Below are positions 1 to 42,710 of a stretch of DNA of 42,710 nt, piece by piece. The notes under the pieces are model-generated. The model was given only the letters and a program-made list of their open reading frames with translations. It was not told where the DNA came from and ran no database searches. The stretch is from the IMG/VR virus record IMGVR_UViG_3300011115_000006, positions 1 through 42,710 of that record; one strand, written 5' to 3'. Position 1 is the first letter of the stretch. The number at the start of each line of letters is the position of its first letter. The DNA is from a virus. The position numbers were made by a program, and so were the translations under genes.

Positions 1-114
1 GCTTATATCGACCGATGGGTCCCCAAGGTTGGCAAAGGCCGAGGCAAGTGGAGCGCGATATGGTGCGTAGTTGTACCGCCTGAGAACTGCCCTATGCCAT
101 TTGGAGAAAAGTAA
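1..114 (+). CDS. C-terminal end of an unidentified protein (cut by window edge)
   Basis: Frame 1 is open from the first base to a TAA at 112-114, giving 37 residues that end in PMPFGEK. The last A of the stop is the first base of the next gene's ATG, so the two genes are translationally coupled in one operon. The fragment is rich in Trp, Cys and Pro (WVPK, IWCVVVPPENCP), but it is too short for a family assignment. Its tight coupling to the glycosyltransferase gene is the main support that it is real. Confidence 0.55.
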   Translation, partial: AYIDRWVPKVGKGRGKWSAIWCVVVPPENCPMPFGEK

Positions 115-1172
115 TGAAGATATGTGTCTATACCATTGCTAAAAACGAAGAGCACCACGCCGAAAGACTTTGTATGTCAGCTAAAGCTGCCGACTTAATT
201 TTAATTCTTGATACTGGCTCCACTGATAACACAGTCGAAGTAGCCAAGCAATGTGGTGCAACTGTATATCAGCAGAAGATATATCCTTGGAGGTATGACG
301 AGGCGCGTAACCGCGCACTGGCGCTTATTCCCGAAGACTTTGATATATGCGTAGCAATGGACATGGACGAGTATTTAGCTGAAGGATGGCGTGAGGAAGT
401 AGAGTCATTGTGGGTAGATGGAGTGAATCAAATTAACTACCCATTCAAACTTAGTGATAAACGTAGCTTCATTAATAACAAAATTCATGCAAGGTTTGGA
501 TACTTTTGGCAATGGCCTGTGCATGAGTGCTTGTCGCATGACGTTCGTATTAAACACAAAGCCGCCACCAGTACAAAAGTATTGGTAACACATGACCCAA
601 AGGTAGAAGCTAAGTTAGATAAGCATCACACCATGTTGGAGTACGGAGTCAAACAGTACCCTGAGAGTGGACGTATGGTTTATTACTATGCGCGTGACCT
701 CATCAACTTAGAAAAGTGGGAGCAAGCAATACCGCATCTTAAAAAATACTTAACGCTCGACCCACGAAAAAACGCTAAAGAAAGGGCGGTGTGTATGGAG
801 TACTTAGGTAGATGCTACGACAAACTCAGTAAGCCCGACGAGTCTATCGAATGGTATAGAAACGCGGTTATAGAAAACCCAACGGTCAAAGATACATGGA
901 ACATGTTGGCTGAGATGTATCAAAAAAATAAAAAGTACCCCGAGGCTTACGCGCTATCTTTGGTAGTACCTAACATAGATGGAGTCAGAGATAAGCTACG
1001 AGATAACTCTGCTATTAGTGGGTACCTACCAAATGATAGGGCAGCAGTTGCCGCGCATAGATTGGGTATGCACAAGAAAGCGGTTAAGCACTGCGAAGAC
1101 GCTTTGGGGTTTGTACCCAACGATACGCGCTTGGCAAATAATTTAGAAATATATAAGAAAGCGATTAAGTGA
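114..1172 (+). CDS. GT2-family glycosyltransferase with C-terminal TPR-like repeats
   Basis: A 352-residue protein that should transfer a sugar from a nucleotide-sugar donor. The N-terminal GT-A domain shows the usual GT2 marks: AKNE near residue 9, DTGSTDNT near 33, a YDEARNRAL segment near 62 and an acidic DMDE metal-binding motif near 83. From about residue 180 the sequence turns into helical repeats resembling TPRs (for example YLGRCYDKLSKPDESIEWY). This arrangement is common in small bacterial and phage GT2 proteins. The acceptor is unknown: virion protein, host surface sugar or modified DNA base are all possible, and no base-hydroxymethylating enzyme is visible in the window. The ATG overlaps the upstream stop by one base, and its own TGA overlaps the next ATG (TGATG). 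Confidence 0.88.
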   Translation: MKICVYTIAKNEEHHAERLCMSAKAADLILILDTGSTDNTVEVAKQCGATVYQQKIYPWRYDEARNRALALIPEDFDICVAMDMDEYLAEGWREEVESLWVDGVNQINYPFKLSDKRSFINNKIHARFGYFWQWPVHECLSHDVRIKHKAATSTKVLVTHDPKVEAKLDKHHTMLEYGVKQYPESGRMVYYYARDLINLEKWEQAIPHLKKYLTLDPRKNAKERAVCMEYLGRCYDKLSKPDESIEWYRNAVIENPTVKDTWNMLAEMYQKNKKYPEAYALSLVVPNIDGVRDKLRDNSAISGYLPNDRAAVAAHRLGMHKKAVKHCEDALGFVPNDTRLANNLEIYKKAIK

Positions 1173-1336
1173 TGACCGAGCATGAACAGAATTTACGAGA
1201 CCTTGCAGCTATGTTTGTTATGGCTGCGCTGCTAATCAGAAACAAGAACGACAACTTTCCGCATGAGCAAGCGTTTACGATAGCCGACCAATTTATAAAA
1301 GAAAGGAAAGAACATGACTTGAATAAAACCGAATAG
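1172..1336 (+). CDS. Small hypothetical protein (54 aa)
   Basis: A short reading frame starting at the ATG of a TGATG overlap with the glycosyltransferase stop and ending at TAG 1334-1336. The 54-residue product is mostly helical: a hydrophobic stretch (LAAMFVMAALLI, about residues 11-22) followed by a charged amphipathic tail (FIKERKEHD). It could be a membrane-associated or helical accessory peptide. No family was recognised. Support comes from the coupled start and from filling an otherwise empty gap. Confidence 0.55.
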   Translation: MTEHEQNLRDLAAMFVMAALLIRNKNDNFPHEQAFTIADQFIKERKEHDLNKTE

Positions 1337-1377
1337 TCCGAATATCAGTTATCCATTTTTAGTAGAAAGAATCAATC

Positions 1378-1848
1378 ATGCAAAAACGCATTACACAGAC
1401 AAAAGCAGCTAGGATTCGTGAATACATGTTACTCAATCCTGATACCAACAACAAAGCTTTGTCCGATATGTTCAAGGTAGATATACAAGTGCTGTATAAC
1501 ATTCGTTATCACTTGAAGAAGCGTATCGGTAACGAGGCGCTTAACAAGGTAACGTCGAAGCTTGAGGCTACGCCGTGGCAACCCCCACCCACAATTCCTG
1601 TACCGCCAGTAATTAGTGTGGCACCTGTGGCTGACATGGTAAATAGCCCACCGCACTACACCAGCGGCGGCATTGAAACCATTGACTACATCGAGGCCAA
1701 GTTAACGCCCGAAGAATTCAATGGGTACTTGAAGGGCAACATCCTAAAGTATGGCAGTCGCCTTGGACTCAAGGGTAACGATATGCAAGACGCAGGCAAG
1801 CTTGGATGGTATGCTAACCGGCTACGCCAAACCATTGGAAATAAATGA
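1378..1848 (+). CDS. DUF3310 domain protein with N-terminal HTH-like segment
   Basis: A 156-residue protein. The C-terminal 65 residues match the DUF3310 pattern: SPPHYTSGGIETIDYIEA, then a NGYLKGNILKYGSRLGLKG core, then a DAGKLGWYANRLR helix. DUF3310 is very common in phage replication regions and is sometimes labelled nucleotide kinase-like, but its biochemical role is not established. Residues 9-52 look like a small helix-turn-helix (TNNKALSDMFKVDIQVLYNIRYHLKK), joined to DUF3310 by a Pro/Val-rich linker (about 63-85). This suggests a DNA-contacting or regulatory N-terminus. It stands alone between short gaps and is followed by the HNH gene's hairpin. Confidence 0.82.
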   Translation: MQKRITQTKAARIREYMLLNPDTNNKALSDMFKVDIQVLYNIRYHLKKRIGNEALNKVTSKLEATPWQPPPTIPVPPVISVAPVADMVNSPPHYTSGGIETIDYIEAKLTPEEFNGYLKGNILKYGSRLGLKGNDMQDAGKLGWYANRLRQTIGNK

Positions 1849-1854
1849 TGTGCT

Positions 1855-1890
1855 ACACTAGACTTTTAATATGTTTTAGGAGTCTAGTGT
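1855..1890 (+). promoter_or_regulatory. Inverted repeat covering the start of the HNH gene
   Basis: A perfect 10-bp inverted repeat: ACACTAGACT at 1855-1864 and AGTCTAGTGT at 1881-1890, with a 16-base loop containing the start of the ribosome-binding site (TAGGAG 1877-1882). The first two bases of the GTG start codon (1889-1891) lie in the right arm. In mRNA the helix would hide the start codon and part of the Shine-Dalgarno sequence. There is no T-run after it, so it is unlikely to be an intrinsic terminator. Hairpins that hide the start of homing endonucleases are known from T4-like phages; a similar role here is inference. Confidence 0.7.
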
Positions 1891-2383
1891 GAGCGCAAAA
1901 CAAACCGCTGAATCTTTTTGGGATAAAGTATCAGGAGATAGAAGCAAACGTAATGGATGTTGGGAATGGCAAGGAGCGCGTAATAGCACAGGCTATGGAA
2001 GCGTCGCATGGCATGGTAAGGTTTATACCGCACACCGTGTTGCTGCATGGTTGACAGGCTTGGTTAAATCGCCCTCCGCGCCAACTAACTCCCGAGATAA
2101 AACACACATATTACATAGATGTGATAACCGTTTGTGTTGCAATCCATCACATTTTTTTCTTGGTAGTTTTACTGACAATATGCATGATGCATATAAAAAG
2201 AAACGTAAAACACAACCTAAGGGGGAGGCTCATACAAATGCAAAACTTACCAATAAACAAGCCACCAAAATTAGACAATTTTATGATGTTGGTATGACTC
2301 AAACTGTATTAGCAAAAAAATTTAAAGTTAGTCAAAGAACAATTAGTTTAATTGTTAGGAAAGAAACATACAAATGCAGTTGA
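1889..2383 (+). CDS. HNH endonuclease (free-standing homing type) with C-terminal HTH
   Basis: A 164-residue putative DNA endonuclease. It starts at GTG with TAGGAG six bases upstream. Residues 24-45 hold a GCWEWQGARNSTGYG segment typical of phage HNH enzymes with an NUMOD-like lead. The HNH core runs from H73 to about 100: H76-R-C78-D-N80, C83-C84-N-P-S-H88, then FLGSFTDNMHDA. A basic KKKRK stretch follows, and a helix-turn-helix (MTQTVLAKKFKVSQRTISLI, about 140-159) ends the protein. The last third is clearly more AT-rich than the flanking genes, a sign of separate origin. It sits between DUF3310 and the polymerase and overlaps the polymerase start by 10 bases, so it may be a mobile insertion upstream of polA. 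Confidence 0.88.
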   Translation: MSAKQTAESFWDKVSGDRSKRNGCWEWQGARNSTGYGSVAWHGKVYTAHRVAAWLTGLVKSPSAPTNSRDKTHILHRCDNRLCCNPSHFFLGSFTDNMHDAYKKKRKTQPKGEAHTNAKLTNKQATKIRQFYDVGMTQTVLAKKFKVSQRTISLIVRKETYKCS

Positions 2384-4242
2384 TAGTTTTGGATTTCGAA
2401 ACGTACTACACCAAGGACTTTGGATTCTCAAAGTTGACGACGGAGGAATACATTCGTAACCCGAGGTTTGAAGTTATAGGAGTAGCGGTTCAAGTTGATG
2501 CTGGAGAGCCCGAGTGGTTCTCCGGCGATAGGGAATCCCTGCGTAAGTGGCTATGGAAGTTTGACTGGAAGAACAGCATGGTGTTGGCACATAACACCAT
2601 GTTCGATGGAGCAATCTTGCACTGGCACTTTGGTATCACGCCGATGATATTCTTGGACACCCTCTGTATGGCACGTGCTATACATGGTGTCGAGGCGGGT
2701 GGTTCTCTGGCCAAGCTTGCTATCCGCTACGACATAGGAGAGAAAGGTACAGAGGTCAATGACGCGATGGGTAAGGCGCGTCTTGACTTCACGCCTGAGG
2801 AGTTGGAGCGATACGGTAGCTACTGCTGCAATGACGTACGACTTACATACCAGCTATTTCAGATCATGTCCAAGGACTTTCCTTTGGAAGAGTTGCGTCT
2901 GATAGACATGACGTTGCGCATGTTCACCCATCCGGTGCTGTATGTAGACCAGCCCACATTGGTAGAGAGACTGAACGACTTAGTCACCGAGAAGTCTGAG
3001 TTACTGTCATCCCTGATGGAGCAACTTAAATGCGAGACTGAGGAGGACGTACGTAAGAATCTATCTAGTGGCCCTAAGTTTGCCAAGGTACTAGAGTCAT
3101 TCAACGTCGTTGTGCCTACAAAGATAAGCCCCACAACAGGCAAGGAAGTGCCTGCGCTTGCTAAGAAGGATGAGGGGTTCATTGCGCTGACTGAACACGA
3201 TGATACATTCATACAGCATCTATGCGCAGTGCGCCTTGGGACTAAGTCAACGCTTGAGGAAAAACGCATAGAGCGATTCATGGGCATTGGCAAGCGTAAC
3301 AAAGGCATGATGCCTATCCCGCTAAAGTATTACGGAGCGCATACAGGTCGTTGGTCAGGCACAGACAAGATTAACTTCCAGAACCTACCTAGTCGAGATG
3401 CCAAGAAAAAAGCATTGAAGAAGTCTATCGTACCGCCTGATGGGTACAAGGTAATTAACTCTGACTCATCACAGATTGAGGCGCGTGTACTGCCGTGGTT
3501 GGCTGGGCAGGACGATGTGGTCAAGCAGTTTGCTGACGGTGAGGATGTGTACTCTATCTTTGCAACAGATGTATATGAGAAACCTATCAGTAAAGCCGAT
3601 CCCACAGAGCGATTCGTTGGTAAGACTTGTATCCTTGGGTTAGGCTACGGTACAGGTAAGGCCAAGCTGCGTCACACCCTTGCGACTGCACAGCCGGTCA
3701 GCGTGAAGTTATCCGAAGAAGAGTGCGAACGTATTGTCAATCTGTATAGGCAGAAGAACGACAAGATCAAAGAGTTGTGGGGTGAGGCCGACCGGATGCT
3801 TGAGCAGATGATTGGTGGCAAGATAACTAAGCCGCTTCAGTTCGGCAAGCATAGTTGCGTCTACTACGACAACGACGGAATCATCCTACCCAATGGTATG
3901 CGTATCCGATACCCCAATTTACGCAGAGAATATGTGGACGAAAAGTCACAGATTGTGTATGACTCGCGCAAGGGATTAGTATCTATATGGGGCGGAGGCG
4001 TGGTGGAGAACGTGGTTCAAGCCCTAGCTAGGCTCATCGTAGGTGAGCAGATGGTGAGCATCAATGACACGTATAGAGTGGCTTTGACAGTCCATGACGC
4101 AGCGGTTGTGGTGGTCCCCGATGACGAGGTTGACGAGGCGATCAAGCTAATAACTGGTCTCATGTCTAAGCCGCCCGCATGGGCTGACGGTTTACCTGTA
4201 GCTTGCGAAGCAAAATATGGTGCAACTTACGGCGATTGCTGA
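2374..4242 (+). CDS. Family A DNA polymerase with 3'-5' exonuclease domain
   Basis: A 622-residue replicative polymerase without a 5'-3' exonuclease, as is usual for phages. The proofreading domain shows Exo I (LDFET, D7/E9), Exo II (AHNTMFD, N74/D78) and Exo III (Y150-CCN-D154). Polymerase motif A is NSDSSQIEAR with D364. Motif B is R413-FVG-K417-TCILGLGYG. Motif C is TVHDA with D575. Two positions are unusual. The residue matching E. coli Pol I Phe762 and T7 Tyr526 is Leu421, and the Glu after the motif C Asp is Ala576. The catalytic aspartates are kept, so the enzyme is probably active. The ATG overlaps the HNH gene by 10 bases. Confidence 0.96.
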   Translation: MQLIVLDFETYYTKDFGFSKLTTEEYIRNPRFEVIGVAVQVDAGEPEWFSGDRESLRKWLWKFDWKNSMVLAHNTMFDGAILHWHFGITPMIFLDTLCMARAIHGVEAGGSLAKLAIRYDIGEKGTEVNDAMGKARLDFTPEELERYGSYCCNDVRLTYQLFQIMSKDFPLEELRLIDMTLRMFTHPVLYVDQPTLVERLNDLVTEKSELLSSLMEQLKCETEEDVRKNLSSGPKFAKVLESFNVVVPTKISPTTGKEVPALAKKDEGFIALTEHDDTFIQHLCAVRLGTKSTLEEKRIERFMGIGKRNKGMMPIPLKYYGAHTGRWSGTDKINFQNLPSRDAKKKALKKSIVPPDGYKVINSDSSQIEARVLPWLAGQDDVVKQFADGEDVYSIFATDVYEKPISKADPTERFVGKTCILGLGYGTGKAKLRHTLATAQPVSVKLSEEECERIVNLYRQKNDKIKELWGEADRMLEQMIGGKITKPLQFGKHSCVYYDNDGIILPNGMRIRYPNLRREYVDEKSQIVYDSRKGLVSIWGGGVVENVVQALARLIVGEQMVSINDTYRVALTVHDAAVVVVPDDEVDEAIKLITGLMSKPPAWADGLPVACEAKYGATYGDC

Positions 4243-4280
4243 TAATATTGAAATTCCACAACTCTTAGTTCAATACAGTC

Positions 4281-4943
4281 ATGCAACTCCAAGAAATCAA
4301 ATGGTCTTACTCAGGCCTTAAAGACTACGTCAATTGCCCCAAACAGTATCAAGAAATAAAGGTACTAAAACGGTTTACCAAGTACCCAACCGAAGCCATG
4401 CGCTACGGCACAGAGGTTCACTCTGCGCTTGAAGACTACGTCAAAGAAGCTAAACCCCTAGCCAAAAACTACGAGCGATTTCAGAAACAGCTTGACCCAT
4501 TGAAAGACATGGATGGAATCAAGTTTCCCGAACACCGTATGGCTGTTACTTTTTTCAGAGAACCCTGCACATTTGGCGCAAAGGATTACTGGGTACGTGG
4601 CATAGCCGACTTGCTAGTGGTTAACGGCGAGAAGGCGTTTATCGTGGACTACAAGACAGGCAGCAGCAAGTACCCCGACCCCAAGCAACTGCAACTTATG
4701 GCGCTCCTGACCTTTGCGCATTTCCCGCAAGTGGAAACTATCAACGCAGGCCTACTGTTTGTAATGGATGAACACTTTATTACTTCAGAGTATGACCGAG
4801 AAACGGTGGAAGACTACTGGAAAGACTTTATACCTGACTTGAAACGCTTGCAAAACTCCCATGTCTCCGACTCATGGCAGACAAACCCTACGCCACTGTG
4901 CAAGTGGTGTCCCGTACGTACCTGTGAATATAATAGAGGATAA
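4281..4943 (+). CDS. PD-(D/E)XK nuclease, Cas4/RecB-like, with likely Fe-S cluster
   Basis: A 220-residue nuclease, probably a single-strand exonuclease used in replication or recombination. It begins with the SYSGLKDYVNCPKQY segment typical of PDDEXK_1 proteins. The active site reads GIAD110 followed by D123-Y-K125-T-G, with the Gln motif QLQLMALL at 136-143. C19 and a C-terminal cluster, C207, C210 and C215, give the four-cysteine arrangement that holds a [4Fe-4S] cluster in AddB and Cas4. No cas1, cas2 or repeat array is near, so a link to CRISPR is not supported. It follows the polymerase after a 38-base gap. Confidence 0.9.
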   Translation: MQLQEIKWSYSGLKDYVNCPKQYQEIKVLKRFTKYPTEAMRYGTEVHSALEDYVKEAKPLAKNYERFQKQLDPLKDMDGIKFPEHRMAVTFFREPCTFGAKDYWVRGIADLLVVNGEKAFIVDYKTGSSKYPDPKQLQLMALLTFAHFPQVETINAGLLFVMDEHFITSEYDRETVEDYWKDFIPDLKRLQNSHVSDSWQTNPTPLCKWCPVRTCEYNRG

Positions 4944-4945
4944 CA

Positions 4946-5158
4946 ATGCATATAACATCAGTAATAGATTACTCCTATCCGATGATGGCGGCAGAGAAGT
5001 CGTTAAAGGCAGCACACCTATTTATGCTTGACAAGAAGTATGATGATGCTCTTGACGAACTACTTATTGCCGCTTCCGAAGTCAAGATGACTATAAATGC
5101 AATATGCCACATGAAGGAGCAAGAAGATGCCCTACGTAAACAAACCGAGACCGTATAA
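4946..5158 (+). CDS. Small hypothetical helical protein (70 aa)
   Basis: The ATG follows GAGGA seven bases upstream and sits two bases after the nuclease stop. The product is acidic and helical, with a helix-turn-helix-hairpin pattern (SLKAAHLFMLDKKYDDALD and LLIAASEVKMTINAI) that resembles a single TPR-like unit. No family was recognised. The downstream gene starts inside it with a 32-base overlap, so expression is probably coupled. Confidence 0.65.
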   Translation: MHITSVIDYSYPMMAAEKSLKAAHLFMLDKKYDDALDELLIAASEVKMTINAICHMKEQEDALRKQTETV

Positions 5159-5438
5159 AAAAGAGTACCAACAACAGTTGGCACGAGATGAACACGGCAA
5201 CCGCATGGAGCGCCAACGCGCACGGCGTGCGGTAGATAAAACAGGCAAGGATAGCAACCACAACGGCGAAGCTGATGCGCGTGAGGGTAAAGACATAGCC
5301 CACCGCAAGGCTCTATCCAAGGGCGGCTCCAACAAGGACGGATACTTTATCCAGTCTGCAACAGGTAACCGTTCATTCAAGCGCAGTTCATCCGGTGCTT
5401 TGGTATCCGAGGTCAGCAAGCGCGAACGACGTAAGTAG
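5127..5438 (+). CDS. Small basic protein with degenerate HNH-like segment
   Basis: A 103-residue, strongly basic and hydrophilic protein. The start ATG has AAGGAG eight bases upstream and overlaps the previous gene by 32 bases in another frame. Residues 55-86 (KDIAHRKALSKGGSNKDG, then NRSFKR) follow the spacing of small phage HNH proteins: an Asp/His pair, a GG turn, then Asn plus basic residues. The cysteines and full motif of an active HNH enzyme are absent. It may be a nucleic-acid-binding relative. The family is uncertain. Confidence 0.65.
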   Translation: MPYVNKPRPYKKEYQQQLARDEHGNRMERQRARRAVDKTGKDSNHNGEADAREGKDIAHRKALSKGGSNKDGYFIQSATGNRSFKRSSSGALVSEVSKRERRK

Positions 5439-5468
5439 AAACACCTACGATTCCAGTTCAAAAAATAC

Positions 5469-5497
5469 TTGACAAATAGGGTAGCCGCCCTTATAGT
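5469..5497 (+). promoter_or_regulatory. Near-consensus sigma-70 promoter
   Basis: TTGACA at 5469-5474, exactly 17 bases, then TATAGT at 5492-5497: a perfect -35 and a one-mismatch -10 at ideal spacing. A GGGTAGCCGCCC palindromic stretch fills much of the spacer (5479-5490) and might bind a regulator. Transcription should begin near 5503-5506. This is the only promoter of this quality noticed on the + strand, and it lies in the longest gap of the early region. Confidence 0.8.
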
Positions 5498-5502
5498 ATG
5501 TA

Positions 5503-5677
5503 GAAGCCGTAAGACGTGAGTGGGCCAAAGGGGGTTTGGCTAGCTTTGACCCTTTAACCGCGCCAGTTAATCAGTGGTCTGTCTCCTTTCGAGCCACGGG
5601 ATTGATCGTCTAGGACACGCAGACGTTAATGTGAAGTGGGGCAGGTGGAATCCCTGCAACCTTAGTTGAAAGTTAGT
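5503..5677 (+). ncRNA. Structured leader or small RNA of unknown class
   Basis: There is no gene in these 175 bases. Five stem-loops can be drawn by eye: GCCAAA/TTTGGC (5524-5529/5535-5540, loop GGGGG); TTAAC/GTTAA (5554-5558/5566-5570, 7-base loop); GTGG/CCAC with inner CTC/GAG (5574-5597); CGTCT/AGACG with outer ATT/AAT (5601-5630); GCAGG/CCTGC (5641-5645/5653-5657, 7-base loop). The first stem competes with an alternative 9-base pairing of 5522-5530 with 5544-5552 that has one mismatch, as in a switch. No T-run follows, so the transcript probably continues into the helicase gene. No known RNA family was recognised. A 5' leader, a processed RNA, an anti-termination signal or an origin transcript are all open. 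Confidence 0.5.
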
Positions 5678-7252
5678 ATGGAATTAGTTGAAGATTCAGC
5701 ATTGAAATTAAGTTGTCCCGCTGACATAGCGCGGACCATTCACACTTACATAGATAAGAGCGCCATCATAAGCAATGGGGCTGTGTCTGAGGTGCTCATA
5801 CATTTCGGTATTGACGAGATGCAACGGTTGGCACGTATCGCGCCGTACGAGATGAGGCTGCCATCCCCCATAGAAATAGATTACGACTGGCCCGGCATGT
5901 TCCAGCCATTCGATCATCAGGTGGATACCGCGCGCTTTTTAACCCTGCACAAACGTGCCTTCTGTTTTAACGAAGCCGGTACAGGTAAAACATCCGCAGC
6001 GATATGGGCTGCTGACTACCTGATGCGGCAAGGGGCGATCAAGCGCGTCTTAGTTATCTGCCCCCTCTCGATCATGCAGAGCGCATGGCAATCCGATCTA
6101 TTTAAAACCGCCATGCATCGTACGTGCGCCATTGCGCATGGAGTGCAGAGTAAACGTGAGAAAGTCATCAATGGTAAGTATGACTTTGTAGTCATCAACT
6201 ACGACGGTGTGAACGTGGTGGAGAAGGCCATACTCAAAGCCAACTTTGATCTGATTATTGTTGATGAGGCCAACGCATACAAGAACGTCAGCACAGTGCG
6301 CTGGCGTACCCTCTCTAGGCTGGTACGCGCTGATACATCGCTATGGATGATGACAGGCACACCCGCCGCGCAGTCGCCCGAGGATGCGTTTGGGCTTGCC
6401 AAACTGATTAACCCCAACGGCGTACCCAAGTACAAGACCGCATGGAAAGACATGGTGATGCACCAAGTGTCGCGCTTCCGTTGGTTGCCTAAACCATCAG
6501 CCAAAGACAAAGTGTTTGCTGCCCTACAACCAGCAATACGTTACGAAAAAGCCGAGTGCCTAGACCTACCTGACGTTATGTATCAGACACGCATAGTGCC
6601 GCTGTCAGTACAGGCCGCTAAGTACTACAAAGAGTTGCTAAGAGACATGCAGATTAAAGCTGCGGGTGAGACCATTAGCACAGTGAACGCCGCTGCATCC
6701 TTAACGCGCTTACTTCAATTGTCAGGTGGGGCCGTGTATACAGATGATGGCAACGTGATTGAGTTTGATGTATCGCCACGCCTCAAGGTATTGCAAGAAG
6801 TCATAGATGAAGCGCCACAAAAGATATTGATATTTGTGCCATACAAACATACGTTGAACTTGCTCAAGATCTATTTAGATACAAACGGTGTCAGCAATGC
6901 AATTATTTCCGGTGATGTAACCGCTACTAACCGCTCACAAATATTTAACAGTTTTCAGACCACTACAAACCCACGAGTCTTACTCATTCAACCACAAGCC
7001 GCATCGCATGGCGTTACGTTGACTGCCGCAGACACTGTGATATTTTGGTCCCCAGTCATGTCAGTAGAAACTTATCTTCAATGCATTGCACGTATTGATC
7101 GTGTGGGGCAGAAAAATAAGATGACAGTAATACACCTCCAAGGGTCTGAGGTGGAGCGTCGCATGTATGCCTTGTTGCAGAACAAGGTCGATTTGCACGA
7201 AAAATTGGTAGACCTGTATCGTGATGAAATAGAAGGAGAAATCAATGAATGA
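5678..7252 (+). CDS. SNF2-type superfamily 2 helicase/ATPase
   Basis: A 525-residue DNA translocase. Walker A is NEAGTGKT (K104). The Walker B box is DEAN (196-199). Motif III is MTGTPAA, and motif VI is Q468-CIARIDRVGQ, the SNF2-type form of QxxGRxxRxGQ. The last third holds the second RecA-like domain (KILIFVPYKHTL, then LLIQPQAASHGVTLT). Small SNF2 proteins of this kind are common in phage replication blocks and are thought to help fork progress or recombination. A TTG at 5666 would add four residues but has no ribosome-binding site. ATG 5678 with GAAAG upstream is preferred. The stop overlaps the next ATG. Confidence 0.93.
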   Translation: MELVEDSALKLSCPADIARTIHTYIDKSAIISNGAVSEVLIHFGIDEMQRLARIAPYEMRLPSPIEIDYDWPGMFQPFDHQVDTARFLTLHKRAFCFNEAGTGKTSAAIWAADYLMRQGAIKRVLVICPLSIMQSAWQSDLFKTAMHRTCAIAHGVQSKREKVINGKYDFVVINYDGVNVVEKAILKANFDLIIVDEANAYKNVSTVRWRTLSRLVRADTSLWMMTGTPAAQSPEDAFGLAKLINPNGVPKYKTAWKDMVMHQVSRFRWLPKPSAKDKVFAALQPAIRYEKAECLDLPDVMYQTRIVPLSVQAAKYYKELLRDMQIKAAGETISTVNAAASLTRLLQLSGGAVYTDDGNVIEFDVSPRLKVLQEVIDEAPQKILIFVPYKHTLNLLKIYLDTNGVSNAIISGDVTATNRSQIFNSFQTTTNPRVLLIQPQAASHGVTLTAADTVIFWSPVMSVETYLQCIARIDRVGQKNKMTVIHLQGSEVERRMYALLQNKVDLHEKLVDLYRDEIEGEINE

Positions 7253-7658
7253 CACGGAAGTGTTAGTTGGAACCTATTTGACTTTGCGCGGTGAACGTGA
7301 GAAGCTGAAGGCTCAATACGAAGCAGATGACAAAGAATTAAAAACAGATATGGAAATGATTGAAGCCGCAATGCTGGCTATATGCAATGAGTCCAACATG
7401 AACGGATTCAAAACACGGCATGGTACTGTTACGCGCAGTGTCAAGGACCGTTTCTTTTGCACTGATTGGGACAACTTCAAAAAGTTTGTTGAGACAGAAG
7501 GCTCGATTGACTTACTGGAGCGCCGTATCCATCAGCGCAACTTCAAAGAATTTATGTCCGAGCGGGTTGGTGATGGATTACCGCCCGGTGTAAATACCTT
7601 ACGTGAGTACGATATTGTTGTACGTAAGGCCTCTTCAAATAGTGAAACTTTAGTCTAA
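7245..7658 (+). CDS. Hypothetical coiled-coil protein of phage replication regions
   Basis: A 137-residue protein with AAGGAG just ahead of an ATG that overlaps the helicase stop by eight bases. The N-terminal 50 residues are a likely coiled coil (LRGEREKLKAQYEADDKELK). A central small domain carries TRHGTVTRSVKDRFFCTDW, and a conserved-looking end has LLERRIHQRNFKEF, then LPPGVN. The pattern of a coiled coil, a GT.yR segment and a late PPGvN motif recurs in phage proteins found next to polymerase and ssDNA-binding genes, usually unnamed and sometimes compared with Gam. The role is not known. Confidence 0.75.
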   Translation: MNDTEVLVGTYLTLRGEREKLKAQYEADDKELKTDMEMIEAAMLAICNESNMNGFKTRHGTVTRSVKDRFFCTDWDNFKKFVETEGSIDLLERRIHQRNFKEFMSERVGDGLPPGVNTLREYDIVVRKASSNSETLV

Positions 7659-7669
7659 GGAAAATTGAA

Positions 7670-8509
7670 ATGAGTAATCAACTCGCAACACTTATGGGTT
7701 CATCCGAATTGGTTGAACTTGGTCTTGATGAAGATACCCTTGCCGTAGCTGGCGGGGCTACAAAAGGTAACAAGCGCATCTCTATTGATGGTCGTGTGTT
7801 CCGCAAGTTTGTTGGTGGTAAGGAAGTCAGCGTTAATTCTGACTTGTCGATGAACGTTATCTTTGTAAAGATGGCGCATGATGCATCGCGTACCTATTAC
7901 AACCAGCAATACAAAAAGGGCGTTAAATTGTCCCCCGCCTGCTGGTCTAACGATAGCAAAACGCCTGACCCCGAAGTGACTGCGCCGCAAGCCGCATCAT
8001 GCGCTGAGTGCCAATACTCAGTTAAGGGTTCCGGTCAAGCTGGTACAGGCTCCGCTTGCCGCTTGTCTTGGCGCACTGCTGTAGTGTTACCCAATGACCC
8101 GGCTGGTGACGTGTATCAGTTGGTCTTGCCTGCTACAAGTACGTTTGGTAAAGAAGAAAATGGTCGTTGGCCCTTCCGCCCCTTTGTGCAGATGCTGGCT
8201 AATAACAATGTGTCTGCTGGGCGCGTTGTGACCAAGATGGAGTTTGATATCAACTCTTCCGTGCCTCGCCTGTTGTTCTCACCTGTGAGCGCAGTGCCTA
8301 GCGAAAGCAAAGAAATCATCTTGCGTCAGAGCAAGTCGCTTGCGGCTGAGTCGGCAATTAAGCTGACCGTCTACAAGACTGATACACCTGACGAAGCTGA
8401 GACTGCGCAACCCGAGGTAGCACCTGTCAAGCGCGATACGGCCCGCAAGGTACAAGCTGAAACTGTGGATGACGTTAGCGATATCGTTAAGAAGTGGACT
8501 AAGAAATAA
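7670..8509 (+). CDS. Four-cysteine protein, possible ssDNA-binding protein
   Basis: A 279-residue protein with AAGGAAA before the ATG. Cys91, Cys111, Cys114 and Cys130 could hold a zinc ion. They interrupt a beta-rich region with aromatic residues (MAHDASRTYYNQQY; WPFRPFVQML). The C-terminal 60 residues are polar and disordered-looking (EAETAQPEVAPVKRDTARK) and end in a helix, VSDIVKKWTKK. The position between helicase, coiled-coil gene and primase, and the fold-plus-flexible-tail layout, suit a single-stranded DNA-binding protein, but no diagnostic motif is visible and the tail tip is basic rather than acidic. Treat the role as inference. The stop overlaps the next ATG (TAATG). Confidence 0.75.
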   Translation: MSNQLATLMGSSELVELGLDEDTLAVAGGATKGNKRISIDGRVFRKFVGGKEVSVNSDLSMNVIFVKMAHDASRTYYNQQYKKGVKLSPACWSNDSKTPDPEVTAPQAASCAECQYSVKGSGQAGTGSACRLSWRTAVVLPNDPAGDVYQLVLPATSTFGKEENGRWPFRPFVQMLANNNVSAGRVVTKMEFDINSSVPRLLFSPVSAVPSESKEIILRQSKSLAAESAIKLTVYKTDTPDEAETAQPEVAPVKRDTARKVQAETVDDVSDIVKKWTKK

Positions 8510-8850
8510 TGTCCCGCCGGTATAGCCCTGACCTGATTGAATCCGTGGCAAACATGGAGGTGTATCGCTTGGGTATGGACCTTGCCAAGGTCTGCATCGA
8601 AGCTAACTTACCCGCTGCGTATGTCGCACAAGTCTTTGGAACTACGAGAATGACTGTGCACACTTGGTTCAGAGGCGGGGCTATTCGGCATAAAAAACGA
8701 GCGAAGATAGAAGTCTTTATCCAATTAGTCGAGGAGGATATTAAACGAGGAATCTTGCCAGCCAAGACCCTCAGTGATGCAATGACTTACTTACAGGACA
8801 TGGTAGACAGTCCTATTGAGAAAGCAAACGCAAAGCAAGCGCAGGACTGA
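8509..8850 (+). CDS. Helix-turn-helix protein
   Basis: A 113-residue protein started from a one-base overlap (TAATG). Residues 25-58 form a clear helix-turn-helix: LAKVCIEANLPAAYVAQVF, then GTTRMTVHTWFRGG, then a basic RHKKRAK flank. The C-terminal half is helical. It may regulate phage transcription or recruit the primase. It is the last gene before an intrinsic terminator. Confidence 0.75.
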   Translation: MSRRYSPDLIESVANMEVYRLGMDLAKVCIEANLPAAYVAQVFGTTRMTVHTWFRGGAIRHKKRAKIEVFIQLVEEDIKRGILPAKTLSDAMTYLQDMVDSPIEKANAKQAQD

Positions 8851-8869
8851 TACGTCGGTCTATTTCCAT

Positions 8870-8892
8870 AGCGGAGGTGTCTCCGCTTTTTT
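8870..8892 (+). terminator. Intrinsic terminator or attenuator
   Basis: AGCGGAG (8870-8876), a GTGT loop, CTCCGCT (8881-8887), then six T (8887-8892): a 7-bp GC-rich stem with a U-tract, the standard rho-independent layout. It ends only 12 bases before the primase-helicase start codon. No promoter or ribosome-binding site was seen in between, so it may act as an attenuator rather than a hard stop. Confidence 0.8.
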
Positions 8893-8904
8893 GTCTCTGC
8901 GAAA

Positions 8905-11757
8905 ATGAACAAACAATTTTTTGAAAAAATATTCCCTGCGCAGGGGTACATGTGTGTAGCAGCTATCACGGCAAATGTCATAAAGCCACGATTCGCTACC
9001 AGCGTTGATGAGGCGCTAAAGATAGCGCAAAGGTTCATCGACGACAAGATGAATGTGTATTTCACACCGGGCACGTATGAAGGAATGCGGCGTACCCAAG
9101 ACACTTGTACATTTGTTAAATCGTTTTTCCTCGACATTGATGTCATGCACGGGGAATCTAGGTACGATAGTAAAGAGCAAGCACTAGAGGAACTTAAACG
9201 GTTCTGTACTGAGATAGATTGGCCTGAGCCAGTTTTGATTGATTCGGGTGGCGGCATACATGCCTACTGGATTCTTGACGAGGAGATGCCCGCCGAAATT
9301 TGGACGGAGTACGCCAAGAAGTTTAAGCAGTTATGCCTAGATCACAAGCTAATCATTGACGAGAACGTGCCAGCAGACTCAGCACGTTTGATGCGCATAC
9401 CGGGTACAAGCAACTACCGATATGACCCGCCATCGCCATCCGTAATGCTGAGTGATGTTTTCACTTATCCCTTTGATCGTCTATCGGGCGCATTGGGTGA
9501 AGTGGTTGAAGCGTTTGATTTGCGTAATGTAGAGAAAGGGCTTGACGATGACACCAAGGCAATCTATGAAGCGCGTAGAGGTAATTTTGAATATGACTTC
9601 CAAAAAATAGCGGAAGCAAGTCTAGGAGGTACAGGCTGTGCACAGATTAAACACATACTTGAAAACGCCAACAGTTGTTCAGAGCCACTGTGGTACGCTG
9701 GATTATCTATCGCCACTAGGTGTCATGATGGCGCTACAGCCATACATCTTATGTCAGAGGACCACCCTGACTACACCTTTGATAACACAGAACGAAAAGC
9801 CCAGCAGTCCCTTGAAGCCGCTGAATGGGCTCACGGCTGCGAAGCGTTTGAGAAAGAAAACAGAAGCGGATGCGCTGGATGTCCCCACCGAGGAAAAATC
9901 ACGGGGCCTATCGAGTTTGGCAAAGTCCTCCGAGTCGCAGCCGAGTCCGTTGTTGGAGAATCTACTGGAGATGAATCAACCCAAACCGATGAAGCGGACA
10001 CAGTACGGAAAGAACCACATACCCAAAAAGTTTTCCCAGACTTCCTCCAACCATACCACCGAGGAGTAAATGGGGGCGTGTATTACGTACCGCCTATTAA
10101 GCAGACAAGTCAAGGACCAAGACAAGAGCCTCCAATACTAATACTTCCGTTCACTACGTACGCTGTCCAACGACTGTTTAGTCCGCATGATGGCGAGTGC
10201 TTGGTTATATTGATTGAGTTGCCAAAGGATGGGACTAGGGAGTTCTTGCTACCTTTGAAATGCGTAGCGTCCCCTGACAGATTAAAAGACATACTGACTT
10301 TCAACAGTGTGACTTTTGAACCGGGCCATGTACCGAAGTTGCAAAGCTACTTCATGAAGTGGTCTACATTTTTAACTAGTACTAAGAAGGCTGACATTAT
10401 GAGAATCCAACAAGGATGGACTGAGGACCTAGAGTCATTTGTAGTAGGCACGGATGAATACCTGCCAAACGGTGAGGTACGACACTGCCCACCATCACCC
10501 ATGTCTAAGAACGTGGTGCGCAACCTAGACGTAGTGGGCTCTTACGACGAGTGGAAGAAGTGCGCTAAGATGTTTAATGACCCCGGCTACGAGTGGCACG
10601 CTTTTGCATTGCTTACTGGGTTTGCATCCCCACTAATGCAATTGACCAACGTCAATGGCGTGGTGCTATCTCTATACAGTGCTGGTCCCGGCACAGGTAA
10701 GACTGGCGCTATGTATGGGGCCAGTAGCATTTGGGGTAACCCCAAGGCATTGGCAGTTTTTGAAGCTACGCCCAACGCTTTGATTCAGCGCATGATTACC
10801 TTGAAGAACATTGTGTTCACGCTGGATGAGCAGTCAAACAACGATGGCAAGACCATATCAAACGTGGTGCATAACGTGTCATCCGGTACGCCCAAGATTC
10901 GCATGAAGGCGTCCACCAATGAGGAGCGCGAAGCATCTTTCAGTACAAGCCAAATCTGCCTTATTACTACTAACAAACCCATCAAAGACATGATGAGTGA
11001 GTACAAGGCTAACTATAGTGCAGAGAACGTGCGGGTCATTGAGCCTGAGTTAATCATGCCTAGCGTGCCGGGCTATGAGTTAGACGCAGCGCGTGGTAAG
11101 TTGATGATCGACCCACTGAAATACAACTACGGTCATGCTGGGCGCGACTTCATTCAGAAGCTACTTATTACCGGCATAGATGAAATCAGACGCCGTTCTG
11201 ATATCCACTACATCAAGGTGGCAGATCGCTATACGTCCAACAGTGAATACCGCTTCATTGCCAATCTGTATGCTGAGACTTACTTAGCGGGTGAACTAGC
11301 CCACGAATACGGCATTGTGGATTTTGACCTTGAGCGTATTTTTAGAGTGGTTGGTCAAGACTTCATGGATATCATTGAAGGTAAGCAGCGGGACGATCAG
11401 AACACCCGCGCCGATGTGGTGGGTGACTTTATCAATAAGAACATTCAAAGCGCATTGGTAATCCGTGATGGCAAGATCATGATGGAGCCACGCAACTCAT
11501 TGTTTATCCGTGCCGAGGTAGACAACAGTTTGATTTGGGTATCGTCCAGCGCCATGAAAGAGTACCTACGCTTGATTAAACTTGGTGTAAGAGACTTTGA
11601 GGATCGGCTAACCAAGGCAGGCATATTGGTCAGCAAAGGGCGCAAGCAGATGGCGGCGGGCTGGAAAGATGCGTTTGGGTCTACCAACGTGCAAGCCTAT
11701 GAGTTAAAACTAGATATGTCGCACTTGTTTGATGGCAAAGACGCAATATCAGTTTGA
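8905..11757 (+). CDS. PrimPol (AEP) primase fused to a DUF927-type helicase
   Basis: A 950-residue primase-helicase. The archaeo-eukaryotic primase domain (about 1-200) shows FLD77-I-D79, then the nucleotide-binding SGGGIH119, then D158 with RLMRIPGTSN. A cysteine group (C312, C323, C326) in a CPHRG context follows and may bind zinc. From about 400 the ATPase half resembles DUF927: Walker A GPGTGK599-T and Walker B TLD641-E, then a TTNKP sensor-like segment near 690. It should make primers and unwind DNA, the job of T7 gp4 in other phages. The start has no visible Shine-Dalgarno sequence and sits 12 bases after a terminator. No alternative upstream start exists, because TAG 8869-8871 is in frame. 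Confidence 0.92.
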   Translation: MNKQFFEKIFPAQGYMCVAAITANVIKPRFATSVDEALKIAQRFIDDKMNVYFTPGTYEGMRRTQDTCTFVKSFFLDIDVMHGESRYDSKEQALEELKRFCTEIDWPEPVLIDSGGGIHAYWILDEEMPAEIWTEYAKKFKQLCLDHKLIIDENVPADSARLMRIPGTSNYRYDPPSPSVMLSDVFTYPFDRLSGALGEVVEAFDLRNVEKGLDDDTKAIYEARRGNFEYDFQKIAEASLGGTGCAQIKHILENANSCSEPLWYAGLSIATRCHDGATAIHLMSEDHPDYTFDNTERKAQQSLEAAEWAHGCEAFEKENRSGCAGCPHRGKITGPIEFGKVLRVAAESVVGESTGDESTQTDEADTVRKEPHTQKVFPDFLQPYHRGVNGGVYYVPPIKQTSQGPRQEPPILILPFTTYAVQRLFSPHDGECLVILIELPKDGTREFLLPLKCVASPDRLKDILTFNSVTFEPGHVPKLQSYFMKWSTFLTSTKKADIMRIQQGWTEDLESFVVGTDEYLPNGEVRHCPPSPMSKNVVRNLDVVGSYDEWKKCAKMFNDPGYEWHAFALLTGFASPLMQLTNVNGVVLSLYSAGPGTGKTGAMYGASSIWGNPKALAVFEATPNALIQRMITLKNIVFTLDEQSNNDGKTISNVVHNVSSGTPKIRMKASTNEEREASFSTSQICLITTNKPIKDMMSEYKANYSAENVRVIEPELIMPSVPGYELDAARGKLMIDPLKYNYGHAGRDFIQKLLITGIDEIRRRSDIHYIKVADRYTSNSEYRFIANLYAETYLAGELAHEYGIVDFDLERIFRVVGQDFMDIIEGKQRDDQNTRADVVGDFINKNIQSALVIRDGKIMMEPRNSLFIRAEVDNSLIWVSSSAMKEYLRLIKLGVRDFEDRLTKAGILVSKGRKQMAAGWKDAFGSTNVQAYELKLDMSHLFDGKDAISV

Positions 11758-11959
11758 TACTACGCCGATTGACGAGCCCGTATGGTTACTACCGTACGCA
11801 AGCATGGAGATCGGTGATAGCTTCTTTATCCCGACGGTACGCCCAGCTTACCTTACCTACGTCATAGACACTACCTCCAAGAAGGAGGGTGTCAAAGTAA
11901 AAGTGTTTACGGTTACCGAGAAAGATGTTCTTGGTGTCCGCGCATGGCGCGTAGGTTAG
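11732..11959 (+). CDS. Small hypothetical protein (75 aa)
   Basis: It overlaps the end of the primase-helicase by 26 bases. ATG 11732 is preferred over the TTG just before it. The product is beta-rich with a DSFFIPTVRP segment and a short basic KKEGVKVKVFTVTEKD strand pair, which resembles small phage proteins of unknown role. Its TAG (11957-11959) overlaps the stop of the opposing 2038-residue gene, so it is the last gene of the early operon. Confidence 0.65.
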   Translation: MAKTQYQFDTTPIDEPVWLLPYASMEIGDSFFIPTVRPAYLTYVIDTTSKKEGVKVKVFTVTEKDVLGVRAWRVG

Positions 11960-14900
11960 CGGTATATGCTGGGCGAACCCGTGATAGATTCAAACGTATT
12001 AAGGATGTTGCGCTTGACCATATTCTGAAGCTTAACAATCTCATCAAGATTTTGTTTGCGCTCTAGGATAGTTATGTCTTTATTTGTACGGATTGTGTTA
12101 GCAGCGGCCCGCAAGTCTCGCAATGAACCATTGACCGCGCTGTTGTAGTACTGTACTAAATAATAATTTTGCGGGTTGCTTTCAATATATTTTTCAAACA
12201 ATTCGGGTTTGTCTTTAAGCGCATTGATACGCTTGTCCATTTCCTTGATGCGGGCTTCAGCGTTACTAAACTCCCGCGCATCCACATTTGATTTGGAACC
12301 TAGGAAGCTAGACAGGAATGGTACGTCATTCTTCATATCCACTTCTTTTTTACCAGTCAACGTAAGTCCGAGATTGGATACCCCAGTCAATGCTTTAGCC
12401 ATACCATCCACATAGTTGTTGGCAAAGAAGTACATAGTGTTGGGGCTCCAATCCACCGCGCCGTTTGTTGTATTGAACAATGTACGTGCTGCCGATTTAT
12501 AAAGCTCAGGGATGCTATCCCCACCAGTGTACGCATCACCATAACGTGACTGACGGTTGTTGTATATCTCACGCCCTAGCCCGTCCAAATTCATTACGTA
12601 TTCAAAGAACGGACGGATTGCGCTAGGCGCTACAGTATCAAGCGCCCATGCAGGGAAGTTATCCACCATGCTGATCTTAGAGACTGGCAGTGGCAAATAG
12701 GAGTCCAACGCCGTGGTAGCAATATTAGACAGCGCATCAGCAGTTGAATTGCGCCCCGCAAAGATAGAGGCAATCTGTGCACCAGCAGAAGCAAACGTGC
12801 CCATACCGAAACCCCACGGTATTTGAATAATCATATCCGTGCCGGGGATATGGAACCGAGCGTAACGTGTCCAACGCGCCATGTCATCCGAAGCAACTTT
12901 GTTGCGTCCTTGGTCGTCATCACCAGACATCATCATTGCCATCATGTACATGCCAACACCTAAACCAGTCAACGTAGCTGCCATAGCCCGCGCAGATTTT
13001 TTCTCTTGGCGTTTTTGTTTAATAGCTTTTTTAATTGCGGCTTCCGATACGCCTTTAGCTTTTTCTTCTGTCCTAAATAGTTCTTCATCAAACTTAGAGA
13101 ACATGGGTACAGTAGCTTCAAGGGCGCGCACTGCACCGGTAGCGGCTGGGCGGAAGAACATAAACAACGCGCCCATGCTTTTACCCCAGCGCCCAACTTG
13201 TTCAAAGTTGGCTAGGTTTTTAGCGTACTCAACTGCTTGAATATTAGCGTCTTCACGTGCACGGGCTGTTGGCAAACCGTCGGATACGTTTTGATTAAAG
13301 ATGTCGTCCTTCATCATCCGGTATGTAGCTACCCGGCTAGACAACTCAAACATATCATTGTAGATATCAATGAATTTATCTATCTGTTCTTTTTTCAGTA
13401 GAACGCCTTTGGAGTTTTTGACTTCTTTAATCAGTTCATCCAATGCGCCTTTAGATGCCACACCTTGTAGGTACGATACGCGCCCACCTTCTTTGACAAA
13501 GTCTTTCAGGTCACGGTAGTAACGTTCTTTGTCGTTTAGTTGGTCATAAGTCTTATCGCCACCAGCCAATGCATTAATCTCATCAAACTTGCCGTTTGCA
13601 TACAGGCTTGCATAGTTAAGCGAACGATACAGCCCACCATTAGCTACGTCTGACGAAATGAAGGATAGTAGACGCCCAGCTTTTTGTGGACCAAGTTCAG
13701 CACCAATAATGAACGCATTGGTCAACGCATCACGTACAAAGTTCATTGGTGCAAACGCTGGGTTGTAGCGGGTATGCATTTGCCCCACGCCGCTAGTAAA
13801 CCGATTGATTAAGTCAATTACAGGTTCATTGGTACGGAACGTACGACGTATAGCTTCTTTTTCTTGGTCATTATTTAATTCAATAACGTCAATTGAACCA
13901 TCTGCGTTGTAATGGAAGACTTTGTTGTCACCACCAATTTTTACTTTATCAACTTCACCTTTAAAGCGCTCTTCAAATTTGATTTTAGCAATTACTCGCC
14001 CACTTAGAATGCGATAAAGTTTTGGGTCAACCGCATTTTTAATTGCAAGAGTTACATCTTTTTTACCATAGCGCAGCGCAGCCGTAGCGCCATCAGCCAA
14101 CGATTGCAGGATAGGGTTATCAGACTCAGACAAACGCCCCTGCATTGTGTCTTGACCATCTTGGAACTCGCCGCCTAAACTTTTGCTATCAAAGTTAAAT
14201 TGGTCGTCTATCACCCGTTTACCCGGACGTCCTTTAAACGGCACATAGTGTTTGAAGCCATAAAAGTCTACGACGTTAGCAACAGGGCGCGACCAGTAGT
14301 TAGCTTCTTTATTTAGGTCAATAGTTATTTCATGCACTTTTTGCACGGCATCTGCTACAGCTTGGATTTCTTTCGCTGACTCAGCGGTATCAAATAGCTT
14401 AGTAATTTTGGCTATGTCTGCTGAGCTACGTTCACCAATCACGTCATAACGGCTATTGTCTTTATTGAACATCTCAGGCGTAGTTTCCACAAGCCCAGTT
14501 TTGCCGCCGGGCCTAGCCACTTCTATGACTTTAGCGTTGTACTTACCATCTTTGGCAAACACAATGTCATTAACCGCTTTACGCAGTTCTTGCGCATACA
14601 CTTTGCGCGTAGCATCCGCTACGTCAAACATTGGTTGCGTAAGAATCTTATTCAGTATTTCTTCACGGAATCCTTTGGCAGAGAACTCCGTGCCGTTAAA
14701 CATTTTTTGCAACTCAGGCGTTTTGATGAAGTCAGCTACTTTGATGTTTTTATCTGTATCGTCCAGCGGCACTTCTTTGAGGAACTTGACCAGCCGACGC
14801 TCAGGCTCGTGGCGGGCTTCCAATATCAAATGCAGTCGCGCTAACGCAGCTTCTACAGAAATTTTGTTTTTATTTGCGTAGGCTTTAACAGCGTTATGTA

Positions 14901-17900
14901 CATCTTCAGTAGGAAACTTTAATTTTTCATTAAATGCATTGACCGCAATGCCGGTCGAACGTGTAATTTGTCCATATACATTGTTTAACTTATCAGACAC
15001 CCGATCCAACTTACCTACTAATGCCGCGCGGTCTTCTTTAACTTTAAGGATGTAACGGTCATTTTGAAACCGCTCGGCAAGCCAATGCGCGCCTTCTGTG
15101 GTAAGTAGTTTTTTAAGTAATACCTTACCGCCACGTTCTTTAAGCTCAACAGACTTTTCCGCAGTCGCAGCAAACTCTTCATCAGTCTGCCCTGCTTTTT
15201 GTTCTGGAGTTAATGCTGGTGCTTGGCTGACCGTTGGCTGCTTCTTGGCGGCAAGCGGTTTCATGTCTATGCCTTTTGTAGGCGGGGGCGACAAGATATC
15301 TTCAAACGCAGCTATGGCTTCGGTAGACATGTTGCCATCACGCATAAGCCCAAGGGCTTTAATATTTAACAGGTCAGCAAGCGCCCGCAGTAAGTTTGAC
15401 CAGAGTGATGTGTTCTCTGGGATGATGGAATTTTTAACCGGTATTTTTAACCCGCCAAGCGCATTCTGAAACGCTTCGTCATTGATAGCATGGCTTACAA
15501 ACTCATGCAGACTCTCATACGCATCAGGAAATTTAGCGCCCAACTCTTGCTTGGACTCATCCATCAGGTACTCAAGATGCGCAGCAGCCTTCTCTTGCTT
15601 ATCTGTGAGCTTCTCACCATCTTCCCACCGCTTAATAATTTTGACAGTAGCGGCATGGGTCAACTCATGCAATACTGTTTCTTCATCTTGCGCTTCTTTT
15701 GTAATACGTGTTGTATCTGTCTTAGGGTCGTACTCAGCCCTACGTCCGCTAGGCAACGTATCTACAACTTCCACTTTAGTCTTTAACCCAACTTCATGCA
15801 AACGCTGCGCAACTGCTTTGCGCCAAGGGTTTTTAGACCCCATACGAATGTGGTTAAGAAACGCGGAGGCGTTAGCCCGACGTAGTTGCTCTTCCGTATA
15901 TTTTGGCAGTGGTGTAGTTTTGACCTCGGGTGTTTCAACCGGGCCATGAATCTGATCGGCAAGCACACCGATAGCGTTACCATGTTCTTCAATGGTATTT
16001 TTTCCAATCAACGGCAGGTAATTTTCTTTTTGCTCGTTGGTCAGTAATTTATACGCAGGGACTTGCCGCTCGGGGTTGTTCTCGTTGTGGTATTCAGCTT
16101 CTTCGTCGTATAGCGCACGCTGATCCTCATTAAGCTCTACTGCTGTTTCTGCTTTTTGTTTTTGCGGTTTTGTTTCGATGGTTTCAGTGGTTTGAGTGCC
16201 AAGGTTTACTCCTTCAGTAGGCAAATTAGTAGTTGATGTTTCAGTGGGGGTGGAACCTAGCTTTTTACGGTCGGCATCAAGTGCGTCAATTTGGGCAATA
16301 ATTTCGTCGTGTTGCGCGTTAAGCTCGGTTCGTTTTTGCGTTAATGGTGAATCAAGCCGCTCTGAAAGGGTTAATTTATTAAGTTCATCAAGGAGCCTTG
16401 TCGATTCTTCTCCAATTTCCTCAGCTTTATTAAGCAATTCTTGACGCGTTAAAAAATTATTTATCCAAGCGTTGTTGGGCGCTGCTGTTATTGCAACGGG
16501 CTGTGCTGTTTTTCCCTCAACAGGCTTTCCAACATTCGGCTCAGTAGGAACCACTCCATCTCGTTGAGTTGTTTCAAGTCCTCCGGGGGGGCTTGTAACG
16601 GGGGTGGTTGTTCCAACCACAGGAACGCCCGCTCCACTTGTTTCTGCGTTAAGTTCTGCAACATTGGGGGCTCCTTGCGGGGTAATGCTAAGTTCATTCT
16701 GTAGTCTGGCAATTTTAATTTCAGCGCCTTTAATAAACGTGCCTTTTATACCCTTTGCTTGCAATGTAGCCAAAGTAGCTTGCGCGGCTTTAAGGTCGTT
16801 TTCTTTTTTAATGCGCTGGGCTTCGGACAATTGCTTGACCGGCGCAGCGGCTGGCGCTGCCTCAACAGGCGGCGTTTCTGTAACAGGCGCTGCTTCAGTA
16901 GGTAGGGCCGCATTGTCTGCAACAGTTGTAAGCTCAGACGCAACTTCGGGAATAGAGATAGGCGTTTGGCTACCAAACATGCCCGTCATCAGTTTTTCAG
17001 TTTCAGCAGCTACCCTTGCTATTTGGTCATCAGCGGGATTTACTTCATTCTCCGCAGCCGAACGTCCAAACGCTACGTTAGTAGCACCGGTAATAGCAGC
17101 ACCGCCAAGGCCACCTTTAAGCCCAGCGTTGATAAACCGTTCAAAGTTTTGTGGGGTAAAGAAGTTATTGTTCTCATCTACAAACTTCTCGGCTGCTGCG
17201 CTGGACATTTCCTGCACCATCTCAGTGCCGCCCTCGCTCACCATGCCTTCAACTGCGCCCTTGCCTGCCCGCTTATACCAAGCACCAATGATCTGCTCTT
17301 CTGGGATGCCAGACAGTCTGGCTTTGCGCATCAGGTTTAGCGGAGTGATTGCATCCAGTACTGTATTAAACCCACCGAACGCCAACGCAGCGCCAAGGTC
17401 ATCATGGCCTTTCTCATACAAGTTCTGATATACGTCAGGTACGTTTTGTGCCGCAGAGCCAGTCAGTGCGCCAGCCGCTTCATACTTTAATGCTTCTTTT
17501 TTGGCAGCTTGAACGCCAGCTTGTAGCGCAATGTTTTTAGCTTCAGTTTCTGCAACGCCTTGGGCAATACTGGACGCCGCAGCTTTTTCAGCCGCAGACC
17601 TAGCTGCTGCCACCGCACCGCGCCCAATAATTGATGCTGCGCCACCTGTAAATAGGCTAGGAAGCATGGACGGAATAGCTTCGCCGACGGCTTCTGTAAT
17701 GTATGTAACTGCATCCCCTACCCCCTTGATATCAGAAAATGATGGTACGGCGGATGGATATTTTTCTTCTGTTTCTTTTTGGTACGCCGCAGCTTCTTGC
17801 ATCTGCTTTTTAGCGTAGTCATCGTAGCCAAGAGCTTTAGCCGCCATAGCTGGCGCAACGTCACCTATCAACGAAGACAGTCCACGCCCACCACGAATGA

Positions 17901-18072
17901 CGGACGGAATGAAACCAGTTTCTGCTTTAGGAGCAGAGGCAAGGGCAGGGGCTTGTTCTTCCGGTTGAAAGAATTGGTTTTTTAAAAGCCCTAGGTCAGA
18001 CTCCGTAAGTCCCGGAGGGCCACTAAATTTATACCGCTTCCCGTCAGGCCCTTCTATACGGTATGTCTGCAT
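11956..18072 (-). CDS. Giant virion protein, large polyvalent type with zincin-like motif; likely ejection protein
   Basis: A 2038-residue protein starting with MQTYRIEGPDGKRYKF after GAGG. Residues 60-330 are Ala/Gly-rich with amphipathic helices (VGEAIPSMLPSLF; GGLGGAAITGATN), like membrane-active ejection proteins. Residues 330-650 are a low-complexity Pro/Thr/Glu linker with coiled coil. HELTH at 802-806 fits an HExxH metallopeptidase site. From about 1430 (NPAFAPMNFVRDAL) to 1900 the sequence looks like the large polyvalent protein domain LPD38, with a membrane-spanning stretch near 1700-1720. Giant proteins at this operon position act as internal or ejected proteins in podoviruses. That role is inferred by analogy, and the domain names by eye. 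Confidence 0.78.
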   Translation of the reverse strand: MQTYRIEGPDGKRYKFSGPPGLTESDLGLLKNQFFQPEEQAPALASAPKAETGFIPSVIRGGRGLSSLIGDVAPAMAAKALGYDDYAKKQMQEAAAYQKETEEKYPSAVPSFSDIKGVGDAVTYITEAVGEAIPSMLPSLFTGGAASIIGRGAVAAARSAAEKAAASSIAQGVAETEAKNIALQAGVQAAKKEALKYEAAGALTGSAAQNVPDVYQNLYEKGHDDLGAALAFGGFNTVLDAITPLNLMRKARLSGIPEEQIIGAWYKRAGKGAVEGMVSEGGTEMVQEMSSAAAEKFVDENNNFFTPQNFERFINAGLKGGLGGAAITGATNVAFGRSAAENEVNPADDQIARVAAETEKLMTGMFGSQTPISIPEVASELTTVADNAALPTEAAPVTETPPVEAAPAAAPVKQLSEAQRIKKENDLKAAQATLATLQAKGIKGTFIKGAEIKIARLQNELSITPQGAPNVAELNAETSGAGVPVVGTTTPVTSPPGGLETTQRDGVVPTEPNVGKPVEGKTAQPVAITAAPNNAWINNFLTRQELLNKAEEIGEESTRLLDELNKLTLSERLDSPLTQKRTELNAQHDEIIAQIDALDADRKKLGSTPTETSTTNLPTEGVNLGTQTTETIETKPQKQKAETAVELNEDQRALYDEEAEYHNENNPERQVPAYKLLTNEQKENYLPLIGKNTIEEHGNAIGVLADQIHGPVETPEVKTTPLPKYTEEQLRRANASAFLNHIRMGSKNPWRKAVAQRLHEVGLKTKVEVVDTLPSGRRAEYDPKTDTTRITKEAQDEETVLHELTHAATVKIIKRWEDGEKLTDKQEKAAAHLEYLMDESKQELGAKFPDAYESLHEFVSHAINDEAFQNALGGLKIPVKNSIIPENTSLWSNLLRALADLLNIKALGLMRDGNMSTEAIAAFEDILSPPPTKGIDMKPLAAKKQPTVSQAPALTPEQKAGQTDEEFAATAEKSVELKERGGKVLLKKLLTTEGAHWLAERFQNDRYILKVKEDRAALVGKLDRVSDKLNNVYGQITRSTGIAVNAFNEKLKFPTEDVHNAVKAYANKNKISVEAALARLHLILEARHEPERRLVKFLKEVPLDDTDKNIKVADFIKTPELQKMFNGTEFSAKGFREEILNKILTQPMFDVADATRKVYAQELRKAVNDIVFAKDGKYNAKVIEVARPGGKTGLVETTPEMFNKDNSRYDVIGERSSADIAKITKLFDTAESAKEIQAVADAVQKVHEITIDLNKEANYWSRPVANVVDFYGFKHYVPFKGRPGKRVIDDQFNFDSKSLGGEFQDGQDTMQGRLSESDNPILQSLADGATAALRYGKKDVTLAIKNAVDPKLYRILSGRVIAKIKFEERFKGEVDKVKIGGDNKVFHYNADGSIDVIELNNDQEKEAIRRTFRTNEPVIDLINRFTSGVGQMHTRYNPAFAPMNFVRDALTNAFIIGAELGPQKAGRLLSFISSDVANGGLYRSLNYASLYANGKFDEINALAGGDKTYDQLNDKERYYRDLKDFVKEGGRVSYLQGVASKGALDELIKEVKNSKGVLLKKEQIDKFIDIYNDMFELSSRVATYRMMKDDIFNQNVSDGLPTARAREDANIQAVEYAKNLANFEQVGRWGKSMGALFMFFRPAATGAVRALEATVPMFSKFDEELFRTEEKAKGVSEAAIKKAIKQKRQEKKSARAMAATLTGLGVGMYMMAMMMSGDDDQGRNKVASDDMARWTRYARFHIPGTDMIIQIPWGFGMGTFASAGAQIASIFAGRNSTADALSNIATTALDSYLPLPVSKISMVDNFPAWALDTVAPSAIRPFFEYVMNLDGLGREIYNNRQSRYGDAYTGGDSIPELYKSAARTLFNTTNGAVDWSPNTMYFFANNYVDGMAKALTGVSNLGLTLTGKKEVDMKNDVPFLSSFLGSKSNVDAREFSNAEARIKEMDKRINALKDKPELFEKYIESNPQNYYLVQYYNSAVNGSLRDLRAAANTIRTNKDITILERKQNLDEIVKLQNMVKRNILNTFESITGSPSIYR

Positions 18073-18074
18073 AT

Positions 18075-20447
18075 TTAATCCTCGCTGTCGTCAGGTGTAA
18101 GGCCACTTGTCATACCTGCTAGTGTAGCTCCATACATCTCATTAGCATATTTTTTAGAGAGTGATTCAAACGTAACGCCATTTTTCTTATGTTCCAAAGC
18201 AACCATTGGGTCTTTTAACTCTCTTGCAGCTTTGTCCGCGCCTGCTTTTTGTGCTTGCATAGCAAGTTGGCCTTTTTTAATTGACAGGGCATTATTCATG
18301 TAGTCGTATTTTTTGCCAGCCGCTGATTGCGAAGCCGCATGTAAGCCCTCAGACGCCCTGTTATGACGTGCTTGTTCTGCAAGTTGTGCTTGCTGCTGTT
18401 GCAACTGACGGATGTTAGACGCCAAACCAATCGCAGTCCGTTCATCGCCCTTGCGCATAGAAACGCTGTACTTAGCCATTTCAATCTGCAACTGACGTTG
18501 GTTGTCTTCCATCTGTTGAGCCAGTTTACTAGACTCATCCATAGATGCGCCAATAGACGGAGAGGCTGCGGATGCAGCACGCAGCGCACCAGCTATCCCG
18601 CTACCCGTACCACGCTTAGAAGCTTCAGCTGCCATATTAAAACCAAAATTCATCATGGCTCTACGTTGGGCATCCGATCTTACTTCGTCAGCTTTACCAG
18701 CGTTCTGCGCTATCATTGCTTTAAGGCCATCCAACTCTTTAGAGCTAGATTCACCCAAGTATTTCATGATGTCTTTCACGTTATCCATGAAATCATCTTT
18801 ACTGATACCTTGGCTTTGCGCAAGGTTTGCAGCTGCGGCTACAACGCCTTTACCTGAACCGGTAGACTTACCAGCATCATCTTTTGATGCAGACGCGCTT
18901 GAACTAGGGGCTGGAGGATTAACTGTCCCACGTCCGCCGCCAGTCCCAGTAGAAGGCAATGTGGTTCCTTTACCTGAAGAGTCAGTACGTGAAGCCGCTA
19001 AATAATCTTTAGCCGCTTGGATAGATTTAGCTTCTGTATCTGCTATTTTTTTAGGAGTTGTTTGTTCAAACAAACCGGGGCGATCCCGATTAGCTTGCAT
19101 CATGGCTTCATTTTTTTGTTTTAAATTTTCAAACACTTTTCGTCTAGCAATAGCGTCTGGGCTATCTGACATTACTTCATTAAAAAATTGTCCCGCCCTA
19201 GATGTAGTTTCTTCACCCTCATTACCGCCTTCTTTAAAAGCCACAATGCCACCGCTACGCATCCGCATAGCCGCACGGTCCTGTAACTCTTCTTGCGCTA
19301 TGCGCCGAGCTTGGGGCAGGGGGGATAACTTAGCAATCTGCTGCAACTGCTGGTCGCTCATACCATCCATCATGGACGCAAGCTTACCGTCGCTGGGATC
19401 AGAAATAGACCCACCTCCTGCGTAAGCCCTGATCTGACCGCCATCTTTTTTGCCGCTCATCATGCTACCAAAACCTTGGGCAAGGCCAGCAATTTGACCT
19501 AAGGTACTAGCTGGCTGCTGGTACATTGTTTCACCCGCCTTAGATATTGGTAAACCACGGACCATGTCAGACATAAAGCCCAACTGTTTGTACGGATAGT
19601 TCTGTTTATCCAAGAACTGTTGATAGTCAGCATTGAGCATGTTCTGCATCTGTTGCTGCTGTTGCCCACCATACTGGTTCTGCAACTTGTTAATGTCCAT
19701 GCCTTGCTGAAAGTTTTGCTGACCCAGCGCGCCCATTGTGTTAGCGCCTTGTAGTGCGGTCTGCAATCCTTGAAGTCCTAAGCCAGCACCAAACTGCTTT
19801 GACTGTTCACCAAGTTGATTCTCAGTATTAAACTGCTGCATTGCTTGGGTATAGGCGTCTTGTAAACCTTTGGCTTGGATATCCCCCAACTGCGTACCAA
19901 GATTGCGCTCACGCTCTGCTCGCATGATGGCATCACGCCCACCACCAAACGCCCCTGCTTGCGTAGCTTGTCCTTGCTGCTGAGTACCAGCTATGTCAGA
20001 TTGGCGTTTTGCCTCACGCTGTTGAATGTCCACCACGTTTTGCGTGTATGGGGACATGTAGTTAGCCGCAGTTTGTCCTTGATTAAACCCAGACGTAGCC
20101 GGATTAAACGAGCCATATTTAGTACCTAATGCGCCAAGGCCAGCAATCCCAGCCATGTTTGCCGCGCCCTGTGTGTATTGGGACGGAGCCATATCTTGCG
20201 CACCAGAAAACGACTGCTGCTGCATTGGCGTGAACTGGGCAAACCTATCTTGCGTGTCGTAAGACTGAAAAGGTCGAAACCCGCCGACCTGCGGAAGCCC
20301 CGAGGTCTCATCCATTATTACTTTACCGCTTGCATCTTTAGCAGGCTGAAATACAGTTGCGTATGTTTGTCCCAGCAAATTCTGGGCATAGGGCGCTATC
20401 TCAGGAGCAAAGCCGGTCTGATATTGCGTTACTTGGGTTGGGTCCAT
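18075..20447 (-). CDS. Large Gln-rich virion protein, likely ejection or internal protein
   Basis: A 790-residue protein with AAGGAA before the ATG. The N-terminal 300 residues are helical and very rich in Gln, Gly and Ala (GGGRDAIMRAERERNLGTQL; QQQQQMQNML), a style seen in many aquatic phage structural proteins. Two short glycine motifs, GGQIRAYAGGG (about 335) and SGGIVAFKEGG (about 398), resemble motifs in other virion proteins of this window. A Ser/Gly linker follows, and residues 560-790 are a long helical or coiled-coil region. It lies between two other giant genes, with a two-base gap to the 2038-residue gene. It may be the equivalent of T7 gp15 by position only. Confidence 0.7.
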   Translation of the reverse strand: MDPTQVTQYQTGFAPEIAPYAQNLLGQTYATVFQPAKDASGKVIMDETSGLPQVGGFRPFQSYDTQDRFAQFTPMQQQSFSGAQDMAPSQYTQGAANMAGIAGLGALGTKYGSFNPATSGFNQGQTAANYMSPYTQNVVDIQQREAKRQSDIAGTQQQGQATQAGAFGGGRDAIMRAERERNLGTQLGDIQAKGLQDAYTQAMQQFNTENQLGEQSKQFGAGLGLQGLQTALQGANTMGALGQQNFQQGMDINKLQNQYGGQQQQQMQNMLNADYQQFLDKQNYPYKQLGFMSDMVRGLPISKAGETMYQQPASTLGQIAGLAQGFGSMMSGKKDGGQIRAYAGGGSISDPSDGKLASMMDGMSDQQLQQIAKLSPLPQARRIAQEELQDRAAMRMRSGGIVAFKEGGNEGEETTSRAGQFFNEVMSDSPDAIARRKVFENLKQKNEAMMQANRDRPGLFEQTTPKKIADTEAKSIQAAKDYLAASRTDSSGKGTTLPSTGTGGGRGTVNPPAPSSSASASKDDAGKSTGSGKGVVAAAANLAQSQGISKDDFMDNVKDIMKYLGESSSKELDGLKAMIAQNAGKADEVRSDAQRRAMMNFGFNMAAEASKRGTGSGIAGALRAASAASPSIGASMDESSKLAQQMEDNQRQLQIEMAKYSVSMRKGDERTAIGLASNIRQLQQQQAQLAEQARHNRASEGLHAASQSAAGKKYDYMNNALSIKKGQLAMQAQKAGADKAARELKDPMVALEHKKNGVTFESLSKKYANEMYGATLAGMTSGLTPDDSED

Positions 20448-20457
20448 GATCTATTCC

Positions 20458-23400
20458 TTAGCGTGGAAGATATTTTTCGGCGCGGCTATTTGTAGCTACT
20501 CTGCCTTTGCCTACTGTCTGCTTACGCGCAGCTTGGATTCTGTCCATCATAGCGTAAAGTTTGCGCGCTCCAGCGTCTGTAGAACCATTACCTAGTTCTG
20601 ACACTATTCGCGCAGGAATTACAAATTCACCGTCTGCAAGTCGCGCAGGTTGGCCTCGCCCAATCGTAGCAGGGATAGAGTCGGATACGCCATCACCGGG
20701 CCCTTTGAGTAGCCGCCCGCCATCAGAATAGCTACCTAAGTTGTACATTGCATCGGACAGCCCGCCCCTTGCGTACACATGGTCAGGATGGTAGTTGAAC
20801 TTACCACGGCTAAAGAAACCACCGCGCGCGTCACCGTGACCACCACCTTCACCGCCACCACCATCGCCCCCTGCTCCGGGGCCATCACCTCCACCTACAG
20901 ACCCATCACCTTTACCGCCACCATCACCTTCGCCGCCAGTATTACCACCAGCATCACGGCTACCCCAGCCCCCGCTTTCACCACCATTAACGGCGCCGGG
21001 GTCTCTGCTAGTAGAAGAGCCAGCTTCACCGCCTAGTGAACTCTCGCCTTGCATTCCGTATTGAGCCGCGAGGTCTCTTGTAGCAGCGGCTTCAGCGGCA
21101 GCAACACTTGCAAAATTAGATGCATCTACTATAGGAGCAGCGTATTGAGTCCCAAGAAGTGCGCCTAATAAACCGCCGGTATAACTATTGGGGTCACCGG
21201 GAGCAGGCGCTGCCGGGCCGTCAGTACGTCCACTACTAATATTTTTAATAAAGTTGGTTACAACGTTAGCATCGTCTTTAGTCGTATCGGTCTTTTCGGT
21301 ATTAGAGTGCCATTTAAACTCCATGGTAGCTGGGTCGTACTCATACCAGCCAGCAACTTTACCGCCTAAGTTTGCTTGGGCCCCTACTTTTTTTATAGTA
21401 TCAGGTAAGGTACTTAAAAGTCCGCTGTCGTCCGTAACCCCGCCGCTAGCATGGTGCGTTAGACCACTTTTATAGAAACCTACGTTGTCAGCATTTTTGA
21501 AGTTGGAAACATAGCCGCCGCCTTTAGCGCGGTAAGTTTGCTCGTAGTTAGCGCCCCAACCATAATCATTGCCGTAATCGTTACCGGCAAATTGGAGAGT
21601 TTGGTCGTCGCCGCCACCATTAATAAAATCATTACCAGCATATTGAAGAGTTTGGTCGTCATTGCCCCCACCAATAAAATCATTACCAATAAAGTCATTA
21701 GACGAAGTTTGCCCAGTAGTATCAGTGGTAGTTGCGGTATTGGGGGTGTAAGTAGTTGTGCCTGTTGTCCCGCCGCCTACATTAACCCCACTTTGTTGGT
21801 TAGTAACAGCAGCAGCATTCAGCGTATCTTGCGCCGCAGTTACAGCGGGAGAACCAACATTGTTACCCATCCACGAATCTACTTGCGCCCGGTAAGTTGG
21901 GTTACTAAAGTAAGCAGATATATCTACTCCGCCTGATACTGTTTGGGTCATATTGCCAGACGTAACTGTCCCAACACGAGGGGTAGTAACGTTACTAATC
22001 CCAGTATTGTTAAGCGTATTTCCAGTATTGTTTGCAGTGTTATCGTTAAGCGCCGCGAGATCAAAGTCCGCGCCTAAGCCCGCAAGTATGTTGCTTAATT
22101 CATCTTGCGTTAGTAAGCCATCTCCGCCAGCCGTATTGGTGGTATCTACATTAGTTGTAGTGGTATCAATACCAGTATAAGTTCCAGTGTCAGTCCCAGT
22201 CTCAATAAACGAACTAATATCAGTGTCGGTATCGTCATCAATCTCAGTATTAGTATTAGTCTCAGTCACAATCTGAGTGTAAGTTCCAATATCAGTATCA
22301 GTATCAGTCTCAATAAACGAACTAATGTCAGTATCGGTTCCTGTATCAGTAAAGGTCTCAGTCTCAGTCACAATCTGAGTATAAGTTCCAATATCAGTAT
22401 CAGTATCAGTCTCAATAAACGAACTAATGTCAGTATCGGTTCCTGTATCAGTAAAGGTCTCAGTCTCAGTCACAATCTGAGTATAAGTTCCAATATCAGT
22501 ATCAGTATCAGTCTCAATAAACGAACTAATGTCAGTATCGGTTCCTGTATCAGTAAAGGTCTCAGTCTCAGTCACAATCTGAGTATAAGTTCCAATATCA
22601 GTATCAGTATCAGTCTCAATAAACGAACTAATGTCAGTATCGGTTCCTGTATCAGTATCAGTATCGGTCTCGGTAACAATCTGAGTATAAGTTCCAATAT
22701 CAGTGTTGGTTCCTGTATCAGTATAAGTATCAGTCTCAATAAACGAACTAATATCAGTATCAGTCACAGTCTCAGTAAAAGTCTCAGTCCCTGTGTCGGT
22801 TCCAGTATCGGTTCCTGTGTCGGTTCCAGTATTGGTTCCTGTGTCAGTTCCAGTATCAGTCACAGTCTCAGTAAAGGTCTCAGTTTCAGTCCCTGTGTCG
22901 GTTCCAGTATCAGTCACAGTCTCAGTAAAGGTCTCAGTCTCAGTCTCAGTAAAGGTCTCAGTCTCAGTCCCTGTGTCGGTTCCAGTATCAGTCTCAGTTC
23001 CAGTATCAGTCTCAGTTCCAGTATCAGTCCCTGTGTCGGTTCCAGTATCGGTCCCTGTGTCAGTACCAGTCTCGGTCTCAGTTCCAGTATCAGTCCCTGT
23101 GTCGGTTCCAGTATCGGTCCCTGTGTCGGTTCCAGTATCGGTCCCTGTGTCAGTACCAGTCTCGGTCTCAGTTTCAGTCTCAGTTTGAGTTTCGGTCTGA
23201 GTTAAAGTATCAGTCCCTGTGTCGGTTCCAGTATCAGTCTCAGTTTCGGTCTCAGTAGTCCACCATGTGTGCGTATCCGTATAAATATCCGTATGAACAT
23301 CTGTATGAACATCTGTATGAACATCTGTATGAATTGACGTATCAGTATGTGTTTCAGTTGCAGTGGGCGTTTCAGTTGCGCTATGCGTTTCAGTGTGGGT

Positions 23401-24630
23401 TTCTGTAGGCGCAGTGCCCTTATGCGTATAGTCACCCAACCCCATCAAATAGTTATAGGCATCGGCTGACTTGCCGCTTAGTCTGTAGTGCGGGCTTTCG
23501 GCGGCTTTGGCGCGTGTTTCAGCTTGCCAATTTTCTAAGTTGGATTTGTTTGCCCAAAAACTTGCGGGCATATGCGCACTATTTAAATGGCTAGAGATGG
23601 CTTTATCTGACGCATTGGGGTGGGCATCCATCCATGTATTAAATTGTTCTTGTGTGGCGTTAGGATCAATTGTTCTATTTTGTTGTTGTGCTGCCGGGCG
23701 CTCAAACAAAGATTTATAAGCAGCTTGGATATCAAAAGGCTGATTGGCTTTGGGCGTAGCTGCTTCTCTTAATTCATTTTGTACTCTTTTTTGAGCATCA
23801 GCCATTTCCTGATTTGTAGGAGCAGTTTCAGGATGTAACTTATAGTACTCATACCAATTTGTGCCGCCAGTTGTAGAACCGCCATCCGCCAACTTTCTTG
23901 GGGTTAGTGCAGTAAAACTTTGAGTTTTTGGGTCGTAATCGTATGGACGGATATAGCCTGTACGTGGAAGCTCAGGCATATCGGTATTGGTTTCTACCAT
24001 TTGGTCAGCCAAAATAGGCGTGGCTGCGTACATCAACGGCGAAGCATTCTTTTTAAGGAAATCCCAGCCAGTAGTAGTTGGGTTATCAGCGATTGCGCCA
24101 GCGCCCGCTTTAATTTTGTCCCATGGACTAGCTTGAGCCACTTGCTCCGCAATATTAGCTGCGCCGACCCCTTCACCTGCGGTTGTTAGCGCGGCTGTAC
24201 CACCTGCATTCTGAATGCCTTGCTGCGTAAGCGCGGCTGTACCAGCATCCATTAGGCCTGCGCCAAGCCCAAACCCGCCGTACGCCCCCATACCAGCCAT
24301 TAGACCTTTGCCAATATCCCCAGTCAATGCAGCCGTACCTACTCCAACCGCAGCGCCAGCGCCAAGCGCAGATTCAAATAATGCGCCGCCAAGTCCCGCA
24401 CCAGCGGGGCCAAGCCATGCGCCAAGTGCGATAGGTGCTACTGTTTTAAGTAGATTTTCAAGAAAGCCAGCTTCTACTAATCCCGTTTCGGGGTTAATAG
24501 ACAATGATCCACCATGCGCCATAGCCAGCTGTTGCAACTTATGGACCTCACTTGGGGTCATGTGCACAAGCATATTGTCGTTGCCACGACCTCGTGCGGC
24601 TAGGTGTTGGGCGGCTAGTTGTAGGCTCAT
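20458..24630 (-). CDS. Virion protein with Thr-alternating repeat tract and conserved C-terminal domain
   Basis: A 1390-residue protein. Residues 1-60 contain HMTPSEVHKLQQLAMAHGG, and 60-160 are Gly/Ala-rich and hydrophobic (TVAPIALGAWLGPAGAGLGG), a likely membrane-active region. Residues about 406-830 are built almost only of Thr alternating with Asp, Glu, Gly or His, including three identical 34-residue units. Two copies of a GNDFI-GG-DDQTLQ segment near 973-1010 loosely resemble RTX calcium repeats. A Gly-rich stretch (1206-1266) leads to a C-terminal domain with GDGVSDSIPATIGRGQPARL and LADGEFVIPARIVSELG, which recurs in phage ejection or internal proteins. The ATG is preceded by GAGAGG. 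The overall function is inferred as DNA ejection. Confidence 0.75.
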   Translation of the reverse strand: MSLQLAAQHLAARGRGNDNMLVHMTPSEVHKLQQLAMAHGGSLSINPETGLVEAGFLENLLKTVAPIALGAWLGPAGAGLGGALFESALGAGAAVGVGTAALTGDIGKGLMAGMGAYGGFGLGAGLMDAGTAALTQQGIQNAGGTAALTTAGEGVGAANIAEQVAQASPWDKIKAGAGAIADNPTTTGWDFLKKNASPLMYAATPILADQMVETNTDMPELPRTGYIRPYDYDPKTQSFTALTPRKLADGGSTTGGTNWYEYYKLHPETAPTNQEMADAQKRVQNELREAATPKANQPFDIQAAYKSLFERPAAQQQNRTIDPNATQEQFNTWMDAHPNASDKAISSHLNSAHMPASFWANKSNLENWQAETRAKAAESPHYRLSGKSADAYNYLMGLGDYTHKGTAPTETHTETHSATETPTATETHTDTSIHTDVHTDVHTDVHTDIYTDTHTWWTTETETETDTGTDTGTDTLTQTETQTETETETETGTDTGTDTGTDTGTDTGTDTGTDTGTETETGTDTGTDTGTDTGTDTGTETDTGTETDTGTDTGTETETFTETETETFTETVTDTGTDTGTETETFTETVTDTGTDTGTNTGTDTGTDTGTDTGTETFTETVTDTDISSFIETDTYTDTGTNTDIGTYTQIVTETDTDTDTGTDTDISSFIETDTDTDIGTYTQIVTETETFTDTGTDTDISSFIETDTDTDIGTYTQIVTETETFTDTGTDTDISSFIETDTDTDIGTYTQIVTETETFTDTGTDTDISSFIETDTDTDIGTYTQIVTETNTNTEIDDDTDTDISSFIETGTDTGTYTGIDTTTTNVDTTNTAGGDGLLTQDELSNILAGLGADFDLAALNDNTANNTGNTLNNTGISNVTTPRVGTVTSGNMTQTVSGGVDISAYFSNPTYRAQVDSWMGNNVGSPAVTAAQDTLNAAAVTNQQSGVNVGGGTTGTTTYTPNTATTTDTTGQTSSNDFIGNDFIGGGNDDQTLQYAGNDFINGGGDDQTLQFAGNDYGNDYGWGANYEQTYRAKGGGYVSNFKNADNVGFYKSGLTHHASGGVTDDSGLLSTLPDTIKKVGAQANLGGKVAGWYEYDPATMEFKWHSNTEKTDTTKDDANVVTNFIKNISSGRTDGPAAPAPGDPNSYTGGLLGALLGTQYAAPIVDASNFASVAAAEAAATRDLAAQYGMQGESSLGGEAGSSTSRDPGAVNGGESGGWGSRDAGGNTGGEGDGGGKGDGSVGGGDGPGAGGDGGGGEGGGHGDARGGFFSRGKFNYHPDHVYARGGLSDAMYNLGSYSDGGRLLKGPGDGVSDSIPATIGRGQPARLADGEFVIPARIVSELGNGSTDAGARKLYAMMDRIQAARKQTVGKGRVATNSRAEKYLPR
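22315..22620. repeat. Three identical 102-bp tandem repeats inside the 1390-aa gene
   Basis: Units at 22315-22416, 22417-22518 and 22519-22620 are identical base for base by eye. Each encodes 34 residues in frame (TDTDISSFIE, TDTDTDIGTYTQIV, TETETFTDTG). Diverged units flank the array, with the same AAACGAACTAAT word at 22207, 22621 and 22741 (spacing 108 and 120). Perfect identity points to recent expansion by slippage or unequal recombination. Confidence 0.92.
22780..23350. repeat. Short-period repeats (6-, 12- and 24-bp) coding for Thr-Xaa tracts
   Basis: Arrays of GTTCCAGTATCGGTCCCTG-type words code on the - strand for (TGTD)n and (TETD)n. Around 23280-23340 a 12-bp word, ACATCTGTATGA, repeats three times and codes for HTDV. 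The period of two residues (6 bp) runs through the whole tract. The + strand shows a long open frame of SVPV repeats, which is a shadow of the repeat and not a gene. Confidence 0.85.
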
Positions 24631-24664
24631 TTCTGCCTCTCAAAATGGGGGTTGGTCGATATTA

Positions 24665-25321
24665 TCATGTTGCCAGCGCTGAGACAAACGACATTGTGGC
24701 TACGACGGATTGTGTAGAAGGTTTGGTTGGGGTGCCGGACGCAGCGTAGTACTCGATAGTTACAGTAGCAATTGTGGGCGACCAGTAAATCTCAACGTAG
24801 TCATTTGCCGCCATAGACAGAAAATAGTTCCAGCCCTTGATGTCATGAAACGGAACGCCAGCACTTTTACGGGCGGGCATTCCTACTTTTCCGGTAGAAC
24901 CAACAATATCTGTTCCGTTTTGCTTAAGCCATATAAAAAGGTCTTGCGGGGCGTTATCAAGGTTTTGTGCTTGCACGCTGAACTGTAGGTTGTATACACC
25001 GGCATTGGCTACCGTGATTTTGGAACTTGCAATACTTACCCCGTTGGAGAAGTCTGTGGTGTTCAACGTCAGCAGGGTGGCGGTATTGGCGGTCGTTGTC
25101 TGGGTTTGGTCGCTGGAGAAAGCCCCATAAGGGAGCCGAATTCCTGTACCCCCAGAAGATGCCATCAACTGCGCATTAAAACTATCCAGCCGGTTGAAGT
25201 ACAGGCGCAGGACGTTATTAAGCTGGTCTATGTATTGAGCGTTGTATTGCGCAGGGGCCAGCGGCAAGCTAGGCGCAACGACCTTATTAAGCTGGTAATC
25301 AGAGGTAATTATGTAACTCAT
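24665..25321 (-). CDS. Beta-rich virion protein, possible tail-tip or C1q-like domain
   Basis: The start at ATG 25321 gives 218 residues, with an ATGA overlap with the upstream gene and GGATGG ahead. A longer frame reaching 25369 is less likely. N-terminal helix: QYNAQYIDQLNNVLRLYFNR. The rest is beta-rich (YNLQFSVQAQNL; LFIWLKQNGTDI; WNYFLSMAANDYVEIYWS), the pattern of C1q/TNF-like jelly rolls in phage tail-tip proteins. Role inferred from pattern and from its place next to the tail hub gene. Confidence 0.7.
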   Translation of the reverse strand: MSYIITSDYQLNKVVAPSLPLAPAQYNAQYIDQLNNVLRLYFNRLDSFNAQLMASSGGTGIRLPYGAFSSDQTQTTTANTATLLTLNTTDFSNGVSIASSKITVANAGVYNLQFSVQAQNLDNAPQDLFIWLKQNGTDIVGSTGKVGMPARKSAGVPFHDIKGWNYFLSMAANDYVEIYWSPTIATVTIEYYAASGTPTKPSTQSVVATMSFVSALAT

Positions 25322-27405
25322 CGGCGACCATCCGGGCGAATATCTATACGGGTAGCGCCAAGCTGCCAAGAAGTTCCAAGGTTATTGGAACCCACTTTAA
25401 TAATCATCTGCCGTCCACGAACCCGTGTGTAGACCTGCCCCGTAAAGCCTTCGGTGATCGTGTAGGCAGCGCCGGTCAACTTGTTTACATTGGCTGCCAC
25501 AGGAGTTCCTGTGCCCGAACCCGAGTTAACCATGGGGTACAAAGTGTACGTAACTTGCGGGCTGGAGCCTGTGTCCGAACCTGAGAACGTCAAGTCAGGC
25601 AACATACGCCAGATGAACGCAAAGTGGTCACCATCGCCAATGTCAAACTCAGCGGAGGAAATGTAGGCTTCAATTGGCAGTGTCGTGCCGGTCTCTGCGT
25701 CATCGTTGCCGTACTCTTGGTTGACGATGTTGTAACTATAGGTGGCGGCAAGGGGGTAGTTCCTAAGCCCGGAGTCCAGCCATGCCGTACGCGCCATAGT
25801 GCCGTAGTACCAAGTATTCTCAAGGTAGTTGTATACCACGTACCGGTCTATTGTGCTGCTGGTAGCTGTGCAATAGAAGAACCAGACTTCATTGAAGCCT
25901 TCGTTGGTGCTGGCAAATACCTGCTGGTTCTGATCCAAGTTAATGTCTTGGTAAATGAATTTGCGCAGGTCGCAGTTGAGCGTTTGTACCCGTCCGTCGT
26001 ACTTGTAAAACTTGTCCGTCCCCATCCAGTAAATAACGCCAGATGCTTGCGCCACTGCATTTTGGTTAAGGATAGATATGTTGTCGCCCAAAAGCTGCAC
26101 ACCCCAGACGTATGGTGGGCCAAGGTATTGCAGGGAATACAGCGCTGAGTCCGTCCAGACCACAATCTCCTGACGGGTTTGGATAGTTGCAACTATTTGG
26201 GTGCCGTGCGAGAGCCGCACATAGCCCGCTTGATTAGTAATTGCTGGAGTCCAATTCGTAACTGACTCCTGATCCGACCACCGGATAAGCATAGGGTCTT
26301 GGGTTGTTTCCCCAGCTTGATTGCAACCAAAAGCAAACGTGAACCGGCTTACGTCAGAGACGTATACAATATTTTGAATAATCGGTACGTTAGAAGCACC
26401 TGCCAAAGAAGTCACTGGAATTAGGTTTGGCAAGATGTAGTGTGTCCCCGACTGTGACCCGGAGGTATTAATTGCAGCGCCGCCCACAGTTGCAGATAAG
26501 TTAAACGTCGACCCCGAAGCATTAATTACGTAATACGTAGTACCGGGAGTCAAGCCCGTCGGCAAAGCAGATGGGTAGCCAGAGTTTGCCAAGATAACAG
26601 GGCTTCCATTGGCTAAAGTAACCGTAGCAGTTACCACCGCAGGAGTTGCAATAGTTACCGTAAAAGTAGATGGAGCTACGCCGTAGTTAGCGTCCCAGTA
26701 GTAAATTGGGCTGCCACGGAAACCTGCCACTAAATTCTGACCAAAGTTTGTCTGGCTCCACAAACGCAGAGAGGACGTAGACGTGCCGCCGTACCCCCAA
26801 ACACCAGCGCCCCAGCCGCCAGCGCCCCAGCCAGCCAAAGGAACTTCAGCATCCAGACCTACGTTGATCTGGTACATAGCGTTAACTGTTGTGCCGCCAC
26901 CTGCTGCTACTGTGGAAGTTGCGGTTGTAGATGCTGTAATTGTGTAGGAATTAGCGTCAACGTAGGTAAGTTTGAACTCGCCGTTGAGGTTTAGCCCGCC
27001 GACTGTGGCTGCATTGCTAAAGGTAACGTAGTCGTTGTTGATTGCCCCATGCGCGGTGTGCGTTACCGTGACGGTGGCGCTGAGATTGGTTGTTTTAAAC
27101 GGATTGCTCAGGATAGCGGAGCTACGGATTGGGGTTACATCGTTATACGCACCGCCGTTCTCAATGTAGAACTTAGCGCTTGTGCCAAGACCCAGCAGGT
27201 TGAGGTTAGCCAACGTTGCCCAGTTCCACAAGGAACGGCAAATGCCTAGGAATGTACTGGAAGAGAGACGCGACCAACCCCCAATTTTCTCAGGAGTGCC
27301 TTGGCGAAAGCGCACTTTGTCCGACTGGAACCAGCCGCCCTCGTTGGTGTACCGAGTGTTTTCCCGGTTAACCCCCGGCTTCAGCATAAGTTTTTGTAAC
27401 GGCAT
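25318..27405 (-). CDS. Tail hub or DNA-stabilisation protein (P22 gp10-like)
   Basis: A 695-residue protein starting MPLQKLMLKPGVNRENT, then EGGWFQSDKVRFRQGTPEKI. This N-terminus is typical of a family of podovirus tail proteins often annotated as packaged-DNA stabilisation or tail hub protein. The rest is beta-rich with repeated Trp/Tyr motifs (WGAGGWGAGVWGYGG near 205; YVWGVQLLGDN), consistent with a propeller-like fold. Residues about 110-360 contain Ig-like segments with T/V-rich strands. It should form part of the tail hub closing the DNA channel. The family link is by pattern, and the exact role is inference. Confidence 0.72.
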   Translation of the reverse strand: MPLQKLMLKPGVNRENTRYTNEGGWFQSDKVRFRQGTPEKIGGWSRLSSSTFLGICRSLWNWATLANLNLLGLGTSAKFYIENGGAYNDVTPIRSSAILSNPFKTTNLSATVTVTHTAHGAINNDYVTFSNAATVGGLNLNGEFKLTYVDANSYTITASTTATSTVAAGGGTTVNAMYQINVGLDAEVPLAGWGAGGWGAGVWGYGGTSTSSLRLWSQTNFGQNLVAGFRGSPIYYWDANYGVAPSTFTVTIATPAVVTATVTLANGSPVILANSGYPSALPTGLTPGTTYYVINASGSTFNLSATVGGAAINTSGSQSGTHYILPNLIPVTSLAGASNVPIIQNIVYVSDVSRFTFAFGCNQAGETTQDPMLIRWSDQESVTNWTPAITNQAGYVRLSHGTQIVATIQTRQEIVVWTDSALYSLQYLGPPYVWGVQLLGDNISILNQNAVAQASGVIYWMGTDKFYKYDGRVQTLNCDLRKFIYQDINLDQNQQVFASTNEGFNEVWFFYCTATSSTIDRYVVYNYLENTWYYGTMARTAWLDSGLRNYPLAATYSYNIVNQEYGNDDAETGTTLPIEAYISSAEFDIGDGDHFAFIWRMLPDLTFSGSDTGSSPQVTYTLYPMVNSGSGTGTPVAANVNKLTGAAYTITEGFTGQVYTRVRGRQMIIKVGSNNLGTSWQLGATRIDIRPDGRR

Positions 27406-27414
27406 CGTACGTCC

Positions 27415-27753
27415 TTACACGTTTCTTTCAAAATGCGGGCAATCGACCAACGATTTGAAATTGCCGCCCCACCGGTTTTTGGGGTGTAGGCTTTCCCAAT
27501 ACGCGCCTAGGGGAGCCAAGATTCCCTTGTCCCATATTATCTTCCCATCCTTGAAGAAATTCAAGTCAACGGCGCAACGTTTTAGGTGGATGGAGTTCAT
27601 CGTTTTAGACCGCCCGGTCTTGAAGTAAATGGCTTGTTGCTCCGGTGTACGGGCTAGTTCACCTCCAGTAACTACAAAACCTTGGTCTGTGGCGTACTGG
27701 ATTAGCTTACACATATCCAGCAGGAAGGCTGCTTGCTCTTGCGATAGGCTCAT
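27415..27753 (-). CDS. Endolysin, M15-family peptidoglycan peptidase
   Basis: A 112-residue single-domain lysin. The zinc ligands of the M15 fold are visible: H56 in SIHLKRCAVD63LNFF and H107 in DCPHFE, with the substrate-side motif GGELARTPEQQAIYF (30-44). This layout matches T5-type L-alanyl-D-glutamate peptidases. There is no signal peptide, so release should depend on a holin, and the holin gene lies directly upstream with an ATGA overlap. The length is close to the minimal catalytic domain. Confidence 0.92.
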   Translation of the reverse strand: MSLSQEQAAFLLDMCKLIQYATDQGFVVTGGELARTPEQQAIYFKTGRSKTMNSIHLKRCAVDLNFFKDGKIIWDKGILAPLGAYWESLHPKNRWGGNFKSLVDCPHFERNV

Positions 27754-28262
27754 TTTCCACCCCTTATATCTGCCAGTTTCTCAATGGTTCTGCCACCAAA
27801 GTAAGCACCCATGATAAGCATACCCCAGTTGCCCAGCAGGGTAACGTAAGACTGATTGGCATTCAAACCAAAGGCCGACATCATGGCAAACAAGAAATAG
27901 CCCGTGAAAATGGCTACCAGACTCAAGGGGCGGATGTTCTTGGACAGCCAAGAGTCTGAACCCATATCTGATTTCCAGCGGTCGGAAACGTTATCGTCTT
28001 CATTCTGGGCGGCTTGGGCAAAGACCTTGAGGGTGTCAAGCTCCATTTGGGCCTTTTGGATACCCAGTTCAATCAGGCGCTCCTCGTGGTCATACTGAAG
28101 CTGGCGCAGCTTGGCAACGTCTTCTGGGGTAGGAGCATCGGGTATTTTGATGCCAAAAGTGTTCTCAACCACTTCTTTGCCTTTGGCTTGAAGGGCGGAG
28201 GACAGGAGGCCAAGCCCGTTTTCGGCAAGTGTCCCAAGCAGGGATGCGACTATGGGGATCAT
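27750..28262 (-). CDS. Holin, GTA-type with C-terminal membrane segments
   Basis: ATG 28262, with GGAG eight bases upstream, gives 170 residues. A longer frame to 28295 lacks this support. The N-terminus (MIPIVASLLGTLAENGLGLL) and two C-terminal hydrophobic segments (LSLVAIFTGYFLFAMMSAF; LLGNWGMLIMGAYFGG) fit the three-segment holin family described from gene transfer agents (PF11351). A charged helical region separates them. It sits just before the endolysin gene. Its start overlaps the previous stop (TGATG). Confidence 0.82.
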   Translation of the reverse strand: MIPIVASLLGTLAENGLGLLSSALQAKGKEVVENTFGIKIPDAPTPEDVAKLRQLQYDHEERLIELGIQKAQMELDTLKVFAQAAQNEDDNVSDRWKSDMGSDSWLSKNIRPLSLVAIFTGYFLFAMMSAFGLNANQSYVTLLGNWGMLIMGAYFGGRTIEKLADIRGGK

Positions 28263-28735
28263 CAATGTTTCTCCAGCAAAAGCGTTAACCACCAAAATAC
28301 AAGGCCCAGTACCAAAATAGCAATTGCACCGCCAAGCAGCCAGTTGATTAACTCGTCCAACTCCTTCTTCTTAGCCGCTGCGTTCTTCTCGTCCAAGATT
28401 TCCTGCGCCTTGCGCTTTTGGATCAAGTCGTTTCTGGTGATGAGTAGCTGCTGCCAAACATCTGCATGACCATTAAGCACAAGCCATTGATTCAGTTCCT
28501 TCTCAGCGTCATCCAGCTTTTTAGCCTGCATAACGATCTCAAACGCCTGCGCCGTGTCCGACCCCGCAAAACCTGTCTTTGGCTTGGACGCTGCCCGCTG
28601 GACAACATCTTTGGCCTCAAAGAACTTCATTGCCTCGCCAGTGATGGCGTGGATATCCTTGCCTAATTTAATGGCAGCTTGGACTCCCTTTACAGCCGCT
28701 TGGGCCGTAGCAAAGGCGGTTATTGGGTCGATCAT
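28262..28735 (-). CDS. Lysis-cassette membrane protein with coiled coil
   Basis: A 157-residue protein: an Ala-rich N-terminal helix (ITAFATAQAAVKGVQAAIKL), a long charged coiled coil (60-125), and one C-terminal membrane segment (AIAILVLGLVFWWLTLLL) with a short basic-acidic tail. It is coupled to the holin gene. Possible roles are an accessory holin, an antiholin or a spanin-like protein. No lipobox is visible, so an o-spanin is not supported. A structural role cannot be excluded. Confidence 0.65.
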   Translation of the reverse strand: MIDPITAFATAQAAVKGVQAAIKLGKDIHAITGEAMKFFEAKDVVQRAASKPKTGFAGSDTAQAFEIVMQAKKLDDAEKELNQWLVLNGHADVWQQLLITRNDLIQKRKAQEILDEKNAAAKKKELDELINWLLGGAIAILVLGLVFWWLTLLLEKH

Positions 28736-29040
28736 TAAGCAAGGGTTGTACCCACCGTGATGGTGTCAGCGCCGGTTGACGATGAGATGGTGTCAGTAGA
28801 CGTAGTGCTTGTGTCTGTTTGACCGGCTTGCTCAACTATGGTGTACTCAACCCACTGCTCGGTAAACTGACTCCAAGACCAATTGCCCTCGGGTTTAACA
28901 GGCCGCACAACCCACCCCGGCGGGAACCACCAGACAACTTCTTGTCCATCACCAGCGGTAGGGGGGTCAGAAACTTCAACCCAGCCCTCAGTGCCGTCGG
29001 TTTCAGGTTTGGGGATAGAGCCAAATTTAGAGTACAGCAT
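28735..29040 (-). CDS. Small hypothetical protein, likely tail-associated
   Basis: Start uncertain. ATG 29040 gives 101 residues (MLYSKFGSIPKPETDG) and overlaps the previous gene by 14 bases; an upstream ATG at 29070 is possible. The protein is Trp/Pro-rich (VVWWFPPGWVVRP; GNWSWSQFTEQW) with a Thr/Ser-rich tail (TSTTSTDTISSSTGAD). The Trp-rich beta motifs and the position after the fibre genes suggest a tail accessory protein. No family was recognised. Confidence 0.6.
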   Translation of the reverse strand: MLYSKFGSIPKPETDGTEGWVEVSDPPTAGDGQEVVWWFPPGWVVRPVKPEGNWSWSQFTEQWVEYTIVEQAGQTDTSTTSTDTISSSTGADTITVGTTLA

Positions 29041-29374
29041 TGCTAGCAACCCAAGAAGTTGTGGACTCATCCCAGATATACGGGCCACCCTCTGTTGGCA
29101 TGGCAGTTGGTGCACCCCAAATACAAGTGTCTTCATTCAGCGTCCAACTTGCGTATGGCTGGGGAGCATAGAACGCATCGCGCCCGCTATCGTAGACATA
29201 TCCAACCCCAGCGTAGTTTTTACGCAGTGGGCGACCATCGGGGTGCTGTCCAGCGTGGGTGTTATAGGAAGTCTGCACCCAGCCTGTACCAAACAGACCG
29301 GAGTCAATAACGTCTTGTTCGGCTACGATGACTTGCGTGACGATGCCGTTTTCAACTTTTGCAAAATGGCTCAT
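29027..29374 (-). CDS. Conserved phage tail-fibre-associated protein
   Basis: A 115-residue protein starting MSHFAKVENGIVTQVIVAE, with TSYNTHAGQHPDGRPLRKN and YDSGRDAFYAPQPYASW following. This sequence pattern recurs in cyanophages and other aquatic phages, usually near tail fibres, without a proven function. The ATG lies ten bases after the stop of the 981-residue fibre gene, with AAGGAAA ahead. Confidence 0.78.
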   Translation of the reverse strand: MSHFAKVENGIVTQVIVAEQDVIDSGLFGTGWVQTSYNTHAGQHPDGRPLRKNYAGVGYVYDSGRDAFYAPQPYASWTLNEDTCIWGAPTAMPTEGGPYIWDESTTSWVASNAVL

Positions 29375-29383
29375 GGTGTTTCC

Positions 29384-32329
29384 TTAGAAAGTGATTGTTC
29401 CGCTGGCGGTAAATGTGTAGATTTTATATCCGCCAGTGTTTGCGTAGGTGGGCGATCCCGTAGTAGCTGAGGCATCTGGGTAAGTATTAGCATAACGAAT
29501 AACAACAACACCTGAACCGCCAGACCCAGCGGCAGAAGAACCGCCATTGCCACTTCCGCCGCCGCCGCCACCGCGATTTGCTGTACCACTTGTAGCAGAG
29601 GTGGTGTCATATCCACCATTCCCGCCTCCGCCCGCGCCACCAGATACTGCGCTAGTTCCTGAATAAGAACCACCAGCGCCGCCGCCAGCGTAGGTTACTG
29701 AAGAGCCAGAATATGATGACGCAGTACCCGCGCCGCCAGTGCCCGTGTCTCTATTTGCACCAACAGCACTTGCCCCGCCGCCTCCTGCGGCTAGATTTGG
29801 AGCGGTATCTGGGCCGGGGTCATCACCGCCATTGTTACCTTGTGATGGGCTTGTAGATGGGGTATTACCAGTTCCGCCTGATTTTGTGAACCCAGAACTG
29901 TTTGCCGCTGCGCCGCCGCCAGACCCGCCATTGCCCGGATTTGCCGTATCCCTACTCCCGCCGCCACCGCCGCCATTAGACGTAATGGTGGAAAAAACAG
30001 AATTACTACCTGTGCTGCCCGCCCCGTTTGTAGCGGCAGCGCCACCAGCGCCGACCGTTACCGTTAGAGCCGACCCAGAAGAAACGGCAAAACTTGATGC
30101 TGTGCGGAATCCGCCAGCACCACCACCACCGCACCCGCCACCGCTGGTGTAGCGACCGCCTCCGCCGCCTCCAGCAACAACAATATAGTCGACTGTTGGC
30201 GTAGGAAGTGGAGGGGTAGGCCACAAGCCTTGCGCTTTGTAGTACGCCGCCTGCTCCAACGTCCAAATGCCCGGTGCGGACGTTGATGTTGGCACGATGG
30301 ATGTTGTCACCGCTGGGGTGTAGCTGTTAGGGAAAGCTGCTGTTGGCGCAGTAAAGTTGGAGGTGTACCGAGCGTAGCCCTTAGTAATACGGAAGTCATC
30401 AAGATAGCCGTTATAGCCACGGCTCCCGCCACCAAATATGCCAATATACATTGGCGTGTTCAAAACATATAAAGACCCACTATTTGTAATAGTCCAATAC
30501 TGCGTACCATTAACAAAAGAACGCCACACACCGCCGCTTCTTGTTAGTGCAAAATGAGTCCATGTACCCGTAGCAATTGTTCCTGATACTTGCACTTGGC
30601 TTGCAATGTTCCAAGACCCATTTGCGGTTGTTGCATACAAACGCATAATTCCAGATTCGTATACAAACCAGATGGGGCCAAAAGTACTGGGGTCTGGCGA
30701 TTGCACCCAAATTCCTGCTTGCGAAGGCTGGGAAGATGGATTCATCCACCATTCATAAGTGAAATCCCCGCTACCCATGTCCACATACGGGTTGTAATTA
30801 AGCGATAAACCATCACCAGTACCATCAAACGCCAAACTACCCGTGCCGTATTTATACACACTGGTGCTAATCTGCGCATTGCCAATCGTCTCAAATACGC
30901 TCATCTCAGCGTTGTCGTAGATGCCAGCGTTGGTGAAGTTGAGCAGGACAGTTCCAGTGCTTACAGGCGCTGTTGGAGGAGTAAATGCTGCTGTGTAAAC
31001 GGCTGATTGGGTAAATACAATGTTGCTCAGATATCCATAAAAAGGCACAGCCGAGGCAGCACCATCAGCAACATACAAATCATAATCAGTAGGATTGGTT
31101 GTAATAGTCCCATACGAACCTTGGTCAACACCATCAATATAAAGGCGTACATCATTACTATTTCTTACTATAGCAAAATGATGCCAACTATTTGATAAAT
31201 AAGAGTATTGTGTTTGGGTTGTACTTTTATAAGTGTATATATCCCCATAGGCTACATATGCTCTATTGTTATATAACTGCAAGGCAATGCGATAGGAGCC
31301 TGTACCAACTGCAAATACATATTCATTAGCAAACGCTGTTGTGTATATCCAACCTTGGATTGTCATGTTTCCAGTAAGCGAAAGCCCGGAACTATTTAAC
31401 GTGGAACTAAGGTAATTCCCAGTAGCCCCACTGGTGTACATTGACCCGCCAATGACGCTTGTGCTGTATGCGGTTGAGGCGTTAAAAGGGCTATAGCGTT
31501 GTACGGTTGGGGAGCCCCCTACTGTAATTGCAAAAGCATTGCTGCTGTTGTCAATAAAACGATTGCTTTGGCAAGTTAATAAAGCAGTACCAGAAACCGC
31601 TGTTAAGGGGGTCGTAGAAGGCGTAAAATTTCCTGTGTATGGCAACACAGTTGAACTTGCACCCAACACAAGTCTAGAATTTGAAATATATCCAGCCATG
31701 TTTTGAGTATTTTGATTTGCACCAATACCCATTACATTTGAGCTTGTAACCGCCGTTCCTGAAAATGATGCGGTGTTTTCTTGAGTCCCGTTAATGTAAA
31801 TTCTTAAAGTTGTGTTGTCCTTTATTCCAACAACTTGATACCAAACACCAGCTACAGGCGTTGTTGTTGAACTAACTGCTTGCCAAGAACTTCCATTGTT
31901 AATTGTAAAAACAAATTTGTTTGTTGTTCCACCTAGTGCAGTAAAGTTGTAGCCAAGCCAATAACTAGAATCACGCCCCACAATAAGAGTGCTTGTTCCA
32001 ATTGTTGTGTAGCATACCCATGCTTCCAAGCAGCAATAGGTATTCATGTTAAAAGCGGAATTTGAAGCTAGTTCAAGATAATCACTGCTTCCATTAAAGT
32101 AGTTGCTCCACAGCGACCCATACGGGCTAAACGTACCCTGCGTAGGATTCCCGTTGCGAGTTACGGTGTAATTGTTGGTGCTGCTATCAAGAAACGTATT
32201 GTTCTGAGCGCCGTTAGTCCCGTCACCGTGCAGCAACGTAGTAACGTAATTAAATTGCGGGTCGCCAGACGCAGGGATGGTAAGAGATGTGCTGCCAACC
32301 AAGTACCCGCCAAGATATTTTTTACTCAT
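29384..32329 (-). CDS. Tail fibre with three LamG-like domains and glycine-rich adhesin end
   Basis: A 981-residue likely receptor-binding protein. Three concanavalin/LamG-like domains start near residues 25, 290 and 490. Each has the marks of that fold (YLELASNSAFNMNTYCCLEAW; LTGNMTIQGWIYT; GSGDFTYEWWMNPS) and ends with a (Y)T..FTPPTAP-like boundary. From about 713 the protein becomes glycine-rich (IVVAGGGGGG) and ends in GSGVVVIRY plus a short beta stretch, YKIYTFTASGTITF. This end is shared with the two genes just upstream. Glycine-rich ends of this sort resemble the polyglycine-II sandwich of phage S16 gp38. The function as host adhesin is inferred. Confidence 0.82.
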   Translation of the reverse strand: MSKKYLGGYLVGSTSLTIPASGDPQFNYVTTLLHGDGTNGAQNNTFLDSSTNNYTVTRNGNPTQGTFSPYGSLWSNYFNGSSDYLELASNSAFNMNTYCCLEAWVCYTTIGTSTLIVGRDSSYWLGYNFTALGGTTNKFVFTINNGSSWQAVSSTTTPVAGVWYQVVGIKDNTTLRIYINGTQENTASFSGTAVTSSNVMGIGANQNTQNMAGYISNSRLVLGASSTVLPYTGNFTPSTTPLTAVSGTALLTCQSNRFIDNSSNAFAITVGGSPTVQRYSPFNASTAYSTSVIGGSMYTSGATGNYLSSTLNSSGLSLTGNMTIQGWIYTTAFANEYVFAVGTGSYRIALQLYNNRAYVAYGDIYTYKSTTQTQYSYLSNSWHHFAIVRNSNDVRLYIDGVDQGSYGTITTNPTDYDLYVADGAASAVPFYGYLSNIVFTQSAVYTAAFTPPTAPVSTGTVLLNFTNAGIYDNAEMSVFETIGNAQISTSVYKYGTGSLAFDGTGDGLSLNYNPYVDMGSGDFTYEWWMNPSSQPSQAGIWVQSPDPSTFGPIWFVYESGIMRLYATTANGSWNIASQVQVSGTIATGTWTHFALTRSGGVWRSFVNGTQYWTITNSGSLYVLNTPMYIGIFGGGSRGYNGYLDDFRITKGYARYTSNFTAPTAAFPNSYTPAVTTSIVPTSTSAPGIWTLEQAAYYKAQGLWPTPPLPTPTVDYIVVAGGGGGGRYTSGGGCGGGGAGGFRTASSFAVSSGSALTVTVGAGGAAATNGAGSTGSNSVFSTITSNGGGGGGSRDTANPGNGGSGGGAAANSSGFTKSGGTGNTPSTSPSQGNNGGDDPGPDTAPNLAAGGGGASAVGANRDTGTGGAGTASSYSGSSVTYAGGGAGGSYSGTSAVSGGAGGGGNGGYDTTSATSGTANRGGGGGGSGNGGSSAAGSGGSGVVVIRYANTYPDASATTGSPTYANTGGYKIYTFTASGTITF

Positions 32330-32337
32330 TGCCTACC

Positions 32338-33201
32338 TCAGAAAGTAATTGAACCGGACGATGTGAACGTATATATCGTGTTACCACCGCTAGTTGTAAC
32401 TGTTGGGGAGCCGGTGGTTGATGCTGCTGCGTTGGGGGACGAAATAATGACTACGCCAGAACCGCCTGTTCCCCCGCTTACTGTTGGTGTGCTGTAATCA
32501 TATCTACCGCCGCCGCCGCCTCCAGTATTTGTCGTGCCATTGCTGCCGGTCCTAGAACCAGAAGTTCCAGCATTACCGCCCCCGCCAACGCCACCAGTAC
32601 CGGGTGTAACTCCAGCAAATGCTGCACCGCCGCCGCCGCCGCCAGCGTAGTAAACAGATGTACCAGTAATTGAAGACGCTGTACCTGCGCCGCCATTACC
32701 TCCAGTATCTGACGCGCCTCCTGCGCCAGCCGCAGACGCACCGCCGCCGCCTCCCGCTGGATAAACCGGGGTTGTTTGAATCCCCGCCCCACCAGCATAA
32801 CCTTGTCCTGATGTACCAGAACCGCCCGTTGAGCCTGTTCCTTCGCCAGCGCCGCCGCCGCCAGAACCGCCAGATTTTCCATTTTTACCGGGTACTCCTG
32901 CATCTGTTATCCCGCCGCCACCACCACCTATAGCGGTAATGGTTGAAAACACAGAATTTGACCCGCTGGTTGAAGCACCTGCCCCTCCAGCACCGCCAGC
33001 ACCAACAGTAATTGTATAAGCAGTTCCATTGACAAGGGTAAGGCTAGAGCCGGATAAAAGACCCCCCGCACCCCCGCCGCCTGTATCAGCCCCGCCACCG
33101 CCAGCAACTACAAGATATTGGATTCCTGCTATAGGCCAATTCCCAGCAGCTTTGGCTTGCGCCTGTTGTTGTCGATTCCAAATTCCAGAATATTGCGCCA
33201 T
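32338..33201 (-). CDS. Glycine-rich adhesin-type tail protein, copy 2
   Basis: A 287-residue protein. The short N-terminus (SGIWNRQQQAQAKAAGNW) leads into YLVVAGGGGA and then about 200 residues of glycine clusters separated by short beta strands (TAYTITVGAGG; SNSVFSTITAIGGGG). It ends in GGSGVVIIS and NTIYTFTSSGSITF, nearly the same as its neighbours. AGGAT lies before the ATG. It is probably a surface-exposed fibre tip or adhesin, and a close paralogue of the genes on either side. Confidence 0.75.
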   Translation of the reverse strand: MAQYSGIWNRQQQAQAKAAGNWPIAGIQYLVVAGGGGADTGGGGAGGLLSGSSLTLVNGTAYTITVGAGGAGGAGASTSGSNSVFSTITAIGGGGGGITDAGVPGKNGKSGGSGGGGAGEGTGSTGGSGTSGQGYAGGAGIQTTPVYPAGGGGGASAAGAGGASDTGGNGGAGTASSITGTSVYYAGGGGGGAAFAGVTPGTGGVGGGGNAGTSGSRTGSNGTTNTGGGGGGRYDYSTPTVSGGTGGSGVVIISSPNAAASTTGSPTVTTSGGNTIYTFTSSGSITF

Positions 33202-33209
33202 GATTTATC

Positions 33210-34070
33210 CTAGAACGTAATTGATCCGCTGGAGGTAAATGTATACACCATCTGCCCATTTGCAGAAGTTATTGTTGGCGAACCTGTGGTTGATGCTGCA
33301 CTATAGTTAGAGGAAATAATGACTACTCCAGAGCCTCCGCTACCCGCTATCCCGCCTGTAGCACCAATACCACCACCTCCACTGCCTGTGTTTGTTGTGC
33401 CTGATGTTGCATTATTACTACCACTATCCGAACCAGCACCGCCAATACTAGATCCTCCAGCACCACCACTACCAGAATATGCACCGCCACCACCGCCACC
33501 AGCGTAGGTTGCTGACGATCCAGAAATACTTGAGGCTACGCCTATGCCGCCAGAAGTGCCTCCAGATCCACTGCCATCAGTTCCAACAGAACCAGCACCG
33601 CCACCACCGCAAGCGCCATAAGTGGCTGGAGTACCTGTCCTGCTGCCGCCAGCATAACCTTGTCCAGATGTTGCGGAGCCTCCCGAATGAGCATCTCCAC
33701 CACCGCCACCCCCAGAACCTCCTGATACACCATTAATAGATGATGCAGTTCCGGGGCCACCTCCGCCTCCGCCAATCGCCGTTAATGCCGAAAATACAGA
33801 ATTACTGCCTGATGCTCCAGCCGTTGCGCTTTGATTTGAAGCGCCAGCCCCACCTGCGCCAACAGTCACGGTATAAGTTGTTCCAGATGATAGGGTTAAA
33901 CTTGATCCCGACAATAGTCCGCCAGCGCCACCTCCGCCGCCCCCAGCGTTATAAGCTGTTACATTGCCACCGCCACCCCCGCCGCCAGCAACTACAAGGT
34001 AACTTGCAGCCAAAGCAGCCAACGGATTAAACGAGCCGGTGATAAAACCGCCGGGATAGCGCATGGACAT
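33210..34070 (-). CDS. Glycine-rich adhesin-type tail protein, copy 3
   Basis: A 286-residue protein with AAGGAG seven bases before the ATG. The N-terminus differs from copy 2 (MRYPGGFITGSFNPLAALAA) and joins a glycine-rich body starting YLVVAGGGGGGG. It shares the strands TTYTVTVGAGGAG, SNSVFSALTAIGGGGGG and AGQGYAGG-like turns, and the end MVYTFTSSGSITF. The different N-terminus with a conserved body suggests domain shuffling. Function as for copy 2. Confidence 0.75.
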   Translation of the reverse strand: MSMRYPGGFITGSFNPLAALAASYLVVAGGGGGGGNVTAYNAGGGGGGAGGLLSGSSLTLSSGTTYTVTVGAGGAGASNQSATAGASGSNSVFSALTAIGGGGGGPGTASSINGVSGGSGGGGGGDAHSGGSATSGQGYAGGSRTGTPATYGACGGGGAGSVGTDGSGSGGTSGGIGVASSISGSSATYAGGGGGGAYSGSGGAGGSSIGGAGSDSGSNNATSGTTNTGSGGGGIGATGGIAGSGGSGVVIISSNYSAASTTGSPTITSANGQMVYTFTSSGSITF

Positions 34071-34081
34071 GGCGCTGCTCC

Positions 34082-34477
34082 TTAGCTAATAACTTCGTAG
34101 CTAATCGTGTAAGTGATACCGCTTGCAGTGCCGCTTGTTACCGTGATTGACGAGCCTTCCATCAAATAGATGGCGGTGGTTTTGTCAGTAACAATCAGCG
34201 AGGCGCTTGCGGGTACAGACACTGTACTAACAATCGGGTATGCCGTACCGCCGCTAGGAGCAGAGCCTTGGGCAACTGCGCCATTGGTATAGACAGATAC
34301 CGTTGTATTGACTGCGCTGGAACCATTGACGTTGGCAGCAACAATTTGGTTGATCTTGTAGACCTGACCGCTAGAAGCAGCATTAGCCAAAAGAACAACC
34401 GCAGATGTACCGCCGGGGGTGTAGTAAGTCGTTGTGCCGGAAGCTGTTGTCGCGGCTAGTAAGTTTGGGTTTGCCAT
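34082..34477 (-). CDS. Small beta-rich virion protein
   Basis: A 131-residue protein of Ala, Thr, Ser and Val strands (TVSVYTNGAVAQG; SASLIVTDKTTAIYLMEG) with no Cys or Trp and no charged tail. Such proteins are common as small tail or decoration proteins. It sits between fibre genes with a short gap and AAGGAG-like spacing. No family was recognised. Confidence 0.65.
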   Translation of the reverse strand: MANPNLLAATTASGTTTYYTPGGTSAVVLLANAASSGQVYKINQIVAANVNGSSAVNTTVSVYTNGAVAQGSAPSGGTAYPIVSTVSVPASASLIVTDKTTAIYLMEGSSITVTSGTASGITYTISYEVIS

Positions 34478-34486
34478 GTTTGCTCC

Positions 34487-35305
34487 TTAGAAGCCGAAGA
34501 TGAAAGAGATCATTGTTGCCTTGGCTTGGGTTACGCCAGAGGCTGCGGGTGCTTGGAATGTCGGGGCTGAGCCAGAGTTAGCAGTTAAAACATACCCTGC
34601 TGTTCCTGCTGCGGTGGTAGACATTGCGCCAGTCGTAGATGCAAATACTACACCGTATTGAGTCAGCGCACTGCTTTGACCTGTACCGCCAGACGTAACT
34701 GGAATTGCAGTTGTGGCTGTCAGGGTTGTAAACGCGCCTGCTGCTGGAGTTGTAGCGCCTACTGTGCCGTTTAAAGCACCTGCAAACTTAGTTGCAGACA
34801 GCGATGTGCCATCCCAAGTCAAAGCAGAAGAAGCACCAAACGCACCAGAACTGTTGAACTGCACCTGCGTGTTGGAGCCAGCAGCAGAGCCGCCGCCTAC
34901 GTTCACAAAGTTAACGCCATCCCAAGCCACGATGGCCCGTGTACCTGCCGCTACAGTAACGCCCGTGCCTGTTGTACCTTGAATGGTAATTGACTGAGTG
35001 CTAGACGTTTTGTTGATGACAACGTAGGTTTTAGACTGCGCGGGGACGGTAATGGTGCGGGTAGCTGTGCCGCCCGCTGTCCACAAAATTACTGCGTACT
35101 GGGAACTGTTTGCTGTCAGGCCCGTGCTGGATGCGCTTCCTGTTGTCAGCGTCAGGGTGATATCTGCATCGGTGGAGATAGTTTGCGTACCCGCTACCGC
35201 AACGTCCACAATCTGTGAGATTGCGTTGTTTACAGTGTCGCCCCATGTACCGGACAGCGTACCCGTTGTGGGTAGCGTCAAACCTATAAGTGATGTATTT
35301 GCCAT
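34487..35305 (-). CDS. Tail fibre-type protein
   Basis: A 272-residue protein with AGGAG ahead of the ATG. The start MANTSLIGLTLPTTGTLSG is typical of phage fibre-like proteins in aquatic phages. The central part has Thr-rich strands, and residues 145-215 carry the segment NTQVQFNSSGAFGASS, then LTWDGTSLSATKF, then AFTTLTAT, widely seen in fibres before a chaperone or adhesin part. No endosialidase chaperone end is visible. Likely part of the tail fibre complex. Confidence 0.72.
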   Translation of the reverse strand: MANTSLIGLTLPTTGTLSGTWGDTVNNAISQIVDVAVAGTQTISTDADITLTLTTGSASSTGLTANSSQYAVILWTAGGTATRTITVPAQSKTYVVINKTSSTQSITIQGTTGTGVTVAAGTRAIVAWDGVNFVNVGGGSAAGSNTQVQFNSSGAFGASSALTWDGTSLSATKFAGALNGTVGATTPAAGAFTTLTATTAIPVTSGGTGQSSALTQYGVVFASTTGAMSTTAAGTAGYVLTANSGSAPTFQAPAASGVTQAKATMISFIFGF

Positions 35306-35315
35306 TCAAAAGCTC

Positions 35316-36092
35316 CTAAAACGTAGGAATTGCTGTCCAATTTGGGGTTTCGGTATTTGTAATAGCCGTCCATCCGGGGGTCTGGGTATTACCTATATTT
35401 TGCCAGCTTGGGGTCTGGCTGTCATCTATTACTTCCCACAAATTACGCCCTGACTCGGTAGACGTAATTGCCATCGTATCGGACACCACTGCATGATAAC
35501 CGGTTAACGCTGTATTGGAATCCGATATTGCCGTGGACTCGTAGAGGAACTCAGTGTAGTAAGTGCCAACCGTTGTGCTATCCGCAATTGCCATCGACTC
35601 CGTGATGGTCATTATCAGCGTGGCAACTTGAGCTTCCGCTATAGCTACGGACTCGGTAACGCTTGCTACAAAAGTAGCTACCGCCGTTTGAACGTCCGTA
35701 ATTGCCGCCGTTTCCGTCAAGGAGACAGGGAAGTTGGCAGTTGCAGATTCGACTGTGGTTATTAATGCTGTTTCTGCAACAGATGCAGAGTAACTTGTCG
35801 TCGCCGTGTTGGAGTCCGTCAGGGCCGCTGTTTCAGTAATCGACTGGGCAAACGTAGCTGCTACCGCCTCAGTAGTCGATGTTGCCGCAGTCTCTGTTAG
35901 GCTGACTGCAAATGTGGCTGCTACTGCCTCGGTTGTTGATGTGGCTGCTGTCTCTGTGATGGAAACGCCAAAAGCCGCTGTTGCGGCCTCTGAGGAAGTG
36001 ATTGCTGCTGTTTCAGTTATATCAACGGCGTAGACATCCGCGCCGCCCCAGTAGCCATCACCCCAAGCGTTTACACCCCAGCCGGTTGCCAT
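35316..36092 (-). CDS. Virion protein made of 20-residue tandem repeats
   Basis: A 258-residue protein. After a Gly/Trp-rich start (GWGVNAWGDGYWGG), the motif ITETAA or a variant returns every 20 residues (25, 45, 65, and so on, about ten times), with small residues in between. Repeats 2 and 3 are almost identical. The C-terminus has three short repeats ending in WQNI, WTAI and WTAI (TPxW.. pattern). The regular period suggests a beta-solenoid or fibrous shaft in the tail. Copies can be gained or lost easily. Confidence 0.72.
   Translation of the reverse strand: MATGWGVNAWGDGYWGGADVYAVDITETAAITSSEAATAAFGVSITETAATSTTEAVAATFAVSLTETAATSTTEAVAATFAQSITETAALTDSNTATTSYSASVAETALITTVESATANFPVSLTETAAITDVQTAVATFVASVTESVAIAEAQVATLIMTITESMAIADSTTVGTYYTEFLYESTAISDSNTALTGYHAVVSDTMAITSTESGRNLWEVIDDSQTPSWQNIGNTQTPGWTAITNTETPNWTAIPTF
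35470..36030. repeat. 60-bp (20-residue) tandem repeats, about ten copies
   Basis: The repeat coding for TETAA returns every 60 bases on the - strand. The best pair lies around 35850-35985, where two units encode the same TETAATSTTEAVAATF sequence. Outer copies have diverged (TESVAIAEAQ; YESTAISDSN). This is direct sequence evidence of internal duplication followed by drift. Confidence 0.85.
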
Positions 36093-36093
36093 C

Positions 36094-36657
36094 TTAGGTC
36101 AGGGTAGCCGTATAGGTTACCGCGATAGTATCGCCGTTGACCACAGACTTGGAACTGGAGAAGTCCCCTGCGGAGAACAAAGTCCCAGTTGTGCTGTCTT
36201 TGGTAGCACTGCCGCCAATGTTGATGAAGCACCCTGCCACGGTTCCGGTGCTGGTCATGGAGAACGACACTGCCGAAGAAGTTGCTTTGCTGCCAGACGA
36301 TGCTGCGCTAAACGAGGGGGTTGGGCGGTTTCCAGAGTAAGTGGGGGCATTTGCCAGACCAACTTCCAGCCAGCTTGCATGGGATGCTTGCGTATCCGCA
36401 ACTACTGCCGTACCGGTTCCTTTGAGGCCCATAACGACTGCGCCGCCAGCGGTGTTACCCAGCGTGGTGTCCAGCGTGAAGTTCTTGCCAACGGTGGTGA
36501 CGAGGTTCTCAATATCGTCTTCCCACTTCACATTACCCGCAGCGTCATAGCAAACAGCGTGGTAAGTACCGTGGATAGACATGGAGTCCTCTGGCATGGT
36601 GTTGTATTTGGTGACTGCTTCAGCTTTGTCAGTCGCAATGATTTTGTCGTGGGACAT
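36094..36657 (-). CDS. Virion structural protein
   Basis: A 187-residue protein with AAGGAG eight bases before the ATG. The centre has SIHGTYHAVCYDAAGNVKW, then NLVTTVGKNFTLDTTLGN, a motif pair common in tail or head proteins of aquatic phages. The end is Thr/Ser beta strands. The position among tail genes and the lack of catalytic motifs suggest a structural role; the precise part is unknown. Confidence 0.72.
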   Translation of the reverse strand: MSHDKIIATDKAEAVTKYNTMPEDSMSIHGTYHAVCYDAAGNVKWEDDIENLVTTVGKNFTLDTTLGNTAGGAVVMGLKGTGTAVVADTQASHASWLEVGLANAPTYSGNRPTPSFSAASSGSKATSSAVSFSMTSTGTVAGCFINIGGSATKDSTTGTLFSAGDFSSSKSVVNGDTIAVTYTATLT

Positions 36658-36666
36658 AGGTACTCC

Positions 36667-37089
36667 TTAATTAGACGAGCGGATCAATGCAGTCGTGGAA
36701 GTGTTTGACGGCATTGTGATTGTGAAAGTGGTGGTCGAAGTCTTGTCGGAGCCAAAGTCCAGTACAGCGACGGATCGGTTAGCTTTAGAGGCGTTATAAA
36801 TTAACGCACACCGGGCAGTCAAAGCAGCAGACCAAGTCACGTTATTCCAGTTAACGTAGGCGGTGTACCCATCTGAACTGATTGCAACTCCGGTCATTAT
36901 TTGACCGCCAGCCGTATAACCTGTACCAGAAACCTGCCCAGCCGTAGAAACTGAATATGCCGTAGTTGCAGCATTTAAATCAGCCGCAGCCGTGTACAAG
37001 GCGATGTAGATATTGTCCGTAGACAAGTCATGGATGCCTTGATACAACTCCTTTTTGAAGCTGGTGGTCTGGGTCTGGACTATGCTCAT
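36667..37089 (-). CDS. Virion structural protein
   Basis: A 140-residue protein with an ATGA overlap with the adaptor gene. The start SFKKELYQGIHDLSTDNIYI and the core YTAYVNWNNVTWSAALTARC match a recurring family of small phage tail proteins known from cyanophages, with no tested function. The rest is Thr-rich beta strands. Confidence 0.7.
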   Translation of the reverse strand: MSIVQTQTTSFKKELYQGIHDLSTDNIYIALYTAAADLNAATTAYSVSTAGQVSGTGYTAGGQIMTGVAISSDGYTAYVNWNNVTWSAALTARCALIYNASKANRSVAVLDFGSDKTSTTTFTITMPSNTSTTALIRSSN

Positions 37090-37748
37090 GTAACCGCCTG
37101 TCTAAACTGACCACTACGATAAGCGTCTTGACGCTCCATACCATCACCCAGACGCTTGGCAAGTGCAAGTGCTTCCATAAATTTCTGGTTGTACAGCGCC
37201 ATCATGTCCTGCTCGCCCTTCATGTAGGTATAAGCCTCGACCAAACAACCGTACAACAGTACGGTATCAAAGTTGTCACCCAGCCACGTAGTGCCGGCAG
37301 TCACAATCGACTCTGGGTAGTAGTAATAGTGCAACTCAGCGTTGTAGTTAGCATCCGGTGTAGGTCCAAGGATAAACGTCAACTCTGCAAGATTAGTTGA
37401 TTGCGGACCAAACAAAGCATAGTATTTAGGTTGCCCCGTGCTTGCTGGGTTGGGATAAGCCTCACGAATAAAGTTCACATCTTTATTCAGTAAATAAGCA
37501 TAGTCACCTGAACCAGACGCAGGGAACACTGCCATAGAGTACACGGCAAGAAAGTCTGCTGGACAAGCCATGTACTTATTGCCGTTTGACATCACCCCCG
37601 TCACGTTTTTGCGTATAGAGGGAAATTGAACTGAGTTATAAATCCGCTGCTCTGTCTGTTTTACAAAGACAGGAATCTCCGCCACGAAGTTAGTCTCCGT
37701 GTTCTCCGTATAGGCTTGGATAGCAGACGATAACTCAGAGTAGTTCAT
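37086..37748 (-). CDS. Head-tail adaptor protein (SU10 adaptor-like)
   Basis: A 220-residue protein. MNYSELSSAIQAYTENTE, then FVKQTEQRIYNSVQFPSIRK, and the YYYYPESIV beta pair match the adaptor family named after phage SU10 (podovirus). The helical bundle ends with LVEAYTYMKGEQDMMALYNQ, and a basic tail follows. It should sit between portal and tail. This supports a short-tailed phage. The assignment is by sequence pattern only. Confidence 0.8.
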   Translation of the reverse strand: MNYSELSSAIQAYTENTETNFVAEIPVFVKQTEQRIYNSVQFPSIRKNVTGVMSNGNKYMACPADFLAVYSMAVFPASGSGDYAYLLNKDVNFIREAYPNPASTGQPKYYALFGPQSTNLAELTFILGPTPDANYNAELHYYYYPESIVTAGTTWLGDNFDTVLLYGCLVEAYTYMKGEQDMMALYNQKFMEALALAKRLGDGMERQDAYRSGQFRQAVT

Positions 37749-38002
37749 GCCATCGGGCCTCGTGCCATCAGACCTTTGGTAGCCGCGCCAGTACCGCGAA
37801 CTTTGATACCAGTTGTTTTGGTAGTGCTTTCGCCTGTATTAATATTGCCCGCGCTCATACGCATAGTAGCCAAGCTACTGAGGTCAGAGGCTTTACCGGG
37901 GTTCTCTTTCACAGTCACAGCTTTACTAGCCATAGTGTGAGGCTTGGCGTACGTTGACGCGCTGCCAACTTCTTTACCCATCATCTTTTTGCTGTAAGCC
38001 AT
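37745..38002 (-). CDS. Small basic protein (85 aa)
   Basis: The ATG at 38002 is followed by a Lys/Met/Ser-rich sequence (YSKKMMGKEVGSAS; TTKTTGIKVRGTGAATKG) with no clear fold. The next gene starts inside its stop (ATGA). It is one of a set of small basic Gly/Lys-rich genes in this block, possibly minor virion or DNA-binding proteins. No family was recognised. Confidence 0.65.
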   Translation of the reverse strand: MAYSKKMMGKEVGSASTYAKPHTMASKAVTVKENPGKASDLSSLATMRMSAGNINTGESTTKTTGIKVRGTGAATKGLMARGPMA

Positions 38003-38006
38003 AGTA

Positions 38007-38177
38007 TTACCCCGTTTTCTGGTTGTTGGCGCGGGCTAAATTGCGACCATATTTCATCATATTGTCGGTAGTAACGCCGCCTTTAGCCATTTTTTTACCG
38101 TGCATACGGCCTTCGTGGCCCTTGACCATTTTCTTGGCCTCGGTGTCCGCGATTTGTTTTACCTGTTTTTTGTCCAT
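38007..38177 (-). CDS. Small basic protein (56 aa)
   Basis: A short gene read from ATG 38177 to TAA 38007-38009, with AGGAG seven bases before the start. The product is strongly basic: MDKKQVKQIADTEAKKM, then KGHEGRMHGKKMAKGG, then KYGRNLARANNQK. The KKMAKGG word also occurs in the 78-residue protein at 39754-39990. It is probably a minor virion protein or nucleic-acid-binding peptide. Good start signals and an exact fit between neighbours support it as real. Confidence 0.7.
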   Translation of the reverse strand: MDKKQVKQIADTEAKKMVKGHEGRMHGKKMAKGGVTTDNMMKYGRNLARANNQKTG

Positions 38178-38186
38178 TATTTACTC

Positions 38187-38576
38187 CTAAGAAACGGATA
38201 CCGTTACTGTACCAACACTTGCTGTTCCTACCAAATAATTTGGCGTAAGAACTGCATCAAATTGGCTGGCTCCGCCTACCGGTGCCCAACCCCATTGCAA
38301 ATCTCGCGAACCGCCTGTGAGGTTCCCAGCGCTATTAACACCCGCCGTCACATAGGTAGTATCCCTACGTGGGTTGCGTACAGCTTGTGGGTCATCTACT
38401 GGGTACATACCCAACTGCAATTGAGGCTGGTCAGGGTCCCAGCACTCATCACATACCAACAAGTTGTACGTCTTTGTCTTAATTACTTCTTTGCGTAGTA
38501 CAGTGAGTTTAAACTGAAAGCCACACCTATCGCACATGGCGATACTATTTTTACCAGAAGCAAACCTATTGCCCAT
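38187..38576 (-). CDS. Zinc-ribbon-like virion protein
   Basis: A 129-residue protein with two CxxC pairs (MCDRCGFQF, residues 14-22; VCDECWDPD, about 41-49) that could bind zinc. A Pro-rich middle (DPDQPQLQLGMYPVDDPQA) and a beta-rich end follow. Such short zinc-ribbon proteins are recurrent between adaptor genes in aquatic phages. The function is not known. Confidence 0.72.
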   Translation of the reverse strand: MGNRFASGKNSIAMCDRCGFQFKLTVLRKEVIKTKTYNLLVCDECWDPDQPQLQLGMYPVDDPQAVRNPRRDTTYVTAGVNSAGNLTGGSRDLQWGWAPVGGASQFDAVLTPNYLVGTASVGTVTVSVS

Positions 38577-39506
38577 CTAGGTCCCGCTCCCCAAAAACAT
38601 TTGTCGAGGAACAAACCGGATAGCCGCCTTCTCGCGGTCTTCATCTGCTGCTAACTGCCAAGCCTCGTCGTATTGGGCTTTGAGTACTTCAAGCCGCTGA
38701 GTTCCATTTGCAATCTTTAGCGCCAAGTAATACGCCAGACCAGCAACCATGCAGGGTAGGAACCGGAACGGTACATCCATAGTGTTTACGCCACCGCCAG
38801 CATCATCAATACGGCGTAGCCGCCAGTAGACAAACTGATAGGTCTGGGAGTTATCTGGTGTAGGCCAAACCGTAATGGCTGGCAGGTTTTGTACGTACAC
38901 AGTGGCCCCGGAGGTGTGGGCCGCAGCAGTTGTGTTGTTTTGGCCCCGAGTACAGTTATATAGGGTATTCCCTGATATGTACCCGTACCCAACGGTTTCC
39001 GACTCAATCAGTACAAACCCGGTAGCAGGTAGTCCTACGGCAGAAGTGACTGCAATAGTGGTGTCTGTTGAATTAATTGTTGCGCTAGTTGTGGTTCCCA
39101 CGGACGAAGTCTGCCCGTCTAAACGCTGAATCCAGACCTGAATTGGTCGGGCTTGCTGTAACTTGTTAGGGATAGTAGCGTAGGTAGAAACACTAATACG
39201 TGTGATTGTTAAGTCAGCTTGCGTGGAAGCATTGCCTGCTCCAGTACGTATAACGTGTTCTAGCAGGTCTACTGTATCGGTAGGTAGTGGGTAAGTATTC
39301 TGTCCCGGCACTAAATTAATAGTGCCTTGGTCAAACGTCCACATATTGACGCCGCGATTAGCCCAGTCAGCAAACAGTAAGTTAAGTGACCGACGGGCAG
39401 TCCGTAAGTCATAACCCGTGCGCATCTCACCGCCAGCGCGTTCAAACGCTTCCTCAACAATCTCAGTGAGGTCAAGGTTAAACGCCGCTGTTCCAGAGAT
39501 AGCCAT
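38577..39506 (-). CDS. Head-tail connector or tail accessory protein (P22 gp4-like)
   Basis: A 309-residue protein beginning with a helical pair (LDLTEIVEEAFERAGGEM; YDLRTARRSLNLLFADWANR), followed by NMWTFDQGTINLVPGQNTYP and beta-rich segments. This order matches the N-terminal part of P22 gp4 / podovirus tail accessory proteins. A linker with TTTSATINSTDTTIAVTSA suggests an inserted Ig-like region. Its start shares one base with the previous stop. The role in the head-tail connector is inferred. Confidence 0.7.
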   Translation of the reverse strand: MAISGTAAFNLDLTEIVEEAFERAGGEMRTGYDLRTARRSLNLLFADWANRGVNMWTFDQGTINLVPGQNTYPLPTDTVDLLEHVIRTGAGNASTQADLTITRISVSTYATIPNKLQQARPIQVWIQRLDGQTSSVGTTTSATINSTDTTIAVTSAVGLPATGFVLIESETVGYGYISGNTLYNCTRGQNNTTAAAHTSGATVYVQNLPAITVWPTPDNSQTYQFVYWRLRRIDDAGGGVNTMDVPFRFLPCMVAGLAYYLALKIANGTQRLEVLKAQYDEAWQLAADEDREKAAIRFVPRQMFLGSGT

Positions 39507-39757
39507 TATTTTGCCGCTCTCATATTGTCAATCAAGTTAGGGTACGGACGCCCAGCAGCTTTAGCCGCAGCTTTTGCTCTAGCTTTTTTGGCTGGGGTCA
39601 ATTTCTTTGGTTCCCCAAGACTTTCGGGGCGGGGCTTGCTCCACACTTCGCCACCCTTGGCGTATTGCATAAAGTCAGTGTCATCCCGTCGGGCAGTCTT
39701 TCTGCCTTTTGGCATTTTGGATGGGTTGATATCCCCCATGCCACGGCTTGCCATCAT
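39506..39757 (-). CDS. Small basic protein (83 aa)
   Basis: An 83-residue protein with a Lys/Arg/Ala-rich body (KARAKAAAKAAGRPYP) and a MQYAKGGE segment that also appears as MQYAKGE in the 144-residue protein. The start is at ATG 39757, in an ATGA overlap (ATG 39754 also possible). It sits with other small basic genes before the connector gene. No family was recognised. Confidence 0.65.
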   Translation of the reverse strand: MMASRGMGDINPSKMPKGRKTARRDDTDFMQYAKGGEVWSKPRPESLGEPKKLTPAKKARAKAAAKAAGRPYPNLIDNMRAAK

Positions 39758-39990
39758 ACAAACATTCCACGGGTTTTACCCCGTTCAGCACAGCCATCAG
39801 CACGACTAGAAGCAGAACCACCTTTAGCCATTTTCTTAGGCGTTGAAGCCGCTGATTTTGGGTTTGGGGCTGTCTTATCAACTTTATCAAAAGCAGTTGT
39901 TTCTTTGGCCCGTTGTTTAGCTTCAGCGACATCCGCTGGAGATACGTTAGACATATCCTGACCGGGCGGGAAAATAGGTTTATCAGCCAT
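39754..39990 (-). CDS. Small protein with C-terminal RGKTRG motif (78 aa)
   Basis: A 78-residue protein with a short ordered start (KPIFPPGQDMSNVSPADVAE), a charged helix, a KKMAKGGSAS segment and the end DGCAERGKTRG at residues 65-75. The same end, with small changes, closes the 324-residue protein and occurs near the end of the 144-residue protein. The function is unknown. Confidence 0.68.
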   Translation of the reverse strand: MADKPIFPPGQDMSNVSPADVAEAKQRAKETTAFDKVDKTAPNPKSAASTPKKMAKGGSASSRADGCAERGKTRGMFV

Positions 39991-39999
39991 GATAGCTCC

Positions 40000-40974
40000 T
40001 TAACAAATCTTGCCACGGGTTTTACCGCGACTTGCAATACCGTCACCACGACTGGAAGCGGACGAGACCGAACCACCTGATGCAAAAGCCTTGACTCTAC
40101 CGCCACGTTTCATACCCAAAGAAAAATTATCTTCTCCGAGGTTTTTACGTACAGCGCCAGCAGCACCTTCGTAGCCGGGAGCTTTAGGGTCCAAGCCATA
40201 ACGTCGGGCGTTTTCAGCAGCCATACCTTCTTCACGCGCAGCGGCGCGAGCAGCGCGGTCACGGGCTAACAAATCAGCTTTAGATGGGCCAGTGATCTGG
40301 CGTGTAGGGTTATTGGCAATTTGTTTAGTACCCGAATACGGTAAAGCTTCTTGCGAAATAGTCCGCAATCCTTGACCTGTGCCACGGTTAGCTAAGGCTT
40401 TAGCCGCACCTGCTACGGCTTTAATACCGGGCATACCAATCATCTGCTCAAGGTACACATTTTCAATAGCTTCACTTTCAGCTTGTTTTTTACGTTCAGC
40501 TTGACCCTCGGGGGTAGCTGCGGCAGCTTTAACCGCTTCATACTGTTGTTGACGGTATGCGCCAGCGTCGCCTGCTTGAGGGCCACCTTGACCACCACGA
40601 CCGCCGCCAACTGGGGGCATTGCTGCTGTAGTAGGTACATTGGGGCCACCTTGACCACCACGACCCGCGCCGGGTCCGGGGCCAGATGGACGACGACCGG
40701 GGCCACCAGAAGGAATAGGAGCAGGTACCGCACCACTACGCTGTTGACCGGGGCGGGTAGGCATAGCACGTGGGCCAACAGGCGATAAGTCTGCGCGCTT
40801 ATTGGCAGCTTCCATAGGGTCTTCATCGTCACCAGCACTAGAAGCTTCCTGCTTCATTTTGGCAACGTCTGCTTTGCTGGAAGAATCTTCGGATTCTTTT
40901 TTCTTGCGGTTAGCCAACATGTACCCCAGCCCAGCAAGGGCCGCGATACCGGCTATGTCTTTACCTGATGCCAT
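40000..40974 (-). CDS. Putative membrane-anchored Pro/Gly-rich protein with GGRVKAF and RGKTRG motifs
   Basis: A 324-residue protein with AAGGAG before the ATG. Residues 5-20 (DIAGIAALAGLGYMLA) could be a membrane segment, followed by basic residues. Residues 60-135 are Pro/Gly/Arg-rich with repeated GGPGRR and GGRGGQGG words. The final 45 residues contain GGRVKAFASGG and RGKTRG (316-321), both found in other proteins here. It is most likely a minor virion protein, but no fold was recognised. Confidence 0.65.
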   Translation of the reverse strand: MASGKDIAGIAALAGLGYMLANRKKKESEDSSSKADVAKMKQEASSAGDDEDPMEAANKRADLSPVGPRAMPTRPGQQRSGAVPAPIPSGGPGRRPSGPGPGAGRGGQGGPNVPTTAAMPPVGGGRGGQGGPQAGDAGAYRQQQYEAVKAAAATPEGQAERKKQAESEAIENVYLEQMIGMPGIKAVAGAAKALANRGTGQGLRTISQEALPYSGTKQIANNPTRQITGPSKADLLARDRAARAAAREEGMAAENARRYGLDPKAPGYEGAAGAVRKNLGEDNFSLGMKRGGRVKAFASGGSVSSASSRGDGIASRGKTRGKIC

Positions 40975-40985
40975 ATCTGTACTCC

Positions 40986-41420
40986 TTAGCAGGCCATGCC
41001 GCCCTTATTCATTTTGATTTGCGTAGCTTTGGTCTTGCCTTTTTGAGCAATGCCATCAGCAGCGCGTACAAAACCACCGTTAGCCATTTTAATCATGGTA
41101 CCTTTGGTCTTGCCACGAGTTTCAATACCGCCGCCACGAGCCATCTTTTTCATGGGCTCGGACTGCTCGCCTTTAGCGTATTGCATGGGACTGATCTTGC
41201 CAGACTTAATTGCTTTAGCCTCTGCAAGCTCTTCCTTCATGGATTCTTTACCACCAAACATTTTTTTAGCCATACTGCCACCTTTAGAGAACTTGCGGCC
41301 CTTGTCCGCATTGGAAAAATCTTGTCCCACAGATTGCGGGACCCCGGCCTTCTTAGCAAACGACGGCGAGTGCGCTATCGCTTCCATGAAGTTGTGTTGT
41401 TTCTTGCTAACCGAGGGCAC
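40986..41420 (-). CDS. Small basic virion-associated protein with two RGKTKG-like motifs
   Basis: A 144-residue protein started at GTG, with AAGGAG seven bases upstream. The first residues, SVSKKQHNFMEAIAHSP and FAKKAGVPQSVGQDF, match a recurring family of small phage proteins without proven function. The rest is basic with RGKTKG at 102-107, DGIAQKGKTK at 122-131 and KGG or NGG words between. The start overlaps the previous gene by 14 bases. Confidence 0.75.
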   Translation of the reverse strand: MPSVSKKQHNFMEAIAHSPSFAKKAGVPQSVGQDFSNADKGRKFSKGGSMAKKMFGGKESMKEELAEAKAIKSGKISPMQYAKGEQSEPMKKMARGGGIETRGKTKGTMIKMANGGFVRAADGIAQKGKTKATQIKMNKGGMAC

Positions 41421-41655
41421 TGCGTTGCTCCTTCATGAAAGCGTCAAGCTTCTCGTCCATCCGGTCGAGGCGGGCCAGTACGCGGTTGATATCAGCGTGC
41501 ATATCGTTCTTGGTCACAAACTTTTCAGCATTCTCTTCCCGAGTTTTGCTCAGGAGGATACCCAGTCTTTTGACTTCATCATGGGATATCTTTACCCACA
41601 ACAGCAACGCTGCTGACAGGAAAGATAGAAAAACATTCCAGACTGGGAGTTCCAT
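41407..41655 (-). CDS. Small membrane protein with coiled coil
   Basis: An 82-residue protein. One membrane segment lies at residues 6-20 (WNVFLSFLSAALLLW). A charged helical coiled coil follows (KRLGILLSKTREENAEK; INRVLARLDRMDEKLDAF). The layout resembles small phage holins or spanin-like proteins, but it lies far from the endolysin in this window. A virion role is equally possible. Confidence 0.65.
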   Translation of the reverse strand: MELPVWNVFLSFLSAALLLWVKISHDEVKRLGILLSKTREENAEKFVTKNDMHADINRVLARLDRMDEKLDAFMKEQRSALG

Positions 41656-41656
41656 A

Positions 41657-41902
41657 TCAGCAATTCCAAGCTTTCAGAGATTTATTGATACGGGAATTCG
41701 GGTCTTTCGCCGTCTTCTCGCTGGTAAGTTTCTTCTTCATCCCAGTCATCCTTGCGCAGAAGGAGTCGCGCCTGCTGCCGCCTTCCGGCTGGGGAGGTTT
41801 TAAATTCATCCCTTGCTTTTTCGCCGAGGCGCGTCCCTTGGCGTTCAGGCCACCATTGGGATTCTTGCCTTCTTTGCGTGTCCATGCTGGTGACTTAGCC
41901 AT
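41657..41902 (-). CDS. DUF6321 protein
   Basis: An 81-residue protein. The pattern AWTRKEGKNPNGGLNAKGR, then LKPPQPEGGSRRDSFCARM, then KDPNSRINKSLKAWNC matches the phage DUF6321 family across its whole length. Function is not established. It is small, basic and well conserved, often near structural genes. The start overlaps the previous gene by eight bases. Confidence 0.85.
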   Translation of the reverse strand: MAKSPAWTRKEGKNPNGGLNAKGRASAKKQGMNLKPPQPEGGSRRDSFCARMTGMKKKLTSEKTAKDPNSRINKSLKAWNC

Positions 41903-42173
41903 AAAACACTACTGCCGTTGTAGTTGCTGAAACCACTGCGGAGATGTTAGTACTGCATTTAATGCCTTCGCCGGGAAATACCATGTAAATAGAACCCGCA
42001 GTCGCTGGCGCAGTAAAAGAAAACATAGCAGTGCCGCTTGTCCCGTCATTTAGTACAACAGTTGCGCCTGTTGAATAGCTAATCGAGATACCTTTAATGC
42101 GGGCTGGGCCAGCAAAAATAGTGGTGGTCGCACCAGCCGCCGCTGCGCCTGATTTAACGTCGGTTTGCATCAT
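41895..42173 (-). CDS. Small beta-rich virion protein
   Basis: ATG 42173, with AGGAG seven bases ahead, gives 92 residues; a TTG at 42179 is less likely. The sequence (TTTIFAGPARIKGISISYS; VLNDGTSGTAMFSF; SIYMVFPGEGI) is strand after strand with few charges, the form of small decoration or tail proteins recurrent in aquatic phages. The function is not known. Confidence 0.7.
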   Translation of the reverse strand: MMQTDVKSGAAAAGATTTIFAGPARIKGISISYSTGATVVLNDGTSGTAMFSFTAPATAGSIYMVFPGEGIKCSTNISAVVSATTTAVVFYG

Positions 42174-42216
42174 AATCAATCTCCTATGAATCAGGGGCCG
42201 AAGCCCCCGAGATTAA

Positions 42217-42710
42217 TTAAGCAGACGCTGGGTTAGCCGAACCGTCGCTATCGCGCACAGTGTATGTGACCGACACAACGATTGAGCCAGCAGTTGCATC
42301 GGCAGTGGCTGCTGTAAATGTGCCGTAAATAATTGCGTCTGTTGTGCCAACATTGTTTGTTTTGGCAGCTTGTGTAGCCGCTGCAATAGTTGCAGGGGAT
42401 ACTTGAACCGCAGAGGTTCCACTGTTAACAGATGTCAGGTAGAAGTTGGATGTTCCAGATGTTCCAATCGTGACGCCGCAGTTACTAGCACCAGTTAAGG
42501 CGGTAATCACATATATATCAAACCGCATAATTTGTGCGCCAGCAGGCAGGACAAACATTTGCACTGCTGTGGGGGATGCCAAGATAGTAGCCGTGGCTGC
42601 GGTGTACGACTGAGAAACAATCGTTGCGCCCATATTGCGGATAGTGCCAGCAGTTGTACCGGTGGTGTTTTTAACAGTGCCGAGCAGCCAAGGGCCTAGG
42701 TGAGTTGCGA
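42217..42710 (-). CDS. Virion protein, N-terminus cut by window edge
   Basis: An ATG at 42633 would give 138 residues, but the frame stays open to the edge and adds a plausible lead (HLGPWLLGTVKNTTGTTAG), so the true start is probably outside. The visible part is beta-rich with a VRDSDGSANPASA tail and an AGAQIMRFDIYVITALTG segment. The open frame and similar composition argue against starting at 42633. Likely a head or decoration protein at the distal end of the capsid block; no family was recognised. Confidence 0.7.
   Translation of the reverse strand, partial: ATHLGPWLLGTVKNTTGTTAGTIRNMGATIVSQSYTAATATILASPTAVQMFVLPAGAQIMRFDIYVITALTGASNCGVTIGTSGTSNFYLTSVNSGTSAVQVSPATIAAATQAAKTNNVGTTDAIIYGTFTAATADATAGSIVVSVTYTVRDSDGSANPASA

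Follow-up and report, generated by a model that had tools for sequence, protein, structure and literature searches.

In riboswitches of the preQ1-II type, the last loop of an H-type pseudoknot carries an additional hairpin, and the put anti-terminator RNA of phage HK022 is a short two-hairpin element that occupies a leader position after a phage promoter. GOLLD and ROOL are phage non-coding RNAs of unknown function which are located near tRNA genes (PMC12286853). The gene 32 operator of phages T4 and RB69 is a 5' pseudoknot upstream of the ribosome-binding site of a replication gene, from which binding of the autoregulating protein nucleates; the T4 pseudoknot overlaps an upstream homing-endonuclease ORF (PMC535899). 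In this study, we describe the leader of a SNF2 helicase gene in a virus record of 42,710 bases, which is called the window here. As judged from comparison of related loci, this leader is a genuine folded RNA with a pseudoknot.

The SNF2 helicase gene (Pfam SNF2-rel_dom and Helicase_C; PHROG DNA helicase) is located at 5678-7252 on the plus strand, as are all features of the leader. Its start is ATG 5678, with TTG 5666 as a possible alternative, and a weak Shine-Dalgarno sequence, GAAAG, is present ahead of the ATG at 5668-5672. The initial annotation had proposed a TTGACA-17-TATAGT promoter followed by a non-coding leader, and both features proved to be real. The promoter (5469-5497) is sigma-70-like, matches the consensus at 11 of 12 positions and is the top match of its kind in the first 12 kb of the window; both hexamers and the 17-nt spacing are conserved in the relatives L049 and L053. 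Transcription is expected to start near 5503-5505, a position predicted from the promoter sequence. The gap between ORFs, at 5439-5677, measures 239 nt and is the third largest in the window for the ORF set chosen here; the largest, of 413 nt, is located at 41804-42216. Directly before the leader lies ORF 5127-5438, in which an HNH-like motif, H..ALSKGGSN, was recognised by eye and for which a Pfam search returned no match. No terminator-like site was found between the leader RNA and SNF2 in the window. A terminator-like hairpin with a T run is present further downstream, at 8870-8887 inside the operon, between ORF 8509-8850 and the primase/helicase gene.

A search with the SNF2 protein identified 597 viral contigs, the best 80 of which were fetched, and the DNA ahead of the SNF2 start was found to hold a conserved RNA in most of these best 80 of the 597. 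From 5' to 3' the family consists of hairpin S1, a variable hairpin, the bases AAC, the strand CRYRYC, helix P1 and an exchangeable 3' slot, followed by the ribosome-binding site and the start of SNF2. The stem of S1 varies freely in sequence and its 14-nt loop is conserved (GTNAGGYRYGAGTG; consensus G-T-N-A-GGYRYG-AGTG). Six of the loop bases, GGYRYG, pair with the downstream CRYRYC and thus form the pseudoknot, which occurs in the variants GGCATG/CATGTC, GGTGTG/CGCATC, GGCGTG/CGCGTC, GGTACG/CGTACC, GACATG/CATGTC and GGCACG/CGTGTC. Helix P1, of roughly 7 bp, contains an internal loop and is capped by an apical loop rich in pyrimidines; UCUCC (TCTCC) is present in 69% of the P1 inserts compared with 6% of shuffles. 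The loop A and AGUG, and the AAC before the pseudoknot strand, are invariant and unpaired. In most relatives the 3' slot holds one simple hairpin, CCCCGTAAGGGG-type hairpins being found in 65 of 110 loci and the GGACA..AAAGAC type in others; in the window and four kin (L049, L053, L109 and L110) it is filled by a two-hairpin unit that we refer to as module B. Of 110 leader loci, 21 have a promoter scoring at least 10/12 immediately ahead of the RNA, compared with 0.4% of control windows, and since the -10 box of promoter-bearing members mostly ends 9-13 nt ahead of the loop, their transcripts should begin with S1. In most members lacking a strong promoter, the stop of an upstream ORF lies approximately 5-30 nt before the loop.

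The RNA of the window extends over 5503-5609 and was recovered at E 1.7e-14 by R2, a covariance model from which the window group had been left out (E-values given here are rough, the model calibration having been shortened). Hairpin S1 (5506-5525), supported by its conserved loop and by covariation, has a GCC/GGC stem (5506-5508/5523-5525) around the 14-nt loop GTAAGACGTGAGTG (5509-5522), so that GCC-GTAAGACGTGAGTG-GGC has the GTNAGRYRYGAGTG-type loop of the family. The pseudoknot (5513-5564) joins GACGTG (5513-5518) to CGCGCC (5559-5564); these positions were verified, the pairing is supported by family covariation, and five of the six pairs form, with an A-C mismatch at the second (5514/5563). 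The variable hairpin (5527-5555), AAAGGG/CCCTTT at 5527-5532/5550-5555, is replaced by ATGGGG/CCCCAT in L049 and by ATAGGG/CCCTAT in L053. Helix P1 (5566-5606), GTTAATC (5566-5572) with GATTGAT (5600-5606), contains 7 bp, two of them G-U; it shows double changes at all seven pairs and encloses an inner stem (5574-5577/5594-5597) and an apical loop containing CTCCTTTC. Module B (5603-5659) completes the leader with a hairpin at 5607-5625, the linker TTAATGTGAAGTGGG and a hairpin at 5641-5657 with the loop TGGAATC, SNF2 (5678) being next downstream; its model, R1, gives it 78 bits, the window sequence being among those from which the model was built. The window copy is a weaker example than most members, because its S1 has only 3 bp and its pseudoknot one A-C mismatch.

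These comparisons redraw the five stem-loops originally proposed for the leader. Relatives back 5574-5597, which corresponds to the inner part of the P1 hairpin, as well as 5641-5657 and, within 5601-5630, the core 5607-5611/5621-5625 only. Stem 5524-5540 is disrupted in L049 and L053, and 5527-5532/5550-5555 is supported instead, a pairing near but not identical to the alternative that had been suggested (5522-5530/5544-5552). Many relatives do not keep stem 5554-5570, which also competes with P1 and with the covarying pseudoknot; this stem and 5524-5540 were both rejected as not conserved. The S1 stem, the pseudoknot and the 7-bp helix of P1 were absent from the earlier drawing. Folding energy and covariation, both named at the outset as tests of the leader, gave opposite answers: 191 of 200 dinucleotide shuffles of 5500-5680 fold at least as well as the native sequence (z +1.57), yet covariation is strong and three stems are kept, so that the leader would have been wrongly rejected on folding energy alone. 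The minimum-energy fold of the window by itself disagrees with the covariation-supported structure and was set aside as uninformative.

In an alignment of 30 members with trimmed linkers, 94.2% of cells are paired, a percentage inflated for the pseudoknot and P1 by the choice of members after a script that rewarded their pairing. Fifteen of the 19 pairs change on both sides, including double changes at all six S1 positions and all seven P1 pairs, and the covariation score is 0.666, compared with 0.299 for shuffled and at most 0.125 for slid controls. For the pseudoknot alone, 98.3% of cells are paired (likewise inflated) and 21 cells are doubly changed versus 7.5 in shuffles. The untrimmed alignment of 21 members, excluding the window and its nearest kin, from which model R2 was made, gave 96.0% paired cells, 13 of 19 compensated pairs and a score of 0.659. 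With model R2, the four kin L049, L053, L109 and L110 reached E 2.5e-16 or lower. At E<0.001 the model also recovered 54 of 78 further SNF2 loci, 11 of which had contributed to it, and every one of these matches ends just upstream of SNF2. The RNA was also detected in 13 of a further 16 contigs tested, one of which carries two copies; one copy per contig is the rule. Approximately 30% of the fetched SNF2 relatives are without the RNA at E<0.001, so the gene can manage without it.

Two RNA-pattern scans that were blind to proteins and to S1 retrieved 144 contigs, each through a pattern fixing one pseudoknot pairing, which again inflates paired percentages for that element. SNF2 is located downstream in 136 of them and the remaining eight end within 325 nt, that is, linkage to SNF2 is exclusive in the 136 contigs long enough to judge. 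An S1 of at least 4 bp is present in 81% of the pattern-scan contigs versus 14% with shuffled partners; the selection bias does not account for S1 pairing or for the diversity of compensating pairs.

Rfam 15 at the gathering cut-off gave no matches in the window or in 18 other SNF2 loci, and in E-value mode nothing meaningful in the window up to E 10, in agreement with the first impression that no known RNA family was recognisable. ARAGORN found no tRNA in the window, and blastn of the leader against plasmids returned no match. Model R2 matched nothing significantly in the searched Pseudomonas, tRNA-region and cultured SNF2 loci. Among cultured phages, Rhizobium RHph_TM3_14A, Acinetobacter Effie, Pseudomonas Rollin and Xanthomonas Xp15 carry near SNF2 genes; in these four there is little or no gap before SNF2, and no leader RNA was found. 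A search of openly licensed papers also gave no description of the SNF2-leader RNA, and the family is so far unclassified.

Four functions had been offered for the leader, namely a regulatory leader for SNF2, an anti-termination RNA, a trans-acting small RNA and an origin transcript. The first is favoured by the linkage (136 of 136 contigs, one copy as a rule), and the last two are disfavoured, because no terminator precedes SNF2 in the window and most relatives are without a promoter of their own. Since it has been kept with matched double mutations before SNF2 in well over 100 contigs of uncultured phages and is absent from Rfam 15, the leader RNA is probably a new on-message control element. 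Our main reading, to which we assign a probability of roughly 55%, is that 5503-5609 is a member of a family of cis-acting operator or aptamer leaders controlling SNF2 translation in a large group of uncultured phages. The SNF2 message would begin with this RNA or include it through read-through from the preceding gene, the former where the leader has a promoter of its own, as in the window; being part of that message whichever way it is made, after a promoter or after an upstream stop, it argues for a cis role after initiation. It folds compactly into S1, the P1 hairpin and a pseudoknot that links the S1 loop with the bases just ahead of P1, a body that presents the invariant unpaired bases and the apical UCUCC loop. 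Most likely, this body would act as an operator or aptamer tuning SNF2 translation, plausibly bound by a small molecule or by a phage protein, the latter being autoregulation of the T4 gp32 kind, and the output would be access to the SNF2 ribosome-binding site. The structure (through covariation), its conservation, the cis link exclusive to SNF2 and the promoter as a conserved sequence are observed; regulation itself, its translational level and a bound ligand are what we infer. The UCUCC of the P1 loop is complementary in kind to Shine-Dalgarno sequences. Complementarity between the P1 loop and its own Shine-Dalgarno is not above that of swapped controls (mean run 4.48 vs 4.42), so masking by UCUCC is possible rather than demonstrated. 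The Shine-Dalgarno of SNF2 lies outside the pseudoknot.

Module B has a distribution of its own. In a sensitive blastn search of the leader against cultured phages only 5604-5658 matched, in Pseudomonas phages Fyn8 and P7869 (86%), whose differences from the window fall in matched pairs. Module B is a 57-58-nt unit found in some 75-80 IMG/VR contigs (by pattern scans and blastn, a few being chance matches). Forty-seven cultured Pseudomonas phages also carry it, among them D3, PAJU2 and PMG1 of P. aeruginosa. The consensus comprises a CGYCT-[9 nt]-AGRCG hairpin and a second one in which 5 bp close a TGGAANS loop, 15 nt apart and separated by the nearly invariant linker TTAANGTGAAGTG. Among 14 distinct sequences, none of the 140 cells is unpaired, and two-sided changes are seen at 4 of 10 pairs. 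Several further candidates were discarded: three matches in a genome-collection scan lacked the rest of the module and were taken as chance, weak 25-bit model matches in the bacterial genomes L097, L098 and L099 (E ~0.004-0.006 per genome, among 398 Pseudomonadota genomes) are probably chance, and matches in L079, L095 and L096, which fall in coding sequence, look like chance.

In P. aeruginosa phages module B is located in late leaders and tRNA regions, and its neighbours in Pseudomonas phages are variable hairpin modules. Several contigs carry a sigma-70-like promoter about 96-193 nt upstream of it and a T run 81-218 nt downstream, the T run being part of an intrinsic terminator in the contigs inspected directly; in others tRNA genes follow. 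Rfam searches of module B loci detected tRNAs only, and GOLLD and ROOL gave no match up to E 10 in the L042 and D3 regions. In L009 and L042 module B opens approximately 700 nt of apparently non-coding sequence ahead of tRNA genes. These stretches (L042 2530-3240; L009 5979-6700) have conserved ends and a variable middle and lie just before tRNA-Thr/tRNA-Trp, a GOLLD/ROOL-like setting, but they match no Rfam family.

Other features of these regions were noted in passing. A second conserved hairpin, GGTCAAAGGTGGAACCNGGTCCTACCNCGACC(TAATACT), occurs at ~1345-1387 of L094 (minus strand), 4364-4389 of L083 (minus strand) and 2588-2630 of L042; P. aeruginosa phages and L009/L042 share it with a 136.8-kb phage contig that is otherwise different, and it shows compensating changes by eye. 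Leaders of Pseudomonas phages are mosaics of hairpin modules whose order changes (L032 1990-2250, reverse complement; L083 4190-4390, minus strand), and which sit between a promoter or tRNA-Met and a terminator or tRNA genes. Annotated hypothetical proteins span module B and neighbouring hairpins at L088 6012-6326 (phage D3 orf86) and L001 3956-4279, and these ORFs are probably RNA-coding DNA mis-called as genes.

A bolder, two-part reading, which we offer tentatively, is that the pseudoknot body may be a new aptamer class timing replication-helicase synthesis, as a riboswitch or a protein-binding switch, and that module B may be a mobile RNA cassette exchanged between unrelated phages and plugging into their leaders. 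The recurrence of module B in P. aeruginosa phages, in late leaders where a promoter lies ahead of it and an intrinsic terminator or tRNA genes behind it, its location downstream of a Q-like anti-termination gene in PAJU2 and Ab31, and the terminator-like site at 8870-8887 would all suit a processive anti-termination RNA, in which the nascent leader binds host RNA polymerase so that downstream terminators are ignored (put-like) and the SNF2-to-primase operon is protected. We consider this unlikely, as nearly all SNF2 leaders lack module B, which is present in the window, L049, L053, L109 and L110 and is thus not what the family needs, whereas the pseudoknot body precedes one gene only, often without a nearby promoter. 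The place of S1, expected at the 5' terminus or shortly after an upstream stop, is what a 5'-end stability or processing element would show, with the pseudoknot shielding the SNF2 message from RNases or marking a cut from the upstream message; however, such a hairpin would need no invariant loop, pseudoknot or internal-loop bases, and we find this explanation improbable as well. A trans-acting small RNA, located before SNF2 by happenstance, would fit the window's own promoter and the compact fold, but a position always just ahead of SNF2, often promoterless, and in the window without a terminator-like site before the gene, makes it very unlikely. Slighter still are the chances of a new self-cleaving ribozyme: the fold is pseudoknotted and its loop bases invariant, but Rfam ribozyme families gave no match, no known ribozyme layout was recognised, and a regulator would more typically show such strict placement ahead of a single gene. 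Chance or non-functional spacer DNA, for which the folding energy might speak, is contradicted by covariation at 13-15 of 19 pairs, far above slid and shuffled controls, and by the match to a model made without the window group, and its probability is close to negligible.

The SNF2 leader is thus a structured RNA with good support that recurs in uncultured phages, matches nothing in Rfam 15 and accompanies a single replication gene. It provides a system for testing how phage DNA replication is controlled at the RNA level outside the T4, lambda and T7 models. Module B suggests that unrelated phages share parts made of RNA as well as genes, since the unit is present in an SNF2 leader and also in the late leaders that D3-like P. 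aeruginosa phages carry, where it can be tested in laboratory phages.

Compared with the known systems, module B resembles HK022 put in being a short two-hairpin leader element after a phage promoter, a likeness of layout. The SNF2 leader shares with preQ1-II riboswitches an H-type pseudoknot with an extra hairpin in the last loop, but differs in having no Rfam match, a Shine-Dalgarno outside the pseudoknot and no metabolite gene downstream. Like GOLLD and ROOL, module B is found near tRNA genes in D3-like phages, L009 and L042; unlike them, it is only ~57 nt long, its loci give no match even at E 10, and the window is without tRNA genes. With the gene 32 operator of T4 and RB69 no sequence relation was seen, the gene downstream is another one, the SNF2 leader is larger, adding P1 and the variable hairpin, and UUAAA repeats are not known to matter in it. 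Nevertheless, the SNF2 leader likewise places a pseudoknot ahead of the ribosome-binding site of a replication/recombination gene (PMC535899), and it directly follows an ORF with an HNH-like motif (by eye), as the T4 pseudoknot overlaps a homing-endonuclease ORF (PMC535899). The T4 gene 32 pseudoknot operator is thus the nearest precedent, to which the SNF2 leader appears analogous, with putative autoregulation.
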